This document shows, piece by piece, positions 1 through 64,000 of a stretch of 64,000 bases of DNA. Location of the stretch: positions 1-64,000 of the forward strand of contig JAQWPT010000034.1 of NCBI GenBank assembly GCA_029245245.1, written 5' to 3'. The notes under the pieces are model-generated. The model worked only from the letters and a program-made list of their open reading frames with translations. It was not told the DNA's origin and searched no databases. Position numbers and translations under genes: made by a program. Position 1 is the first letter of the stretch. Every line of letters starts with the position of its first letter. The DNA comes from Phycisphaerales bacterium. GTDB lineage: Bacteria; Planctomycetota; Phycisphaerae; Phycisphaerales; SM1A02.

Positions 1-1230
1 CGCGCCTTTACCCTCGTCGAACTGCTGGTGGTGATCTCGATCATCGCTCTGCTCGTTGGAATCCTGCTGCCGGCCATCAGCCGCGCACGTGACAACGCCC
101 AGGTCGGCCAGGCCAAGAGCAATATCCGAAACGTCCACACCGCCTGCAACCTGTATTCAAACGATCACAAGGGCAAACAGTGGATCGGCGCTCCCGAAAT
201 GCTGTCCGCGGGCCCCGACGGAAGTTGGACCGGCATGACCGCCCAGAATGCACTGAACAACTGGGCCAACCGCTACCACGTGTCCCAGACCGGCGGCGCC
301 GGCACCAAGGCCACGATCTTCCCGGGCATCGCTGCCTGTGAAACCGATGGCGGCGGACACTGGTACTCGACGGCCGTCGACAACGTGGCCCCGTACCTCT
401 TCGACAGCGGCCTGACCACCTCGGTCAACGGCCTTGCCCGCACCGGCTCCTGGCGGGCCACCAACACCCGGCAGATCGCCGAGTACATGGAAGACAAGTG
501 TTACCACAAGGCCTACTGGTCTCCCAAGGACCGCGTCATCACCCGTGAACTCCAGCAGTGCTGGGACGGCAACGGCACGATGTGCTCCACGACACTCATC
601 GACGGCAGCGGAGTCCTGGACATCCCGCTGCTCCTGCAGCCCAGTTCCTACTCATGGTCGCCTGCGAACATGATGAACTGCTACGTGTTCGAAAAGCCCG
701 TCGACGGCAACGACCCCCAGGATCACTTCCATGATCCGATGTCCTTCGCCGCCGGCTTCCGAGCTCCTACGATGAGCCAGGCCAAGTTCTCAAGCCAGAA
801 GACCTACCTCATGGAAGTCCACTGGCTGCAGAATCTCACCACCGGTGAGTGCGGTGCAAACTGGTCCAGCGCCACTGCCGCTCCGTACCACGTCCCCGCC
901 GGCGATGGCAACGACAGCACCTGGTCCTACGACGGCTGCTACCCGCACTACTTCAACGCCTCCTGGCGTTCCATGCCCGTCGCCAGCATGTGTGACGGCA
1001 GCGTCACTGGCCTGTCCACGGAAATCGCTGAGAAGCACGACTACGTCGTGGCGGGGCAGAATGGCTCCACTGGCGATACGAGCGGATACGACGGCCTCTG
1101 GCACCGTGGTGGACCCAACGCGGAAATGGGCTTCTTCGTTGAATGCCGCTCCGACTGGGGTCAGTGGTCCGGCCACACCCACACCACCGGCGGCATGTGC
1201 GAAGGCCGGGATCTCCTCGCAGAGGACTGA
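1..1230 (+). CDS. Pseudopilin-like protein, 5' end cut by window
   Basis: The reading frame is open from base 1. It begins inside the prepilin-type N-terminus (AFTLVELLVVISII), so only a few N-terminal residues are missing. The Phe+1/Glu+5 pattern and the hydrophobic helix are the recognition signal for prepilin peptidase, as in type II secretion and type IV pilus-like pseudopilins. The C-terminal part holds PHYFNASW followed 12 residues after the His by CDGSV, a variant of the H-x(9)-DG motif of planctomycete and verrucomicrobial pseudopilin-like proteins. The rest is a soluble Trp- and Tyr-rich domain with several cysteines. The next gene is a paralogue over the full length. Function is unknown; an extracellular or envelope filament role is inferred from the N-terminus only. 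Confidence 0.85.
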   Translation, partial: RAFTLVELLVVISIIALLVGILLPAISRARDNAQVGQAKSNIRNVHTACNLYSNDHKGKQWIGAPEMLSAGPDGSWTGMTAQNALNNWANRYHVSQTGGAGTKATIFPGIAACETDGGGHWYSTAVDNVAPYLFDSGLTTSVNGLARTGSWRATNTRQIAEYMEDKCYHKAYWSPKDRVITRELQQCWDGNGTMCSTTLIDGSGVLDIPLLLQPSSYSWSPANMMNCYVFEKPVDGNDPQDHFHDPMSFAAGFRAPTMSQAKFSSQKTYLMEVHWLQNLTTGECGANWSSATAAPYHVPAGDGNDSTWSYDGCYPHYFNASWRSMPVASMCDGSVTGLSTEIAEKHDYVVAGQNGSTGDTSGYDGLWHRGGPNAEMGFFVECRSDWGQWSGHTHTTGGMCEGRDLLAED

Positions 1231-1263
1231 ATCCCACCACGCACCACATGATGTGATCACCAC

Positions 1264-1298
1264 CCGCGGGGAGCCAACAGGCTCCCCGCGGTTTTTTT
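1264..1298 (+). terminator. Rho-independent terminator
   Basis: A perfect 12-bp stem (1264-1275 with 1280-1291, CCGCGGGGAGCC) closes a four-base loop and is followed by seven T residues (1292-1298). It lies 34 bp after the stop codon of the first pseudopilin gene and separates it from its paralogue, so the two are probably separate transcripts. Confidence 0.93.
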
Positions 1299-1438
1299 GC
1301 CGTAGATCGATATTGAACTACGCCTGAATGAATGGAATACTGGCATCCCTTTGGATTGAAATGCAGAATCCAAGCACAGTTCCCGTAGAATCTGGTGCTC
1401 ACGGCCCGACTTCCGCCGAAGCCCTTGGACAGCCCACG

Positions 1439-2716
1439 ATGCCGAATCGAATGAAAACCCGCCCTGCCTTCACGCTCGTCGAACTGCTGGTGGTGATCTC
1501 GATCATCTCCCTGCTCGTGGGCATCCTCCTGCCGGCGATCAGCCGAGCCAGGGACAATGCCATGGTCGGCCAATCCAAGAGCAACATCCGAAACGTGCGT
1601 GTGGCTGCCGACATGTACATGAACGATCACAAGGGCCGTGGCTGGAACGGCACCCCGAACATTCTCTCCCGTGGCCCGGAAGGCGAATGGACCGACCTGA
1701 CGGCCCAGAACGCCCTGATTGCCTGGCGCAATCGGTACTGGACCATGGAACAGGGAGGCTCGGGCAACAAGATGACGATCCCACCGGGTGTGCAGCCATG
1801 CGAGACGACGCTTGGACGCCAGTGGTTCGTCGACCTCCAGTCCTGTGATGAAGTGGACCAGGTCGTCCCCTACTGTTACGGAGAAGGCTTGACCACGTCA
1901 CCACGCGGCTACGCGCGACAGGGAACCTATCGATTCCCCAATACCCGCCAGATCGCCGAGTACATGGAAGACAAGTGCTACAACAAGGTCTTCTGGTCTC
2001 CAAAGGATCGCGTCATCACGCGGGAACTCCAGTACTGCTGGGACGCCGAAGGAGGCACCTGCGCCACCACCCTCAACGGTGATCTGGATGGCGAGTACGC
2101 CGTGGACATTCCCATGCTGATGGTGCCGAGTTCCTACGCCTTCTCTCCGCCCAACATGGTCAACAGCTACTGCTACCGGAAACCGAAGCCGGACGAGAGC
2201 CCGAACGAGGCATTCACCGACCCGATGTCCCTGCCTGGAGGGTTCCGTCAGAACACCCTTGCCCAGTGCAAGTTCTCCAGCAACAAGACCTACCTGATGG
2301 AGATGCACTGGCTCCAGAACCTCACCACCGGCGAATGTGGTGCCCGATGGGCCGATTCGACCTACACCTACCACTACCCTGCCGGCGACGACAATGAGGA
2401 CACCTGGTCCTACGACGGATGCTACCCCCACTACTTCAACGCCTCCTGGCGATCCTCTCCGGTCACGGCCTTCTGCGACGGACACATCGAGCAGCTTTCA
2501 ACGGAACTTGCCGAGAAGCACGACTACGTCGTCGCGGGACAGAATGGATCCGCCGGCGATGTTGCCGACTACAAGGGACTGTGGCACCGGGGAGTCGCGG
2601 GTGACGGCCAGAACGGCTTCTTCATCGAATGCCGCAGCGACTGGGCCCAGTGGAGCGGACACACCCACACCGCCGGTGCGATGACCGAAGGCGTGGACCT
2701 CCTGTCTGAAAATTAA
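1439..2716 (+). CDS. Pseudopilin-like protein, paralogue of the preceding gene
   Basis: 425 aa. The ATG at 1439 puts a basic leader (MPNRMKTRPA) before FTLVELLVV, with cleavage expected between Ala10 and Phe11 and Glu at +5; the frame can be extended to 1328, but that would put 37 unlikely residues ahead of the leader. The soluble domain matches the upstream gene throughout, including QIAEYMEDKCY, the SPKDRVITRELQ stretch, CYPHYFNASWRS and the CDG element. A TAGAAT hexamer at 1386-1391 could be the -10 box, giving a leader of about 40 nt. Like its neighbour it is far larger than a typical minor pseudopilin. Role unknown. Confidence 0.87.
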   Translation: MPNRMKTRPAFTLVELLVVISIISLLVGILLPAISRARDNAMVGQSKSNIRNVRVAADMYMNDHKGRGWNGTPNILSRGPEGEWTDLTAQNALIAWRNRYWTMEQGGSGNKMTIPPGVQPCETTLGRQWFVDLQSCDEVDQVVPYCYGEGLTTSPRGYARQGTYRFPNTRQIAEYMEDKCYNKVFWSPKDRVITRELQYCWDAEGGTCATTLNGDLDGEYAVDIPMLMVPSSYAFSPPNMVNSYCYRKPKPDESPNEAFTDPMSLPGGFRQNTLAQCKFSSNKTYLMEMHWLQNLTTGECGARWADSTYTYHYPAGDDNEDTWSYDGCYPHYFNASWRSSPVTAFCDGHIEQLSTELAEKHDYVVAGQNGSAGDVADYKGLWHRGVAGDGQNGFFIECRSDWAQWSGHTHTAGAMTEGVDLLSEN

Positions 2717-2774
2717 CCCTCCCGGGATCCGCCCCGATCGCCCCTCTTCCTGCAACCCAATCGCGGCGTTGCTG

Positions 2775-2780
2775 TAGAAT
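2775..2780 (+). promoter_or_regulatory. -10 box of a probable leaderless cbs transcript
   Basis: TAGAAT ends six bases before the ATG at 2787, and no Shine-Dalgarno sequence lies between. With a usual 6-7 nt spacing, transcription would start on the A of the start codon. No clear -35 element is seen. Confidence 0.55.
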
Positions 2781-2786
2781 CAGGCC

Positions 2787-4193
2787 ATGAAGCCCACCTC
2801 CACTCCGAAGCAGACCTCGCCTGCTCCGATCTACACCGACATCCTCGACATGGTGGGCAACACCCCCATGATCGAACTGAACCGCCTCGATACGGGCCCG
2901 TGCCGCCTCCTGGCGAAGCTCGAGTGCCTGAATCCCGGCAACTCCATCAAGGATCGAATCGCCATCGCAATGATCGATGCCGCGGAGCGGGACGGTTCCC
3001 TCAAGCCCGGTGGCCACATCGTCGAAGCCACCGCAGGCAATACCGGCATCGCCCTGGCCCTGGTCGGCACGCAGCGAGGCTACGACGTCACCGTCGTGGT
3101 ACCCGACAAGATGAGCGAAGGCAAGATCTCCCACCTTCGCGCCATGGGCTCGGAAGTCATCATGGCACGGTCCGATGTCGAGAAGGGGCATCCCGACTAC
3201 TACCAGGAAGTTGCCCAGCGAATCGCCGACGAGCGAGGCAGTTTCTACGTCAACCAGTTCTCCAACCAGGCCAATGTGCAGGCCCACTACGACACCACTG
3301 CCAGTGAAATCTGGGAGCAGACCGGGGGACAACTCGATGCGTTCGTCGCCGGGGTCGGCTCCGGCGGAACTGTCAGTGGCGTGGGGCAATTCCTCAAGGA
3401 ACGCAACCCGGACATCCAACTCATCCTTGCCGATCCAAGTGGCTCGGTGCTCGCTCCACTGGTCAACGAAGGGCGAACGGTCTCGCCGGGCACCTGGCTG
3501 GTTGAGGGCATCGGCGAAGACTTCATCCCCGACATCCTTGACCTTGATGTCATCGACGAAGCAATCCACGTGGACGACTGCGATGCATTCCTCACTGCCC
3601 GGGACATTCTTCGCAAGCAGGGGATTCTCGCGGGGTCATCCAGCGGCACGCTCGTCGCCGCCGCACTGGAGTGGTGCCGCCGGCAGAAGGAGCCCAAGAC
3701 GGTCGTCACCTTCATCTGCGACAACGGGGCCAAGTACCTCGACAAGATGTTCAATGACTTCTGGATGATGGACCAGGGATTCCTGCAGCGCAAGGAGCAC
3801 GGCAACCTCCGTGATCTGATCGCACGCCGCCACACCCGCGGCGAAGATTGGACGCTCCAGCCCACGATGCCCCTCCTTCAGGCGTTCAAGATGATGCGGC
3901 TCTACGACGTCAGCCAGGTCGCGGTTCTCGATGAGAGCGGATCGGTCTGCGGCATCATCGACGAGTCCGACGTGCTCCTGGCCGTCAGTTCCGATCCGGC
4001 TGCGTTCAAGCAACCCATCGCCGACTTCATGACCAGGAAACTTGAAACCATCTCGCCCGAACAGGACATCCGCACCCTCCTGCCGATCTTCCAGAATGAC
4101 AAGATCGCGATCGTGGTCGATGATGGCCAGTTCCTCGGTCTCATCACCAAGATCGACCTCATCACCTACCTGCGAAAGCAACTCCCGTCCTGA
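2787..4193 (+). CDS. cbs: Cystathionine beta-synthase (PLP domain plus CBS pair)
   Basis: 468 aa. Residues 15-330 form a fold-type II PLP enzyme: the NTPMIELN start, the PGNSIKDR segment with the PLP lysine (Lys55), the TAGNTG substrate loop and the GSGGTVSG phosphate-binding loop. Residues about 345-465 are two CBS motifs, the C-terminal regulatory pair found in cystathionine beta-synthases and absent from most cysteine synthases. The enzyme would condense serine (or O-acetylserine) with homocysteine to cystathionine in the cytosol. The next gene, 17 bp on, is a cystathionine lyase/synthase-type enzyme, so the pair looks like a reverse transsulfuration operon making cysteine from homocysteine. 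A cysteine synthase with CBS domains is the alternative. Confidence 0.9.
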   Translation: MKPTSTPKQTSPAPIYTDILDMVGNTPMIELNRLDTGPCRLLAKLECLNPGNSIKDRIAIAMIDAAERDGSLKPGGHIVEATAGNTGIALALVGTQRGYDVTVVVPDKMSEGKISHLRAMGSEVIMARSDVEKGHPDYYQEVAQRIADERGSFYVNQFSNQANVQAHYDTTASEIWEQTGGQLDAFVAGVGSGGTVSGVGQFLKERNPDIQLILADPSGSVLAPLVNEGRTVSPGTWLVEGIGEDFIPDILDLDVIDEAIHVDDCDAFLTARDILRKQGILAGSSSGTLVAAALEWCRRQKEPKTVVTFICDNGAKYLDKMFNDFWMMDQGFLQRKEHGNLRDLIARRHTRGEDWTLQPTMPLLQAFKMMRLYDVSQVAVLDESGSVCGIIDESDVLLAVSSDPAAFKQPIADFMTRKLETISPEQDIRTLLPIFQNDKIAIVVDDGQFLGLITKIDLITYLRKQLPS

Positions 4194-4210
4194 GTGGAAC
4201 CAACACGATC

Positions 4211-5416
4211 ATGCAGCACGATTCAATGCAACCAGGTACCAAAGCCGTTCACGGGGGCCAGTCACCCTGCCCACTGACCGGAGCGGTCATGCCACCGATC
4301 TCCCTGGCCTCCACCTACGCTCAGGCGTCGCCGGGAGAGCACCAGGGATTCGAATACACCCGAAGCCACAACCCCACCCGATACGCCTGTGAGCGATGCA
4401 TCGCCGTCCTGGAAGGCTCCACCATTCCCGAGGACGTGGATCCATCCTGCGGCGGGTACGCCTTCTCCAGCGGACTGGCAGCCATCTCCACGGTGCTGGA
4501 CATGCTTGACAGTGGTGATCGGGTCGTCGCCATGGATGACCTCTACGGTGGAACCCACCGGCTCTTCAGCAAGGTCAAGGCTCGTTCCCAGGGGCTGGAG
4601 TTTGCGTGCGTCGACCTGTCGGACCCCAACGCTCTGGCCGAGGCCGTCGATGAACGGACTCGCTTGATCTGGGTCGAAACCCCCACGAATCCCATGCTCA
4701 AGGTCGCGGACCTGGCGTCCATCGCAGAGTTCGGCCGGTCGCACGGAATCCTCACCGCCTGTGACAACACGTTCTGCTCCCCGATGGTCCAGCGCCCCCT
4801 GGAACTGGGTTTCGACATCTCCATGCACTCGGGCACGAAGTACATCGGCGGACACAGCGACGTGATCGGCGGCTTTCTCGTGACCGGCAACGCGGAGCTG
4901 GCCGAACGCATCCGATTCCACCAGAACTCGATCGGCTCCGTGCTGGGACCGTTCGACTCCTACCTGATGCTCCGGGGCATGAAGACCCTGGCCCTGCGCA
5001 TGCGTCAGCACTGCGCCGCGGCGATGCACCTTGCCACCTGGCTCGAATCACACCCCCGGGTCCGGAAGGTGATCTACCCCGGGCTGGCAAGCCACCCGCA
5101 GCATGAAGTGGCCACCCGACAGATGCGGCTCGACGGCGCTCCCGTTGGCGGCGGCATCATCTCGGTTGAACTGGATGGCGATCTCGATGGCACCCGTCGC
5201 ATGATGGAGACGCTCTCGATCTTCACCCTCGCCGAATCCCTCGGCGGTGTGGAATCGCTTGCCAACCACCCCGCGATCATGACGCATGCCTCCATGCCAC
5301 CCGAGAACCGGGCGGCACTGGGCATCACGGATTCCCTGATCCGGCTCTCGGTCGGCATCGAGGACGTCGCCGACCTGCAGGCGGACCTGGATCGCTCGCT
5401 CGCAGCAATCGGTTGA
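4211..5416 (+). CDS. Cystathionine gamma-lyase/gamma-synthase family enzyme
   Basis: 401 aa, fold-type I PLP enzyme of the Cys/Met metabolism family. The hallmark SGTKYIGGHSD contains the PLP lysine (Lys210); the FEYTRSHNPTR segment supplies phosphate-binding residues and the C-terminus has the IRLSVGIED signature. Members either cleave cystathionine to cysteine, 2-oxobutyrate and ammonia (gamma-lyase) or make it (gamma-synthase). Placement directly after cystathionine beta-synthase, probably co-transcribed, favours the lyase and the homocysteine-to-cysteine direction. Sequence alone does not separate the two activities or a promiscuous methionine gamma-lyase. Confidence 0.9.
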   Translation: MQHDSMQPGTKAVHGGQSPCPLTGAVMPPISLASTYAQASPGEHQGFEYTRSHNPTRYACERCIAVLEGSTIPEDVDPSCGGYAFSSGLAAISTVLDMLDSGDRVVAMDDLYGGTHRLFSKVKARSQGLEFACVDLSDPNALAEAVDERTRLIWVETPTNPMLKVADLASIAEFGRSHGILTACDNTFCSPMVQRPLELGFDISMHSGTKYIGGHSDVIGGFLVTGNAELAERIRFHQNSIGSVLGPFDSYLMLRGMKTLALRMRQHCAAAMHLATWLESHPRVRKVIYPGLASHPQHEVATRQMRLDGAPVGGGIISVELDGDLDGTRRMMETLSIFTLAESLGGVESLANHPAIMTHASMPPENRAALGITDSLIRLSVGIEDVADLQADLDRSLAAIG

Positions 5417-5447
5417 TACGAGCCGTACCCGCCGGCGATCCTTTGAC

Positions 5448-5453
5448 TATGCT
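5448..5453 (+). promoter_or_regulatory. -10 box of a probable leaderless pgi transcript
   Basis: TATGCT ends six bases before the ATG at 5460, the same geometry as at cbs and murC. There is no Shine-Dalgarno sequence and no recognisable -35 element. Confidence 0.5.
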
Positions 5454-5459
5454 TAGGCC

Positions 5460-6851
5460 ATGGAGATGCTCCGCCTCGACCTCGCCGGCTGCACACGGGA
5501 TCGAATCGGCGATGCCGGCCTCGGCAAGGACGACCTTGCTGTCAACCAGGCATCGCTGCAGGCCCTGATCAAGCAACTGCATGGCTCCGATTGCAACGGC
5601 ATGGACCGCTGGAGGAAGCTTCCGCACGACCCCCTTCGTGCCGATCACCTCGATGCCGTCAACTCGGTGCTGGACGCCCTCCCCGGGGATGTGGAGAACC
5701 TCGTAGTGCTGGGCATCGGCGGCAGCGCCCTTGGCGCAACCGCCCTGCATGCGGCACTGAATTCACTGACATGGAACCTGGTGCCTCGTGACCAGCGTTC
5801 GGGGCCGAGGCTCTTCGTCCTGGACAACGTCGATCCGGACCTCGTCGGTGCCACGCTCCGGGAAGTACGCCGAGTCGATCCCGATTTCCAGCGGACGATC
5901 TTCAACGTGGTCAGCAAGTCGGGCGAAACGGCGGAGACAGCGGCCCAGTTCGCGATCGTCCAATCGATGCTGGAGCATGCGGGACCTTCAAGCACCGCTC
6001 GCATCGTCGCCACCACCGATCCGACGCACGGCACGCTTCGTACGCTGGCCGATGCACGCGGTTGGCCGACCCTGCCGGTACCCGACGGTGTAGGAGGACG
6101 TTTCAGCGTGCTCTCCCCCGTCGGTCTCTTCCCCGCCGCAATGTGCGGCATCGACATCCAAGGGCTCCTCGATGGAGCGGCTGCAATGGATGCCGCCTGC
6201 CTCGATCCGGACCCCGCGGCCAATCCCGCTGCGCAACTGGCCTGGACCCTGGTCTCCATGGCCCGCCATGGGCGCAGCAACCACGTCATGATGCCCTACA
6301 GCAACCGGCTCTCCCCGATGGCCGACTGGTACCGACAACTGTGGGCCGAGTCACTCGGCAAGCGTCATGGACTGGATGGCGCCATCATCAACGCCGGGGC
6401 GACCCCCATCCGTGCCCTGGGTGCCACGGACCAGCACAGCCAGATCCAGCTCTACCGGGAAGGTCCCGACGACAAGGTCATCGGCCTTGTCGCTCTGGGA
6501 GAACACGATGAACGCGTCCCGATTCCCGTACGCGATGATGCCGAGACACTGCAGTACCTCGGCGGCCATGATCTGGTCGAACTGCTCGACGCCGAACGGC
6601 TTGCCACCGAATACGCCCTGGTGGAATCACGGCGACCGAATTTCACCATCACCATTCCTCGACTCGATGCACCGTCCGTGGGCCAGTTCATCTGGCTCTG
6701 GCAGATGACCACGGCCATGGCCGGAGCACTCCTTGGCATCGACCCGTACGATCAACCAGCCGTTGAAACGGGCAAGCAGGCCACATTCGGTCTCATGGGA
6801 CGACCGGGATACGAAGATTGGTCACGACGGGTGAAAGATACACTCGGCTGA
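5460..6851 (+). CDS. pgi: Glucose-6-phosphate isomerase
   Basis: 463 aa. It interconverts glucose-6-phosphate and fructose-6-phosphate in glycolysis and gluconeogenesis. Two SIS folds are visible: the first with LGIGGSALGA and the phosphate-binding VVSKSGETAET, the second with GATDQHSQIQL, close to the PGI family signature, and a C-terminal segment ending QPAVETGK that supplies the catalytic lysine. The length fits the shorter bacterial form (about 450 aa) rather than the 550-aa proteobacterial type. It starts 43 bp after the lyase gene with its own -10-like box, so it need not be part of the sulfur operon. Confidence 0.94.
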   Translation: MEMLRLDLAGCTRDRIGDAGLGKDDLAVNQASLQALIKQLHGSDCNGMDRWRKLPHDPLRADHLDAVNSVLDALPGDVENLVVLGIGGSALGATALHAALNSLTWNLVPRDQRSGPRLFVLDNVDPDLVGATLREVRRVDPDFQRTIFNVVSKSGETAETAAQFAIVQSMLEHAGPSSTARIVATTDPTHGTLRTLADARGWPTLPVPDGVGGRFSVLSPVGLFPAAMCGIDIQGLLDGAAAMDAACLDPDPAANPAAQLAWTLVSMARHGRSNHVMMPYSNRLSPMADWYRQLWAESLGKRHGLDGAIINAGATPIRALGATDQHSQIQLYREGPDDKVIGLVALGEHDERVPIPVRDDAETLQYLGGHDLVELLDAERLATEYALVESRRPNFTITIPRLDAPSVGQFIWLWQMTTAMAGALLGIDPYDQPAVETGKQATFGLMGRPGYEDWSRRVKDTLG

Positions 6852-6857
6852 GTCGTT

Positions 6858-6863
6858 TACCAT
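6858..6863 (+). promoter_or_regulatory. -10-like box before the FmdB-like gene
   Basis: TACCAT ends six bases before the ATG at 6870. It fits the TAnnnT pattern seen ahead of other SD-less starts here. The gap to pgi is only 18 bp, so read-through from pgi is also likely. Confidence 0.35.
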
Positions 6864-6869
6864 CTGACC

Positions 6870-7091
6870 ATGCCTCTCTACGAATACCGCTGTGAAGAAG
6901 ATGGAGACACCCTGACACTCCTCAGGTCGATGGCGGATGCCGATGCGCCTGTCGAAGATCCCGAGGAACTTGGTCGCGTGTTTCATCGGATTCACAGCAC
7001 GTTCCAGATGGATGCCACCACTGCTCCCCGTGGAGGCTTTGACAGCACCGGCGGCGGCTGCGGCTGCGGTCACGGCGGGTGTGGACACTGA
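6870..7091 (+). CDS. FmdB-like small protein with degenerate zinc ribbon
   Basis: 73 aa. The MPLYEYRCEEDG start matches the FmdB family, whose members begin MPxYEYxCxxCG and bind zinc through two CxxC knuckles. Here only the first cysteine (Cys8) of the N-terminal knuckle is kept, and the second CPxCG knuckle is missing. Instead the protein ends in a Gly/Cys/His tail (GGGCGCGHGGCGH), which could bind metal in another way. FmdB proteins were named from an amide operon and are loosely called regulators; the real role is unknown. It sits 18 bp after pgi and 2 bp before the lipoprotein gene. Confidence 0.75.
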   Translation: MPLYEYRCEEDGDTLTLLRSMADADAPVEDPEELGRVFHRIHSTFQMDATTAPRGGFDSTGGGCGCGHGGCGH

Positions 7092-7093
7092 CC

Positions 7094-7558
7094 ATGCCCA
7101 CCGCCTCCTCACTGCTCCGCCTGATCGCCGCCCTCAGTCTCTGTGGCCTGCTGGCAGGCTGCCAGGGAAAACCGGATACGGCCGCCTCTTCACCGCCCTC
7201 GTGGTCCATGATCATGTACAGCCTTGATGGGAACTCCGGCAGAACCCCTCCCTCGGATGCGAACTATCACGGGTGGACGATCCTGCAGACCTGTCCCATC
7301 ACGGACCTGGAGCAGATGAACTCCATTCGGCAGGCACTGCAGCAATCCATCGATGACAGTGACGGCCGAAGCATGCGATGTTTCATCCCGAGGCACGGAC
7401 TTCGAGAGATCGATCTCCAGGGCCGCGTGGTGGACCATGTCATCTGCTTCCAGTGCCTGAACTACCACGAATACATCGACGAACAGAGCAGAACTTCAGG
7501 AACGCTCACGAGATCCGCGAAGGACACGTTCAACAAGATCCTGTCCCAGTGCAACTGA
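7094..7558 (+). CDS. Small predicted lipoprotein
   Basis: 154 aa from the ATG at 7094, two bases after the preceding stop codon. The N-terminus is a short signal peptide with hydrophobic core and lipobox LLAGC (cysteine about residue 20), so export and N-terminal lipidation are expected. The mature part has several cysteines (QTCPITDLEQM, VICFQCLNYHEY) and no repeat. I do not recognise the family. Tight spacing to the FmdB-like gene suggests co-transcription. Confidence 0.78.
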   Translation: MPTASSLLRLIAALSLCGLLAGCQGKPDTAASSPPSWSMIMYSLDGNSGRTPPSDANYHGWTILQTCPITDLEQMNSIRQALQQSIDDSDGRSMRCFIPRHGLREIDLQGRVVDHVICFQCLNYHEYIDEQSRTSGTLTRSAKDTFNKILSQCN

Positions 7559-7585
7559 CCGGGCTTCCGCAGTCACGCTGAATCG

Positions 7586-7619
7586 AAAAAGGATCGCGGC
7601 GACCTTGAAGGGCCGCCGC
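7586..7619 (-). terminator. Terminator of the flagellin gene
   Basis: On the minus strand a GC-rich hairpin (7611-7619 with 7596-7604, one mismatch) is followed by GATCCTTTTT (T run at 7590-7586). It lies 33 bp past the flagellin stop codon. It could also stop the converging lipoprotein transcript, although no T run follows it on the plus strand. Confidence 0.7.
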
Positions 7620-7651
7620 AATCCGGATTCAGAAGGGAAGTTCGTTTCGAT

Positions 7652-9145
7652 CTATCCCAGCAGGGCCAGGACGGTTGCCGACTGCGTATTGGCAACCCCA
7701 AGGGCGTACATCGCCGCCTGCTGGATGATCTGAGCCTGGGCCAGGGCGGACGTCTCATAGGCAATGTCCGCATCACGTACCTGGGACTGGGCCGCAGTGG
7801 TGTTCTCCATTGCCACAAGAAGACCGCGCACCGAGGAGCCGATCGTGTATCGCTGGAAGGCCCCGATGCGTGCTCTGGAGAGGGTCACGGAGTCGATGGC
7901 TTCGGAGATGATCCGCTCGGCCAAATCGGTGTCGCCATCAATGAGATTCGCCGTGTTTCCCGCTCGCATGCTGGCCAGGGTGCCGGAATACCCACCGAGC
8001 GATCCAGTGGTCACCGATTCAATGCCCAGTGAAGAGACCAGGTCGCTCTGTGGATCCATGTCGAACTGGAATGAGGCGCCACCGCCCATGATCTGGAAGT
8101 TCGTCGATCCCTGGTTGAGATTCATCAGTTCGGTCATCTGGAACGACATGTCCACAAGCGTGTTCATCGAGTGGACTTCAAGCCCCTTGGACACCGAAAG
8201 GACACCATTGACCAGTACCTCGGCATCACTTCCCTCACTGCGATATTCCGGCCAGCCGGTCGGTGCGCCACCGCCACCGGGGTCGCCATCATAGATGTGA
8301 AGAACGCCGGCATCTTCACCCTCGATCACCCTGGCCTCGACGAAGGCATCGCTGCCGTAATCGCTGGAGGTCAACACGATGGATTCACCTGCAACACTGA
8401 CGGCCGCTTCGACACCGGTTTCGCCGGTGAACGAGTTGATGATGTCGACCATGTCGGTAATCGTCGTGCCGGGAGCGAAGGTGAACTGCTGTACCCCGAG
8501 CGTACCACTGAATTCGAAGGTGACGGAGCCCCCACCGCCGTTGAAGAACGTACCACTCGCATTGGTGGAATCGACATCGATGAACATCCCGGCCTTGGCG
8601 GCGGGTGTCTGCACATCGATCTGCACCGGGACGGACGAGGCGCCTCCCTGGCCGAGTCGAGCCGCATGAATCTGCAGCGACTTGATGTCCGTGACACTCT
8701 TGTTCTCGACCACGTAGCCCAGTTCGCCATTGAGCAGTTGCTGTCCGTTGAAGGTCGTGCCATTGGCGACATGATCGATCGCCTCGAGAATTGCTTCGAT
8801 TTCCTGCTGGCGTATGGTGGGATCGAGTCCGCTGTTGGACGTACCGTCTCCGGCACCAAGCACGATGGACTGAAGGTCCAGCAGCAGCGTGTTGAGCTCC
8901 TGCAGTCCCGCATCCGCCGCATTGAGCATCTGCTCGGCCCGGCCGGCGTTGCTCATCGCGGCCTCGATGCCCACGAGATCGGACCGATGCGATTCACTGG
9001 CGATCAACCCGCTGGGATCGTCGGCTGCCCGGTTGATGCGAAGGCCGGTACTGAGGCGTGTCAGTGACTGCTCAAGCAGTCGAGTCTGCTGCATCAGCGA
9101 TCGCTGTGCAACCATGGAGGCGTAGTTGGCATGGATGGTATTCAT
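7652..9145 (-). CDS. fliC: Flagellin
   Basis: 497 aa. Residues 1-140 and about 410-497 are the conserved D0/D1 coiled-coil halves: MNTIHANYAS at the start, LSTGLRINRAADDPSGL, and a C-terminus with QSQVRDADIAYE ending ATVLALLG. The middle (about 150-400) is the variable surface domain and holds a flagellin_IN-like stretch around 215-290. Flagellin is exported by the flagellar type III system and polymerises into the filament. The gene is last in a minus-strand flagellar block, after csrA. It has a GGGAG ribosome-binding site seven bases before the ATG, inside a long leader with CsrA-like sites, so translational control is likely. Confidence 0.96.
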   Translation of the reverse strand: MNTIHANYASMVAQRSLMQQTRLLEQSLTRLSTGLRINRAADDPSGLIASESHRSDLVGIEAAMSNAGRAEQMLNAADAGLQELNTLLLDLQSIVLGAGDGTSNSGLDPTIRQQEIEAILEAIDHVANGTTFNGQQLLNGELGYVVENKSVTDIKSLQIHAARLGQGGASSVPVQIDVQTPAAKAGMFIDVDSTNASGTFFNGGGGSVTFEFSGTLGVQQFTFAPGTTITDMVDIINSFTGETGVEAAVSVAGESIVLTSSDYGSDAFVEARVIEGEDAGVLHIYDGDPGGGGAPTGWPEYRSEGSDAEVLVNGVLSVSKGLEVHSMNTLVDMSFQMTELMNLNQGSTNFQIMGGGASFQFDMDPQSDLVSSLGIESVTTGSLGGYSGTLASMRAGNTANLIDGDTDLAERIISEAIDSVTLSRARIGAFQRYTIGSSVRGLLVAMENTTAAQSQVRDADIAYETSALAQAQIIQQAAMYALGVANTQSATVLALLG

Positions 9146-9344
9146 TCGAAACTCCCGGGCCCTTGTGGCATCAACAGTCCTCCCGAGTAGCGGGTGCAGA
9201 CCAATGCAGTCCTATCGACGCTGGTTCCAATGCAGGCTGAAACACGAAGATCGACGTCCGAGAACCACAAGAAGACCTCCTCCTGTACCCATGAGAGGCG
9301 TGCCCCGGTGGACGGGCCGCGTTTATCGGACATTCCCCGTGCCA
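9146..9344 (-). promoter_or_regulatory. Flagellin leader with CsrA-like sites and promoter-like elements
   Basis: This 199-bp gap between csrA and flagellin (minus strand) carries GTACAGGAGGAGGT (9288-9275), close to the CsrA consensus RUACARGGAUGU; CTCGGGAGGACT (9187-9176); and the flagellin SD GCCCGGGAGT (9160-9151). Two mini-ORFs are nested: an 18-codon GTG frame behind the first GGAGG, and a 9-codon frame (MPQGPGSFE) whose stop overlaps the flagellin ATG as ATGA. Directly after the csrA stop lie TGGCACGGGGAATG, a sigma-54-like -24 box with an imperfect -12 half, and TCCGATAA (9330-9323), one mismatch from the sigma-28 -10 box. Which promoter is used is unknown. Confidence 0.55.
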
Positions 9345-9632
9345 TCAGGCCGTCTCCGATCTGGGCACAACCGTCTTGGCGATCCTGGTCGCAGGATTCA
9401 CACGCTCTCCATGGCCCTTGGGCCGAGAGGCCTTGAAATCCGGATCCGCCAACGACATCGCCTGCTCGTTCTCAAGCCGGATGGCGTCGTAGACCTCCTT
9501 GCGATGGACCGGGACATGCGGCGGCGCCTTGATCCCGATCCGTACCTTGTCTCCCCTGATGTCGATGATGGTCAGTTCCGTGTCATCACCGATCATGATC
9601 GTTTCATCTCTGTGCCTTGACAGTACGAGCAT
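9345..9632 (-). CDS. csrA: Carbon storage regulator CsrA
   Basis: 95 aa. The [16 protein letters not shown] start and the [15 protein letters not shown] segment with the RNA-contacting arginine are diagnostic. CsrA dimers bind GGA loops in mRNA leaders and usually block ribosome access. In Bacillus, CsrA represses flagellin and is antagonised by FliW; fliW is the next gene upstream and flagellin the next downstream, so the same circuit is very likely. The CsrA core ends near residue 60; a basic, low-complexity tail of about 35 residues follows, which most homologues lack. An AAGGA ribosome-binding site lies seven bases before the ATG. Confidence 0.95.
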
Positions 9633-9703
9633 TGCTGGGTCCTTCCAAGTGCTCAGGATGCCTCATGCATCCAATCGATTCATTTACGTTCCACGAATGC
9701 CGA

Positions 9704-10150
9704 TCAGGCGGAAGCGGCCTTTCGTTCGTCTGTCAACTGCGCGATCTGGTGGCGAGTCGTCCATCGCTTGTCCGCGAGCACGAGCTGCATCGCATCCTGG
9801 TTCCGCAGGTTCAATACGAGCGGGCCCTGCAGGTTCGCGGTCAGCGAGTTGTCGTACTTGTTGACGATTACGAAGACTTGCGCGTCCTCGATCCGCTCCA
9901 ACTGCAACGTCACCATCTGCTCCTTGCGGATGATGGCCTCGAACTCCGGCACCCAGATCTGAGGATCCGTGATTACGAATGCCAGTTCCGGCGCCTCGAC
10001 CGACTGCAGCCAGAAGAACACACCATCCTCATCCGGCTGCAGGAGCACGAATCTGGTGTAACTCGAAAATCCGAGCAGCCCGGACGAGAACTCGAGGACG
10101 CGATCGTCATCGACCTCGACAGTTCCAAAACGTGTCGTCTGTACGTTCAT
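9704..10150 (-). CDS. fliW: Flagellar assembly factor FliW
   Basis: 148 aa from the ATG at 10150 (a longer frame from 10204 would run through the promoter). It shows the FliW pattern: MNVQTTRFGTVEVDDDRVLEFSSGLLGF at the start, the conserved FVITDPQIWVP, then a C-terminal segment with NLQGPLVLN. FliW binds either flagellin or CsrA and frees CsrA when flagellin accumulates; it is cytosolic. The order fliW-csrA-flagellin matches that partner switch. A sigma-54-type element stands about 50 bp upstream. Confidence 0.95.
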   Translation of the reverse strand: MNVQTTRFGTVEVDDDRVLEFSSGLLGFSSYTRFVLLQPDEDGVFFWLQSVEAPELAFVITDPQIWVPEFEAIIRKEQMVTLQLERIEDAQVFVIVNKYDNSLTANLQGPLVLNLRNQDAMQLVLADKRWTTRHQIAQLTDERKAASA

Positions 10151-10200
10151 GTGAACGCTCCATCTCTGTGCGGCCTCCCACATCCAGGGGTGGTCCCCGT

Positions 10201-10216
10201 GCACATTCCGTGCAAT
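10201..10216 (-). promoter_or_regulatory. Sigma-54-type promoter before fliW
   Basis: ATTGCACGGAATGTGC on the minus strand (10216 to 10201). It has the -24/-12 geometry of sigma-54 promoters and matches the better site before flgI at most positions, but the -24 GG is TG. Expected transcription start is near 10189, giving a leader of about 40 nt to the fliW ATG. Confidence 0.55.
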
Positions 10217-10286
10217 CGGGGGGACATCCTGTCCCTTCGTCCGGAGCCGGCCGTAGGCCCCGGCGTGTTGTTCCGTACCAGTTCGG

Positions 10287-12206
10287 TCATCCCAGAAACT
10301 CCAAAAGGCTCAGGGATGAGAGTCTTGCCGTCGTTGCCAGGCTCGCCTGCAACTGTTGTTGCAGGGTGGCGAACCGCATGCTTGCATCCGTGTAGTCCAC
10401 GTCTCGAAGCTGGGTTCGAAGTGTTTCGTCCATGATGTTTCGCGATTCGAAGCGGTTGATCGCATCCAACACCATCCGGCTTCGGTGGCCAGCCTGGGCC
10501 CGGGCACCAGCTGCACGCTCGATGTCTCCCTCGAGCTTCTCCATGATCCGACCCACGGCTCCTTCATCGCCACCGAGCATCGCCGACCGCAGGTCCATCA
10601 GGTGCGTAAACACGCTTTCCACCGCGACCCGGGATCGATCCTCACCGGTCAACGTCGCCGCATCGACCGAACCAAGCATTCCGAGTTGATCGGGAGCAAG
10701 GGAGCCGTTCATCGATTCCACAACCAGTCGACCGCTTCCGGACGTGCCATCGACCAGCTCAATGCCATTGCCGGTGGAAGCCAGTCGGACGGACAGCGGC
10801 GGCGGATCACCAAGGGCGAGCAGTGCCGCGGAGTCGATGGCATCAATCACGTCCCCGACGTTCGTGCATCCCTGGAGATCGACTTCGAACGAGGAATTGT
10901 CATGCAACGTGATCTTGAGATCGGACAGTCCCTCGAGGATGTCCACACCGGCGCCGTCGTTGAAGTCCGACAACGAGGTTGATCGCAGCATGGATCGGAT
11001 GCCGAGATCCGTGGCTGTCGAGCCTCCACCGACCTCACCGATGCTCATTCGGCTTCCTGACACCTCGTTGTGCATGTGCAGTCGATCCCCGGACTCGGAG
11101 ATCTCCACCCGGATACCGATGTCCAGGTCCTCGATCATCTCCATGACGTCCCCGATCGTCTGGGCCGAGGAGAGGTCCAGATCATGCACCTGGCCGACAT
11201 TCTCGAGTCGGATGGTGCCCAGTGTCATGCCCAGATCGGTGATCGCGGTGCGCTCGGTCAGGCGTGGATCCAGATCGGCTCCCGCATGCGGACCGGTATC
11301 GGCCCAGTTGCCCAGCAACCCGAGATCCGCCGCGGTGCTTCCATCTGCAAGTTCGTTCACCTCGACGGTTGTTCCCGCCGCAGGATTGATGACCAATCCC
11401 TGAGACCCGAGTGAGAACACGCCGGGCACCGCAGCCTCCAGAGCCGCGAGCACGTCATCCATGTCCTGTGCCCCGGACAGGTCCACCTGCACATCAGTGC
11501 CGGGAGGCGTCGTCGTGATCCTGAGCATTCCCAGGTCCACGCCGAAGCCTCGGGCCCCGTTGAGATCTTCCAGTCGCGTACTCCCGGACAACAACGGGTT
11601 GAGATCGTGGTCCCCTTCCACCCGGTTGCTCAGTGAGCCGAACACATCGGCCCCGGACATCGTCAGGGGCAGCGAGTGCAGCAGACCCAGATCAGTGAGC
11701 ATGCCGCTGCCGATGCCTCGGTAGCGATACCCACCGGCGAAATCGATCAGTGGCGAACGCCCGGTGGCGGCCCCGCCGAAAAGGTGCAGCTCGTTGTGGG
11801 ATCGATTCGCCAGCGACACGATCTGCTCGAGCAGTGCATCGATCGCAGCGGCATCAGCTTCGGCGGAACTCTCCTCCTGGCCTGATCCAAGGTAACTCGA
11901 TGCGAGGCCCTTGGCTTCAAGAAGCAGGTCCGAGAGTTCTCCGATCGTCGCGTCCACCACGGACAAGGTGCTGTCGGCGAACTGGAGATTCCCCAGGTGC
12001 CGCATCCGCTGGCTGATGATGGAATCAAGGGAGAAGATCGACTGGGCGGTCAATGCGTCGTCGGAGGGACGAAGGAGCATTCGGCCGGTTGCCAACTGCA
12101 CCTGCGTCCGAAGCAGGTTCGTCTGGGTGCTCTGCAGATTGCGCAGCATCAGCTGAGAACCGAGCAGCGAGGGGAAACGACCGAGATTGGTGGGGATGGT
12201 CAACAT
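10287..12206 (-). CDS. flgL: Flagellar hook-associated protein 3 (FlgL), enlarged
   Basis: 639 aa, about twice the usual length. The N-terminal 150 residues (MLTIPTNLGRF, then LLRTQVQLATGRMLLRPSDD) and the last 110 residues have the coiled D0/D1 character of FlgL, ending SLSLLEFLG. FlgL joins hook to filament. The extra length is three tandem domains of about 90 residues (212-300, 320-405, 412-512), each with a DLSxAQxxxDV-like element and then a GSTAxDLGL-like element, resembling flagellin_IN repeats. It starts 13 bp after flgK and is probably co-transcribed. Confidence 0.9.
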   Translation of the reverse strand: MLTIPTNLGRFPSLLGSQLMLRNLQSTQTNLLRTQVQLATGRMLLRPSDDALTAQSIFSLDSIISQRMRHLGNLQFADSTLSVVDATIGELSDLLLEAKGLASSYLGSGQEESSAEADAAAIDALLEQIVSLANRSHNELHLFGGAATGRSPLIDFAGGYRYRGIGSGMLTDLGLLHSLPLTMSGADVFGSLSNRVEGDHDLNPLLSGSTRLEDLNGARGFGVDLGMLRITTTPPGTDVQVDLSGAQDMDDVLAALEAAVPGVFSLGSQGLVINPAAGTTVEVNELADGSTAADLGLLGNWADTGPHAGADLDPRLTERTAITDLGMTLGTIRLENVGQVHDLDLSSAQTIGDVMEMIEDLDIGIRVEISESGDRLHMHNEVSGSRMSIGEVGGGSTATDLGIRSMLRSTSLSDFNDGAGVDILEGLSDLKITLHDNSSFEVDLQGCTNVGDVIDAIDSAALLALGDPPPLSVRLASTGNGIELVDGTSGSGRLVVESMNGSLAPDQLGMLGSVDAATLTGEDRSRVAVESVFTHLMDLRSAMLGGDEGAVGRIMEKLEGDIERAAGARAQAGHRSRMVLDAINRFESRNIMDETLRTQLRDVDYTDASMRFATLQQQLQASLATTARLSSLSLLEFLG

Positions 12207-12219
12207 GGCAGGTGCAGGA

Positions 12220-13917
12220 TCAGACGAGGTTCATGAGTATTTCAAGAGTTTCATCGACGACCGAGAGGTACCGTGCAGCGGCTTCGAACTGGCGTTCGTA
12301 GGCGAGCAGATTGATGGTCTCCTCGTCCATGGACACGCCGGACACCGACATCATCTGGACGGCGAGGCTCTCGCGAACGAGGGAGGATGACTGGAACATG
12401 CCGGAACTGGCCCCGGTCCGCACGCCAAGCGTGCCCACTGAACCAGACCAGAAATCCCCGATCGACTGGTTCTGCAACCAGGCACTCTGGGCATTCTGCA
12501 GGCCGGCAATGGCAAGCGCGGTACCAGTGGATCCGTCAATGTTGCCGCTGCCCAGAGCGAGCAGTTCCGGTGAGGCCAGCAGATCTGCACTGATCCCGAT
12601 GTCCGCGGCGGATGATCCGGTGAAGAAGGTATTGACACCGATCGCGGCCAGCACGCCGCTCGTGTCCTCGGAGAACGTCATCTCGAGGCCGCCAGTTGCC
12701 CCGAGTTCCAACCGCCCGTTGCCATCCACGCCCGCGGTGATGGCTCCACCGCTGGCCGCAGAGATCGAGTTCGCGACATCCTGAAGACTCATGGTCTCCG
12801 GGTCGATCTGGATATCGAACGAGTTGACCACCTCACCTGTTTCTGGATCACGGAGGTGGATGGTGAACTGACCATTCTCAACCGGGAAGTTCAGTCCACT
12901 GGCGGCATCGGAAAGGCTCACGGCCGGATCGTTCAGCGATACCGTGCCCGTCAACTGTTCCCATCCTCGCTCACCCTGGCCCTGCGAATGCAGTCGATTC
13001 ACCTCGTGGATCAAGGCGAAGGCAAGGGTCTCGAGCGCCTGGCGGGCCGGGCCGATGGACTCGGCCTGCTGCTCCAGCAGCCCCTGGAGGGAACCGCCGT
13101 TGATCTGCAGTTGAGAACCATTTTCGGCCACGAGAATGCTCATGGTGGCGACGCCGTCGGCATCGACATGGCGTACAGCTTCCAGCCCCCGTGAATTGTC
13201 GCCGACAAGCACTGGCGTGGAGCCGACACGGAGTTCGATCATGCCACCGGACACTTCCGTTGCCGTGACATCGATGAACTGGGACAACTGGTCCACGAGC
13301 AGATCCCGCTGGTCACGCAGTTCACTGGCCTCGTTTCCCGAACCCTCGTAGGTTCCGATCTGCCCATTGAGCACCGCAATCTGTTCCAGCAACTCGTTGG
13401 CGGCATCCACCGTGTTTTCGATGCTGGATGTGACCTCGGACGCCAGGCCGTCGTATCCAGCCGCCAACTCGCTGATGCGGGCGGCGAGGACCTCGCCCTG
13501 CTGCAGGGCGATGGTTCGAAGCGAGGAATCCGTGGGCATGTTGGCCAACTCGGAGAAGCTGCCGAAGAAGGCGTCCAGAGCACTGGAGAGGCTTCCCTCG
13601 CCCAGTTCATTCTGCAGCGTCTCCAAGGCGACAAGGAACTGCTGGTCCACCGCCAATGATGCTTCCCGGCTGATGGAGTTCCGGTACCGGGCCTGCAGCG
13701 CAAGATCGATCTCACGGTTGATCGAGCCGATGGAAACGCCATTGCCCATGTACATCCGGGTGCCAAGGACGCCACCCTGAGCCGGCAGGAGATGAATGGA
13801 TCGACGATGGAATCCCGGCGTGGAGGCATTGGCCATGTTGTGGCCTGCGATCTGGATCGCGGCCTGCGATGCGAAGAGCGCCGAACGCCCGATTTCAAAT
13901 GCACTGTGATAACTCAT
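12220..13917 (-). CDS. flgK: Flagellar hook-associated protein 1 (FlgK)
   Basis: 565 aa. The N-terminus AALFASQ-like stretch with GHNMANASTPGFHRR is the flagellar rod/hook family signature (ANxxTPGF), and the C-terminal NLLAYERQFEAAARYLSV is typical of FlgK. It forms the first junction ring between hook and filament. The central region (about 330-450) contains a flagellin_IN-like domain. A GGAGG ribosome-binding site lies six bases before the ATG. The gene sits between the FlgN-like chaperone gene and flgL, the usual order. Confidence 0.94.
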   Translation of the reverse strand: MSYHSAFEIGRSALFASQAAIQIAGHNMANASTPGFHRRSIHLLPAQGGVLGTRMYMGNGVSIGSINREIDLALQARYRNSISREASLAVDQQFLVALETLQNELGEGSLSSALDAFFGSFSELANMPTDSSLRTIALQQGEVLAARISELAAGYDGLASEVTSSIENTVDAANELLEQIAVLNGQIGTYEGSGNEASELRDQRDLLVDQLSQFIDVTATEVSGGMIELRVGSTPVLVGDNSRGLEAVRHVDADGVATMSILVAENGSQLQINGGSLQGLLEQQAESIGPARQALETLAFALIHEVNRLHSQGQGERGWEQLTGTVSLNDPAVSLSDAASGLNFPVENGQFTIHLRDPETGEVVNSFDIQIDPETMSLQDVANSISAASGGAITAGVDGNGRLELGATGGLEMTFSEDTSGVLAAIGVNTFFTGSSAADIGISADLLASPELLALGSGNIDGSTGTALAIAGLQNAQSAWLQNQSIGDFWSGSVGTLGVRTGASSGMFQSSSLVRESLAVQMMSVSGVSMDEETINLLAYERQFEAAARYLSVVDETLEILMNLV

Positions 13918-13941
13918 GGGTGCCTCCCGGTCTTCGTGTCG

Positions 13942-14454
13942 TCAGGACTGAAGATCGACGTTGAACTCCAACTGGTTTTCCCGTGCCATTGTTCCAAGCC
14001 GTCCGTATGTTCCAGGTCGTCCGAGCACGCCGTGCACTCCCTGCAGGAGTCCGCCCATGTGCTTCGACAGTGAACCAACCGCATTTCGAATCACCGCACA
14101 CCGAAGTCGTGTCTGATGCACGAGTGGCCGAAGTCGGGCGATTGCTTCACGTATTCGATCACCGATTTCGTCCGGAGCCTCGGAGATGATGGCGTCGATG
14201 GTTCCGCTCCCGGAGCCGGTCCGCGATTCGGACCATGCACCCACAAGCTTCATTCGTTCGGATTCCAGTCGCTGCATGCCCAGTGCGCAGGATTGCTGTC
14301 GTCGACAGGCTTCGACGAACTCGTCCATCCGCCCCGACCGCAACGCCTGTTCGCTCTCGTCGATGACCTTGAGCATGGTGGCATGCGCCTGTTCCTGGGA
14401 CGCGAAGTTCTCCAGGAGTCGGTCGAAACATGCATGGCCTGTGGCGGTCGTCAT
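13942..14454 (-). CDS. FlgN-like flagellar export chaperone
   Basis: 170 aa, mostly predicted helix with heptad-like spacing (for example ASQEQAHATMLKVIDESEQA at 15-34 and LRPLVHQTRLRCAVIRNAVG). Sequence identity to FlgN is not obvious, but size, helical character and position directly before flgK fit the FlgN family, which holds FlgK and FlgL unfolded for export. It overlaps the rod-binding gene by four bases (ATGA). Confidence 0.7.
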   Translation of the reverse strand: MTTATGHACFDRLLENFASQEQAHATMLKVIDESEQALRSGRMDEFVEACRRQQSCALGMQRLESERMKLVGAWSESRTGSGSGTIDAIISEAPDEIGDRIREAIARLRPLVHQTRLRCAVIRNAVGSLSKHMGGLLQGVHGVLGRPGTYGRLGTMARENQLEFNVDLQS

Positions 14455-14819
14455 GCGGTCACCTCCATGGTGCTCGTGGGCATGTTGGCCTTGAACTGTT
14501 CCACGATCGAGTCGACGAGTCCAAATCGCGAGGATGAGGTGATCTCATCGGAGATTGCCTGGTCGAGCAGCGGACCGAACCGACGTTCCATGACCCCCGG
14601 CTTGAACGGTTCCTGCATGAACTCTCCGCCCTCGCGGATGGAGCTGAGGACCGGCAGTATCAGGGAGGATGAAACGAGCTTCATCGCTGCATCACGAACC
14701 GTCGCCTCGCTGTCCAGCATCGCCGCGAACGGCATGCCCTCGGGCAAGGCCGCGAAATCGGCAAGCGGCGCCGGTGACTGGCCGACCGAGAGTACGGATT
14801 GAAGCGCGGAGGCATTCAT
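14451..14819 (-). CDS. FlgJ-like rod-binding protein (no muramidase domain)
   Basis: 122 aa. The segment from about residue 40 to the C-terminus matches the rod-binding domain of FlgJ: an LPVLSSIREGGEF stretch, then FGPLLDQAISDEI and a glycine-led final helix. Enteric FlgJ adds a C-terminal peptidoglycan hydrolase; here it is absent, as in many bacteria. It would act in the periplasm as a rod cap or chaperone. Four-base overlaps on both sides tie it to flgI and the FlgN-like gene. Confidence 0.78.
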   Translation of the reverse strand: MNASALQSVLSVGQSPAPLADFAALPEGMPFAAMLDSEATVRDAAMKLVSSSLILPVLSSIREGGEFMQEPFKPGVMERRFGPLLDQAISDEITSSSRFGLVDSIVEQFKANMPTSTMEVTA

Positions 14820-15925
14820 TCGCTGATGATCTCCGCGTGCAGTGCACCGCTTCGCTGCAGTTCGTAGATGATCTGAATCTGGTCCTTCACGGGCACATTC
14901 ATGCCACGCATCTGTTCCAGCATGGTGTTCAGGTGCGTCGACTCGCGAGGAGCGTCCTTCCTCGCGTCAAGTCCGATCCAGGTCCCCTGGGTCGGCTCGG
15001 CCGCCCCCTGCCCGAACACCAGTTCGTATTCGGGTGAAATGCTGTTCATCCTCATGTTGGCGTGGGAGATGGCAACCGGTCCGATCTCCACGTCCTTGGT
15101 CACGATGATGGTCCCGGTCTGCTCGTTGATGACGATCCGCGCACCGACTTCGATCAAGGTCGGATCGACCGGTGTGTTCAGCAGCGCGGCGATGAACGGA
15201 GCCGGGTCGGCTCGGTCGGCGGTCGGAACCAGCACGTCCACCGACTTGGCGTTTTCCGCCGCCGCCAGTCGATCCACTCCGCTGAACTCGAAGGTGCTGT
15301 TGACGATGTCAGCCAGTCGGGCCGCCATGGGGTAGCCGGCGTACTCGTCCTTGAGAATCAACTCGACGCGACCATTGGAGACCGGGTTGGTCTTGATGTC
15401 ACGGACCATCTGGCCGCCGTTGCGGACGCGGCCACTGGTCAGGTCCGTCCCTTCCAGGATGATCTTCCCCTGTGCGTAGGCCATCAGCGGCGGATTCGCC
15501 GCATGCGGTGCGGGAAGCCGGAGCGGCGAGAAGACCAGCCGGCCACCCTCGAGGCTGGTGGCGTTGTAGGCCGTCTCGATCTGCACGTCCATCTGGTCGC
15601 CATCCACGGCTCCGAACTCAGGAACCTCCATCGTGACGTAGACCAATGCGATGGCATCGGCCTTCTTCAACTCGTTGAGGCTGGTGACGGGGTCACCAAG
15701 GTTCTCCAGCAACATGGCATACGGCTTGGTCATGACCCAGGAGTCCTTGGAACTGTCCCCGGTGCCTGCCAGACCCACTACGAGACCGAGGCCCTGCAGG
15801 AACACCCGGTCCTGACCCTTCATGCGGACCAGGTCCTGAACGCTGGTGGCGGTGGCTGTTTTTGCGCCCAGCGCAATGATGACGGCCATCACCGGGAGTG
15901 CGAACCCGCTCAAGATCTGTTTCAC
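14816..15925 (-). CDS. flgI: Flagellar P-ring protein FlgI
   Basis: 369 aa from the GTG at 15925, chosen because AGGAGGT stands eight bases before it and the result is a clean signal peptide (VKQILSGFALPVMAVIIALG, cleaved near ATA-TS). An ATG at 15982 is in frame but lies inside the sigma-54 promoter. Family features include VQDLVRMKGQDRV, the GLGLVVGLAGTGDS motif and NPPLMAYAQGKIILEG. FlgI forms the periplasmic ring around the rod in the peptidoglycan layer, which argues for a Gram-negative-type envelope with a wall. flgA and flgH are not in the window. Confidence 0.95.
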   Translation of the reverse strand: MKQILSGFALPVMAVIIALGAKTATATSVQDLVRMKGQDRVFLQGLGLVVGLAGTGDSSKDSWVMTKPYAMLLENLGDPVTSLNELKKADAIALVYVTMEVPEFGAVDGDQMDVQIETAYNATSLEGGRLVFSPLRLPAPHAANPPLMAYAQGKIILEGTDLTSGRVRNGGQMVRDIKTNPVSNGRVELILKDEYAGYPMAARLADIVNSTFEFSGVDRLAAAENAKSVDVLVPTADRADPAPFIAALLNTPVDPTLIEVGARIVINEQTGTIIVTKDVEIGPVAISHANMRMNSISPEYELVFGQGAAEPTQGTWIGLDARKDAPRESTHLNTMLEQMRGMNVPVKDQIQIIYELQRSGALHAEIISE

Positions 15926-15966
15926 TGGGGACCTCCTGTCCAATTTCGTTATCCACCCGAAGGAAA

Positions 15967-15982
15967 GCACATGCCGTGCCAA
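15967..15982 (-). promoter_or_regulatory. Sigma-54 promoter of the flgI operon
   Basis: TTGGCACGGCATGTGC on the minus strand (15982 to 15967). The invariant -24 GG and -12 GC are present at the exact spacing, and TGGCACG is a full match to the -24 consensus. The start would be near 15955, about 30 nt before the GTG of flgI. A regulator of the NtrC class would be needed for activation. Confidence 0.8.
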
Positions 15983-16070
15983 CAGGGTTCAGGCGATCCA
16001 CGGCCTTCCCCGAAGCTCCTGCCCGGTGGACCTTGACAGCCTCTGCCCGGCGCGGTCCCCTGTGCCGGTG

Positions 16071-17093
16071 ATGACCTGCCATGCCACGACTTCCCGGCTC
16101 CAAGGCCTCGCAGCCATGCTGCTCGCCATCGTGATGGTGATCGGTGGATGCCAGGCGAATCACTCGACCAACGTGCCCACGCGGACCTCGGCGGCGGTGA
16201 CCGACATGCCCGATGGCGATGAAGGCACTCCCGCCCGCCCGGCCATGCAGGAACGGCCTCTGGCCATGCTCAATGACGAGCCTGTGACCATTTCCACCAT
16301 GCAGGCCCGGCTGGTGGAGCACTCGGGTGCCGAGACCCTGCGTGAACTTCGCCTGGAAACAGCACTTCGCACGACCCTGCAGCTCTCGGAGCTTGCCGTT
16401 GAACAGCAGCACCTCGATCGGGAAGAAGCCCTGTTGCTGGAGCGTTTTTCCGATGACGAGGACACGGCTCGAATGGTCCTGCAGACCCTCCGACGCAATG
16501 ACGGTCTCGGACCCGAGCGATACGGTGCCCTCCTCTGGCGCAATGCGGCTCTCCGCCTGCTGGTACAGAAGGACATCGCACTGACCCCCGCCACCGTGCA
16601 GCGACTTCACCGACTTGAACACGGCCCTCGCCAGGTGATCCGGATTCTCGTCGTTCCCACCCTCCAGGAAGCCGAGGAACTGCACGCTCGCCTTTCCAAT
16701 GGCGAGGACTTTGGTGCACTGGCTTCCACGCGATCCATGGATCCCAGCCGCGATCGAGGCGGACTGCTGGACCCGATCAGTTCCGAGGATCCCACCTGGC
16801 CCCAGGCACTGCGGACCGAGATCGTGGAACTTCAGCCAGGAGCACTCTCTGGAATCGTCTTCCTCGACGATCGCTTTGCCATTGCCCGCCTGGAACGAAC
16901 CCTGCCCGCGGACAATGTCGACTTCGAGTCGGTCCGCGAGGAACTCGAAAGCACCGCTCGGCTCAGCCAGGAACGTCTCAAGATGGCGGAACTGGCCGGC
17001 CGACTGGGAGTTCAGCCGCGTATCCGGGTCCTGGACCCGGGCCTTCGACAGGCCTGGTCGGTGGATGAATCAGCTTCGGATACGGGTCCCTGA
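16071..17093 (+). CDS. PpiC/SurA-type peptidyl-prolyl isomerase lipoprotein
   Basis: 340 aa from the ATG at 16071. A signal peptide with lipobox VIGGC (cysteine near residue 26) predicts a lipoprotein. Residues 65-170 form a helical SurA-like N-domain; about 180-280 is a parvulin domain (RQVIRILVVPTLQEAEELHARL, then GEDFGALASTRSMDPSRDRGGLL and the LQPGALSGIVFLDDRFAIARL end). Such proteins assist folding of exported and outer-membrane proteins in the periplasm. It is transcribed away from the flagellar operon and ends 7 bp before the converging LptG-like gene. Confidence 0.85.
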   Translation: MTCHATTSRLQGLAAMLLAIVMVIGGCQANHSTNVPTRTSAAVTDMPDGDEGTPARPAMQERPLAMLNDEPVTISTMQARLVEHSGAETLRELRLETALRTTLQLSELAVEQQHLDREEALLLERFSDDEDTARMVLQTLRRNDGLGPERYGALLWRNAALRLLVQKDIALTPATVQRLHRLEHGPRQVIRILVVPTLQEAEELHARLSNGEDFGALASTRSMDPSRDRGGLLDPISSEDPTWPQALRTEIVELQPGALSGIVFLDDRFAIARLERTLPADNVDFESVREELESTARLSQERLKMAELAGRLGVQPRIRVLDPGLRQAWSVDESASDTGP

Positions 17094-17099
17094 TCAGGC

Positions 17100-18230
17100 T
17101 CAGCTGCGAATCCAGCCAAATCGCGCCAACGAGATCGGCAACAGGACGATCACCGGCAGGAATGCACCCAATGCAGGCGAGATGCCCGGCAGCGGAACGA
17201 GCATGAAGGTCGCCACGACGAGGTACAGCGGCACCACCACCACCGCGCACAGGAGACTCCGGGCCAGCAGGCTCGTGGGTTCACGGTGCATGAAGAACGG
17301 CAGTGCAATGAGCATCACCAGGATGTTCACCAGGATCGAAGCCCAACGAGCGTACCGGCTGCGGCGAAGCGCGTCCGCTTCCTGCACATCGGGGCTTTCA
17401 AGCAGTTCGTTGATCTGACCAGTACTGAGCATGCCCGTGTACTGTCCGAATCGCCGCACGGTCAGCAGGCCTGGCGACAGATCCGTCGTGAACCGTTCGA
17501 GGGGCTCGGGCCGTGACGCCATGGTGAAGTCCTCGCCATCATGCTTGATCTTCACCACGGTTCCAGCATCGAGCATCCAGCAGAGTTCCTGCTCGTCCCA
17601 GGTCGCCGTGGAGGCACGGATCCGTTCCACCGTCCGCCCCTTCTCGTCCCGGATGATGATCGACGGATTCTCCAGTTGTCCCTGGATCGGATCGAAGGCC
17701 GGAGACTGCATCAGACGCCCCTGGGAATCCATTGTGAATGGAACAGGAAAGGCCGATGTGCCCTCCATGCCGATCTGGTCGTGCCCGCGGAGCAGCAGCG
17801 GTGCCAGCCGGGGAAGCACCAGCTCCTGGTTGACGACCTGCAACAGGCCGAATCCCAGGACCACCCAGAGGATCGGGGCCGAGGCTCGGAAGAGGCTGCG
17901 ACCTGTGGCAAGCATCGCCACCAGTTCGCGACTTCGGCTCATCTGGGAAAGCGTGAAGGCGACGGCGCCGATGGCCACCAACCCGTGCAGGTAGGCATAG
18001 AACTGGAAGAACTGGGGGCCATGAAAATTGAATGCAAGCAGGAAGGCCATCGACAATCGACGGATCAGCCCGACATCCTCGGGCAGGCGATCACGTGCGA
18101 CTTCGTCGAATCGCTCAAGGTTCAGAATGATATCGATCGTTGCTGCGAACAGGTACAGCAGCAGAAAGAGGATGAGGAAGTTCACCAGCACCCGTATCAC
18201 GATGTAACGATCAAGAATCTGCACGAACAA
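17100..18230 (-). CDS. LptF/LptG family permease (short form)
   Basis: 376 aa from a TTG at 18230; the frame also allows an ATG at 18305, which would overlap the upstream gene by 56 bp. Six membrane segments are visible: three at the N-terminus (LFVQILDRYIVIRVLVNFL onward), a periplasmic beta-rich domain from about 150 to 270, and three near the C-terminus. The family forms the LptB2FG ABC exporter that extracts lipopolysaccharide from the inner membrane toward the Lpt bridge. The neighbouring upstream gene is the second, larger permease, so this is probably the LptG half of a heterodimer. Confidence 0.85.
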   Translation of the reverse strand: MFVQILDRYIVIRVLVNFLILFLLLYLFAATIDIILNLERFDEVARDRLPEDVGLIRRLSMAFLLAFNFHGPQFFQFYAYLHGLVAIGAVAFTLSQMSRSRELVAMLATGRSLFRASAPILWVVLGFGLLQVVNQELVLPRLAPLLLRGHDQIGMEGTSAFPVPFTMDSQGRLMQSPAFDPIQGQLENPSIIIRDEKGRTVERIRASTATWDEQELCWMLDAGTVVKIKHDGEDFTMASRPEPLERFTTDLSPGLLTVRRFGQYTGMLSTGQINELLESPDVQEADALRRSRYARWASILVNILVMLIALPFFMHREPTSLLARSLLCAVVVVPLYLVVATFMLVPLPGISPALGAFLPVIVLLPISLARFGWIRS

Positions 18231-18249
18231 TGACCGGTAGACGGTTCCT

Positions 18250-19881
18250 TCAGTGACGGGACAGGCGCACGAAGCACCCACAGATGAGCAGGAGGAGAAT
18301 TGCACTGCCGGACCACATGATCACGAGACCGAGGGTGACACTGCCCGCCCGGATCATGCTGCTGCCGCTGGAGATCAGGACAAGGTCCAGCAGCGCGGGA
18401 AGAAAGGCCCAGAGGTAGACCGACAGGGGAAGACTGTGCCGCATGAGCATGGCCAGCATCGCTCCCAGCAGCAACAGCAGGAACGCCGTCAAGGAGAGTG
18501 CATACCGACGATTGAGCCGGCTGATGACCTGCCGCTCGAGTCCGGAAATCTTGAAATCCAGGTACTCCAACCGTTCCACGAGGATTGGTGACTTCCAGGC
18601 GGGGTCGATTCCATCGGCGATCACGACGACCTCCTCCAGAGGCAGCGACGAGTAGTCGATTTCACCTCCTACGGGAACGACCAGATCAGGAACAAGAATC
18701 CGTTCACGCGTATTGGAGCGAATGGAATCCGGTAGATCCTCGACGGTCAGATCAAGAAGTTCCAGGTTGTACTGCTTGCCCTGGATGCCTCCCTCGGGGC
18801 GGCTCAACAACTGCGTACCCTTGGACAGGAACTGGCGGCTCGGCACTCCGTTGCTTCGCTCGATGATCTGGACCGGAGAACCGTCGAAATTCCGAAATGC
18901 GTTGTGAACGACGATGTCCGCCATGATCTGGTATGACCGGCCCATGGGCCCTTGCTGAACAAGATTGACCTCGCCATCACGCGCAACGATCTGGTACAGC
19001 TGGCTCGACACGTCGATGTCACCAAGGCAATCGACGATTTCCATCCGGATACGATCAACCTGCGGGTAGGCCTGGGGGTTGTCATGGATGTACAGCAGTT
19101 CCGATCGGGTCATCGCCCCGGGCTCACCCATCTCGGGGCTTGGAATCGGAATGGCATGGGTCGGTTCCAGCCTCGGGAAACCACGCAGATCACCAGTGAT
19201 GCTGTCGTAGGAAACAGCATCCTCCATGACCAGTTTCAGAAGAATGGCGCCCGGCTTTCGGTAGATGTCGATGATCGCATCCGCAGCCGTGACGTCCGTG
19301 AGTGACCGTCCCTTCTTGTCGAGCTGGGCGGCGATCATCTTACGAAGGCGGATGCGCTCATCGGCACCCGTATCCTGCGGTTCGTCGTAGATCTCCACGT
19401 GCTCGGCAAGAATCTGCATCCCTTCGAACTCGAACGGAACACCCTTCTCGACGGAATGGGCGATCATTCGCGTTACGTCCCCCGCCAATGTCTTGGCCAT
19501 GAGGCCATAGAACTGGGGAATCACCGTCTGGGTCAGCAGGATCATCAGCAGGGTCAGGAAGGCCCCGAATGCAATCACGGGGGCCAGGATCATCTGGTAA
19601 CTCAGCCCGACCACCGACATGGCCAGAACCTCGTTGTCGCTGGTGAAGCGATGGAGGGCCAAGGTGCTTCCGAAGCCCGCCGAAAATGGGAGGGCGTACT
19701 GCAGCATCGGCACCATGGCGAAGAAGACGTACTTGACCGCCTGGCCAGCCGTCAGCAGCGATTCCCCTGCCAGAGGCTTGATCACGGCTCCAAAGGCGAT
19801 CACGGTCACCAGCACACCAGTGGTGATGAGGATGACCCTGATCATCTCGAAGAGGATGTAGCGGTAGAGCCGCAGCGGCAT
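18250..19881 (-). CDS. LptF/LptG family permease (enlarged periplasmic domain)
   Basis: 543 aa from the ATG at 19881 (MPLRLYRYILFEMIRV), the start that fits the family; ATGs at 19908 and 20034 are in frame. N- and C-terminal blocks of three membrane helices flank a periplasmic domain of about 320 residues, some 180 more than the usual 360-aa family member allows. A TACTGT hexamer lies five bases before the chosen ATG. It precedes the shorter permease by 20 bp, and together they would form the membrane part of an LPS exporter. lptB and lptC are not here. Confidence 0.85.
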   Translation of the reverse strand: MPLRLYRYILFEMIRVILITTGVLVTVIAFGAVIKPLAGESLLTAGQAVKYVFFAMVPMLQYALPFSAGFGSTLALHRFTSDNEVLAMSVVGLSYQMILAPVIAFGAFLTLLMILLTQTVIPQFYGLMAKTLAGDVTRMIAHSVEKGVPFEFEGMQILAEHVEIYDEPQDTGADERIRLRKMIAAQLDKKGRSLTDVTAADAIIDIYRKPGAILLKLVMEDAVSYDSITGDLRGFPRLEPTHAIPIPSPEMGEPGAMTRSELLYIHDNPQAYPQVDRIRMEIVDCLGDIDVSSQLYQIVARDGEVNLVQQGPMGRSYQIMADIVVHNAFRNFDGSPVQIIERSNGVPSRQFLSKGTQLLSRPEGGIQGKQYNLELLDLTVEDLPDSIRSNTRERILVPDLVVPVGGEIDYSSLPLEEVVVIADGIDPAWKSPILVERLEYLDFKISGLERQVISRLNRRYALSLTAFLLLLLGAMLAMLMRHSLPLSVYLWAFLPALLDLVLISSGSSMIRAGSVTLGLVIMWSGSAILLLLICGCFVRLSRH

Positions 19882-20157
19882 GGTCAACAGTATCCCATCT
19901 GGGGTCATCAGGCCGCGAATCGGGTCCTGCCGGCCCGGAATGCGGTCCGAATCATCGTATCGACCTATCGGACCCCGCCGTGACAATCTGGGGGGCTGGT
20001 GCGGCCTGGGTGAGCCCGCATATCCCCAATCCACACGGACTGGGTTCGATGCACCGAAGACATGGCCCCAGCAATTCGACGTTGGAAGCAGCGGTGCATC
20101 CCAGTGGCCGGATCCACCCGCTCATCCCCCAAGGCCACGAGGAGACGCGGATCACAG

Positions 20158-20661
20158 ATGGAACCAGTACCCATCCATATCTGTCGCATCCAGGCATCCT
20201 CATGCCGGGTGTCACACCGCCGCAGCCGCTCCACGAGCAGCCGCAGGGGGCTGACACTCGTGGAGTCCCTGCTCGCCTCCGCCCTCCTGCTGACCGTCGT
20301 GACCGCGGTACTCTCGGCTCTTTCGGCCGGCTACCAGCATGCTCGCGAGGCCCAGGGGCTCGTCACGGCAAGCCTCGCCGCCGAGCACCTGATGGCCCAG
20401 GTGACCTCCGACACCTATGCATCGATTCCCGACTGGAACGGGTGGGACGAATCCCCCGGAAGTCTCGTGGGCGAATCCGAATCCGATCTTCCAGGCCTGT
20501 TTGCGCTCGTCGGCAGGCGGGTGCTTGTCGAGACCGGCGAACACGCGCTGGAGACCCTCCAGGTGCTTGTCAGCGGGGTCACGGTCACGATCGAGAGCTA
20601 CGACGACACGGGCCGGGTCCTCACCCGCCTGGTGCGGTTCATTCCGGAGCCCCAGGCATGA
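20158..20661 (+). CDS. GspI-like minor pseudopilin
   Basis: 167 aa. A long basic leader ends RRG (Gly31), followed by LTLVESLLASALLLTVVTA with Glu at +5: the prepilin peptidase signal. Positions 32-55 are the hydrophobic helix; the small C-terminal domain (QVLVSGVTVTIESYDD) fits the GspI size class. It is the first of four genes joined by ATGA overlaps. Minor pseudopilins I, J, K and H cap the pseudopilus of type II secretion-like machines. No secretin, ATPase or major pseudopilin gene is nearby. Confidence 0.85.
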   Translation: MEPVPIHICRIQASSCRVSHRRSRSTSSRRGLTLVESLLASALLLTVVTAVLSALSAGYQHAREAQGLVTASLAAEHLMAQVTSDTYASIPDWNGWDESPGSLVGESESDLPGLFALVGRRVLVETGEHALETLQVLVSGVTVTIESYDDTGRVLTRLVRFIPEPQA

Positions 20662-21302
20662 TGCGGAACCAATCACATCCCGGCCGCCATGCTGGAACGC
20701 GCCGCGGGTTCACCCTGCTGGAGACGATCCTCGCCATCTCAATTACCGCCATGGTGGGAGCCGGCATCGCCACGATGATGGCCGTGCTTGGATCGGATGC
20801 GAGCATGCAGTACGACCTCCGATCGGTGCTCGTCCGATCGAGTGCCGCCCAGTCCCGCCTTTCGGCCTACATCGCCCCCGCTCGGTGCCTTCTCGAGGCT
20901 GATGCTGGTGCACTCGTCCTCTGGTTCGACGATTCGCGGGACAGCGACACGATCCACGCCTCGGAACTTCGATGGATCACCCATGATCCGATCACTCGGC
21001 GGGTCAACGTCGAGTTCGTCTCCTTCCCGGCCTCATGGTCGCAGTCCGCCCGCGCCCTGGCGGACACCGAGTACGGACTGTCGACCAATTGGGACGTGGT
21101 CCGCAACGAGTTCGATGCCCGTGATCTGCTCGTCAGTGTCCCACTGATCGACGATGTCGAGACGATCACCTTCCAACCCGACGACGCACCCCTGATCGAC
21201 GCACAGGTCGTCGAAACCGAACTCGCCATGGCCACCTCCGCGGACCCCATCCAGGTCACCCTCACGGAATCCATCCGGATGCACCATCCCCCGACGCAAT
21301 GA
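20658..21302 (+). CDS. GspJ-like minor pseudopilin
   Basis: 214 aa. It starts at the ATG that overlaps the previous stop (ATGATG). The leader ends RRG (Gly17), then FTLLETILAISITAMVGAGI with Glu at +5. The globular part is about 180 residues, typical of GspJ. Translational coupling to the I-type gene and to the next gene suggests fixed stoichiometry. Confidence 0.85.
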   Translation: MMRNQSHPGRHAGTRRGFTLLETILAISITAMVGAGIATMMAVLGSDASMQYDLRSVLVRSSAAQSRLSAYIAPARCLLEADAGALVLWFDDSRDSDTIHASELRWITHDPITRRVNVEFVSFPASWSQSARALADTEYGLSTNWDVVRNEFDARDLLVSVPLIDDVETITFQPDDAPLIDAQVVETELAMATSADPIQVTLTESIRMHHPPTQ

Positions 21303-22867
21303 ACACCTCCCTTCGTCCAACCCGACATGAACGTGGCGTGGCCCTCCTGCTGGTCCTGGTCGCCATGGCCACCGCTACGACCCTGACCATCGGGTGGCTG
21401 GCAAGCCAGGACAACGCAAGCCTAATCGGCCGCAACGTCGTCGCGACCTCCGAGGCCAGGAGCGTGGCATCCAGTGGACTCGACCTTGCCATCTCTGTCA
21501 TGCAGACCGAAACGGACTGGCGCACGAAGCACCAGGACGGTGTCCTGTTCCGAGACCTTGCCGTCGGCGATGGCACGATCCACCTCTCGCTGCTGGATCC
21601 CACGACCAACCTCCCCCCCACCAGTGAGAGTGTTGAGATCCACGTGATCTCGACGGCGACCGTAGGCGCGATCTCCCAGAGCGTCGCGGCGTACGTCTCA
21701 CTGCTTGGCGGAGACGAAGACGAGGATCTCCAGCAGAACGTCTCGGGATTCGCCCTCTTCTCGTTGTCGACCATCGAGATCAATGACAACGCCACCGTGG
21801 CAAGATGGTCCGCAGCCCCGGCCAGTGCGCTGGGTCACCGACTTGCGATGGGCACGGCCTCGAGTGCCTCCAGGAGCGTACGCATCGGGGACAACGCCGC
21901 CACGATCGACACGACGCTCTATCACGGCCAGGGACCGTCCCCCGCCCTGATGATCAACAGCACCGAGTTCGATGTCAACACGATGGAGTTGCCGTGGCCA
22001 CTCGCACTTGATGGCGCTCAGACTCCCCTGGACTCCAGCACTGCATCCATGCCGTCACCCGGGAACATGGGAGCATTGGATGAAGTCCCCGCAGGTTCAC
22101 TGCGACTGGGCTCCCATGACGTGCTCCATGTCTCTCCAGCATTCCCCCTGCTGGTCGAAGGCGACCTCCTGCTTGATCCCGGAGCACGGCTCGTGATCGA
22201 GGGTGATGCCCGACTGCAGGTTGGCGGCACCCTGGTCATGGACGACGCCTCGATCGAACTGCTGCCCCATGCCACGCTGCATGCCGTGGTCGCAGCCGGA
22301 GCCGTGATCAGCGACTCGCGCATCGGCTCAATGGATGGGTGGATCGACCCGAATCGAATCACGTTGTCACATGGCGCCGACGATACGTTGGCCCACACAT
22401 GGCACATCAGCGGCGACTCCAGCCTCACTGGATGCATCGATGGGCGAGCCATCGACGTCGTGCTGCAGGATGATGCGGTCGTCCAGGGGCGAATCGCCGC
22501 CAACCGCATCACGCTCAACGACTCCTCCTGCCTGCTCTACGATCACGGACTCTCCGAAGGCATTGGCCAGCCCCGGGCTGGAAGACTCCTCCACGAGGTT
22601 CGGGATTCCCGCCGGAGCAGAAGTCGATTCCTGGATCGACTGCCTGGAGCCTTTCTCGATTCAATGCGTGCATTGGGTGATGATCGGGACTGGAATCAAC
22701 GTTCATGGCCCAAGGGAGCGCGAACCCGCGGCAATGCTGGACCGTACCGGGGATGGCGGCATGACCCGACGCCCCGGCCGGTACCGGTCGAATGCAGGCT
22801 GCTGACCCATGGCATCGATGCATGCTCGTGGGAAGCAATGGTGCTCCAACAGGAGGGCAGACAATGA
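21299..22867 (+). CDS. GspK-like pseudopilin with polymer-like extension
   Basis: 522 aa. The leader ends ERG (Gly13), then VALLLVLVAMATATTLTIGW; Glu+5 is missing, as is normal for the tip pseudopilin GspK. After about residue 160 the protein lacks the usual GspK domains and instead looks like stacked beta-strands (DLLLDPGARLVIEGDARLQV and following). The last 100 residues are Arg-rich and have weaker G/C bias at third positions than another frame; a frameshift near 22570 is possible. In the present frame the stop overlaps the next gene as ATGA, like the other junctions. Confidence 0.75.
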   Translation: MNTSLRPTRHERGVALLLVLVAMATATTLTIGWLASQDNASLIGRNVVATSEARSVASSGLDLAISVMQTETDWRTKHQDGVLFRDLAVGDGTIHLSLLDPTTNLPPTSESVEIHVISTATVGAISQSVAAYVSLLGGDEDEDLQQNVSGFALFSLSTIEINDNATVARWSAAPASALGHRLAMGTASSASRSVRIGDNAATIDTTLYHGQGPSPALMINSTEFDVNTMELPWPLALDGAQTPLDSSTASMPSPGNMGALDEVPAGSLRLGSHDVLHVSPAFPLLVEGDLLLDPGARLVIEGDARLQVGGTLVMDDASIELLPHATLHAVVAAGAVISDSRIGSMDGWIDPNRITLSHGADDTLAHTWHISGDSSLTGCIDGRAIDVVLQDDAVVQGRIAANRITLNDSSCLLYDHGLSEGIGQPRAGRLLHEVRDSRRSRSRFLDRLPGAFLDSMRALGDDRDWNQRSWPKGARTRGNAGPYRGWRHDPTPRPVPVECRLLTHGIDACSWEAMVLQQEGRQ

Positions 22868-23352
22868 GACGTGGTATCAGCCTCATCGAATTGATGATCG
22901 TGCTTGCGATCATGGCCATCGCCGCCATGCTCGTCATCCCATCCTGGGGCACGACAGCAACTGTCCGGGCCGATGCGGCCGCCCACATGCTGCTCAGCGA
23001 CATCGAGTATGCCCAGGTCCACTCGATCGCGAACCCGGATGATCCCATCGGCGTCGTACTTGCCAACGATGGAACCGGCTACTGGCTGTCCTACCAGGAC
23101 GAACCGGAAATTCCGATCGCCCGCGGCGACAGCGGCGATCCCTACCAGGTGGTCTTCGGCAAGGGTCGCGCATCGTTCAGCGACGGCGTCTTCGCCTCCG
23201 CTGACAACGTGCCGGATGGCATCCTGCTCTTCGACGCGCTTGGGGGCCTGGCCAACCCGACCGTGGACCCCGCCTACCTGTTGTCCTGCGAAGATGCCGA
23301 GGTCCGGATGACGGTGCGCGCCGGCACCGGATTCATCCAGATCCATCACTGA
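22864..23352 (+). CDS. GspH-like minor pseudopilin
   Basis: 162 aa. The leader is only MRRG, then ISLIELMIVLAIMAIAAMLV with Glu at +5. The C-terminal part includes LLSDIEYAQVHSIANPDDPI and fits the H-type/FimT group. It is the last gene of the four-gene pseudopilin operon and ends 6 bp before the converging dockerin gene. An ATG at 22792 is in frame but would place the leader internally. Confidence 0.85.
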   Translation: MRRGISLIELMIVLAIMAIAAMLVIPSWGTTATVRADAAAHMLLSDIEYAQVHSIANPDDPIGVVLANDGTGYWLSYQDEPEIPIARGDSGDPYQVVFGKGRASFSDGVFASADNVPDGILLFDALGGLANPTVDPAYLLSCEDAEVRMTVRAGTGFIQIHH

Positions 23353-23358
23353 TCGGCA

Positions 23359-24246
23359 TCAGCCGCAATCACCCCAGACATCAAGAATCGCAAGCAGGTC
23401 ACTGATGTCGACGGCACCGTCGCCGTTCATATCCTCGATACAACCACTGCATGCACCCCAGCTGCTGATCACGTTCAACAGGTCATTTACATCAACTGCT
23501 CCGTCACCATCGGTATCCCCGTCACACTCGTCGGAAGGACACGTATGGTCGCTGCCGCAGACCGATCCAGGGCCATGGAACGTGGTGCCGATGCCGCTCT
23601 CGCAGTTGTACTGTGGGACTTCGGCGCAGTAGCCGTTGGACAGGCAGCAGGCACCGATCGGGGAATCGATGTCGACCACCAGGGACAGCCTTGCGCCACC
23701 GGGCCAGGAGTTCATGACATTCACCCCGGAGGTGGTGGACACGTACAGGCAGATGACCAGGCCATCTTCTGTCCGAGCCGCCTCGATCTGGCTGGCGGGA
23801 ATGTTGAACGAGAAGCCGCCTCCCCACATGTAGAAATAGTTCGACCAGGAGGGGGAGTTCATGACCGAATACGCCAGGGTCGTCGTCAGGGAAGAGCTGG
23901 CGGGCTTCACCGAGAAGGTCGCATTGCCTCCCATGTCGTTGTACTCGGTCACGCCCTTGAAGGACGCACTGGACACGGTGGCATTTTCCGGCAGGTCCGA
24001 GAGGTCGAAGAGCCAGAGGGCAGCCCCCTTGCTCTGGACGCAACTGCCGTAGACCGTCTGGCAGTTCTGCGTATTCGTGTAGCTGCCGTCTCCATACGAA
24101 CCCAGTGCATTCCATGTGCAGCAACTCGTCGCTCCGAGTCTGTTCGTCTGGGACCAGGGAATTTCGATCGTCTCCTGGGCTCCGCCGAAGGCGGAAGACG
24201 ACCACATGATCGTGGCAAGAAATGCAACTGATGCGAAGCGTTTCAT
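23359..24246 (-). CDS. Secreted protein with Cys-rich module and dockerin repeats
   Basis: 295 aa. A signal peptide (MKRFASVAFLATIMWSSSAFG) precedes a beta-rich domain of about 170 residues. Residues about 194-240 are a six-cysteine module starting GACC. The C-terminus has two dockerin-like calcium loops: DTDGDGAVDVNDLLNVI and DMNGDGAVDISDLLAIL, ending WGDCG. It is a paralogue of the broken gene just upstream; the two lie head to tail with no gap. The function of the N-terminal domain is unknown. Dockerins classically bind cohesins, but none is visible here. Confidence 0.85.
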   Translation of the reverse strand: MKRFASVAFLATIMWSSSAFGGAQETIEIPWSQTNRLGATSCCTWNALGSYGDGSYTNTQNCQTVYGSCVQSKGAALWLFDLSDLPENATVSSASFKGVTEYNDMGGNATFSVKPASSSLTTTLAYSVMNSPSWSNYFYMWGGGFSFNIPASQIEAARTEDGLVICLYVSTTSGVNVMNSWPGGARLSLVVDIDSPIGACCLSNGYCAEVPQYNCESGIGTTFHGPGSVCGSDHTCPSDECDGDTDGDGAVDVNDLLNVISSWGACSGCIEDMNGDGAVDISDLLAILDVWGDCG

Positions 24247-25118
24247 TGGCATGTACCCCAATTGTCCATGACGTTGAGAAGATCACTGATATCGACCGAT
24301 CCACTGCCATCCAAGTCGGCAGCACAATCGGCACACGGTCCCCAGGCACTGATCACAGCGAGCAGGTCGATCACATTGACCTGGCCGTCATCGTCGATGT
24401 CACCGTCGCACCCATCGGACGGACAGGTGCTGTCCGATCCACACGTCGAGCCCGGTCCGTAGAAGACGGTGTTCTGTCCATTTTCACACGTGTGCTGGGG
24501 AAGTTCGGCGCAGTAGCCGTTGGACAGGCAGCATGCTCCAATCGGCGAGATGCCGTTGATGATGATGCGAGGCGCGAGATTGCCGTAGTTGATGTAGGAC
24601 ACCCCGCTCCACGCGCTACTGGAAATCTGGGTGCAGATGTAGCCACCAGCCAGGCCTTCCACAAGGACTTCCGACGTGAGTTCGTACGAGATCTGGGATC
24701 CCGTGTACGACTGGGACAGGAGCATCATGTCCCCGTTCGTCCGCATTTCACTGCAGTAGGACGAACTCAGGATCTGGTTGTCCGCATCGATGTAGATTCC
24801 GCAGTAGTCCTCGAAACTGGTCTGCGGATGATTCCAGGTGAAGGTCGCTGCACTCACCTCGAATCCCTCGGGGAGGGCATCGGCAATCTCGAATCACCAC
24901 GCAACGCGCCGCCTCGACTGCCCACAACCGTAGATTCCGAAATCCTGGCAGGTCATGCCCGACAGGTACGAGGTGTTGCTGTTCTGGTAGGTAGTCGGAC
25001 TGCAGCACGAACTGTCGTCGATGACGCCCGATTGCACCGGGTACACGACGATCTGCTCAGTTCCCGCCAGTACGGTTCCAGCCGACAGCAGCAGTGGTAA
25101 TACGATCGCAACTCTCAT
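24243..25118 (-). pseudogene. Secreted dockerin protein broken by an in-frame TGA
   Basis: A start at 25118 has an AGGAGA ribosome-binding site and encodes a signal peptide (MRVAIVLPLLLSAGTVLAG). The frame meets TGA at 24894-24896 and continues in the same frame to 24243 with an intact domain, a GACC six-cysteine module and two dockerin loops (DIDDDGQVNVIDLLAVI, DLDGSGSVDISDLLNVM). Alignment with the intact paralogue downstream puts the TGA where that protein has Leu in ALWLFDL. A single base change from TTA would explain it. Real nonsense mutation, consensus error and read-through are all possible. Confidence 0.8.
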
Positions 25119-25502
25119 GATCCTGTCTCCTTGCAAGGACCAGAGCAGCGTGAACCATCCAATCAAATCGATGTGAAACCACCCCCACAAACAGGGTCGT
25201 ATCGCACGTTTCATGATCACGAAGGCACAACATGCTCCGCGTCTCCCGGCCGATCACACATGAATCGACCTAACATGGTTCGCCGAAGCGAACACGACGT
25301 GGTACTGGTGAACCTCTCAACGGAGCATTCCATGACTCCATGAGTCCGGAAATCGTGCCGGACTCACTGGTTCAACCAAGCGGACTGAATGATATCAAAC
25401 TGTACTGAGATTACTACACCCAAAATACGAACCACGAGATACTGCCCGGAATCGGGCACCATCCCGCGATTCCTACTCACAGCGGAGTGGTGACAAGACA
25501 CC
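25119..25502. other. Intergenic region between divergent genes
   Basis: This 384-bp gap is more A+T-rich than its surroundings, mainly from 25380 to 25440. It must hold the promoter of the dockerin pair (minus). I see no convincing small gene, hairpin terminator or repeat. Confidence 0.5.
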
Positions 25503-25534
25503 ATGCATGAAATTGGAGAGCAACTCAAAACTGC

Positions 25535-25540
25535 TACGAT
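25535..25540 (+). promoter_or_regulatory. -10-like box before the PrpF-family gene
   Basis: TACGAT ends seven bases before the ATG at 25548, with no Shine-Dalgarno sequence. It supports 25548 rather than the in-frame ATG at 25503 as the start. Confidence 0.4.
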
Positions 25541-25547
25541 CAGCGAG

Positions 25548-26618
25548 ATGACGAAGCAGGCGATTCCATGCGTGGTGATGCGAGGAGGGACCTCCAAGGG
25601 GGTGTACCTTCTTGCCCGGGATCTCCCGAGCGATATCAACGAGCGTGACCGGCTCCTGCTGAGCATCATGGGATCCCCGGACCCCCGCCAGATCGATGGA
25701 CTGGGTGGCGCAACGACGCTCACGAGCAAGGTCGCGATCGTTTCGACGTCGAGCCGTGAGGACTGCGACGTCGAGTACCTGTTTGCCCAGGTTGGAGTGG
25801 ATACCAGCGTTGTCGACACCGGCCCCACCTGCGGCAACATGCTCACGGGAGTCGGCACCTTCGCGATCCTGCGCGGCCTCGTGAAGACCAGTGACGGGGA
25901 AACGGACATCCGGGTCTGGGACGTCAATACGGAATCACGAATGAACATCGTGGTTCCAACGCCGGGTGGATGCATCGAGTACGAAGGTGAAGCATCCATC
26001 GACGGCGTTCCCGGAACCGCGGCCCCGATCCACGTGGAGTTCCTGGATGTGCTGGGCCCGACAACCGGACGACTCTTTCCCACCGGCAATTTTCGGGATG
26101 TGATCGAAGGAGTTGATGTGAGCTGCATCGACTCGGTCAACCCCGTGGTGCTTCTGCATGCATCCGACCTTGGCGAATCCGGTCACGAGGATCCGGCGCA
26201 ACTGGATTCGGACCACCCGATGCTCATCCGGCTTGAGGAGATTCGGCGGGGCGCCTCGCTTGCCATGGGCCTCGGCGATGCCACCGACCGCGTCCTGCCC
26301 AAGATCGCCCTGCTCTCACCTCCCATTGCCGGGGGCCACATCTGCTCCCGATACTTCACCCCCACCCACTGCCACGAAGCTCATGCGGTCAGCGGCGCCA
26401 TCGCGGTGGCAATCGCCGCGCAGTGCCCCGGAACGGTTGCCGAGGACATTGGCAGGCACGAGGATGGTGATCGACGAACGGTGACCATTGAGCACCCCTC
26501 GGGGCACCTCGACGTCGTGTTGCGAATCGACCCGGACCTGCCACCGCCGGATGCCGTGATCTCGGCCGGAGTCATCCGTACCGCTCGCCCGATCATGGAC
26601 GGAACGGTCTTCGCCTGA
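25548..26618 (+). CDS. PrpF/GalD-family isomerase (4-oxalomesaconate tautomerase-like)
   Basis: 356 aa from 25548; an ATG at 25503 adds 15 residues. The N-terminal PCVVMRGGTSKGVYLL is the family hallmark, with PTCGNMLTGVG in the first diaminopimelate-epimerase-like half and ASLAMGLGDATDRVLPKI in the second. PrpF isomerises 2-methylaconitate in the methylcitrate cycle; GalD is a 4-oxalomesaconate tautomerase in gallate breakdown. No prpBCD or gallate genes are near, so the substrate is open. It ends 4 bp before the converging desaturase gene. Confidence 0.85.
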   Translation: MTKQAIPCVVMRGGTSKGVYLLARDLPSDINERDRLLLSIMGSPDPRQIDGLGGATTLTSKVAIVSTSSREDCDVEYLFAQVGVDTSVVDTGPTCGNMLTGVGTFAILRGLVKTSDGETDIRVWDVNTESRMNIVVPTPGGCIEYEGEASIDGVPGTAAPIHVEFLDVLGPTTGRLFPTGNFRDVIEGVDVSCIDSVNPVVLLHASDLGESGHEDPAQLDSDHPMLIRLEEIRRGASLAMGLGDATDRVLPKIALLSPPIAGGHICSRYFTPTHCHEAHAVSGAIAVAIAAQCPGTVAEDIGRHEDGDRRTVTIEHPSGHLDVVLRIDPDLPPPDAVISAGVIRTARPIMDGTVFA

Positions 26619-26622
26619 GGCG

Positions 26623-27696
26623 TCAGTATTCCTTTGCAGCCCGACGCGCCTCGGACTTCGCCCGGCGGGTGGCACGTGGAGGAATGACCTTCTTGGCCAG
26701 CCCGAGTTTCTCGAGCAGCTTGATCTCGTAGTAGGTGACGTCGAACTCCCACCAGCGATGCTGGTTGGAGGCGCTGGCCGGATCGTGGTGGTGGTTGTTG
26801 TGCCACCCTTCACCCACCGTCAACAGGGCAACCAGCCAGTTGTTGGTGCTGTGATCGTCGGTGTCGTGGTTCTTGTAGCCGAAAAGGTGTGACAACGAGT
26901 TCACCGACCAGGTGATGTGCCAGACGGCGACGGTGCGAACGATTGCTCCCCAGATGAAGAGGCTCACGCCGAACTGGAGGGCACCCATGGCGGTTCCATC
27001 GATCGCCCAGCCAAGTCCGTACCCGACGGCGAAGAAGGCCATGGTGTGCGCCACGTAGATCCAGACCCAGAGCCAGCTCTTCTCGAGCTTCATGTAGAAG
27101 GGATCCTTGAGGATGTCACTGGCATACTTGCGATAGGTGTCGATGTTGTGCGTCCGCTTGTTGACCACCAGCAGCCACCCCACGTGCCCCCAGATGAAGT
27201 TCACCAGTGGGCTGTGAGGATCCTCGTGCTCGTCGCTGTGGAGGTGGTGGTACCGATGGGTCGCCACCCACTTGGCCGGCGTATCCTCGAGGCAGCACAG
27301 CGCCATGACGGTGAAACCGTGCTCCAGCCACTTGGGAAGCACGCAACTGTGATGCGTCAGCACCCGGTGGTACAGCATGTTGATGGCCTGGCCGAAGACG
27401 TGCACTCCGACCACCATGACCACCAGGCCGGTCCAACTGAATGCCCAGGGCCAGATGGCCACCAGGGCAAGCAGGTGTACACCGATGATCGAGATCGCGT
27501 AGGGCCAGTTGATGCTGCCCTTGATGACGGCATCAGGAAGCGGCAGGACTGGCTTGGCACCGGGCTCCTCGTAGGGCACCGGGATCGGCACAGGCGGTGA
27601 CACCGGAGCCGATGACGTGGCAGGGGTCGAGCTGGGTTTGGGCAGCTCGATCGCAGGGGCTTCAGTTGGGGGCGGAGTGGTCAAGCGGGCTCCCAT
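26623..27696 (-). CDS. Acyl-CoA/acyl-lipid delta-9-type fatty acid desaturase
   Basis: 357 aa. The three histidine boxes of membrane desaturases are present: HRVLTHH, HRYHH and HNNHH, with GEGWHNNHHHDP typical of stearoyl-CoA desaturases and bacterial delta-9 acyl-lipid enzymes. Four membrane helices surround them. It would place a cis double bond in membrane acyl chains using a di-iron centre, oxygen and an external electron donor. The first 55 residues are Pro-rich and probably disordered, and the C-terminus is basic. Confidence 0.92.
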   Translation of the reverse strand: MGARLTTPPPTEAPAIELPKPSSTPATSSAPVSPPVPIPVPYEEPGAKPVLPLPDAVIKGSINWPYAISIIGVHLLALVAIWPWAFSWTGLVVMVVGVHVFGQAINMLYHRVLTHHSCVLPKWLEHGFTVMALCCLEDTPAKWVATHRYHHLHSDEHEDPHSPLVNFIWGHVGWLLVVNKRTHNIDTYRKYASDILKDPFYMKLEKSWLWVWIYVAHTMAFFAVGYGLGWAIDGTAMGALQFGVSLFIWGAIVRTVAVWHITWSVNSLSHLFGYKNHDTDDHSTNNWLVALLTVGEGWHNNHHHDPASASNQHRWWEFDVTYYEIKLLEKLGLAKKVIPPRATRRAKSEARRAAKEY

Positions 27697-27798
27697 CCCT
27701 GATCATCCTGTCAAACCGACGATTGGCCCCACAGGAATGTGTGATCCATCACGTTGTCGTCCCATTCTAACAGAATAGGCACCAGACAGCCGCGGGGC

Positions 27799-29181
27799 TC
27801 ATTTCAGGCCGTATTCCTTGAGCTTCCGGTAGAGCGTTCGCTCACCGATCCCAAGCATCTCGGCAGCCTGCTCCCGGTTTCCACCGGTCATCTGCAGTGT
27901 CTGCCTGATGGCCTCCTTCTCCAGGCGGTCAAGGCCCACACCGGCCAACCCCCCCAGGTGGAGGTGCTCATCGTGATCACTCATTCGGATCTCGTCGGGC
28001 ACATCATTGACGTCGATGACTTGATTGGTACTCATCACGACGATTTTTTGAACGATATTGAAGAGCTGCCGCACGTTCCCGGGCCAGTTGTAGGCAACGA
28101 GGCGAAGCATGGCGGGTTCACTGAACGTCGGCGAGGGCCGCTCCAGTTCGGCCGCGAAACGGCCTGCGGCATGGTTCACGAGCAGCGGGATGTCTTCCCG
28201 TCGCTCCCGCAGTGGCGGGATGTGGATCTCGGCCCCGTTGATCCGGAAGTAGAGATCCTCTCGGAATTTTTCCTCGTCGATGAAATGCTGGAGATCACGG
28301 TTGGTGGCACTGATGAATCGGACGTCAGTCGATCGCTCCGTGTTCGAACCCAGCCGGATCACTTCCCCGGTTTCGAGCACACGCAGAAGCTTCGCCTGCA
28401 TGGCCATGGGCATGTCGCCGATCTCGTCCAGGAAGATCGTGCCCTTGTCCGCATATTCGAACACGCCCTCTCGATCCTTCTCCGCCCCGGTGAACGCCCC
28501 CTTGATGTGGCCGAACAACTGGTCTTCCAGCAGGGATTCACTCTGCCCGGCACAATTGAAGGCCACGTAGCGTCGGTCCAGTCGCTTGGACTGGTTGTGC
28601 ACGGCCTTGGCGATCAGTTCCTTTCCGGTGCCGGATTCACCGGTGATCAGAATGGGGATCATGCTCGGGGCGACCTGGCGAATGACCTGGATCACCTTCC
28701 GGATTCCGGTGGACTCCCCGATGATTCCTTCGAAGCCGAAGGCGGAATCCACCTTGCCCCGCAACTGGGTGTTGTGGTGACGGAGGTGGACGGTCTCGCA
28801 GGCTCGATTGACCAGGTTGCGGAAGACCTCAAGGTCCAGCGGCTTCTCGATGAAGTCGTAGGCTCCTCCCTGGAGGGCGGCTTTCGCAGTCGCCACGTCC
28901 CCGTGGGCCGTCACCATGATGGTCTCGGCATCGGGCTGGTGTTCCTGCGTCATCCTCAGGACATCCAGGCCCGAGGTCTCTTCCTCCATGCACAGGTCGG
29001 TCACGATCACGTCGAAGTTGCCGAAGCGGAGTTCCTCCTCGGCAGCCTTGGCTCCATCAACGATGGTGCAGACATGCCCCACTCGCCGCAGGGCCTCGGC
29101 CATGACCTCCGCGTGGTCGACTTCATCGTCCACCAGCAGGATCTGGGCGTGCAGGTCATGTTCCCCGTGTTGCTCCGACAT
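27799..29181 (-). CDS. NtrC-family sigma-54-dependent response regulator
   Basis: 460 aa from the ATG at 29181 (the open frame continues to 29445, but those residues look non-coding). Residues 12-125 are a receiver domain with acidic pocket Asp18/Asp19, phospho-acceptor Asp62 and Lys113. Residues 150-380 are an AAA+ sigma-54 activator: Walker A GESGTGKE (181-188), the sigma-54-contacting GAFTGA loop (228-233) and LDEIGD. The C-terminus is a Fis-type helix-turn-helix (REQAAEMLGIGERTLYRKL). It activates transcription at -24/-12 promoters; the flagellar sites in this window are possible targets, but nothing links them directly. No sensor kinase gene is adjacent. Confidence 0.94.
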   Translation of the reverse strand: MSEQHGEHDLHAQILLVDDEVDHAEVMAEALRRVGHVCTIVDGAKAAEEELRFGNFDVIVTDLCMEEETSGLDVLRMTQEHQPDAETIMVTAHGDVATAKAALQGGAYDFIEKPLDLEVFRNLVNRACETVHLRHHNTQLRGKVDSAFGFEGIIGESTGIRKVIQVIRQVAPSMIPILITGESGTGKELIAKAVHNQSKRLDRRYVAFNCAGQSESLLEDQLFGHIKGAFTGAEKDREGVFEYADKGTIFLDEIGDMPMAMQAKLLRVLETGEVIRLGSNTERSTDVRFISATNRDLQHFIDEEKFREDLYFRINGAEIHIPPLRERREDIPLLVNHAAGRFAAELERPSPTFSEPAMLRLVAYNWPGNVRQLFNIVQKIVVMSTNQVIDVNDVPDEIRMSDHDEHLHLGGLAGVGLDRLEKEAIRQTLQMTGGNREQAAEMLGIGERTLYRKLKEYGLK

Positions 29182-29189
29182 CGGGGCAC

Positions 29190-29195
29190 AGTGTA
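29190..29195 (-). promoter_or_regulatory. -10-like box before the NtrC-type gene
   Basis: TACACT on the minus strand ends eight bases before the ATG at 29181, with no Shine-Dalgarno sequence. The same hexamer precedes the fused iron-sulfur/NrfD gene. Confidence 0.4.
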
Positions 29196-29250
29196 CCCAC
29201 ACCGCACCCACCGAGGCCGAAATGTCCAGCAAGCGAGCGCCAGGCGGCGA

Positions 29251-29256
29251 TAGAAT
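29251..29256 (+). promoter_or_regulatory. -10 box of a probable leaderless murC transcript
   Basis: TAGAAT ends six bases before the murC ATG, identical in sequence and distance to the cbs promoter. Confidence 0.55.
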
Positions 29257-29262
29257 GACTGG

Positions 29263-30759
29263 ATGTCCGAATCGACGCACACCGAGCAAGGCATGATTGA
29301 CGCATGCTCGAAGCCCCCACGCCGGGCGGGTCGCCTGGCTGCCATTTCCCGGGCTGATTTCATCGGGATCGGGGGCTGTGGCATGTCCGGGCTGGCCCGA
29401 ATGCTCCATTCCCTGGGCATCGAGACCTCGGGCTCCGATGCCCAAACTTCTCCGGTCACCGACGCCCTCATGGCCCAGGGACTTTCAATTCGAACCGTCC
29501 AGGACGGGATCGGCCTGCCCTCCAACCTCGACCTGCTGGTGACCTCCGCCGCGATCGCCCCGGACCATCCCGAGGTCCTCGCCGCCGAGCAGCGTGGAAT
29601 CGAGATCCGAACCTACGCCGAGGTACTCGGCATGGTCCAGGAAGGCCGCACTGGCGTGAGCATTGCCGGCACCCATGGCAAGAGCACCACTGCGGCCATG
29701 CTGTGTCACATCCTCGTCTCGTGCGGATTCGATCCGAGTTTCATCATCGGAGCCAACTGTGACCAGATCGGTGGAGGCAGCCGGACCGGGGCCGACACCA
29801 TCCCCCCCAACGGTCCCCTCGCCGGTGACCCGGGCATCCTGGTCTGCGAGGCGTGCGAGTTCAACCGTTCCTTCCACCAGCACCGACCAACAGTGGCGTT
29901 GATCAACAACATCGAGGAAGACCACCTCGACATCTATGGTTCACTCGACAGCATCATCGATGCCTTCCGGGAGTTCGCGCTGAAGTTGCCGCCGGCCGAG
30001 GATGGCGGCAGCCTGCTGATCGCCCACGACGAGGCCCATCGACACCACATCACTCCCCCGCTGTCGTGCCACGTCGCGACCTTTGGATTCCACCCCGAGG
30101 CTGATTACCAGGTGGAGTGGAACCCCGCCGTCCAACGAACCGGCATCCTGCGTGACGGGATGTGGACGGCGCAGTGGACGAACCCGATGCCGGGGGCTCA
30201 CAATGCATTGAACGCCGCCGCCGCAGTGATCCTTGCTCACCAACTCGGTGCTGAATGGGATGATGCCGCAGAAGCCATGGCCGCCTTCAAGGGACTCGAT
30301 CGTCGCACCCAGCGCCTTGGAACTCGCACCGTGGATGGCGGCTCCGTCATCGTCTACGACGACTACGGGCACCATCCGACCGAAATCGAACGAACCCTCA
30401 AGGCCCTCCGGAACCACGAACAGCCTGAACGGCTCATCTGCGTGTTCCAACCACACCAGCACAGCAGAACCCGGTTTCTCCTCGAGCAGTTCGCAGAGAG
30501 TTTCGCCCAGGCCGACGAGGTCCTGGTCCCGCCGATCTACTTCGTCCGGGACTCCGAGGCGGAGAAGCATCGAGTCAGTGCCGTCGACCTGGTCCGGAGG
30601 CTGCAGGACCGGGGGACCGCCGCCCGGCATGTCGACACCTTCGACGCCATCGTTGAGATTCTCGAACAGGATCTCGTCGCCGGCGATCTCCTGGTGATCA
30701 TGGGCGCCGGCCCGGTCTGGACCATCGGACGTGATTTCCTCGACAGAAGCACGCCATGA
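29263..30759 (+). CDS. murC: UDP-N-acetylmuramate--L-alanine ligase
   Basis: 498 aa. It adds L-alanine to UDP-MurNAc, the first step of peptide stem synthesis in the cytosol. Visible are the N-terminal Rossmann motif GIGGCGMSGLA, the ATP loop GTHGKST and the second-domain NIEEDHLDIYG; the C-terminal ligase domain has the DDYGHHPTEI motif typical of MurC. The first 30 residues are an extension ahead of the family core, and a second ATG at 29293 would shorten it. It is the first gene of a murC-murB-ddl-ftsQ-like operon, so the organism makes peptidoglycan precursors. Confidence 0.95.
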   Translation: MSESTHTEQGMIDACSKPPRRAGRLAAISRADFIGIGGCGMSGLARMLHSLGIETSGSDAQTSPVTDALMAQGLSIRTVQDGIGLPSNLDLLVTSAAIAPDHPEVLAAEQRGIEIRTYAEVLGMVQEGRTGVSIAGTHGKSTTAAMLCHILVSCGFDPSFIIGANCDQIGGGSRTGADTIPPNGPLAGDPGILVCEACEFNRSFHQHRPTVALINNIEEDHLDIYGSLDSIIDAFREFALKLPPAEDGGSLLIAHDEAHRHHITPPLSCHVATFGFHPEADYQVEWNPAVQRTGILRDGMWTAQWTNPMPGAHNALNAAAAVILAHQLGAEWDDAAEAMAAFKGLDRRTQRLGTRTVDGGSVIVYDDYGHHPTEIERTLKALRNHEQPERLICVFQPHQHSRTRFLLEQFAESFAQADEVLVPPIYFVRDSEAEKHRVSAVDLVRRLQDRGTAARHVDTFDAIVEILEQDLVAGDLLVIMGAGPVWTIGRDFLDRSTP

Positions 30760-31703
30760 GCAACCAGGCTCGTTCGCAGCTCTTTGGAGACCTGGACGTC
30801 ACGGTCGAGCTCGACGCGCCCATCGGAGCGATGACCTGGTTCGGCATCGGTGGCAAGGCCGATGCCCTGGTTCACCCCCACACCAAGGACGCACTCGTCA
30901 CCCTGGTGGCACGGTGCGCCCAGTCCCTTGTCCCCATCCGGGTTCTCGGCAAGGGCGCCAATCTCCTCGTGGATGATGACGGCGTCGACGGAATCGTGCT
31001 GATGATGGACGATCCGATCTTCAGGGAACTGAAGTTCAACCGAAACGGTCCGGTCCATCGCCTCCATGCCATGGCCGGTGCCGATCTCTTCAAGACCGTC
31101 AACGAACTTGCCCGGCAGGGTCTCTCCGGGATGGAACAGGTCGCAGGAATCCCCGGAACCATTGGTGGCGGACTGCGGATGAACGCTGGTGGCACGTATG
31201 GCTGCATCGGGGACAACGTGGAAACGGTGCAATGCTGCTCAATGTCCGGTGAACTGCTCAGCTATGACGCTTCCCAACTCGAATTCTCCTACCGGAGCAC
31301 CAACATTCCAGAGGGCATCGTGCTCTCGGCCACCTTTACCCTGCAACCAAGCCAACCCGTGGCCGTGCGTGCTCGGGTACGTGAGATCTTCGCCGCCAAG
31401 CAGGCGGCACAGCCGATGGCCGACAAGTCCGCCGGCTGCGCCTTCCGGAATCCGAACGATCGGGAGGGCACGCGTGTTCCCGCAGGACGATTGATCGATG
31501 AAGCCGGCCTGAAGGGACTCACCGAGGGTGGTGCCACCGTGAGTACCCAGCATGCCAATTTCATCACCACCAATCCCACCGCGACGGCCAGCCATGTCCG
31601 AAAGCTGATGGCCCTTGTGCAGCAACGGGTCATGGACCATCATGGAATCCAACTGGAACCCGAGGTCGTGACCTGGGAACGAACGGGAGTCGCGTCGGAA
31701 TGA
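30756..31703 (+). CDS. murB: UDP-N-acetylenolpyruvoylglucosamine reductase
   Basis: 315 aa, starting in the ATGA overlap with murC. It reduces UDP-GlcNAc-enolpyruvate to UDP-MurNAc with NADPH and FAD. The FAD-binding GKGANLLVDD, the GMEQVAGIPGTIGGGLRMNAG block, the YRSTN segment of type I MurB and the CAFRNP segment are present. It acts one step before MurC in the pathway although it follows it in the operon. Confidence 0.95.
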   Translation: MSNQARSQLFGDLDVTVELDAPIGAMTWFGIGGKADALVHPHTKDALVTLVARCAQSLVPIRVLGKGANLLVDDDGVDGIVLMMDDPIFRELKFNRNGPVHRLHAMAGADLFKTVNELARQGLSGMEQVAGIPGTIGGGLRMNAGGTYGCIGDNVETVQCCSMSGELLSYDASQLEFSYRSTNIPEGIVLSATFTLQPSQPVAVRARVREIFAAKQAAQPMADKSAGCAFRNPNDREGTRVPAGRLIDEAGLKGLTEGGATVSTQHANFITTNPTATASHVRKLMALVQQRVMDHHGIQLEPEVVTWERTGVASE

Positions 31704-32629
31704 AGGACCTGGACCGAATCCGCGTCGCCGTCCTCATGGGAGGACCGGACGAAGAGCACGAGGTCAGCCTCGCCTCCGGCTCCGCCGTGGCGGCCGCTCT
31801 TGCACGAGTGGACGGCATCGAGGTGGAATCCCGGGTCATCGACACCATCGATGCGGAAGCACTCCTGCGACTTGAAGCAGACGTCATCTTTCCCGTGCTC
31901 CACGGCCCATGGGGCGAAGGTGGAGGCATCCAGCGGGAACTGGAGCAGGCCGGTGTCCCGTTCGTCGGTTCGGGTACCCGGGCCTCAGCCATCGCCATGG
32001 ACAAGGTCCGCACCAAGGAACTCGCCGCCGAACTCGGGGTCGCCACACCCGCATGGCAGGTCCTTGAACACGGCACCGAACGGGCCCTTGCCGCCCCCGC
32101 CGTTCTCAAACCACCGGCACAGGGGTCGAGCATCGATCTCTTCATCTGCCGGAGCGAAGACCAGTTGAAGCACCACCGTGCACAGTTGCATCGTTCCTAC
32201 GAGACCGTACTCGCCGAGGCCTGCATCACCGGACGCGAAGTCACGGTGGGCGTGGTCGGCGACGCGACCCTCCCCCTCGTCGAAATCATCCCGGCCGATG
32301 GGTTCTACGACTACGACGCCAAATACAACCGGGACGATACGGAGTACCGTGTCGATCCGGACCTGCCCGACCTGCTCACGGAGGCCTGCCGCTGCAACGC
32401 CCTGGCCATCGGACGAGCACTGGGGTGCCGCGATCTCTACCGGGTCGATTTCATCGTCGATGAACAACTTCCCTGGATGCTCGAGGTCAATACCATGCCC
32501 GGCTTCACGGACCATTCGCTCCTGCCGATGGCGGCCAGGGCCGGCGGACAGTCCATGGAATCCCTCTGCCACGACCTGGTCCGCATGGCGGCGACACGTG
32601 CCATGGGCGAGCCCACCACCCGTCGGTAA
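31700..32629 (+). CDS. ddl: D-alanine--D-alanine ligase
   Basis: 309 aa, ATGA overlap with murB. It joins two D-alanines with ATP for the pentapeptide end. The ATP-grasp features are clear: VAVLMGGPDEEHEVSLASG at the start, FPVLHGPWGEGG, the GREVTVGVVG stretch, YDYDAKY and the metal-binding EVNTMPGFT. Length is normal. The Tyr of YDYDAKY predicts D-Ala-D-Ala rather than D-lactate products. Confidence 0.95.
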   Translation: MKDLDRIRVAVLMGGPDEEHEVSLASGSAVAAALARVDGIEVESRVIDTIDAEALLRLEADVIFPVLHGPWGEGGGIQRELEQAGVPFVGSGTRASAIAMDKVRTKELAAELGVATPAWQVLEHGTERALAAPAVLKPPAQGSSIDLFICRSEDQLKHHRAQLHRSYETVLAEACITGREVTVGVVGDATLPLVEIIPADGFYDYDAKYNRDDTEYRVDPDLPDLLTEACRCNALAIGRALGCRDLYRVDFIVDEQLPWMLEVNTMPGFTDHSLLPMAARAGGQSMESLCHDLVRMAATRAMGEPTTRR

Positions 32630-32697
32630 GCATCTCCCGGGACCGGGAATGAAGGAACACCACCCTGTTGGTCGATGCCAAGGGGACCCGCCCCTGG

Positions 32698-33558
32698 ATG
32701 ACCCCACGCATGCGAACCACCTTCACCCACATGCTCTCTCTCCTGCGATCCGCCTGCGACCGCTGCATGGCCCCACCTGTCACCGGGTGGCTGGGCGGAC
32801 TCGCCTTCGTGACCGGGGTGGTCGTGGCCCTTGCCTTGAGCGTGGATTCGCTGCGGGCCCGGGTGCATGCCCCCGTGCACTCGGTCACGATTCGATTCCT
32901 GGATGCCCCGTCGTGGGTAGGCGACTCGCTCCATGATCACCTCACCAGTCTGGCAGCTCCCTGGCTGCTGGGCACGAAGCTCGACCGCGTGGACCTGATC
33001 AACGCCCGCGAATCGCTCATCGCATCCGGGTGCTTTGCGGATGTCGTGCAGGTTCGAAGAGGCGGCAGCAGCGTGGTGGAGATCGATGCCGTCTTCCTGA
33101 AGCCACGTGCCCGTGTGCTTGATGTTTCCGGCCCCCTGCTGGTGGACCGCGAAGGATTCGTACTGCCCGCCGGGTACCGCATCGGAGAAACCACGCACCT
33201 CGTGCACATTCTCAACCCGGCCTACGCCGCGCCGGATACGCCCGCCAGCCGCTGGCTCGGCGACGACATGAACGCTTCGCTGCAACTGCTCGACACGCTC
33301 GACGACCAGGAATGGTTTTCGCAGATCACCGCCATCGATCTCGGCGACTACGACATGCAGCGACAACTGGTCCTGGTCACCGAACTGGGAACACGGATCC
33401 TGTGGGGCTCTCCCCCCGGAAGAGAAACCGTCCTGGAAGCACTCACCCACGAGAAGATCGAACGACTCACCTGGCTGCATACCTACCATGGGCGAATCGA
33501 CCAGCACCATCGCGGGGAAATCGACGTCACGGATGCCAGCATCGTGATCAAACGATGA
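32698..33558 (+). CDS. FtsQ/DivIB-like cell division protein
   Basis: 286 aa from an ATG at 32698 (a TTG at 32668 is also in frame). A short cytoplasmic part and one membrane helix (about residues 30-52) precede a POTRA-like domain (HAPVHSVTIRFLDAP onward) and a beta domain with PLLVDREGFVLP, which aligns with the LVDxxGxVF element of FtsQ. The end (ILWGSPPGRETVLEALTHEK) also follows the FtsQ pattern. Identity is low, and placement after murC-murB-ddl is the strongest evidence. ftsA and ftsZ do not follow; a cardiolipin synthase gene does. Confidence 0.75.
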   Translation: MTPRMRTTFTHMLSLLRSACDRCMAPPVTGWLGGLAFVTGVVVALALSVDSLRARVHAPVHSVTIRFLDAPSWVGDSLHDHLTSLAAPWLLGTKLDRVDLINARESLIASGCFADVVQVRRGGSSVVEIDAVFLKPRARVLDVSGPLLVDREGFVLPAGYRIGETTHLVHILNPAYAAPDTPASRWLGDDMNASLQLLDTLDDQEWFSQITAIDLGDYDMQRQLVLVTELGTRILWGSPPGRETVLEALTHEKIERLTWLHTYHGRIDQHHRGEIDVTDASIVIKR

Positions 33559-33622
33559 TCTTTCCCAACGTCGACTGCGGCCGGGTTGTCAATACCGGCA
33601 CCAGTTGTCAAGATGCCTCTCG

Positions 33623-35062
33623 ATGAGTTGGCTCTTCACTTCGATTCTCATCCTTGCCGAGTTGGCGATGGTCTTCGTACTCATCGCCCATGTCCTGCTG
33701 CGACGATCTGGAACCTCGGAAACCAGACTGGCATGGATCCTGCTGATCACGATCCTGCCCATCGTTGGCGCACTTGCCTACCTGCTGCTGGGGGCACCCA
33801 GAGGCAACCGCCAGATTCGCCGCCACGCCAGCGTCCGTGGCTGCTTCCCAGGCATGCTGCGAACACGCAGCCAGGACCTGCCCAAACTGGATCCAGACGT
33901 CCCACGCCATTACCAGCAGGTCTTTTCGCTGATCGAAGCCGTCTCGGATACCGATGCCATGGCGGGGCACGAACTGGAACTGCTCGCCGGTGGCGATGCC
34001 TTCTTCGCCCAGCTCATCAAGGACATCGATGCCGCCACGACATCCTGCCACCTGCTGAGCTACATCTACCTTGATGATGAAGATGGCCGCAGGGTCGCCG
34101 AAGCACTGATCCGCGCCAGCGGACGCAACGTGGCCTGCCGTGTTCTTGTCGATTCACTTGGATCAAAGGGATTCATCAACTCCAGTACGAAGCAACGCAT
34201 GGAGGCAGCCGGAGTCCAGGTACACGAGGGGCTGCCGACCCGGATTCTCACGATGCTCTGGGCCCGCATGGACGTCCGGAACCATCGGAAGATCGTCGTG
34301 ATCGACAACACGATCGGCTACATCGGCAGTCAGAACATCGCCTCCGAATCGTTTGCGCCCAAGGCGCGGTATGCACCCTGGGTGGACTGCATGGTGCGCA
34401 TGCATGGCCCCGGCGTTCACGATCTGCAGGAACTCTTCATCGAGGACTGGTACCTCGACAGCAACGAGGAACTGAGTGGTCTCCTCCAAGCACCACCAGC
34501 GGTCCTGCAATCGAAGACCACCGCGCAGATCATCGGCAGTGGACCGAACTTCAGGAACGAGGCACTCAGCCTCGCCTTCCAAGCCACCATCAACGCGGCG
34601 GAAAAGAACCTGACACTCACCACTCCCTACTTCGTACCGGACCAGGCTACGACGGTGGCCATTCAGAGTGCTGCGATGCGAGGAGTCCACACCACGCTCA
34701 TCCTTCCGGCCCGGAATGATTCGAAACTCGTCGCTCTCGCCAGCTCCGCCCAGTACGAAGACCTCCTGAAGGCGGGTGTCAAGATCCACCTCTTCCAGGC
34801 GGGACTGCTGCACGCCAAGACGATGACGGTGGACCACCAGTTGTTCATGGTCGGCTCCGCCAACCTGGACCGGCGGTCACTGCAGTTGAACTTCGAGGTC
34901 AGCCTCTTCGGGTGGGATTCGGACTTCGCAGCCCAGCTCCACTTCCTGCAGATGAGCTATCTCCAGCAGTCCACCCCACTGGACTCCACTGCCTGGGAGA
35001 AGCGAAGCGGGTTCAAGCGACTGGCCTGCAATGCCGCTGGACTCCTGGGGCCACTGCTCTGA
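33623..35062 (+). CDS. cls: Cardiolipin synthase (phospholipase D family)
   Basis: 479 aa from the ATG at 33623. Two N-terminal membrane helices precede two PLD domains, each with an HKD motif: NHRKIVVIDNTIGYIGSQN near 230-248 and HAKTMTVDHQLFMVGSAN near 400-417. It condenses two phosphatidylglycerols, or a similar pair, to cardiolipin at the inner membrane. The hydrophobic LLITILPIVGALAYLLLGAP stretch matches the bacterial Cls N-terminus. It is 64 bp downstream of the FtsQ-like gene and may belong to the same operon. Confidence 0.92.
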   Translation: MSWLFTSILILAELAMVFVLIAHVLLRRSGTSETRLAWILLITILPIVGALAYLLLGAPRGNRQIRRHASVRGCFPGMLRTRSQDLPKLDPDVPRHYQQVFSLIEAVSDTDAMAGHELELLAGGDAFFAQLIKDIDAATTSCHLLSYIYLDDEDGRRVAEALIRASGRNVACRVLVDSLGSKGFINSSTKQRMEAAGVQVHEGLPTRILTMLWARMDVRNHRKIVVIDNTIGYIGSQNIASESFAPKARYAPWVDCMVRMHGPGVHDLQELFIEDWYLDSNEELSGLLQAPPAVLQSKTTAQIIGSGPNFRNEALSLAFQATINAAEKNLTLTTPYFVPDQATTVAIQSAAMRGVHTTLILPARNDSKLVALASSAQYEDLLKAGVKIHLFQAGLLHAKTMTVDHQLFMVGSANLDRRSLQLNFEVSLFGWDSDFAAQLHFLQMSYLQQSTPLDSTAWEKRSGFKRLACNAAGLLGPLL

Positions 35063-35201
35063 ATCAGGGCAAAAACCACCCAGTTTCACACCTCAGCCCT
35101 GAAACTGCCCTCAATACGTGCTTCCTGTTTCTTTTTCACCACGTGCTGGCATGCAACGTATTGAAATGAAAGTGCTTGGGAGTACAGTGGGGACAAGGAA
35201 T

Positions 35202-35218
35202 GGCCCAGTATCTGGGCC
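35202..35218. promoter_or_regulatory. 17-bp palindrome ahead of a PEP-CTERM-like gene
   Basis: GGCCCAG-TAT-CTGGGCC is a perfect inverted repeat 15 bp upstream of the ATG at 35234 and next to the GAGGAAGAG ribosome-binding site. A weak TTGAAA (35161) and TACAGT pair lies just upstream. It may be an operator or an mRNA hairpin next to the ribosome-binding site. Confidence 0.4.
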
Positions 35219-35233
35219 CTGAGGAAGAGAAAT

Positions 35234-35977
35234 ATGGCTCGAAACATGCCATCGGTATCAGGGCGGACTGCCCTGATGACCTTGTGTGCCTTCGGACTGC
35301 TGTCGCAGTCCGCCGTGGCTGCGCAACTGCTCATGGAAGGTCCGGGCATCGCCCTGGAACTTCACTCGGGCATCATGGCCGGCACCCTCGATGACGGCAT
35401 CCAGACCTTCTCCAGCGACGACCTCTCCTTCATGCAGGAGCAACTGGCCGAAGACGGCATCGATACCACCGGGCGCATCTCGATACTGCTCGCGGAGACC
35501 GGTAACGGATTTGCCTTCATCAACCTCTTCGACGGATCGGCCACCCCCCTCGCAAGCGGCACGAACGACAGCACGCTCGGATTCAACAGCTTCATCGGCG
35601 GGAATGCCGAACACCATTGGAACACCGATGCGGGTGGATCGATGAGCTGGTTCGACTTTGGCCTCACCCAGATGGTTGACGGTACGTTTGAATGGCAGAC
35701 CGGCGTCACCTCGGAAGGATTCGCATGGTCGAACCTTGAGGAAGGCGAGACCGGCACCGTGAGTTTCGTGGACCTCGGCCTCGACAAGTTGATCCCGGAC
35801 ATGATGCTCCAGTACATCACCTTCAACGGCGTGTCCTGGGAAGTCGAGGCATACGATGACTTCGACGCCGATGCCACCCAGTACAACGTCAGTTTCTACG
35901 TAACCGGTGTTCCCGGTCCAGCCGGGATCGCAGTGCTGGCACTGGCTGCCATGCGGCGACGCCGACGGCGACACTGA
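35234..35977 (+). CDS. Secreted protein with PEP-CTERM-like tail
   Basis: 247 aa. Signal peptide (LMTLCAFGLLSQSAVA), then an acidic beta-rich domain of about 190 residues of unknown family. The last 22 residues read VPGPAGIAVLALAAMRRRRRR and a final His: a Pro/Gly motif, short hydrophobic helix and Arg cluster, the three-part layout of PEP-CTERM sorting signals, which are removed by exosortases. A GAGGAAGAG ribosome-binding site supports the start. Nothing around it suggests a substrate or partner. Confidence 0.85.
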   Translation: MARNMPSVSGRTALMTLCAFGLLSQSAVAAQLLMEGPGIALELHSGIMAGTLDDGIQTFSSDDLSFMQEQLAEDGIDTTGRISILLAETGNGFAFINLFDGSATPLASGTNDSTLGFNSFIGGNAEHHWNTDAGGSMSWFDFGLTQMVDGTFEWQTGVTSEGFAWSNLEEGETGTVSFVDLGLDKLIPDMMLQYITFNGVSWEVEAYDDFDADATQYNVSFYVTGVPGPAGIAVLALAAMRRRRRRH

Positions 35978-35993
35978 CCGGAAGCCGGCCTGC

Positions 35994-37523
35994 CTACGGG
36001 CAGTCACCCCACCCGCCAATCACGATCAACAGGTCCTCGACATTGACGACCCCGTCGAGATTCGCATCGGCGCTGCAGGTGCCGGTGCAGGCCCATTGAC
36101 CAATCACCAGCAGCAGGTCGTCGACCGTGACCATTCCGTCACCGTTGATATCCCCTTCGCACGGCTGCTCATCACAGGCTCCAGACACGCAGGTGGTCCC
36201 CATGCCCATCCACTGGGCTCCGAAGGCGAGACAGGTGCTCTCCACGAGTTCGGTGCAGTTGCCTGTTGCAAGGCAGCACGCGCCAAGTGGTTGCGGGCAG
36301 CCCGCGTCGAGGCAACTTGTGGAATCGCCCTGGAAGGCACCACCGCCAAGATCGCAGAGTTCCGGAGTCACCGCGTCCACGCAGCCTCCATCGGGAAGAC
36401 AGCAGGCTCCCTCCGGGAAGCAGATGAAGTCGGAGCAGGATTCGGTGCCGTAGAACAGTCCGCCACCGAGGCTGCACAGTTCGGCATCCACCTCGATGCA
36501 TTCGCCGGTGGACTCGACGCAGCAGGCACCCGTCGGCGGCGGGCAGGTAATGTCGCCGCACTCGACGAGGTCACCCTGGTAGGTCCCACCGATGGTGTCG
36601 CAGTCCTCCTCCGTGAATCCGTCGGAGCAGGTCCCGTTCCCTCGGCAGCAGGCACCGATTGCCGGCGCGCAGCCCTGGGGAGTCACCGAAGCACGGATGA
36701 CCCAGTCACCACTTGGCCGACAGAATGACGGCAGGGACTGGAAGTTCAACCAGCCCTCTCCGCACAGGCAGAAGGTGCCCGTCACCAGGTCGACCCAGTT
36801 TCCGGAGGGAGCCCCCAGTCCACTGGTATCGGTGCAGAGAAAGGCGTTGTTGTTCGGGTTTGGAGCCTGGATGCAGGGAGTTCCCGGCTCGTTGTGCTCA
36901 TCGATGCGGATCCCGACCGAAAAGCCATGGCTGCCATCGTCCTCGATGTAGATCTGGTCCGGATCCTGGGGATCCACGAAGAACTGCAGGATCGTGCCGG
37001 TCGTTCCCGGTGGCATCACCAGGTGCGGCAGGATGACGTCGTCCGATGAAAACTCGGCCACCAGGCTCCCGCTTCCGGGAGCGCCCTGGTAGATACGGAC
37101 CGTCCACTGGGTCGTAGTCTGCCCAATGGCGCTGGACGTCGCGAACAGCACCTCGAAGAGGTCCAGCCGAAGTGGAAACTTGTCTGCGGGCAGCGTGTAG
37201 GAAGCAGCCGCGGTTTCGCCTGAGACCATGCCCATCTGCAGAACGTACTCGCCCGGCCCCCAGTCGGAATCGGTGTGCGTCCACGATTCCTGCGGACATT
37301 CACCCCGTGTTGCTGCGGGCATGTTGATCACTTCCACCGCTGCGGGATCGATCGGCTGCCCCGGAGCCTGCTTCTTCAGCAACGACGGCCGCAGGATGAT
37401 GCGCTGGATGGTGACATCCGTCAGCGTCTCCTGGAGAGGAGCGCGAGTTCCTTCCTGGGCGAACGCCAGGGATGGGACAGCAAGTACTGCAGCAGCGATG
37501 ATCGAATGGTGGCGTCTGGTCAC
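35994..37523 (-). CDS. Secreted protein with four Cys-rich modules and dockerin repeats
   Basis: 509 aa from a GTG at 37523, which has GGAGG eight bases upstream. Signal peptide, then a beta-sandwich-like domain (about 60-270). Next come four tandem six-cysteine modules of about 40 residues, each opening with GACC (about 278, 317, 356, 395), with spacing like that of the single modules in the genes at 23-25 kb. The C-terminus has two dockerin loops (DINGDGMVTVDDLLLVIG and DANLDGVVNVEDLLIVIG), ending WGDCP. Likely a surface or matrix protein; binding partner unknown. Confidence 0.85.
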   Translation of the reverse strand: MTRRHHSIIAAAVLAVPSLAFAQEGTRAPLQETLTDVTIQRIILRPSLLKKQAPGQPIDPAAVEVINMPAATRGECPQESWTHTDSDWGPGEYVLQMGMVSGETAAASYTLPADKFPLRLDLFEVLFATSSAIGQTTTQWTVRIYQGAPGSGSLVAEFSSDDVILPHLVMPPGTTGTILQFFVDPQDPDQIYIEDDGSHGFSVGIRIDEHNEPGTPCIQAPNPNNNAFLCTDTSGLGAPSGNWVDLVTGTFCLCGEGWLNFQSLPSFCRPSGDWVIRASVTPQGCAPAIGACCRGNGTCSDGFTEEDCDTIGGTYQGDLVECGDITCPPPTGACCVESTGECIEVDAELCSLGGGLFYGTESCSDFICFPEGACCLPDGGCVDAVTPELCDLGGGAFQGDSTSCLDAGCPQPLGACCLATGNCTELVESTCLAFGAQWMGMGTTCVSGACDEQPCEGDINGDGMVTVDDLLLVIGQWACTGTCSADANLDGVVNVEDLLIVIGGWGDCP

Positions 37524-37643
37524 GGTGTGCCCTCCACCATCATTGTGCTGGAGAACGGCATCAAGTCAATGAACAAGACGCCTGACGGGCACCAGTGATG
37601 CCATGAACGGCCTCCAAACCGCCTTTTTCGAGCAGGGACCTTC

Positions 37644-38951
37644 TCAGTCGGCGGCATGCGGGGGCCTGGGATCCCGCAGGAAGAACGACAGGATGAACGC
37701 GACCAGCATCCCCGCGGGGAGCAGCAGCAATGCCGTTCTGAAATCACTGGGCGAATGAGTGGCGTTCTTGACGCCCCCCTCCTCGAGATCGAGCAGGAGA
37801 CCCACCGACCATTGCCCGAGGCCTGCGAAGAGCATCTGGGTGAGATTGACGAATGTCAGCGCCGTGCCGCGGGCGTAGCAGGGATTCTGTTCCATGGCCA
37901 TTGGAAATGCCAGGACAAGCACGCCGACGACGAGCCCGAGGCACAGAAGGGAGATCATCAGGATCGGCCCATACCCGGGGCCGATCAGCAGCAGCCCGCA
38001 TGTGGCCAGGACTCCCAGTCCGGTCAGGAGTCGAAAGAACACCGCACGCCGTCCAAGATGGTCCGACAACCAGCCCAGGCAGGGCCCACCCACGGCCAGG
38101 CCGACGAAGATGAATGACACCACTCCCCCCGCGTCGCTCTTGGAAACATGCAGCACGGTGGTGAGGTATTGGAAACCCCAGAGTGCGGCGAACGCTCCGA
38201 TCGGCAGGTACACCAGCCCGGTGATCAGACTCAGCAGCAGCGTCTGCCGGTTCGTGATCACCTGCCTGATGCAGGCGAGCACGCCCGGGTAGTTCGTGTT
38301 CCCAGCCGTATTCGATGCATGCACATGCTCCATGAACCAGTCCGGCCGGCGCGGGACAAGCAGGAACTGCATGGCGGCAAGCACGAGGCCCAATGCGGCG
38401 AAGCCCACCATCACGCTCTGCCAGCTGGTGCGATCGACCAGGAACTGAAGTGTCGATTCCGCCATGATGGCACCAAGCATGCCGAGGGTCACGGTCAAGC
38501 CGGAGATCAACGCGATGCGTCGACCGGGAAACCAGATGGTCGCAACGTAGACGGTTCCCACGTAGGCGAAGGCCGAACCGAATCCCATCAGGAAACGCCC
38601 GGCACCGAGACCGAACAGCGAACTCGCCATGGCGAAGAAGATGGCGCCGATGGCACAGACGATTGCGGCGATCGTCAGCGGGATGCGTGCACCGAAACGA
38701 TCCAGCAGCACCCCCACGACCAGTTGCATGGGTCCGTAGGCGTAGTAGTAGAAACTCATGCTCAGGCCGATGTCACCGGCGCTGACACCGAGCTCCTGCT
38801 GCAACGGCCCCTCGATGACCGCGGGCATCACCCGGATCATGAACTCATACAGAAAGAAGAGGGCCGGAATGGACCAGGCGATCCACGCACGAGTCGCCCC
38901 TTCCGCGTAGTTCAGGTGCAGGTGCTGCTTGCTGTGGGTCAGGCCGGCCAT
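37644..38951 (-). CDS. Major facilitator superfamily transporter
   Basis: 435 aa from the ATG at 38951; the frame extends to 39224 but those residues are not transporter-like. Twelve membrane helices are predicted, with an MFS motif after helix 2 (GVLLDRFGAR) and its second copy WLSDHLGRR. The first helix carries YEFMIRVMPAVI, seen in a group of uncharacterised MFS proteins. Substrate unknown. It is divergent from the NapF-like gene, with 62 bp between the starts. Confidence 0.87.
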   Translation of the reverse strand: MAGLTHSKQHLHLNYAEGATRAWIAWSIPALFFLYEFMIRVMPAVIEGPLQQELGVSAGDIGLSMSFYYYAYGPMQLVVGVLLDRFGARIPLTIAAIVCAIGAIFFAMASSLFGLGAGRFLMGFGSAFAYVGTVYVATIWFPGRRIALISGLTVTLGMLGAIMAESTLQFLVDRTSWQSVMVGFAALGLVLAAMQFLLVPRRPDWFMEHVHASNTAGNTNYPGVLACIRQVITNRQTLLLSLITGLVYLPIGAFAALWGFQYLTTVLHVSKSDAGGVVSFIFVGLAVGGPCLGWLSDHLGRRAVFFRLLTGLGVLATCGLLLIGPGYGPILMISLLCLGLVVGVLVLAFPMAMEQNPCYARGTALTFVNLTQMLFAGLGQWSVGLLLDLEEGGVKNATHSPSDFRTALLLLPAGMLVAFILSFFLRDPRPPHAAD

Positions 38952-39001
38952 GGTGATCCGCAGAGTGTAATCGACCCACTCCCCGGAGCACCGCGGATGG
39001 A

Positions 39002-39007
39002 TACAGT
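39002..39007 (+). promoter_or_regulatory. -10-like box before the NapF-like gene
   Basis: TACAGT ends six bases before the ATG at 39014, the same geometry as cbs, pgi and murC. This favours 39014 over the ATG at 39008. Confidence 0.45.
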
Positions 39008-39013
39008 ATGGGC

Positions 39014-39628
39014 ATGCCCAGCCGGGACGACATTTCTCGACGTGACCTCTTTCGAATCCGTGGCGGCCTTCTACGCCGGATCGCGGATGCCGCTGGAGAA
39101 CAGGCGACCCCTCGCCAGGTGCCGACATCGTTGGCACTCCTCCAGCGACCCCCGGGCGCGGTGGCCGAGGGCCAGTTCCTGGCTGCATGCACCCGCTGTG
39201 GCGACTGCATCGACGTCTGTCCACCCCGTGCCATCATCAAGGCACCGGAGGCGGCCGGCAACCGGGCGGGCACACCCATGATCGACGCGCTGCGATCACC
39301 CTGCGTCATGTGTGACGATCTGCCCTGCATCGATGCCTGCGAACCCGGCGTGCTGCGCCACGACCTGCCGGTGAAGATGGCCCATGCGTCCGTGGACGAA
39401 TCCCTGTGCCTGGCCTGGCAGGGGCAGGAGTGCAATGCGTGCGTCGACAACTGTCCCGTCGAGAACGCTCTCTGCGTGGTCGAAGGCGAGGGCGAACTCG
39501 CCGGTCCCCGGGTCGACCCCGTCGCGTGCACCGGATGCGGGGTCTGCCGCTGCGTCTGTCCCGCACCGCAGAATGCGATTCGCCATCGCCCGGTCGATGA
39601 GCGGCCCTTCGCCGTCCTCCAGAGATGA
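39014..39628 (+). CDS. NapF-like ferredoxin-type protein
   Basis: 204 aa. Four cysteine groups for 4Fe-4S clusters are visible: CTRCGDCIDVCPP, a modified CVMCDDLPCIDAC, CNACVDNCPV and CTGCGVCRCVCPAP. The N-terminal SRRDLFRIRGG resembles NapF, which helps mature periplasmic nitrate reductase in the cytoplasm. No nap genes are nearby; the molybdoenzyme at 54-57 kb is too far away to be an operon partner. It is followed 10 bp later by the ATP-grasp gene. Assignment to NapF rather than another polyferredoxin is moderate. Confidence 0.8.
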   Translation: MPSRDDISRRDLFRIRGGLLRRIADAAGEQATPRQVPTSLALLQRPPGAVAEGQFLAACTRCGDCIDVCPPRAIIKAPEAAGNRAGTPMIDALRSPCVMCDDLPCIDACEPGVLRHDLPVKMAHASVDESLCLAWQGQECNACVDNCPVENALCVVEGEGELAGPRVDPVACTGCGVCRCVCPAPQNAIRHRPVDERPFAVLQR

Positions 39629-39638
39629 AAGCAACCTC

Positions 39639-40520
39639 ATGCACATCGGCCTTGCATCCTGCACGAAACTCCCGGAATGGGAAGTAGATGATCAACCCCT
39701 GGTCGAGGCGTTGCAGGAGCAGGGAGCCCGGATATCCCAGCCAGCCTGGGACGATGTTGACTTCGACTTCTCCAGTCTCGATGCCTGCCTCGTGCGGACG
39801 ACCTGGGACTACGAGCATCGGCGTGACGAGTTCATCAAGTGGGCGAGGAATACCGATGCGTGCACCGCATTTTTCAATCCGCCGGCCATCATCGAATGGA
39901 ACACGCACAAGTCCTACCTGCGGGACCTGGCCGAGGCGGGTGTTCCGTCCATTCCCACCGAATGGCTTGAAACGGGAGCCAGGGTCGATCTGAACGCCCT
40001 GCTGAACCACCGTGGGTGGACCCGTGGATTCCTGAAACCGGTCGTAGGCTCGACAGCTCGTGGCACCTTTCGCTTCAACACCGACGACGCCAGCCTCGCC
40101 GAGGCGCAGGCGTTCCTGCAGGAGCGGCTTGGGATCGAGGACATGATGGTTCAGCCTTACCTCGATCACGTCGAGACCGGTGGCGAGGAATCCCTCATGC
40201 TCGTCGATGGCCAGGTCACCCACGCGGTTCGAAAGGTCCCCGTACCCGGCGACTACCGCGTCCAGGATGACTTCGGCGCCACCGATGAAGTTCTGGAACC
40301 GGATCCAGGAGACACGGAGTTCGCCCGCCAGGTCATGGCAATGGTGGCCGAACGGTTCAAGACCGGTCCCCTCCTCTACGGACGCGTCGACCTGCTCCGT
40401 GACGCGTCGGGCACTCCCCTGCTCAATGAACTGGAACTGGTTGAGCCCTCGTTCTTCTTTCGACACGGACCCGGAGCGGGCCAGGCTCTTGCCACCGCTC
40501 TCCTGGATCGATTGGCGTGA
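39639..40520 (+). CDS. ATP-grasp domain protein
   Basis: 293 aa. The N-terminal part (HIGLASCTKLPEWEVDDQPL, later VRTTWDYEHRRDEF) and central FLKPVVGSTARGTF, then GRVDLLRD and LLNELELVEPSFFF, match the ATP-grasp fold of glutathione synthetase and RimK-like enzymes. The WDY motif is typical of a group annotated as ATP-grasp or glutathione synthetase-like. It should ligate a carboxylate to an amine or thiol with ATP, but the substrates cannot be read from the sequence. Likely co-transcribed with the NapF-like gene. Confidence 0.8.
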   Translation: MHIGLASCTKLPEWEVDDQPLVEALQEQGARISQPAWDDVDFDFSSLDACLVRTTWDYEHRRDEFIKWARNTDACTAFFNPPAIIEWNTHKSYLRDLAEAGVPSIPTEWLETGARVDLNALLNHRGWTRGFLKPVVGSTARGTFRFNTDDASLAEAQAFLQERLGIEDMMVQPYLDHVETGGEESLMLVDGQVTHAVRKVPVPGDYRVQDDFGATDEVLEPDPGDTEFARQVMAMVAERFKTGPLLYGRVDLLRDASGTPLLNELELVEPSFFFRHGPGAGQALATALLDRLA

Positions 40521-40526
40521 TTGGGA

Positions 40527-41480
40527 TCACGATTCGAGCAGAATCGCGTCCGGCTCGCGTGCCTCATGCACGCCGCTGCAACTGACGGAGGCCTTGAAGC
40601 CCGGCCGCAGGGCCACGCTGAAGCATCCACCGCCTGCGGTCAGGGCGACGAGGCAGACCTGGTGCCCCGCATCGAGTTCATGCGTCGACCGGATCCGCTC
40701 AAGGACCTCAAGAAGTGCCGCAACCGGTTGGGCCCCTCGCCGCATCGCTTCCACGGCAAGGAACGAACCACAGCAGCCCATCACCAGTTCGCCACTGCCC
40801 GTGGCCGCGACGCCCGCCACCTCCGGGTCCACGTACAGGCCATGACCGATGATCGGCGAGTCCCCGACCCGGCCGGGAAGTTTGAATGGTGCTCCGCTGG
40901 TCGAACAACCACCGGCCAATCGTCCCTGGGCATCGAGAGCAAGCGTGCCGATCGTGTCATGGTGCTTCCAGTCACCCTCCCCGGCGGAGAACAGTCGCCC
41001 ACTGCCCTCCTGGTCCACGGGGCGAACCCCATCTCCGATCTGGTCTGGAATCGTGCCGTCGCGCTTCCACTGCTCCCAGGCGGCCCGAGCGGCCGGGGAC
41101 AGGAGTTCAGCCGTGGGTTCACCCAGCTCGTCGGCAAAGGAATCCGCTCCCTCCCCGACGAGCATGACATGGCTGGTTCGCTCCATGACTCCCCGGGCGA
41201 TTCGAACCGGGTGCAGGTGCCTGCGAATGCAGCACACGCTTCCACAGTTGCTGGCGGAAGTCATGACGCAGCCGTCGAGGGTCATCACTCCCTCGGCATC
41301 GGGCAGCCCCCCGTACCCCACCGAATCGATCTCTTCGTCAGCCTCGATTGCACAGCAGGCCGCTTCGATCGCATCGAGACTGGTGCCCCCAGCGGCAAGA
41401 TCATCCCAGGCCAGCCGATGACCACGAAGGCCGAATGACCAGGTTGAAACCAGGGTTGGGGAATGCGGTGCGGGGGGCAT
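40527..41480 (-). CDS. Glycosylasparaginase-type Ntn hydrolase
   Basis: 317 aa from the ATG at 41480. The family cleaves itself before a threonine that becomes the N-terminal nucleophile; here [10 protein letters not shown] holds that Thr. N-terminal [24 protein letters not shown] and the later [12 protein letters not shown] also match N4-(beta-N-acetylglucosaminyl)-L-asparaginase. No signal peptide is evident, so it may act in the cytosol on glycoasparagines or beta-aspartyl peptides. The length is near normal. It converges on the ATP-grasp gene. Confidence 0.87.
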
Positions 41481-41546
41481 CAGTGCGTATTTTCGGACCA
41501 GGAATGATGTTTGGAACCGGGCTTGGGAACCCACCAGCCCGGATGC

Positions 41547-41552
41547 TACACT
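41547..41552 (+). promoter_or_regulatory. Putative -10 box of greA
   Basis: TACACT; transcription would start near 41559, giving a leader of about 55 nt. greA, unlike the leaderless candidates, has a clear ribosome-binding site (TTGGAGGACC, 41601-41610). Confidence 0.4.
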
Positions 41553-41613
41553 GGATTCCCGACGAGCCCCCGCCCTGCCTGGCGGTGCGGCTCGTTCGCC
41601 TTGGAGGACCAGC

Positions 41614-42078
41614 ATGGAATACATCACTCAGGAAGACAAGGATCGACTTGAGGGCGAACTCAAGGAGCGGATTCACCGCCGCAAGCAGCTCTCGGACCGG
41701 ATCGGGCAGGCACGCGAGATGGGTGATCTCAAGGAAAATGCGGAGTACCACGCTGCCCGGGAAGACCAGGGCATGAACGAAGCCCGCATCAACGACCTCG
41801 AGGAAAAACTCGCCAACGTCGTGATCGCCGATACCGAGGAAGTACCCGACGACATGGTGTTCGTCGGGACAACGGTTCGACTCAAGGACACCGCCACCGG
41901 CAACGAGGAATGCTACAAACTCGTGGGCGAGATGACCGGTTCCTTCGTGGATGACGTCATGGAAGTCACCCCCAGTTCAAACCTCGGCCTCGGCCTCATC
42001 AAGGCCCGTGTCGGAGAGACCATTCGAGTCGATCTGCCGCGTGGGGTGAAGACCTACGAGATCCTCGAGATCATGTGA
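41614..42078 (+). CDS. greA: Transcription elongation factor GreA
   Basis: 154 aa. The N-terminal coiled coil ([18 protein letters not shown], then [20 protein letters not shown]) carries the acidic tip residues that enter the RNA polymerase secondary channel and stimulate cleavage of backtracked RNA. The C-terminal FKBP-like domain begins near residue 80 ([11 protein letters not shown]). Length and both domains are standard. A GGAGG site lies six bases before the ATG. Confidence 0.96.
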
Positions 42079-42103
42079 CGCCACGTCACGGAGTCGATCA
42101 CAC

Positions 42104-42571
42104 ATGCCATCCCCCCCGACCCAGTGGACCGTCTACCTTGCCGGGGAAATCCACTCCCACTGGCGACAGCAGATCGAGGCCGGCGCCGAAGCCGCCGGGA
42201 TCCCGGTCATCTTCACATCACCAGTCACGGATCATGATGCAAGCGATCGATGTGGTGCCGACATCCTCGGCGACCAGGACGATCCCTTCTGGCTTGATCA
42301 CACCGGGGCAAAGATCAACGCGATCCGGACCCGCACGTTTCTGAAGCAGGCCGATATCGTTGTCGTTCGATTCGGCGAGAAGTACCGCCAGTGGAATGCA
42401 GCCTTCGACGCCGGCTTCGCCGCGGCGCTGGGGACCCCGTTGATCATTCTCCATGATCCCGAGCATCGGCACGCGCTCAAGGAAGTCGATGCCGCGGCGC
42501 AGGCCGTCGCGACGACACCCGAGCAGGTGGTGCAGTTGCTGACCTACGCCATCGAGGGTCGGCTCAACTGA
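42104..42571 (+). CDS. ytoQ: YtoQ family protein
   Basis: 155 aa. WTVYLAGEIHSHWR at the start, FTSPVTDHDASD, and FGEKYRQWNAAFDAG match the YtoQ family, which has a nucleoside 2-deoxyribosyltransferase-like fold. The biochemical role is not known. It starts 25 bp after greA and its stop codon touches the converging next gene. Confidence 0.88.
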   Translation: MPSPPTQWTVYLAGEIHSHWRQQIEAGAEAAGIPVIFTSPVTDHDASDRCGADILGDQDDPFWLDHTGAKINAIRTRTFLKQADIVVVRFGEKYRQWNAAFDAGFAAALGTPLIILHDPEHRHALKEVDAAAQAVATTPEQVVQLLTYAIEGRLN

Positions 42572-42964
42572 TCAGCTGGGTTTCGCGGACCGGTTTGCCC
42601 GGGCCGTGATGAACGACCGTACGCAGAAAACCATGAACACGAAGCAGAGTACGGCCAGCAGTCCCTGGTCGACCAGTTTCGTCACCGATGGTTCGTCACT
42701 GCCGAGTCCCTTGAAGAACATGGAGATGCCTCCGGCCACGCCGACCACCGCCAGCAGGACGTTCAGGTGCATCACGTGCTTGCGAACGGCAGGCGCCAGG
42801 GCCGCCACGAGGCCGAAGCCGCCGATGAGAATTCCGAAGAAAGCCGGGATGGCCGCGGTGAATCGGGCCCCCTCGAATCCGGCCAGACCCCAGAAGACGA
42901 GGCCCTGGATGATCAACAGGACACCGAAGAGAATGGACAGACGCGGCATGTTCGGTGCGTTCAT
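42572..42964 (-). CDS. Small four-helix membrane protein
   Basis: 130 aa from the ATG at 42964, with GGAGG six bases upstream. Four hydrophobic segments are clear (ILFGVLLIIQGLVFW, AIPAFFGILIGGFGLVAAL, HLNVLLAVVGVAGGISMFF, LAVLCFVFMVFCV). The C-terminus is basic. No conserved functional motif; similar small membrane proteins are common in planctomycete genomes. Function unknown. Confidence 0.75.
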   Translation of the reverse strand: MNAPNMPRLSILFGVLLIIQGLVFWGLAGFEGARFTAAIPAFFGILIGGFGLVAALAPAVRKHVMHLNVLLAVVGVAGGISMFFKGLGSDEPSVTKLVDQGLLAVLCFVFMVFCVRSFITARANRSAKPS

Positions 42965-43009
42965 GTGAACCTCCAGGATGAGGCACATGGTAGCACGTTG
43001 ACCACCGGC

Positions 43010-44671
43010 TCACGGAGTACCGGCACCCCAGTTGCCAATGACCAGCAGCAGGTCGTTCACGTTGACCGCCAGGTCACCGTTGACATCGCCCTGGCAGAAG
43101 AAACCCGCACAGGCCCAGTCGCCGAGGACCAGCAGAAGATCTTCCACGCCGACGTGACCGTCCCCGTTGGCGTCACCGACCAGAATCGTACCGTCGATCG
43201 AGAAGACCGAGTCGCTGTCATCGGATCCGATGTTCCCGTCGGCATCGCTCACCATGACGCGAATGATCGCCTGGTCGGTGTCGATGTCCGGCACGGACCA
43301 GAACCAGGACCCGTCGTCGGCGGTACCGGCGATGAGGGTCTCGAAACTTGCCCCGCCGTCGGCGGACAACAGGATGTCGGCCGACCGGCTTCCAAGCACA
43401 TCGTCGTCATCGCTGATCCAGCTGATCTCGACGACATCACCGGGGTCGTAGGTCGAACCATTGTTCTGCGAACGGAGGTACGCCACTGGATTCGTACCCC
43501 CGGAATTGGCAGGGATGTGCATGCTGATGCAGTGGAACACGCCCGCGGAATACGCGAGGCTGTCACCCCAGATCTGCACCACGGTCCTGCCCGGCATCGC
43601 CGCCTGCACGACCGCGAGCGCGTTGCTGTCCCACGATGAACTCAGATCGCTGTACTTGGGGAGCAGGACCAGGTCATTGCAGATCACCATGTTGGTGTAG
43701 GTGTAGTGCGTCCAGCCGGACGTGTAGGAGTTCGTCCGGTACACGTCCCAACCAATGGACTGGTAGTACGCGGCGGCGTCATCACAGATGTTGTCCTGGG
43801 TGCTGCCGGAATGGTTGGGCCAGTCCGAAATGATGATCGACTCGTCTCCGACGATCTGCATCCACATGTCGATGTGCTGCGTGGAGTCCACCGAGGTCGG
43901 AAACGGCGTGTGGAATTCGGTGTCGACGTTCTGGTAGTCCTTCCAGATCTGCCAGATCTGGGCTTCCGAGTAGCCGGGGTTCTCGTTGTTGATCAATCGC
44001 GTCGCAGCCGATGGGCCCGCTCCGCTGACGTGGTAGTTGCCTCCGCCATGGGTCAATGCGTGGCGGTAGTAGCCGAAGTTCATCGCGTCGGCGTAGTGGT
44101 AGTTGAAGTCGTCATCGTTGGGGCGAGGTCGGTTGTAGTTGTGATCCACCACTGCCCGGCAACCACCCTCGTAGATCATCCGAGGGCCGTAGTCCCGGAT
44201 CCAGACCGTATCGGTGCTTCGTACCAGCGTGATGATCCGATTCGGATCCGCACCCTGGGCAATCATGCTGTTGCGGGCCGAGTTGGCCTCGCTGCTTGAA
44301 TCGCAGGCGACGTAGACGTTCGCATTTCCCGTGGTGGTAATCTGGGCCGCCATCTCGGCGATGGTGCTGGTGAAGCTCTCCCAGGCAAGAACGATGCCGT
44401 CCATGGGCTCGTATTCCGATGCGCAGGTGATGGGCCCCAACGGCGCGGGTGTGGAGGGCAATCCTCGGGTGTCGTGATGAGAATCAAGCCAACGCTGCTC
44501 GACATCAGTCATGTACTTGGGAATGGTGGCTCCCTCGGGAAACACCAACTCCCCATCGACGATGTCAGGCTGGTCCTGGCTCGCCGGACGTGACATCGAA
44601 GTCGAACCAGCGAGTGTTCCAGCAAGAACCAAGGTTCCCGGAATGATCAGGGACAGGGCACGAATGGGCAT
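43010..44671 (-). CDS. Secreted peptidyl-arginine/agmatine deiminase-family enzyme with dockerin repeats
   Basis: 553 aa. Signal peptide, propeptide-like stretch, then a guanidino-group hydrolase domain from about 80 to 390. Its catalytic residues are in place: Asp160 in VWIRDYGP, His266/Asp268 in HIDMW and Cys381 in FHCISMHIP; HGGGN near 208 fits too. This is the Porphyromonas-type family, which includes agmatine deiminase and PPAD. A beta domain (about 395-490) and two dockerin loops (DANGDGHVGVEDLLLVLG, DVNGDLAVNVNDLLLVIG) follow. Export and the dockerin tail argue for an extracellular arginine or protein substrate rather than polyamine metabolism. Confidence 0.88.
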   Translation of the reverse strand: MPIRALSLIIPGTLVLAGTLAGSTSMSRPASQDQPDIVDGELVFPEGATIPKYMTDVEQRWLDSHHDTRGLPSTPAPLGPITCASEYEPMDGIVLAWESFTSTIAEMAAQITTTGNANVYVACDSSSEANSARNSMIAQGADPNRIITLVRSTDTVWIRDYGPRMIYEGGCRAVVDHNYNRPRPNDDDFNYHYADAMNFGYYRHALTHGGGNYHVSGAGPSAATRLINNENPGYSEAQIWQIWKDYQNVDTEFHTPFPTSVDSTQHIDMWMQIVGDESIIISDWPNHSGSTQDNICDDAAAYYQSIGWDVYRTNSYTSGWTHYTYTNMVICNDLVLLPKYSDLSSSWDSNALAVVQAAMPGRTVVQIWGDSLAYSAGVFHCISMHIPANSGGTNPVAYLRSQNNGSTYDPGDVVEISWISDDDDVLGSRSADILLSADGGASFETLIAGTADDGSWFWSVPDIDTDQAIIRVMVSDADGNIGSDDSDSVFSIDGTILVGDANGDGHVGVEDLLLVLGDWACAGFFCQGDVNGDLAVNVNDLLLVIGNWGAGTP

Positions 44672-44804
44672 GGGTTGCTCTCTCTCCAGCGTTCAATCAA
44701 GGGGACCGACTCCCCGATCTTCCATTGGAGTCCAAGAACCGGGGTGATTCAACTCCACACTGCCAAGATGGTCTGAAAGCACGTCTCAAGAGGCCCAAAA
44801 ATCG

Positions 44805-46175
44805 TCATTCGAGGGCCATCTTGTCCGTCTGGGGGCCCAGGGCCAGCAGAAGGGCCGTCAGCAGTCCGGTCACGGCCATGACGGTCAGGGCGGCCGGAAA
44901 CTGGTACTCCTTGGCCGCAGTCAGGGCCGCGAGACCGAAGATGATCTGTGGACACAGGGCCCCACCGATGTGGCCGATGCCGTCCGTAATCGAGACACCG
45001 GTAGCCCGCACCGCCGTGGGAAAGACCTCCGCGGTGTAGGTGTACATCATCGGAATGATCATCGAGATGGAGATCGCGGCCACGAACCCCGCCACCATGA
45101 TCATGATTTCGGAGGGGAACCAGCCGATCAACAGGAGCAGGACGGTCCAGGCCAGGGCGAGCAGGGCGCAGGACCATTTCCTCGCTATCCAATCGCTGGA
45201 AAAGATCGCCAGCACCGCACCGACGATGAATCCCATCGAAGCGATGCCGGTCAACCAGAGGCTCTGGCCGAGTTTGAACCCCTCCTCGACGAGGAGTTCA
45301 CTGGACAGTTCAAGCCAACCGTAGTTGCCCGTGTAGTAGAAGAACCAGACCAGGCCGAAGAACCACAACCGCTTCCGGTGTGGAGCGCGAAACAGGATCT
45401 TGAACCCCTTCTCCAGATGAAGGGGTGCGGCCGTGACACTCGATGGAACGAGTTCCGGCAATGAACCACCGCATCGGGTTCTCGAACGCGCCTCGGCCTC
45501 CTCGATGACGGATCGAGCCGCCTCAACGCGTCCCTGGTTCAGCAGCCACCGTGGTGAAGCCGGCATGTGCCGGCGCATGAAGCAGATCACAAGTCCGCCA
45601 AGGCCACCGAGCAGGAACAATGCCCTCCAGCCCCAATCGAAGTTCGGTACCAGCAGCACGCCGGCGAAGGGCACGACGGCGAAGCCGAAAAATCCACAGG
45701 CTACCGCGATGCTCGTGTAGCGGCCCCTCGCGCCCCGCGGAGACATCTCCCCCATGTAGGTCGTGACGCCAGCGATTTCCGCCCCGATCCCCATGCCGGA
45801 GATGAATCGCCACAGGAGCACCATCCAGAACTCCCAGGCCGTGGCGGTGAGAATGGAACCGACGGTGAACAGTCCCACCGAGATGTAGAGCCCGATCCGG
45901 CGACCGAACCGGTCCGCGATCCGGCTGTCCAGGAAGGAACCGAAGATGTAGCCGATCAGGCTGGTCGTCACCGCCCAGTTGACGGTCGACTCGGTGACTC
46001 TGAACTGCTCCTGGAGCACCTTCAGCGACAACCCGATGGTGATGATGTCGAAAAACGAGAAGAAGAAGCCGAACCCCACGACCACCAGGAGGCTCCAATT
46101 CCAGGGCCACTTCTCCAATCGATCGAACCGGGCGAGCAATGCTGTCCCGTCTTGATGTGTCGCAACCGGTGTCAT
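44805..46175 (-). CDS. MFS transporter, sugar-porter-like
   Basis: 456 aa from the ATG at 46175. Twelve membrane helices with the MFS loop RIADRFGRRIG after helix 2 and the GEMSPRGARGRYTS loop near helix 4, which resembles the PESPR/GRR elements of sugar and aromatic-acid porters. A long central loop (about 225-265) separates the two halves. Substrate unknown; both sugars and organic acids are handled by relatives. Divergent from pheA, 73 bp apart. Confidence 0.87.
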   Translation of the reverse strand: MTPVATHQDGTALLARFDRLEKWPWNWSLLVVVGFGFFFSFFDIITIGLSLKVLQEQFRVTESTVNWAVTTSLIGYIFGSFLDSRIADRFGRRIGLYISVGLFTVGSILTATAWEFWMVLLWRFISGMGIGAEIAGVTTYMGEMSPRGARGRYTSIAVACGFFGFAVVPFAGVLLVPNFDWGWRALFLLGGLGGLVICFMRRHMPASPRWLLNQGRVEAARSVIEEAEARSRTRCGGSLPELVPSSVTAAPLHLEKGFKILFRAPHRKRLWFFGLVWFFYYTGNYGWLELSSELLVEEGFKLGQSLWLTGIASMGFIVGAVLAIFSSDWIARKWSCALLALAWTVLLLLIGWFPSEIMIMVAGFVAAISISMIIPMMYTYTAEVFPTAVRATGVSITDGIGHIGGALCPQIIFGLAALTAAKEYQFPAALTVMAVTGLLTALLLALGPQTDKMALE

Positions 46176-46228
46176 CACTGCATTCGGGTCCCAGGGAGCT
46201 TTCGCTCCGCGTTCACTCTCCAAGCGAG

Positions 46229-46244
46229 TATGCTTGCGAGCATA
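46229..46244. promoter_or_regulatory. 16-bp palindrome at the pheA start
   Basis: TATGCT-TGCG-AGCATA is a perfect inverted repeat ending four bases before the pheA ATG. Its left arm is also a plausible -10 box (same hexamer as at pgi), so a dimeric regulator bound here would block the promoter. A regulator is not identified. Confidence 0.45.
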
Positions 46245-46248
46245 GCCG

Positions 46249-47355
46249 ATGCCCACGAACCCCGAACACAATCAGTCCGAACCTCGACCACTCGACGAGT
46301 TGCGTCAGTCCATCGATGGCCTCGACCAGCAGATCGTCGACCTCCTCGCCCGCCGGGCCGAACTGGTCGTGGAGGTCGGAGAATCCAAGCGGGACACGAA
46401 CACGCCGATCTACGCACCCCACCGGGAGCGAGCCGTGCTCGACCGGATCCAGTCCCTCAACAAGGGGCCATTGTCGAACCACACCCTCGAGTGCATCTAC
46501 CGGGAACTCATGTCCGGTAGTTTCTCGCTTGAGCAGGCTCTCCGCATCGGCTACCTCGGCCCACCCGGCTCGTTCAGCCACCTTGCCGCGGTGCGACACT
46601 TCGGCCGCTCCGTGGACTTCGCGGAGTTCGGTGCCATCGAATCGGTCTTCCGTGCGGTGGCCTCCGGCCATTGCCAGTACGGGCTCGTTCCCTATGAGAA
46701 CTCGACCGGGGGCAGCGTCACAGACACCCTCGACGCGTTCCAGGAGTACGAGGTCACGGTGTACGCGGAAGCGCAGATCGAGATCAACCATTGCCTCCTG
46801 TCCAACGTGCCCAAGGACCGCATCAAGCGCATCGCCTCGCGACCCCAGGCCCTCGGCCAGTGTCGCCAGTGGCTGGCGCGGGAGTTTCCCAACGCCGAGC
46901 ACGTCGCCACGGCCAGCTCCTCCCTTGCCGTCCAGACAGTGGTGGACTCCGAGGATGCAGCCGCGATCGGGTCCTCCCTCGCAGGTTCCCTCTATGGGGT
47001 GAACGTCCTCTTCGATGGCGTGCAGGACAAGCCCAACAACGTGACCCGCTTCCTGGTCATCGCCATGGAGCACGCCCTCCCCACGGGCAGTGACAAGACC
47101 ACCATCTCCTTCGTCACCAGCCATGAACCAGGAGCACTGGTGGATGTGCTGGCTGTGTTTCGGGATGCCGGCATCAATCTCAGCCACATCGACAAGCGAC
47201 CCAGCGGCCGGGAGAACTGGCAGTACATGTTCTTCATCGACGCCGACGCACACCAGGACGATCCCACCATGCGGGATGCGATTTCCAAGGCCCGTGCACT
47301 CTGCCGGATCTTCAACGTCCATGGCGCCTACCCGAGGGCCGAACAGGTTCTTTGA
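46249..47355 (+). CDS. pheA: Bifunctional chorismate mutase/prephenate dehydratase
   Basis: 368 aa. Residues 14-95 are an AroQ chorismate mutase helical domain (LDELRQSIDGLDQQIVDLLA); about 100-275 is prephenate dehydratase (IGYLGPPGSFSHLAA, VPYENSTGGSVTDTLD, DKPNNVTRFLVI); about 285-360 is an ACT domain (SFVTSHEPGALVDVLAVF) that normally binds phenylalanine for feedback inhibition. It converts chorismate to phenylpyruvate. The next gene, an ECF sigma factor, begins within 30 bp. Confidence 0.95.
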   Translation: MPTNPEHNQSEPRPLDELRQSIDGLDQQIVDLLARRAELVVEVGESKRDTNTPIYAPHRERAVLDRIQSLNKGPLSNHTLECIYRELMSGSFSLEQALRIGYLGPPGSFSHLAAVRHFGRSVDFAEFGAIESVFRAVASGHCQYGLVPYENSTGGSVTDTLDAFQEYEVTVYAEAQIEINHCLLSNVPKDRIKRIASRPQALGQCRQWLAREFPNAEHVATASSSLAVQTVVDSEDAAAIGSSLAGSLYGVNVLFDGVQDKPNNVTRFLVIAMEHALPTGSDKTTISFVTSHEPGALVDVLAVFRDAGINLSHIDKRPSGRENWQYMFFIDADAHQDDPTMRDAISKARALCRIFNVHGAYPRAEQVL

Positions 47356-47381
47356 CCCACCAGGCACAGGCACCGGGTACC

Positions 47382-48005
47382 ATGGATCCGGACGTCCCCA
47401 TGGTCGACATCGAACGCACCACCACGGCCCTGCTCGAAGGCCTCTTCGACCACAAGAACGAGGCGGCATGGTCCCAATTCGATGCTCGCTACCGCCCCAT
47501 CGTCATCGCCTTCTCCAGAAAGCTCGGACTGAATGAATCCGACGCCAACGATGTGGCGCAGGAGACCATCTTCCAGTTCCTCAAGGAGTACCGGGAAGGA
47601 AAATACGACCGCGAACGTGGTCGCCTCCGCTCCTGGCTGGTGGGCATTGCCCGGTTCCGCATCGCCGGGATCTACCGCAAGAAGGGCGTCAAGCGCGAGT
47701 ATCGCGGCGAATCGGCCATGGTCACGCTTCCGGACGAGATGGAATGCTCCACGCTCTGGGATACCGAGCGACGTACCGTGATCCTCCGACTTGCCCTGAC
47801 GGAACTTCGAGCCACCACCAAGTCGCATGACCGGACCATCCAGGCCTTCGAGATGGTCGCCCTCAACCATGTCCCGGTGGCCACCGTCGCCAAGGAACTG
47901 GAGATGAGCGACCAGGAGGTCTACCTGGCCAAGAGCCGCACCGCCAAGCGGCTGCGGCTCATCATCGAGCGACTGGACCAGACCTACGACGAGGACGCCT
48001 CATGA
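47382..48005 (+). CDS. ECF-type RNA polymerase sigma factor
   Basis: 207 aa from the ATG at 47382; a TTG at 47352 overlapping the pheA stop is an alternative. Region 2 is recognisable (WSQFDARYRPIVIAFSRKLG, ESDANDVAQETIFQFLKEY, GRLRSWLVGIARFRI) and a region 4-like helix-turn-helix lies at VATVAKELEMSDQEVYLAKS. The stop overlaps the kinase ATG (ATGA). Planctomycete genomes carry many ECF factors next to Ser/Thr kinases instead of anti-sigma factors, with phosphorylation as the presumed control. Here the kinase would be the partner. Confidence 0.88.
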   Translation: MDPDVPMVDIERTTTALLEGLFDHKNEAAWSQFDARYRPIVIAFSRKLGLNESDANDVAQETIFQFLKEYREGKYDRERGRLRSWLVGIARFRIAGIYRKKGVKREYRGESAMVTLPDEMECSTLWDTERRTVILRLALTELRATTKSHDRTIQAFEMVALNHVPVATVAKELEMSDQEVYLAKSRTAKRLRLIIERLDQTYDEDAS

Positions 48006-50605
48006 CGTCCGAGGGAAGCGAAATGCATCCCCCCCGTCCCACCCACGAGCAGCTTGAGGCGATCGCAGCCGGCGCCACGATGAGTTCGCAGGTGCTGGAA
48101 TACATCAGGCACTGGGACCAGGATGGCACCATCCAGGCGGAACTCGAATCGCTGCAGAAAGACCAGGAGTTTCTCGCGGAGTTCATCGAGGCCAACCGCG
48201 ATCAGGTCAAGGGCCCCGCTCCCATCACGGAACAGCAGGCACCCGATGGCTACGAGATCATCCGGGAACTCGATCGTGGCGGGCAGGGCGTGGTCTACCT
48301 CGCACGACAGATCCGGACCAAGCGTGAAGTCGCCCTGAAGATGATTCTCCAGACCGCATTCACCACCGAGCGGCAGAAGCAGCGGTTCGAACGGGAAGTC
48401 GAACTCGTCGCCTCGATCAAGCATCCCAACATCGTGACGGTCTTCGACAGCGGGGTCACGCCCGACGGGCGCCTGTTCACCGCGATGGAGTACATCAAGG
48501 GCGTTCCGCTGAACCTCTTCCGCATCGCGGACGGATCCGAGACCGGGCGGGAACCGGATCTCGTTGAACGCATCCATGCCTTCCTGAAGGTCTGCAACGC
48601 CGTGACGTCCGCTCACCTGCGTGCGATCATCCACCGTGACCTCAAGCCCCTGAACATCCTCGTCGACGAAGAGTGCGAACCCCACGTACTCGACTTCGGA
48701 CTTGCCAAGGTGGTCGGACCGGAGGCCATGACCGACTCGGCCATGGCCGCGACCGCTGCCGGAGAGTTCATGGGCACCTTCGCATACGCTTCCCCCGAGC
48801 AGGTCAGCGGCGATCCGGAACTGATCGATACCAGGACCGATGTGTACGCCCTGGGCGTGATCCTCTACGAACTCCTGCTCGAGGCCCGGCCCTACGAACT
48901 CGGTGGCAGCATCAACGACATGATCAAGGGCATCATGGACGTGCAGCCGATCAAGCCCAGCTCGATCGATCCCGGGTTCGACCGTGATCTGGAAACGATC
49001 CTTCTGATGGCCCTGGCCAAGGACACCGATCGGCGGTTCCAGTCGGTGCGGGATCTTGCCGACGACCTGCAGCACTGGCTGGATGGCGAACCGATCCTCG
49101 CCCGACGGGATGATGCCTGGTACGTGCTGCGCAAGTACATCACTCGCCACCGGCTTCCCGTCTCGCTGGTCGCGGGCTTCATCCTGCTCCTGATCGCCTT
49201 TGCGATCACGATGTCGGTGCTCTTCACCAAGGTCGCCCTCGCCAACAAGCGACTGGCCGGAACTCTCGGCATGGCGTCGCAGGTCATCGCGTCCGCCGAC
49301 CCGGAAAACAACCAGAAGGCCCTGACTGCGACCACCGCGGTGGACATGCTGGAAGCCTGGTCCACGGTGGTCAACGAGGATCTCGCCGACGAACCGGGGA
49401 TCAGCGTGCGGATCTACAATGACCTGGGTGAGAGTTTCATCGGGTTCGACCGCTACGAACAGGCCCAGGAACACCTGGAGCAGGCCCTGGAGGCCCTGGC
49501 CGATCTCGACGAGGGCCCCAGCCTGGAGCGGGCCCGGGCCCTGCACAACCTCGGACGCATCGCCTACAAGCGGGCAAAGTGGGACGATGCGTACGCGGCC
49601 TACGACCAGGCTCTTGAAATGAGACGGCTCACTCCCGAAGCAAGACATCTTGATGTTGCCGAAACACTGCAACACCGTGGAGCAACACTGCGGCGTCTCG
49701 GCAATCTGCCGGCAGCGGAAGACGACATGAACGAAGCCCTTCACATCCTCGAAGGTGCTCTTGAACGGAGCAACCTTGCTTCAGAAGATCACAGGATCCG
49801 CGGCCAGATCAGTTCGACTCTGAATGGACTCGGGTTGCTGCATTCGAAGGGCAACCCGCAGCTGTCCATCGAATACTACAAAAAAGCCATTCGACTCCAC
49901 CGCACCGATGAAGACGAAGTACCCGATGCAGATTGGCGAATCGGCCGCCTGCTGCACAACATCGCATTGTGCCAGATTCGACTCGGCGACTTTGATGGCG
50001 CAAGAGCATCACTGGAATCATCCTTGTACATCAAGGAGGCCGGCCTTCGGCGCCTGGAGGAGGAAGCCACATCCAACAACGACATGGATGCGGGCAACCA
50101 GTTGCAACTGGCCAACAGCCGCTATGCCCTGGCCGCTGTCCAGCACGAACTGGACCTGAAGGAAGATGCGTGGGAGAACGCTCAACAAAGTCTGCAGATC
50201 CGCCTCCTGGTGCTCGATGAGCAGCACCCGAAGGTCCTCGACAGCCGCCTGCAGGTCAGTGAACTGCTGCTGGCCAATGGCAAGGCCTCGGAATCACTCG
50301 AAGAACTCCAACTGGTCCACACCCTGCGCCAAGCCCGGGGTGACAGTGCCAGGCAACTGGCCGAGATCGACCTTCTGCGCGGCCATGCCATGTTGGAACT
50401 CGGACGACACGAGGACGCTGAGACGATCCTGGCCATGGCCTGGACGGAACTCGATGCACTCAAGCACGGCCGAGCCCACGAAGCAGCGCTACTGCTGGCA
50501 AGATCCTGCGATGAACGCGGTGATGCGGAGTCGGCGCACGCATGGCGCGATCGGGCGAAGGCCGGGAATGAAGAACCGATCAGCGGCGGCGACGGCGGGA
50601 CCTGA
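48002..50605 (+). CDS. Membrane Ser/Thr protein kinase with TPR region
   Basis: 867 aa. Kinase domain 84-360: glycine loop RGGQGVVY (92-99), catalytic Lys113, HRDLKPLN (211-218) with Asp213, DFG (231-233), YASPEQ. One membrane helix (about 387-408) follows, then from about 440 to 850 a helical, TPR-like region, partly weak in consensus (for example EQAQEHLEQALEALADLDEG and WDDAYAAYDQALEM). The first 75 residues are a helical extension. It is translationally coupled to the ECF sigma factor; the TPR part should lie outside the cytoplasm and could be a sensor or scaffold. From roughly 49600 to 50100 the G+C content drops. Confidence 0.92.
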   Translation: MTSEGSEMHPPRPTHEQLEAIAAGATMSSQVLEYIRHWDQDGTIQAELESLQKDQEFLAEFIEANRDQVKGPAPITEQQAPDGYEIIRELDRGGQGVVYLARQIRTKREVALKMILQTAFTTERQKQRFEREVELVASIKHPNIVTVFDSGVTPDGRLFTAMEYIKGVPLNLFRIADGSETGREPDLVERIHAFLKVCNAVTSAHLRAIIHRDLKPLNILVDEECEPHVLDFGLAKVVGPEAMTDSAMAATAAGEFMGTFAYASPEQVSGDPELIDTRTDVYALGVILYELLLEARPYELGGSINDMIKGIMDVQPIKPSSIDPGFDRDLETILLMALAKDTDRRFQSVRDLADDLQHWLDGEPILARRDDAWYVLRKYITRHRLPVSLVAGFILLLIAFAITMSVLFTKVALANKRLAGTLGMASQVIASADPENNQKALTATTAVDMLEAWSTVVNEDLADEPGISVRIYNDLGESFIGFDRYEQAQEHLEQALEALADLDEGPSLERARALHNLGRIAYKRAKWDDAYAAYDQALEMRRLTPEARHLDVAETLQHRGATLRRLGNLPAAEDDMNEALHILEGALERSNLASEDHRIRGQISSTLNGLGLLHSKGNPQLSIEYYKKAIRLHRTDEDEVPDADWRIGRLLHNIALCQIRLGDFDGARASLESSLYIKEAGLRRLEEEATSNNDMDAGNQLQLANSRYALAAVQHELDLKEDAWENAQQSLQIRLLVLDEQHPKVLDSRLQVSELLLANGKASESLEELQLVHTLRQARGDSARQLAEIDLLRGHAMLELGRHEDAETILAMAWTELDALKHGRAHEAALLLARSCDERGDAESAHAWRDRAKAGNEEPISGGDGGT

Positions 50606-51263
50606 GTCCGGCCAGTCCGAGCAGGGCCAGCGCACCGGGAGCGGGCAGGGGGATGAACTCGACGCCATCCAGGTGCAGGAAGTAGCTGCCGATGTCACCA
50701 TCCTGGGTCCAACCGATTTGGGGAGCGTTGGCACCCTGTCCTTGTGCTCCGTAGACGCCGAACAGATCGTCACCTAAATTGAAGATGGATCCCTGGGCAC
50801 TCACCGGCTGGCTGTTGAAACCACTGATGGCGATGTAGTACCGGCCGGGATTGACCAGTTGGAACGAGCCGTCGGTACTCGAGTTTCCAAGGAACGACAG
50901 CGGCGTGGGCTCGCCGTCAATGAACGAGTTGTCGTTGCCCAGAAGGCCACGTCCCTCTTGATCAAAGAGCCAGAGCATGGTGTTGAAACCACCGTCGGTC
51001 GGCGCGAACTGCAACCGGAAGATCTCCGGATTTGAAATGTAGACCTCGTAGACGTCCTGGAAGTCACCCTCACCCCGGTTGCTCCCTGTGAGCGCACCGG
51101 TGATGGTGTTCAGGGCGCCAGCACCCGTGAGTTTCTTGGCGTTGTTCACGTTGGAACCAGCGTCATCGTCCTCTTCGTGATTCGGTCCCTGGATCGCACC
51201 CAGCGCGGTGGTAGCGGTCAGCGCCGTGGCCGCAGCCAGCAGCGAAAGCATCTTGATGTTCAC
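50580..51263 (-). CDS. Secreted protein with PEP-CTERM-like tail
   Basis: 227 aa from a GTG at 51263 with AGGGAGAAG upstream. Signal peptide (LSLLAAATALTATTALGAIQ), then a pre-peptidase-like beta domain: DDDAGSNVNNAKKLTG, FRLQFAPTDGGFNTMLWLFD and NPGRYYIAISGF resemble the bacterial pre-peptidase C-terminal fold, usually a calcium-binding accessory domain. The end is LPAPGALALLGLAGLRSRRRRR, the Pro-Gly/helix/Arg sorting layout. Its 3' end overlaps the converging kinase gene by 26 bp. Confidence 0.82.
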   Translation of the reverse strand: MNIKMLSLLAAATALTATTALGAIQGPNHEEDDDAGSNVNNAKKLTGAGALNTITGALTGSNRGEGDFQDVYEVYISNPEIFRLQFAPTDGGFNTMLWLFDQEGRGLLGNDNSFIDGEPTPLSFLGNSSTDGSFQLVNPGRYYIAISGFNSQPVSAQGSIFNLGDDLFGVYGAQGQGANAPQIGWTQDGDIGSYFLHLDGVEFIPLPAPGALALLGLAGLRSRRRRR

Positions 51264-51383
51264 GGTTCTTCTCCCTGATGTAGGGTGAATCCTGCAACTC
51301 ACCCGGGTTCTCTTCCGCTTTCAGCCTACCAACGTGAGGTCCGGCTGCAAGAACTATCCGGTGAGCAGGGCCCTGGGAATGCT

Positions 51384-52307
51384 TCAAGGGCTCTTGGATA
51401 ATGGAAGAAGGGCAGAAAAACGCCCTGGAAGGCACTGAACATCCAATCGTGATTCTTCATTTTTATCTCTCCCGGCGGGTGGATCACCGTCCACCTGCCA
51501 GGGGCAATCGGGTTCGAACTCGAGCTGGACATGATTGGCACGGGCGTGGAGGCTGCCCTGGAACCGCAGGTGATCACCTCGTCGAGCTCGGTGCATCCAT
51601 CGAAGCACCTGGAAACGGGAACGGGTCGGGAGAAAGACCACGTCGAGAAGTCCGTCGGTCATGTCCGCGTCCGGAGCAGGGTTGAACCGGGCCCCGTATT
51701 CCGCACTGTTGCAGATGAAGCACCATCCGGCTTCGTGTTCCCTCACCATCCGGCCATCGAGTTTCAACGTCATCGAGACAGGCCGCCATCGCCAGAGCTG
51801 GCGGAGGATGCATGGCAGGTAGTGCCAGTGCCGGATGGACTTCCGGCGCCTCGAAGCGAGGTCGTGCACGACTGCGGCATCGAACCCGCAGGAGGCCATC
51901 AGCAGGCAGATGACGCCGTTGGCACGGGCCACGTCCAGTTGCTCGACCTGTCCCTGTTCCATCGCACTGCAGATGGCCGAGTAGTCCGCGGACATTCCCA
52001 GGGTTCGGGCCAGGAGGTTCTCGGTCCCGCATGGCACCTGCCAGGTCGGTGTTTCGGTTCGCACCACGCTCTCGGCCACCAGCCGAACCGTTCCATCGCC
52101 ACCGACGACCAGTGCCGCGGATGCTTCCTCCAGGGCGGGGTCCAGCCACGAACGGGCATCCTCGAGACGCGTGGGAACCTCGACGACCTCGTACCCGTCC
52201 CCACGCAGTCGCTGAGCGAGTGCTCCGGCGACGGCCTTGCTGTGGCCCGCACCGGAAACGGGGTTGGCGATGACGGCGACGTGAGACATGTCCTGCAGGG
52301 ATTCCAT
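51384..52307 (-). CDS. Diacylglycerol kinase-family lipid kinase
   Basis: 307 aa from the ATG at 52307 (52289 also possible). VAVIANPVSGAGHS at the start, VVGGDGTVRLVAESV (nucleotide-binding GGDGT) and PCGTENLLARTLGM are diagnostic for the DagK/LCB5/YegS group. The C-terminal domain has the expected CFICNSAEYGARFNPAPDAD stretch. It phosphorylates a lipid hydroxyl, probably diacylglycerol or a sphingoid base, at the inner membrane. It is divergent from the PhoX-like gene. Confidence 0.9.
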   Translation of the reverse strand: MESLQDMSHVAVIANPVSGAGHSKAVAGALAQRLRGDGYEVVEVPTRLEDARSWLDPALEEASAALVVGGDGTVRLVAESVVRTETPTWQVPCGTENLLARTLGMSADYSAICSAMEQGQVEQLDVARANGVICLLMASCGFDAAVVHDLASRRRKSIRHWHYLPCILRQLWRWRPVSMTLKLDGRMVREHEAGWCFICNSAEYGARFNPAPDADMTDGLLDVVFLPTRSRFQVLRWMHRARRGDHLRFQGSLHARANHVQLEFEPDCPWQVDGDPPAGRDKNEESRLDVQCLPGRFSALLPLSKSP

Positions 52308-52410
52308 GATTTCCAAATACCAGGCACGCACCCGATGCCCGGCTCGGCGTATGGTGCAATGAGCACGATACGCGGATCACCTTCAACGTGCGTACAACTG
52401 GACCCAGATC

Positions 52411-53856
52411 GTGACCACACTCTCCAGACGACATTTTCTGCACCGCTCCATGGCGATGTCCATCGGTTTTGCCGGTTTGCAGCGAGTCCTCGCCCAGGAG
52501 ACCGCCCCACTGCTTGCCCGCACTGCCCCGGGGTACGGCCCACTCCTGGAACAACCAGGTTCATTCGTGAGTCTCCCGAAAGGATTCCACGCAAGCCTGC
52601 TCTCCCCCGCCGGAGAGACCATGAATGACGGACTGCTCGTACCCGGCAAGCACGACGGCATGGGGGCCATGCCCGGCCCGGATGGATTGACGATCCTCGT
52701 ACGCAACCACGAGATCTCCCCAGGTCACAACACCATCGGTCCCTTTGATCCCGGTGGCGCCGGTATCGGTGCCATCGACGCGTCACGCATCTACGATCCC
52801 GGAGATCCGAACGTGGAAGGCGCCGCCCCATCACGAGGTGGAACCACCACACTGGTCTACGACACCAGAAATGGACGCGAACCCGGTGGCCTGCTCCACC
52901 ATGCGATGAGCCTCGTCGGCACCGAACACAACTGCGCTGGGGGAATCACCCCACGCAACACCTGGATCACCTGCGAGGAGTCGGTGGTCGGACCCGGTGA
53001 CGATCTGGGCCGAGCCCGACCCCACGGCTACTGCTTCGAGATTCCAGCCACGACTACCCCGAGCCTCGTTGCGCCGGTGCCGATCGTTCCAATGGGTCGA
53101 TTCAACCACGAAGCCGTCGCGGTGGATCCACACACCGGCATCATCTACATGACCGAAGACCGCAACGATGGCGTGATCTACCGCTACATCCCGGTGGATG
53201 GTGATCGCCTGCTTGAGGGAGGTCGCCTCCAGGCACTGGCCATCGTCGATGCACCATCCCGCGACCTTCGCAACTGGCCCAATGAATCCGCCCCACTGGT
53301 GCCGATCAAGCCGGGCGCATCCTTCGCGACCCGGTGGATTGACGTGGACAATGTCGATTCCCCAGATGATTCACTTCGCTACCAGGCTTTCGATCGCGGT
53401 GCGGCACGCTTCGCCAGGGGTGAGGGCATGTGGTACGGCAACGAGGGGATCTACTTCGCCTGCACCACCGGAGGGCTCACCCAACGAGGCCAGATCTGGA
53501 AGTACATTCCCGCTGCTCCGGCCATCGAGGCGGCGGGACCCGGCGCCGAGGGAGGTGGGCATCTGGAACTCTTCATCGAACCCAACGACGCAACAGTCAT
53601 CGAGCATGCCGACAACCTGACGGTTGCTCCCTGGGGCGACCTCATCGTCTGCGAGGACGGACTTGAGGATCAGTACCTGCTGGGCGTGACGCCCACGGGA
53701 TCCGTCTACCAACTCGCCCGCAACCAGATCAACCAGTCCGAGTTCGCCGGCGCCGTGTTCTCACCGGACGGATCGACGCTCTTCGTGAACATCCAGAACC
53801 CGGGAATGACCCTGGCCATCACCGGACCGTGGCAGCAAGGACCGCAACGCGGATGA
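52411..53856 (+). CDS. PhoX-like phosphatase (DUF839), Tat-exported
   Basis: 481 aa from a GTG. The N-terminus has a twin-arginine signal (LSRRHFLHRSMAMSIGFAG). The mature protein is a beta-propeller of the PhoX/DUF839 family: HNCAGGITPRNTWITCEE near 170, then NHEAVAVDPHTGIIYMTED and LIVCEDG. PhoX enzymes are calcium- and iron-dependent alkaline phosphatases that release phosphate from esters in the periplasm. DUF839 also covers proteins without proven activity. No Pho regulatory site was recognised upstream. Confidence 0.85.
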   Translation: MTTLSRRHFLHRSMAMSIGFAGLQRVLAQETAPLLARTAPGYGPLLEQPGSFVSLPKGFHASLLSPAGETMNDGLLVPGKHDGMGAMPGPDGLTILVRNHEISPGHNTIGPFDPGGAGIGAIDASRIYDPGDPNVEGAAPSRGGTTTLVYDTRNGREPGGLLHHAMSLVGTEHNCAGGITPRNTWITCEESVVGPGDDLGRARPHGYCFEIPATTTPSLVAPVPIVPMGRFNHEAVAVDPHTGIIYMTEDRNDGVIYRYIPVDGDRLLEGGRLQALAIVDAPSRDLRNWPNESAPLVPIKPGASFATRWIDVDNVDSPDDSLRYQAFDRGAARFARGEGMWYGNEGIYFACTTGGLTQRGQIWKYIPAAPAIEAAGPGAEGGGHLELFIEPNDATVIEHADNLTVAPWGDLIVCEDGLEDQYLLGVTPTGSVYQLARNQINQSEFAGAVFSPDGSTLFVNIQNPGMTLAITGPWQQGPQRG

Positions 53857-54387
53857 TCAGTGGATCACTCGCGGCATGCCCAGAGCACGCCGCAGGTCCA
53901 TGATCTGCCCTGAATGGGCGCCGTTGTGAAAGGCGATTCTCGATATGAGATCATCAACCCGGATTGGTGCATCGTGCCACAGCACGGTCTCTTCCACCGA
54001 GTTGAGCACGAGCTCTCGCACTGCCTGGGCAAGCCGTTCGCACGCAGCTGAATAGATCTCGCATCCTCTTTCAAGCGTCGGATAGCGATCACCATCGTCG
54101 ACCGGCACCGAGCCGAAGCAGACGGATTGCGTATCGAAGCGGACCGCATCTCCCCTGGCTCCATCTCCCTCGATGAAGTCCGACTCGGTCACCGGCATGC
54201 CGTCGAACATGCGACTCAACTTGTTCATCGTCAGTGCACAGTGGCCCAGGGTCCAGATCAGGTGATTCGGGAGGTCGGCTCCCTGCCTTGTCCGTGACGC
54301 TTCATCGAAGCCGTCCACAAACCGCAGCATCAGTCCCTTCGTGGACTCGATGAGGCGAGCAAGTGCCGCCATGTCAGTCCTGATCAT
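53857..54387 (-). CDS. DinB-superfamily protein
   Basis: 176 aa four-helix bundle. Histidines at NHLIWTLGHCAL and FHNGAHSGQIMDLRRALG are placed like the metal ligands of the DinB/YfiT group, whose members include thiol-dependent transferases and many of unknown activity. Its ATG overlaps the stop of the molybdoenzyme gene, so it is the last gene of that operon, but no functional tie is evident. It meets the PhoX-like gene end to end. Confidence 0.82.
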   Translation of the reverse strand: MIRTDMAALARLIESTKGLMLRFVDGFDEASRTRQGADLPNHLIWTLGHCALTMNKLSRMFDGMPVTESDFIEGDGARGDAVRFDTQSVCFGSVPVDDGDRYPTLERGCEIYSAACERLAQAVRELVLNSVEETVLWHDAPIRVDDLISRIAFHNGAHSGQIMDLRRALGMPRVIH

Positions 54388-57170
54388 GACGTTGAGTCTC
54401 TGTTCATGCTGTAGGTTGATTCTGCTGGACGGACCGCCCGGGCGAACCAGCGGGGTCGGCGCAGCCCACCGGGCCCCGGGGCGGGTCGAACCTGCTTCAT
54501 CCAGTCCCGGTAGACATCCATCGACTTCGACGGATCCACGACCACGTCCCCGTAGCAGTCCCCGGGCGACGCCGGCCGAATGCGGACCTTCTGGTGCCAG
54601 CAGTGCATGCCGGATACCGGATCAGGCTGGACCGGAAAGACCAGGTTCTGGTGCACGCCGCCATCGGTCCACCAGATGCGCTGGCTGTCGGGGTCGTCAC
54701 TGGCGAAGGGGGCGATATGGTCCACGCGACGGAATCGGATGGCACCGTCCTCATCTTCTTCCCGCACCACCTTCGCACTGGCCCAACGGTCAGTGCCGAC
54801 ATCATCGAAGAGCCGCCAGCGGCCCAGGTGATGCGAGCAGGCCACGACCCCGGGTCGAATCGCCTCCGTCACCCAGGCGCGGTTCACGAAGTGGCCGATC
54901 GCGGTCTCGAGCCGCACCAGCGAGTTGGACTCGATCCCCAATCGCTCGGCATCTCTGGTGTGGATCCAGACGGGGTTGGTGTTCGAAAGCTCGTAGAGCC
55001 ACTTCGCATTGGCGGAGCGGGTATGGATCAGCGTCGGCAGTCTGAACGTCGGTACCAGCACCATCTCCCCGGCGTCCACGTTCATCTCGTCGATGTGGAC
55101 ATGGCTGCGGATGTATCCGGGCATGGTCTGCTCCGGCCACTTCCAGTCCTGCATGGTGGCACTGTGCAGTTCGAGTCGCCGACTTGGTGTCGGAAATCCA
55201 ACGACCGGTCGACCGTCAAGTTGCAATCCCACCGGCGCACCGTCGCGGAGGATGGTGCCGCTGGAGTCGACATCCGTACCCGTGGAGTCCTCAAGTGGCG
55301 ACTCGTGGCTCCGGTAGGCCTCGTCCTGCACGAGGAACGCCCCGAACTTGCGCATGTAGGCCAGCGGGTCCAGGCCCTCCTTCGCGGCGGCCTCGGGCAA
55401 CCCCGGCACCGAGTGCTCGAAGATCCACTGGTAGTACTCGCCGATGGTGATCTTCTCACCGGGCCGATAGGGCGATTCGTAGTGCTTGCGGATTCCGAGC
55501 GAACCATCGGGATCGATCCGCCAGGACAACTCGATCCAGAACTCGTCTTCTTCCCAGACCTCGCCGGGGTTGGCCTGCCAGGTGAACTCCACCGGATCGC
55601 CCATGCGTTCGCGAGCAACACGAAGTACGGGCTGTCGGAACGTGATCCACTTGGCGGCATGGGTCTCCTGGCTGAGCAGGTCGTGTCGCTCGGCGCCCAG
55701 GCCCATCGGCAGCACGTAGTCCGCGTACTGGGCCGTCTCGCTCCAGGTGGGAGTCAACGCGGCATGCACGCCGATGCGAGACTCGTCGCGAAGCATCCGC
55801 TCCCACATGATTCCATCAGGATTGGTCCAGACAGGGTTGTAGACGCGCGTGAAGTACGTGTCGATGCGACCCCGCCCCTCCTCGACCATGTGCGGCAGCA
55901 GGAACGACATCTCGTGGTAGGCCAGCGGGAACTCGGGTGGGTAGAGCAGCTCGTTCCACCGCTTCTGGGGCGAAGGAGTGTCAAACGGCTTGGCGACGAA
56001 CTTGTTGTGCGAGTTCGGGTTCGTACCGCCCTCGGCGCCGACCGCGCCCATGAGCACCACCAGGAACTGGAGGCAGCGGGAGACCTGCCAGCCACCGAGA
56101 TTGCCGGAGGCTGCATTGCGCCAGACATGGGTCGCCAGTGCCGGTCCGGCGTCGCCGATGGCCCGGGCGATCTCCCGGATCGAGTCCACGTCGATGTCGC
56201 TCTCGGCCGCGGCCGCTTCCGGCGTGGCGTAGTCATAGTGTTCGATCAACGCGGCGATGAATGCATCGAAGTCCGGCGGCGTTCCGGGCTTCATGAATTC
56301 CAGGGTTTCACGCCAATTGACCCACTGCTCCACGAACTCGCGGTTGTAGAGGTTCTCTTCCAGCAGGACACGGGCGATCGCAAGCAGCAGCAGCGGCTCG
56401 GTTCCCGGTCGAGTGGCCAGCCACCAGTCCGCGCGGGACGCGGTGTTGGACAGACGGACATCGATCACGCAGAGCTTCGCACCGGCGTTCATCCCTTCGA
56501 CGATGCGCTGGGCATGCGGGTTGAAGTAGTGCCCCGTCTCCAGGTGGGCCGAGAGCACCAGGATGAACTTGGCGTTGGCGTGATCCGGTGATGGACGGTC
56601 GGCACCCGACCAGAGGGCATAGCCGACGCGGGCCGAGGACGAACACACGTTCGTATGCGAGTTGTGGCCGTCCACGCCCCAGGAGCGGAGCACTCGATCC
56701 ATGTAGCCGTCGGCGCCGGGCCGCCCCACGTGGTACATGATCTCGTCGTGGCGATCCTCGATCAGCGCCGCCCGCATTCGACCGGCAAGGTCGTCGAGCA
56801 CTTCATCCCAACTGACCCGGGCGAACTCGCCCGAACCTCGTGCCCCCACCCGCTTGAGCGGGTACAGGATGCGCTCGGGATCCTCGATCTGGTTCAGCGT
56901 GGCCGGCCCCTTGGCACAGTTGCGTCCGCGGGAACCGGGGTGGTGCGGGTTGCCCTCGAGTTTCCGGATGGTCTGGCCCTCGGCATCGACCCAGGCCATC
57001 AGCCCGCAGCCGGCCTCGCAGTTGAAGCAGGTCGTGGGCACCAGCATGGAATGCCGTTCGACCTTCTTCGGCCAGGCGCCGGGATCGAGATCGACGACGT
57101 CATCCCACGTCTCCACCGGTGGGTAGGTCGCGAGTTCGATGACGGGCAATGGAGTGTCGGACTTGGACAT
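54384..57170 (-). CDS. Molybdopterin oxidoreductase, DMSO reductase family
   Basis: 928 aa. An N-terminal 4Fe-4S site is formed by Cys48, Cys51, Cys55 and Cys85, followed by the MopB domains; Cys176 in HTNVCSSSAR is at the molybdenum ligand position, as in polysulfide and thiosulfate reductases and formate dehydrogenase-like enzymes. The C-terminal domain from about residue 790 binds the pterin cofactor. No twin-arginine signal is present, so the catalytic subunit should stay in the cytoplasm. The partner gene, 8 bp upstream in the operon, encodes a fused iron-sulfur/NrfD subunit. Substrate unknown. Confidence 0.9.
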   Translation of the reverse strand: MSKSDTPLPVIELATYPPVETWDDVVDLDPGAWPKKVERHSMLVPTTCFNCEAGCGLMAWVDAEGQTIRKLEGNPHHPGSRGRNCAKGPATLNQIEDPERILYPLKRVGARGSGEFARVSWDEVLDDLAGRMRAALIEDRHDEIMYHVGRPGADGYMDRVLRSWGVDGHNSHTNVCSSSARVGYALWSGADRPSPDHANAKFILVLSAHLETGHYFNPHAQRIVEGMNAGAKLCVIDVRLSNTASRADWWLATRPGTEPLLLLAIARVLLEENLYNREFVEQWVNWRETLEFMKPGTPPDFDAFIAALIEHYDYATPEAAAAESDIDVDSIREIARAIGDAGPALATHVWRNAASGNLGGWQVSRCLQFLVVLMGAVGAEGGTNPNSHNKFVAKPFDTPSPQKRWNELLYPPEFPLAYHEMSFLLPHMVEEGRGRIDTYFTRVYNPVWTNPDGIMWERMLRDESRIGVHAALTPTWSETAQYADYVLPMGLGAERHDLLSQETHAAKWITFRQPVLRVARERMGDPVEFTWQANPGEVWEEDEFWIELSWRIDPDGSLGIRKHYESPYRPGEKITIGEYYQWIFEHSVPGLPEAAAKEGLDPLAYMRKFGAFLVQDEAYRSHESPLEDSTGTDVDSSGTILRDGAPVGLQLDGRPVVGFPTPSRRLELHSATMQDWKWPEQTMPGYIRSHVHIDEMNVDAGEMVLVPTFRLPTLIHTRSANAKWLYELSNTNPVWIHTRDAERLGIESNSLVRLETAIGHFVNRAWVTEAIRPGVVACSHHLGRWRLFDDVGTDRWASAKVVREEDEDGAIRFRRVDHIAPFASDDPDSQRIWWTDGGVHQNLVFPVQPDPVSGMHCWHQKVRIRPASPGDCYGDVVVDPSKSMDVYRDWMKQVRPAPGPGGLRRPRWFARAVRPAESTYSMNRDSTS

Positions 57171-57178
57171 GGTGAAAC

Positions 57179-58654
57179 TCAGGAAAGCGGTGGCAGTTGG
57201 CCAGCGCGAACGTAGGCGTGTTCATAACAATAGAGACCAAGCAGCAGCGCGATCGGACCGGCATAGGTAAATCCAATCAGGACACAGATGAATCCGGCCA
57301 CTGACAGGATGACGCCGTCGAGAAATGCGGGAGACCCGAAGAGTCCGACGGTGCCGAGGAACGCAGCACCCTGCCGGGCATTTTCCGTGGGATGACTTCC
57401 GTACCGCTCGGCGAACGCAAGACCCAGATGGACGAGCACCAGGCTCAGCAGCAGAATCGCCAGTGCAGTGGTGCCCGCAGGAGCCGCGATCAGGAATGCC
57501 GCACTGCCCATCAGCAGGGCCGAGACGACCAGGTGCGGCAGCAGCAGCCGGCCTTCCCAGAGATCCCGCCCCTTGCACTGGGCGAAGAGAAAGGCCGTGT
57601 ACGCGGCTGCGAACAGGCCGAGCACCGCGTTGGGCCAGCGCAGGCCGTCGGCCAGGCCATCGGCACCGGCCAGGCGCAATACGAGGATCCCCACCGTCAA
57701 GGCGCAGAAGGCCCCGAGTATGACGCCCCCCTTGACCAGCCAGCTCTTCCAGTTCGGACGGGTCAGCAGGCGGTAGAACCGCATCGGCCTGGCCAGGTCC
57801 TCGACCAGCAGCAGCAGCGTGACGAGAGTGAACACCAGGGCCAGAAGTTCCGGCAGCCAGTTCGCCCGCCAACCGGTGAATCCAAATGCCCCGATGAAGG
57901 GTGCAAGCATTGCGGCGCCGGCTGCAATCGACTTGGTGAGCAGGTAGAGCGACACTGGCCAGCCCCATTCCACCTTGTGCCCCACGTCAAGTACCACCTG
58001 GGCGTCGGGAACCGTCGGGACCGATGCCGGCCAGGGCTCGGGCTTCGTGTCCTGTCGCTGGCTGAAGAGGTAGGTGTCCGGTCGGGCAGCCCGTCCCGGC
58101 TGCATCGCGATGGCGGCTGCTCCCTTGTAGTGGACGTTCGGGCTGGTCCCCTGCTCGGGCCGGCGGACCTGGGTCGGATTGTTCTGCACGAGCAGCGACA
58201 CCTTGGAACCGGGATCATCGAGGTCACCGGCAATGATCGCGTTGGTCGGACAGACCACTGCGCAGGCCGGCTCCAGGTTCTGCTCCACGCGATGAGCACA
58301 GAAGTGGCACTTCTCCACCGCGCCCTTGTCCTCGTTCAGGTAGATCGCGTCATAGGGACAGGCCTGCATGCAGGCCCGGCATCCGATGCAGGCATCACGG
58401 TCGATGTCCACGATGCCGTCATCACGCTTCTCAAGAGCATTGACGGGACAGATGGTCACGCACGGCGCATCGGTGCAGTGGTTGCAGCGCTGGACGAGGA
58501 AATGCCGCTTGATGGCGGGATAGGTTCCCTCCTCCACGTACTTCACGGACGTGCGGAAGTTGCCGACCGGAACGTCATTCTCCGACTTGCACGCGACCGT
58601 ACAGGCGTGGCAGCCGATGCAGTTGTCGTGGTCGATGACGAACCCGTATTGCAT
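57179..58654 (-). CDS. Fused 4Fe-4S (NrfC-like) and NrfD-like membrane subunit
   Basis: 491 aa. Residues 1-180 carry four 4Fe-4S cysteine sets (CIGCHACTVAC; CNHCTDAPCVTIC; CIGCRACMQAC; CHFC...CAVVC). After a linker, residues about 225-485 hold eight or nine membrane helices of the NrfD/PsrC type (VEWGWPVSLYLLTKSIAAG onward, LVEDLARPMRFYRLLTRPNW), which exchange electrons with quinone. In most CISM complexes these are two proteins (B and C). Here they are one chain, with the iron-sulfur part expected on the cytoplasmic side together with the Tat-less molybdoenzyme. Confidence 0.92.
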   Translation of the reverse strand: MQYGFVIDHDNCIGCHACTVACKSENDVPVGNFRTSVKYVEEGTYPAIKRHFLVQRCNHCTDAPCVTICPVNALEKRDDGIVDIDRDACIGCRACMQACPYDAIYLNEDKGAVEKCHFCAHRVEQNLEPACAVVCPTNAIIAGDLDDPGSKVSLLVQNNPTQVRRPEQGTSPNVHYKGAAAIAMQPGRAARPDTYLFSQRQDTKPEPWPASVPTVPDAQVVLDVGHKVEWGWPVSLYLLTKSIAAGAAMLAPFIGAFGFTGWRANWLPELLALVFTLVTLLLLVEDLARPMRFYRLLTRPNWKSWLVKGGVILGAFCALTVGILVLRLAGADGLADGLRWPNAVLGLFAAAYTAFLFAQCKGRDLWEGRLLLPHLVVSALLMGSAAFLIAAPAGTTALAILLLSLVLVHLGLAFAERYGSHPTENARQGAAFLGTVGLFGSPAFLDGVILSVAGFICVLIGFTYAGPIALLLGLYCYEHAYVRAGQLPPLS

Positions 58655-58660
58655 GCAAGG

Positions 58661-58666
58661 AGTGTA
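58661..58666 (-). promoter_or_regulatory. -10 box of a probable leaderless molybdoenzyme operon
   Basis: TACACT on the minus strand ends six bases before the ATG at 58654. The spacer CCTTGC is not a Shine-Dalgarno sequence. Confidence 0.5.
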
Positions 58667-58674
58667 ATCGCTGG

Positions 58675-58712
58675 AAACGATAACCGCCCGTCCTCGCAGG
58701 AGGACGGGCGGT
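58675..58712 (-). terminator. Terminator of the S9 peptidase gene
   Basis: A 13-bp perfect stem (58700-58712 with 58683-58695) with a four-base loop, followed on the minus strand by TTATCGTTT. It stands between the peptidase stop codon and the promoter of the molybdoenzyme operon. The T stretch is broken, so termination may be partial. Confidence 0.75.
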
Positions 58713-58716
58713 CGGG

Positions 58717-58736
58717 TCGATTCGATTCGATTCGAT
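58717..58736. repeat. Four tandem TCGAT units
   Basis: A 20-bp run of the pentamer TCGAT repeated four times, between the S9 peptidase stop codon and its terminator. Such short repeats can change length by slippage; no function is evident. Confidence 0.7.
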
Positions 58737-58744
58737 CAGGTTGT

Positions 58745-61027
58745 TCAGCTCTCTTCCGAGAGTTTCCTGTCGATGGTCTGGAGGATGAAGTTGAAGACCG
58801 GAAGATCCGATTCCGGCACCTGGGTACGTTGTGCTTCCAGGAGTCCTTTCATCATCGCCAGCTGGTCTACCGGGATGTTGTCGATATTGTCGAGGAATTG
58901 CTGGACCTCGGCCCGCTGGGCTGGAGTCAGTGCGTCGAGGCTCATCTGCTCCGAGGCCGTCTTGGCCGCAGCCTCCTTGGACGGCTCGGGTGCCGCCGGA
59001 GGCGTCCAGGCCGTCACGCCCTCGATCGACAGGTTCCCGAGGTCCCGCATCTGGGCCGTGGACGCCACAACGTCACCGCCGTCGGGCTGGGCCCTGCCAC
59101 CGATGTGCTCAGCGAGAAACTGCTCCGTGACCGAGTTGAACGCCATGCTGTTCTCCGGCCGTGCAAACCCGTGTCCCTCGTCCGGGAAGACCACGTAGGT
59201 CACCGGAATCTCGTTCTCGTTCATGGCCACGACGATCTGGTCACTCTCGCTGACCTTGACCCGCGGGTCATTGGCCCCCTGGCCGATCAGCAGTGGTCGC
59301 TTGATGTTGGAAACGTGTGTCAGCGGCGAAATCGAGTCGAGCCATTCGGTCTCGTCAGCCCCACCGACGCGTTCGGTGAACATGACCTTGATCGGCTCCC
59401 AGTACATGGGAATCGTCGAGAGCAGCGTTCCCACGTGGGATGGGCCGACGATGTCGACACCGCAGGCCCACTTGTCTGGATCGCGGGTCATGCCGGCAAG
59501 GGTTGCGTACCCGCCGTAACTGCCACCCATGATCGCAATATGGTCGGGATCGGCGATGCCCTGCTCGACTGCCCAGTCGGCCGCGTCGTTCACGTCGTCC
59601 TGCATCGCGTGGTACCACTGGCGGTTGCCGGCATTGAGAAACGCCTTGCCGAAACCAGTCGATCCACGGAAGTTCGGCGACAGCACCGCATAGCCACGGT
59701 TGGCCAGCCACTGGTGGTACGGGTTGTAGCCCCAGGAATCACGGGCCCACGGTCCACCGTGCACCAGGACGACCATTGGAACCGGTCCATCCGCATTCGG
59801 AGGAACCGTCAGGTAACTCGGAAGCACCATGCCGTCGCGGGCGGTGATCTCCACCGGCTTCATCTCGGCCAGTTCGTACTTCTCCATGTCGGGTCGATTC
59901 GAGAAGAGGTACCGCCCCGTCTTGGAGTCCCGATCGTAGATCCAGTACTTCACAGGACCGCGGTCCTGCTCGTACGCGATGATCCACGTCTGGTTGTCGA
60001 GCGTGGCATCGGTGATGTTGGGATCCCCCTCGTCCATCGCCACAATCGCGTCGTAGTCGGGCTGCAACTCGGGATCGAGCACCGTCCAGGTATTGCGGAG
60101 GTAGTTCGTGGAGACGGCCTTGGGCTCGTGCGTGATGGGGTCGGTAAACACGCCACCAATGTCGGCCTTGTCGGATGCGAAGATGACCGTGGGGTTCGAT
60201 GCTCCGCCTTCCCGGGCTTCCATGGAAACCAGGGCCGACGTATTGCGGTTCGTCGCATCCATGGCATACATGGTCTTGCCATCCTTGGAGAAGCCCATTG
60301 GCTGACTGTTCATCGCGTCTTCCATGGGCACCTTCATGAACTCGTACCAGTCGCCATCGGCGCTGTCACGCAGTTCGAAGAGTGTTCCCCCATCTTCCAG
60401 CATGCGGGCGCGACCTCGAATGGCCCATGCATCATCTGGCATCATGCCCACGTAGCCATCATCGTTCTGGAAAATGAGTTCCGACTCGCCGGTGCGAGTG
60501 TTCATCCGATACATGTCCATGTTCTGCGGATTGCGCTGGTTCATCTGCACCAGGATCTCGTCCGGGCGATCTCGATGCTGACCGGCGAGGGAGGCCTTGA
60601 CCCCCTCGTGCGGTGTCAGGTCGGTGGTGGTCTTGGAGGCGAGATCGACTGCGTAGACGTGGGTGTCCTCGTTGCCACCCTTGTCCTGCATGTACAGCAC
60701 CTGATCACCATTGACGGCCCAGGTGTAACTGCGGATCGGACGGGTGGTGGAATCCGTCACGACCTCGGCGTCGCCACCATCGACGGGCATGACCCAGACA
60801 TTGAGTACGCCCTCGTGGGGAGCGAGGTAACTGAGTTTCGTGCCATCGGGGCTCAACTGCACCCCGGCCCGCTCCGGGTTACCAAAAAAGACCGTACGAG
60901 GGATCAGGCCCTTGTCACTTTTGGCGGCGTCTCCTTCCTGGGCCCATGCCAGGCCGGTGGTACCCGGCACGACGGCCAGGGCTCCCAACAGAAGTGCACC
61001 CAGGTACAGGATCGTGGAACTCGGCAT
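58745..61027 (-). CDS. Secreted S9-family prolyl oligopeptidase
   Basis: 760 aa from the ATG at 61027, which has AAAGGTGA five bases upstream (61042 is the other candidate). Signal peptide (STILYLGALLLGALAVV), a beta-propeller of about 350 residues, then the alpha/beta hydrolase domain with the nucleophile in GGSYGGY (about residue 503) and the catalytic His in DEGHGF. It resembles dipeptidyl aminopeptidase/acylaminoacyl-peptidases and would cleave short peptides in the periplasm or outside. After the catalytic domain comes an extra tail of about 100 residues with helices (SLDALTPAQRAEVQQFLDNI). Confidence 0.9.
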   Translation of the reverse strand: MPSSTILYLGALLLGALAVVPGTTGLAWAQEGDAAKSDKGLIPRTVFFGNPERAGVQLSPDGTKLSYLAPHEGVLNVWVMPVDGGDAEVVTDSTTRPIRSYTWAVNGDQVLYMQDKGGNEDTHVYAVDLASKTTTDLTPHEGVKASLAGQHRDRPDEILVQMNQRNPQNMDMYRMNTRTGESELIFQNDDGYVGMMPDDAWAIRGRARMLEDGGTLFELRDSADGDWYEFMKVPMEDAMNSQPMGFSKDGKTMYAMDATNRNTSALVSMEAREGGASNPTVIFASDKADIGGVFTDPITHEPKAVSTNYLRNTWTVLDPELQPDYDAIVAMDEGDPNITDATLDNQTWIIAYEQDRGPVKYWIYDRDSKTGRYLFSNRPDMEKYELAEMKPVEITARDGMVLPSYLTVPPNADGPVPMVVLVHGGPWARDSWGYNPYHQWLANRGYAVLSPNFRGSTGFGKAFLNAGNRQWYHAMQDDVNDAADWAVEQGIADPDHIAIMGGSYGGYATLAGMTRDPDKWACGVDIVGPSHVGTLLSTIPMYWEPIKVMFTERVGGADETEWLDSISPLTHVSNIKRPLLIGQGANDPRVKVSESDQIVVAMNENEIPVTYVVFPDEGHGFARPENSMAFNSVTEQFLAEHIGGRAQPDGGDVVASTAQMRDLGNLSIEGVTAWTPPAAPEPSKEAAAKTASEQMSLDALTPAQRAEVQQFLDNIDNIPVDQLAMMKGLLEAQRTQVPESDLPVFNFILQTIDRKLSEES

Positions 61028-61230
61028 GACGTCACCTTTCATTCATCTTGAGAAAATGCGGCCGCTGGGCCGCGAAGCGGGGATTGTACGCCATTCCACG
61101 GCGTCCAGTTCGCAATGTTCCCGCCCTGATCAAAGGAACAGTAGAACAGGAAAAACGGCCAATATTCCTTCAGTGATTACTGATTTGCAGCATATTGACA
61201 GTAGTCGTGGGGGCTCAACGCAGGAACGAC

Positions 61231-63150
61231 ATGCCCATGCACCACCACTCAAGACGGCGTCAGGTCACCCCGACGCGTCCCTTCTCCTGCCTTCTGTTGT
61301 CCCTGGCGGCGGCCACCCTCTGCGTGCCGGCGATGGCGGAACTGTCCGAGCACCATGTCCTGCTGCTCTACAACAGCAAGGTGCCCGTTTCGCTGGCCAT
61401 CCGCGACGCCTACATCGGGCACCATCCCGGCGTCCACCAATTCGACCTCGACCTGTCCTACCCCGTGACCGACGAGAACTGGCCCGACTCGACTCCTCCA
61501 CCGGAGGGTCTGACCAACCACTACATCACCTCGGCCAGGTTCACCGAACTCTTTGTTGATGATGACAGCGCCTTCCAGCAGTACCTCACCGCGAATCCCG
61601 AAGTTGTCGCCATTGCCACCACCCGCGGTCTGCCCGCAGTGGTCAGTGACAACTTTGCTCCGCCGGTCAACCACGATGCACCGTCCACCGAGAACATCTG
61701 GGGCAGTTTTGAAGGACTCCTCTCCCGCTCGGGAACCGGTATCTATTCCTGGCAGGATGGGACAACGACTTCGCGGCAGAATCCGTACCTGGGGAGTCAG
61801 CTTCCTTTCCTGGAGGCCCTGGATCTGTGTGGAGAACACGATGGCATCTGCCCCGGCGAGCTGTACCTCGCCTCACGACTCGACTCCAGTCGCTGCATCA
61901 TCGACTACGACGACGATGGAACACGCACGTACCTTGATGGCGTGCTGGCGCTCATCGACCGTTGCGCCGAACCGATTCCGGTCAACACGTACGCCACGAC
62001 GATGGTCTACGACGACAATCCTCCGGAAGGCACACCCGGCGCCGATCAATGGTGTACCCACGGAATCAAGATCCCCTACCAATTCGAACTCTCCCAGGTC
62101 TCCTTCTGGCGGGACAACTGGTGCCAGATGGAGGACAAGACCGAGCAGTTCCTGCACGGTTCCAATCATGATGCTTATGACCCCGAGACGGACGGCCCCT
62201 TCATGGAATACCCACTGGTCAGCCTGATCACGATGGGGCGGAATCATTGCGGAAGTCGTGACAATCCGGACGAACCTGCGTCATACGACTACATCCGAAG
62301 ATACACGGCGCACCCTGCAGGCTTCTTCAACAGCATCGAGTCCTACAACGGTCAGTGTCTGCACAAGTTCAACGCATCCCCTGACGGCCACGGCCAGGTG
62401 CTGGACTGGATCGGCTACGCCGGCGGTTCGTTCGCGACCGGACACGTCCAGGGCGTAGATACAGGAGAGTTCACCCAGACCTTCATCGGCATGCAGAACC
62501 TCTACCACAACGGTTTCAGCTGGGGCGAAGCCGTCTACACCTTTCTGAAGGTGGGTGGATACAACTCCCCCATCGGTGATCCGCTGGCCCGCACGGTGCT
62601 CATCCGACCGGACATCAACAATGACTTTGTCGTCAACGATGACGACCGGGAGATCGTGATTGCACACATGGGCACGAGTGGCCCCGAAGGTGACGTCGAT
62701 GGCAGTGGTCTCGTCGATGAGGCGGACCTGGCCGAAATCGACATCGCCTTTGGTCGCGAACGACCCGACATTGAAATTCCGGACCCCTACACAGGACTTG
62801 GTGCCTGCGGTGACGTGAACTGGGACGGAGTGACCGACGTCGGGGACATACTCATGATCATTTCCTGGTGGGGTGAATGCCCCCTGCAGGGCGACTGCCA
62901 TGCAGACACTGACGGCGACTACCAGGTTGCAGTCAATGACCTGCTCACCGTGATTTCCAAGTGGGGCTGGCTCCCCGGCGACCTGGATGGTGACGGTGAC
63001 ATCGATGTCAACGACCTGCTGATGATCATCGAGATGCTCGGCGCTGTTCCCGGCGACGAGAACTGGAACGAACAGGCGGACACGAACTGCAACGGCATCA
63101 TTGAAATCGTCGACATGGCCTACATCATGGTAATCGTGGATACGAGCTGA
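61231..63150 (+). CDS. Secreted protein with multiple dockerin-like repeats, possibly TIGR03790-type
   Basis: 639 aa from the ATG at 61231 with AGGAA five bases upstream. Signal peptide near residues 10-36, then a conserved domain of about 400 residues starting VLLLYNSKVPVSLAIRDAY. This beginning resembles the uncharacterised TIGR03790 family (valine/leucine-rich strand, YN, then SLAI); the match is tentative. The last 180 residues hold five or six calcium-loop repeats (DINNDFVVNDDD, DVDGSGLVDEAD, DVNWDGVTDVGD, DTDGDYQVAVND, DLDGDGDIDVND). The next gene is a close paralogue 2 bp away. The region upstream (61043-61230) is A+T-rich and holds the promoter. Confidence 0.85.
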   Translation: MPMHHHSRRRQVTPTRPFSCLLLSLAAATLCVPAMAELSEHHVLLLYNSKVPVSLAIRDAYIGHHPGVHQFDLDLSYPVTDENWPDSTPPPEGLTNHYITSARFTELFVDDDSAFQQYLTANPEVVAIATTRGLPAVVSDNFAPPVNHDAPSTENIWGSFEGLLSRSGTGIYSWQDGTTTSRQNPYLGSQLPFLEALDLCGEHDGICPGELYLASRLDSSRCIIDYDDDGTRTYLDGVLALIDRCAEPIPVNTYATTMVYDDNPPEGTPGADQWCTHGIKIPYQFELSQVSFWRDNWCQMEDKTEQFLHGSNHDAYDPETDGPFMEYPLVSLITMGRNHCGSRDNPDEPASYDYIRRYTAHPAGFFNSIESYNGQCLHKFNASPDGHGQVLDWIGYAGGSFATGHVQGVDTGEFTQTFIGMQNLYHNGFSWGEAVYTFLKVGGYNSPIGDPLARTVLIRPDINNDFVVNDDDREIVIAHMGTSGPEGDVDGSGLVDEADLAEIDIAFGRERPDIEIPDPYTGLGACGDVNWDGVTDVGDILMIISWWGECPLQGDCHADTDGDYQVAVNDLLTVISKWGWLPGDLDGDGDIDVNDLLMIIEMLGAVPGDENWNEQADTNCNGIIEIVDMAYIMVIVDTS

Positions 63151-63152
63151 AC

Positions 63153-64000
63153 ATGCAATACACTCACACACCTGCTTCCCTGCTTGCCCTGATCATTCTC
63201 GCATCACCAGTCGCCGCCGCGATTGAAGAAGAGAACCTGCTGCTGCTCTACAACAGCCAGGTGCCCGTTTCGCTGGCCATTCGCGACGCCTACATCGCGC
63301 ACCACCCCGGCGTTCACCAGTTCGACCTGGACCTGTCCTATCCCGTGGCCGACGAGAGCTGGCCCGATTCAACCCCTCCCCCTGAGGGCATGACGAACTA
63401 CTACATCACCTCGGCGAAATTCACCGAACTCTTCGTTGATGATGCGGGAGACTTCCAGCAGTACCTCACCGCGAATCCTGAAGTTGTCGCCATCGCGACA
63501 ACCCGGGGCCTTCCCGCAGCCATTACGGACAACTTCGATCCCCCGGTGAACCATGCAGCACCATCACCCGACATGTGGGGAAGTTTTGAAAGCCACCTCT
63601 GCCGCTCTGCCACCGGCATCTTCAAGTGGCAGGACGAAACGGACACTGACACCCAGAATCTCTATCGAGGAAGCGAGCGTCCCTTCCTGGAGGAACTGGC
63701 CGAGTGCGAAGATGGAGGCATCTGCCCTGGTGATCTGCACCTGGTGACGAGGCTCGACTCGGGTCGCGGCAGCGTGGATGTCGATGGAGACGGAGTGAAG
63801 ACCCCACTCGACGGTGTTCTCGCCATGATCGAACGCTGCGTTGAACCGATCCCGGTCAACACCTACGCCACGACAATGATCTATGACGACAATCCCACCG
63901 ATGATGATCCGGATTTCGGCGAGTGGTGCACCCATCCGATCAACTTCTACCACAATTTCCTCGGTGCGATGATCTCCTTCCGTCGTGGAAACTTCTGCCA
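63153..64000 (+). CDS. Close paralogue of the preceding secreted protein, 3' end cut by window
   Basis: The frame runs from an ATG two bases after the previous stop to the window end without a stop (282 codons visible). Signal peptide ASLLALIILASPVAAA, then VPVSLAIRDAYIAHHPGVHQ and the same domain as the upstream protein, differing at roughly one residue in five over the first 130. DNA identity is also high (for example around 63260-63330), pointing to a recent tandem duplication. Dockerin repeats, if present, lie beyond the window. Confidence 0.88.
   Translation, partial: MQYTHTPASLLALIILASPVAAAIEEENLLLLYNSQVPVSLAIRDAYIAHHPGVHQFDLDLSYPVADESWPDSTPPPEGMTNYYITSAKFTELFVDDAGDFQQYLTANPEVVAIATTRGLPAAITDNFDPPVNHAAPSPDMWGSFESHLCRSATGIFKWQDETDTDTQNLYRGSERPFLEELAECEDGGICPGDLHLVTRLDSGRGSVDVDGDGVKTPLDGVLAMIERCVEPIPVNTYATTMIYDDNPTDDDPDFGEWCTHPINFYHNFLGAMISFRRGNFC

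Follow-up and report, generated by a model that had tools for sequence, protein, structure and literature searches.

The pairing of a gingipain protease with a peptidyl-arginine deiminase is known mainly from gum disease (Porphyromonas). In P. gingivalis, gingipain R creates C-terminal arginines and the deiminase PPAD modifies them, as described in a study that also sets out the domain layout of PPAD (PMC4893104). The same study assigns to Arg152 and Arg154 of PPAD the binding of a C-terminal arginine through its carboxylate, and reports that mutants of these residues have lower activity on most substrates tested. Bacterial genes of this type are more widespread than had been thought, according to a phylogenetic paper (PMC8826395); judged by titles, the literature yielded nothing on PPAD-type enzymes of planctomycetes, nor on any with a dockerin tail. 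For planctomycetes, a dockerin-based extracellular peptidase assembly has been proposed, the "Planctosome" of Nemodlikiaceae, whose model uses cohesin-bearing anchor/adaptor proteins and M12B/M14 peptidases (PMC6461901).

The gene described here lies in a 64-kb stretch of DNA from a Phycisphaerales bacterium, the whole of which we call the window. Its product resembles PPAD (PDB 4ytb, 4yt9, and 5ak7) in the catalytic residues, the Arg152/Arg154 pair, the order of catalytic and Ig-like domains, and the presence of an N-terminal export signal. In contrast, identity between the two is about 20%–27%, the window protein comes from another phylum and carries a dockerin-like tail where PPAD has a type IX secretion system (T9SS) C-terminal domain, and it has Ser263/Thr264 where PPAD has Tyr233/Ile234. 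We consider it fairly probable that the gene product is a secreted PPAD-type peptidyl-arginine deiminase that prefers peptides ending in arginine, with a gingipain-R-like protease as their supplier.

Gene, domains, and family placement

The open reading frame at 43010–44671 of the window (minus strand) starts with ATG and encodes 553 amino acids plus a stop. The initial annotation described this gene as an exported peptidyl-arginine/agmatine deiminase with a dockerin tail; the observation is confirmed, and the ORF lies exactly where it had been placed. The Pfam model PAD_porph matches residues 98–387 with 110.6 bits (cut-off 25); on the combined evidence of Pfam, PDB search, alignment, and structure model, the catalytic domain covers residues 73–391 (43499–44455, minus strand). 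The catalytic residues that had been named, Asp160, His266, Asp268, and Cys381, are all present and correctly numbered (PPAD Asp130, His236, Asp238, and Cys351), and a fifth, Asn327 (PPAD Asn297), is present as well. Each of the five is invariant across the alignment (89 of 89 rows, one of them the window protein).

The N-terminus (residues 1–28; 44588–44671, minus strand), MPIRALSLIIPGTLVLAGTLAG..., reads as a signal peptide, as had been annotated; this call is a reading of the sequence and of the hydrophobic N-termini of relatives, and the segment has mostly low pLDDT. Such a signal peptide would take the deiminase out of the cytoplasm. The C-terminal beta domain of the initial annotation is likewise found, as strands at residues 396–492 modeled with high confidence. 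By the model and structure comparison, an Ig-like domain spanning residues 392–494 (43190–43498, minus strand) follows the catalytic domain in the position of the PPAD IgLF.

The AlphaFold2 model, built from the 89-row alignment, has a mean pLDDT of 93.0 and comprises an uncertain N-terminus, the catalytic domain to approximately residue 391, the Ig-like strands, and a two-helix dockerin-like tail. Foldseek ranks 1–7 are all PPAD entries, with 445–448 aligned columns that take in both domains. For the catalytic domain, PPAD scores Z 40.7 over 308 residues and the AguA-like structure 1xkn Z 39.8; structure comparison of the model thus agrees with a PPAD-like protein, but structure alone hardly separates PPAD from AguA here. 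The structure 6i0x aligns to model residues 70–495 at an overall rmsd of 12.3 Å, indicating that the two domains are angled differently in the model and in the crystal.

Sequence gives a clearer separation. PPAD chains are the top matches of a PDB sequence search (1e-29 to 1e-28), the best non-PPAD chain reaching 6e-11, and the two NCBIfam agmatine deiminase models match with 57.7 and 58.9 bits vs cut-offs of 381.8 and 483. The initial annotation had suggested phylogeny against agmatine deiminases and PPAD as a check. In a maximum-likelihood tree of 67 chosen rows, a branch with 100/100 support places the 19 agmatine deiminases on one side and the 48 other proteins, including PPAD and the window protein, on the other. 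On this exported side the window clade and the PPAD-containing clade are joined at 96/91; support for where PPAD falls within its clade is low (81/50 and 94/64).

The AguA enzymes (TIGR03380; PDB 2jer and 3h7c) share the fold and the catalytic Asp/His/Asp/Asn/Cys with the window protein. They differ in forming a separate clade and in their substrate motifs, and the planctomycete AguA rows have neither export signal nor tail. The agmatine deiminase motifs NAWGGK, LEGG, and DTDGH are absent from the window protein; the Glu of LEGG, present in 37 of 37 AguA rows, is replaced by Gly209 in the window protein and by Thr in PPAD. One could still suppose that the gene encodes a true cytosolic agmatine deiminase whose tail is an assembly or annotation artefact, given that PF04371 membership takes in agmatine deiminases and that the AguA models do match at low score. 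This grouping had been named as the outcome that would overturn the initial annotation, and the tree gave the opposite result. The 100/100 split and the NCBIfam scores rule the supposition out, the tail is read in one unbroken frame, and two relatives (L084 and L085) carry the same domain order; the tree and the conserved tails refute it, leaving it a probability close to nil. The evidence supports a PPAD-like rather than AguA-like planctomycete protein, predicted to be exported by its N-terminus, whose tail differs from that of PPAD.

The catalytic domain has dN/dS of ∼0.13–0.23 against four relatives, and the gene is under purifying selection. It is the sole PF04371 member in the 2.69-Mb genome. 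The protein is not an isolated case: A single scan confirmed at least 572 relatives.

Predicted substrate preference

The enzyme would convert arginine to citrulline and ammonia via Cys381, with Asp160, His266, Asp268, and Asn327 taking part. In the alignment, the counterparts of PPAD Arg152/Arg154 are Arg181 and Arg183, in the motif YNRPRP (residues 179–184; 44120–44137, minus strand). Arg183 is invariant (89/89 aligned rows) and Arg181 nearly so (81/89), whereas among 37 agmatine deiminase rows the same two columns hold arginine in one and two rows only. As a putative carboxylate clamp, Arg181 and Arg183 would grip an arginine at the peptide C-terminus by its free carboxylate, which would make peptides ending in arginine, and perhaps free arginine, the preferred substrates. 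On sequence grounds we predict a secreted C-terminal-arginine deiminase and not a general protein citrullinase. The initial annotation proposed citrullination of proteins outside the cell; this needs correcting, as the retained arginine pair predicts peptides with C-terminal arginine as substrates instead of intact proteins in general.

The residues at the pocket entrance differ from those of PPAD, and specificity could therefore have shifted. In PPAD, Tyr233 is a further contact of the carboxylate and Ile234 is part of the pocket lining; the excerpted text treats both as details of the PPAD pocket and does not name them as family-defining (PMC4893104). With Ser263 and Thr264 at these places, one might think of a citrullinase of internal arginines, similar to animal PADs and acting on proteins at the surface of the producing cell or of other cells. 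Such an activity appears quite improbable, given that the arginine pair for a free carboxylate is kept, that the window protein has no Pfam match to the N or middle domain of animal-type PADs, and that human PADs match the model at a Z of only about 25. These residues are best read as those of a probable C-terminal-arginine deiminase whose pocket entrance departs somewhat from that of PPAD.

The enzyme could also be an exported deiminase of small molecules that releases ammonia from free arginine or agmatine, as a nitrogen source or for a rise in pH, with no role on peptides. Its catalytic core is common to agmatine deiminases and the fold alone is compatible with this activity, PF04371 is represented by this one gene in the genome, many relatives occur without a gingipain-like protease, and free arginine likewise bears a carboxylate. 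Against this, the AguA motifs are missing, the PPAD arginine pair is kept, and the NCBIfam score lies far under the cut-off; we regard a purely small-molecule function as unlikely, and retain C-terminal arginines of peptides as the predicted target.

A deeper group of exported relatives (L045, L070, L072, and L074) has lost the first arginine, with YPTRP or YSSRP in place of NRPRP. Genomes of the family that have only such distant deiminase matches are without a gingipain-like protease, the motif having been read in the fetched loci only.

The dockerin-like tail

Residues 495–553 (43013–43189, minus strand) form a dockerin-like tail with two Ca-loop repeats, DANGDGHVGVED and DVNGDLAVNVND. The dockerin pair of the initial annotation stands insofar as both repeats are visible and close relatives share the tail; the Pfam match to Dockerin_1, however, is below threshold (19.1 bits, cut-off 22.9), and the NCBIfam model dockerin_GC, which matches several relatives, has no match on the window protein. 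Pfam finds no T9SS C-terminal domain on the protein, the dockerin-like tail being in its place; that domain marks the route of PPAD and not the enzyme family. A search for SprA_N, of type IX secretion, gave no match in the genome, and the control genomes were equally without a match.

The genome has 46 Dockerin_1 matches. Compared with the C-termini at 20 of these 46 places, the window tail has a median score of 107, and it scores the same (107) against 19 dockerin places in a different genome from this family; the C-termini were chosen by their score to the window tail, which slightly favors these genome sets, and a few picks are poor. A tail code specific to the genome is ruled out by this equality. 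Among the deiminases themselves, the 12 closest relatives score 128–189, and the C-termini of 67 relatives with less similar catalytic domains 42.5–44. Thus the catalytic part is retained among relatives, and the tail goes with the host lineage. We infer that the tail is the general address label of this lineage for exported proteins, through which the enzyme would be attached outside the cell; it would take the place of the T9SS C-terminal domain of PPAD. Three more dockerin-tailed ORFs occur in the window, at 24246–24857 (minus strand), 35997–37523 (minus strand), and 61207–63147 (plus strand), with no further Pfam domain above the cut-off.

The cohesin model PF00963 has no match in the genome and matched one of 14 control genomes; the assembly is 96.5% complete, so a divergent or missing cohesin is possible. 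Cellulosome-like docking was rejected on the lack of a cohesin in the genome. The genome thus differs from the "Planctosome" both in that no cohesin was found and in the enzymes concerned, which are C25 and PPAD-type.

Many relatives of the deiminase carry a tail that is not a dockerin, and some of the 67 less similar ones lack a dockerin altogether and end in the conserved tail described next. In L109 (2962–4548), L113, L115, L120, L121, and L130, another conserved C-terminal tail of about 115 amino acids, ending in WQAWxPNDPA...NGLxTxLG, stands where the window gene has its dockerin; the L109 tail matched no Pfam or NCBIfam model. Other tails are also found in four relatives labeled Chthonomonadaceae, Fimbriimonadaceae, and Armatimonadetes (L148, L150, L156, and L158), which form one clade with 100/100 support inside the planctomycete group, a possible case of transfer between phyla.

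A gingipain-R-like protease and its distribution

Action on C-terminal arginines would call for a partner protease. Peptides ending in arginine would be supplied by extracellular proteases, among which a dockerin-tailed, gingipain-R-like C25 protease would be the obvious supplier here. The genome has two C25 proteases. One of them (L164, 745 amino acids) consists of a propeptide, a C25 domain, and a dockerin, and matches gingipain R at 5e-72 vs 4e-11 for Lys-gingipain (Kgp). It is similar to gingipain R (RgpB, PDB 1cvr) in its propeptide, C25 domain, catalytic His/Cys, and Arg-pocket residues, and differs in its dockerin tail; the likeness in specificity is predicted from residues. Of the 25 fetched C25 rows, two are partial; the 23 that cover RgpB Asp163, His211, Cys244, Trp284, and Met288 all retain these residues. 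In published work, the P1 arginine is bound by Asp163, and Lys-gingipain has Tyr in place of Met288 (PMC4357240, PMC9559808).

We counted both enzymes in the family of this genome (181 genomes), taking deiminases at E 1e-20 or better. The deiminase is found in 79 genomes, the gingipain-R-like protease in 26, and both in 25; the single protease genome without a deiminase (G517) is 93% complete. Presence of the protease thus almost entails presence of the deiminase (25 of 26 genomes), but the converse does not apply: 54 of the 79 genomes with a deiminase have no such protease. When only close deiminases are considered (≥290 bits), the protease occurs in 24 of 39 genomes vs two of the 142 others. 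These exceptions are G667, whose deiminase match is shorter (245 bits) and which is elsewhere counted as deiminase-positive, and G517, which has no deiminase. The counts are raw and ignore kinship: The association is nested in related genera, and the seven genera of the family that hold the protease may be one clade. Fisher values for it presuppose independent genomes and are given no weight here.

In the order sample (n = 301), the deiminase accompanies the protease in 19 of 20 genomes, and in a sister family all 64 of 64 deiminase genomes are without the protease. Across the phylum sample, any C25 protease is present in seven of 17 genomes with such a deiminase, compared with 187 of 392 overall; with no enrichment, a phylum-wide linkage of C25 and deiminase was rejected.

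By analogy with P. gingivalis, we infer that the planctomycete may be able to run the two steps from gingipain R to PPAD, and the presence of deiminase and gingipain-like protease in one genome suggests that the pair may be an environmental tool for protein degradation. A more specific scheme is conceivable, though we hold it only tentatively: a Phycisphaeral extracellular two-step in which a dockerin-tailed Arg-gingipain would cut environmental proteins after arginine and a dockerin-tailed PPAD-type enzyme would citrullinate the new ends, both held on a tail receptor. If true, the oral pathogen would have one T9SS-tagged version of an older module for degrading proteins in the environment. 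The planctomycete clade is large and combines the carboxylate-reading arginines and a PPAD-like two-domain body with a near one-way link to the protease in one family. C-terminal citrullination as a chemistry of environmental protein degradation thereby becomes directly testable, and enzymes from non-pathogens are offered for comparison of specificity.

The genes for the deiminase and the gingipain-R-like protease are on separate contigs (C10 and C5). An operon around the deiminase was rejected: A neighboring MFS transporter gene lies beside six of 80 relatives, in either orientation. Other shared neighbors occur beside two to eight of the 80, chiefly in the nearest relatives; L089 and L090, which are among these loci, derive from one isolate. 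The second C25 protease of the genome (L165, 787–3477) also has a propeptide; it matches choice-of-anchor J weakly, and its dockerin-like end is shortened.
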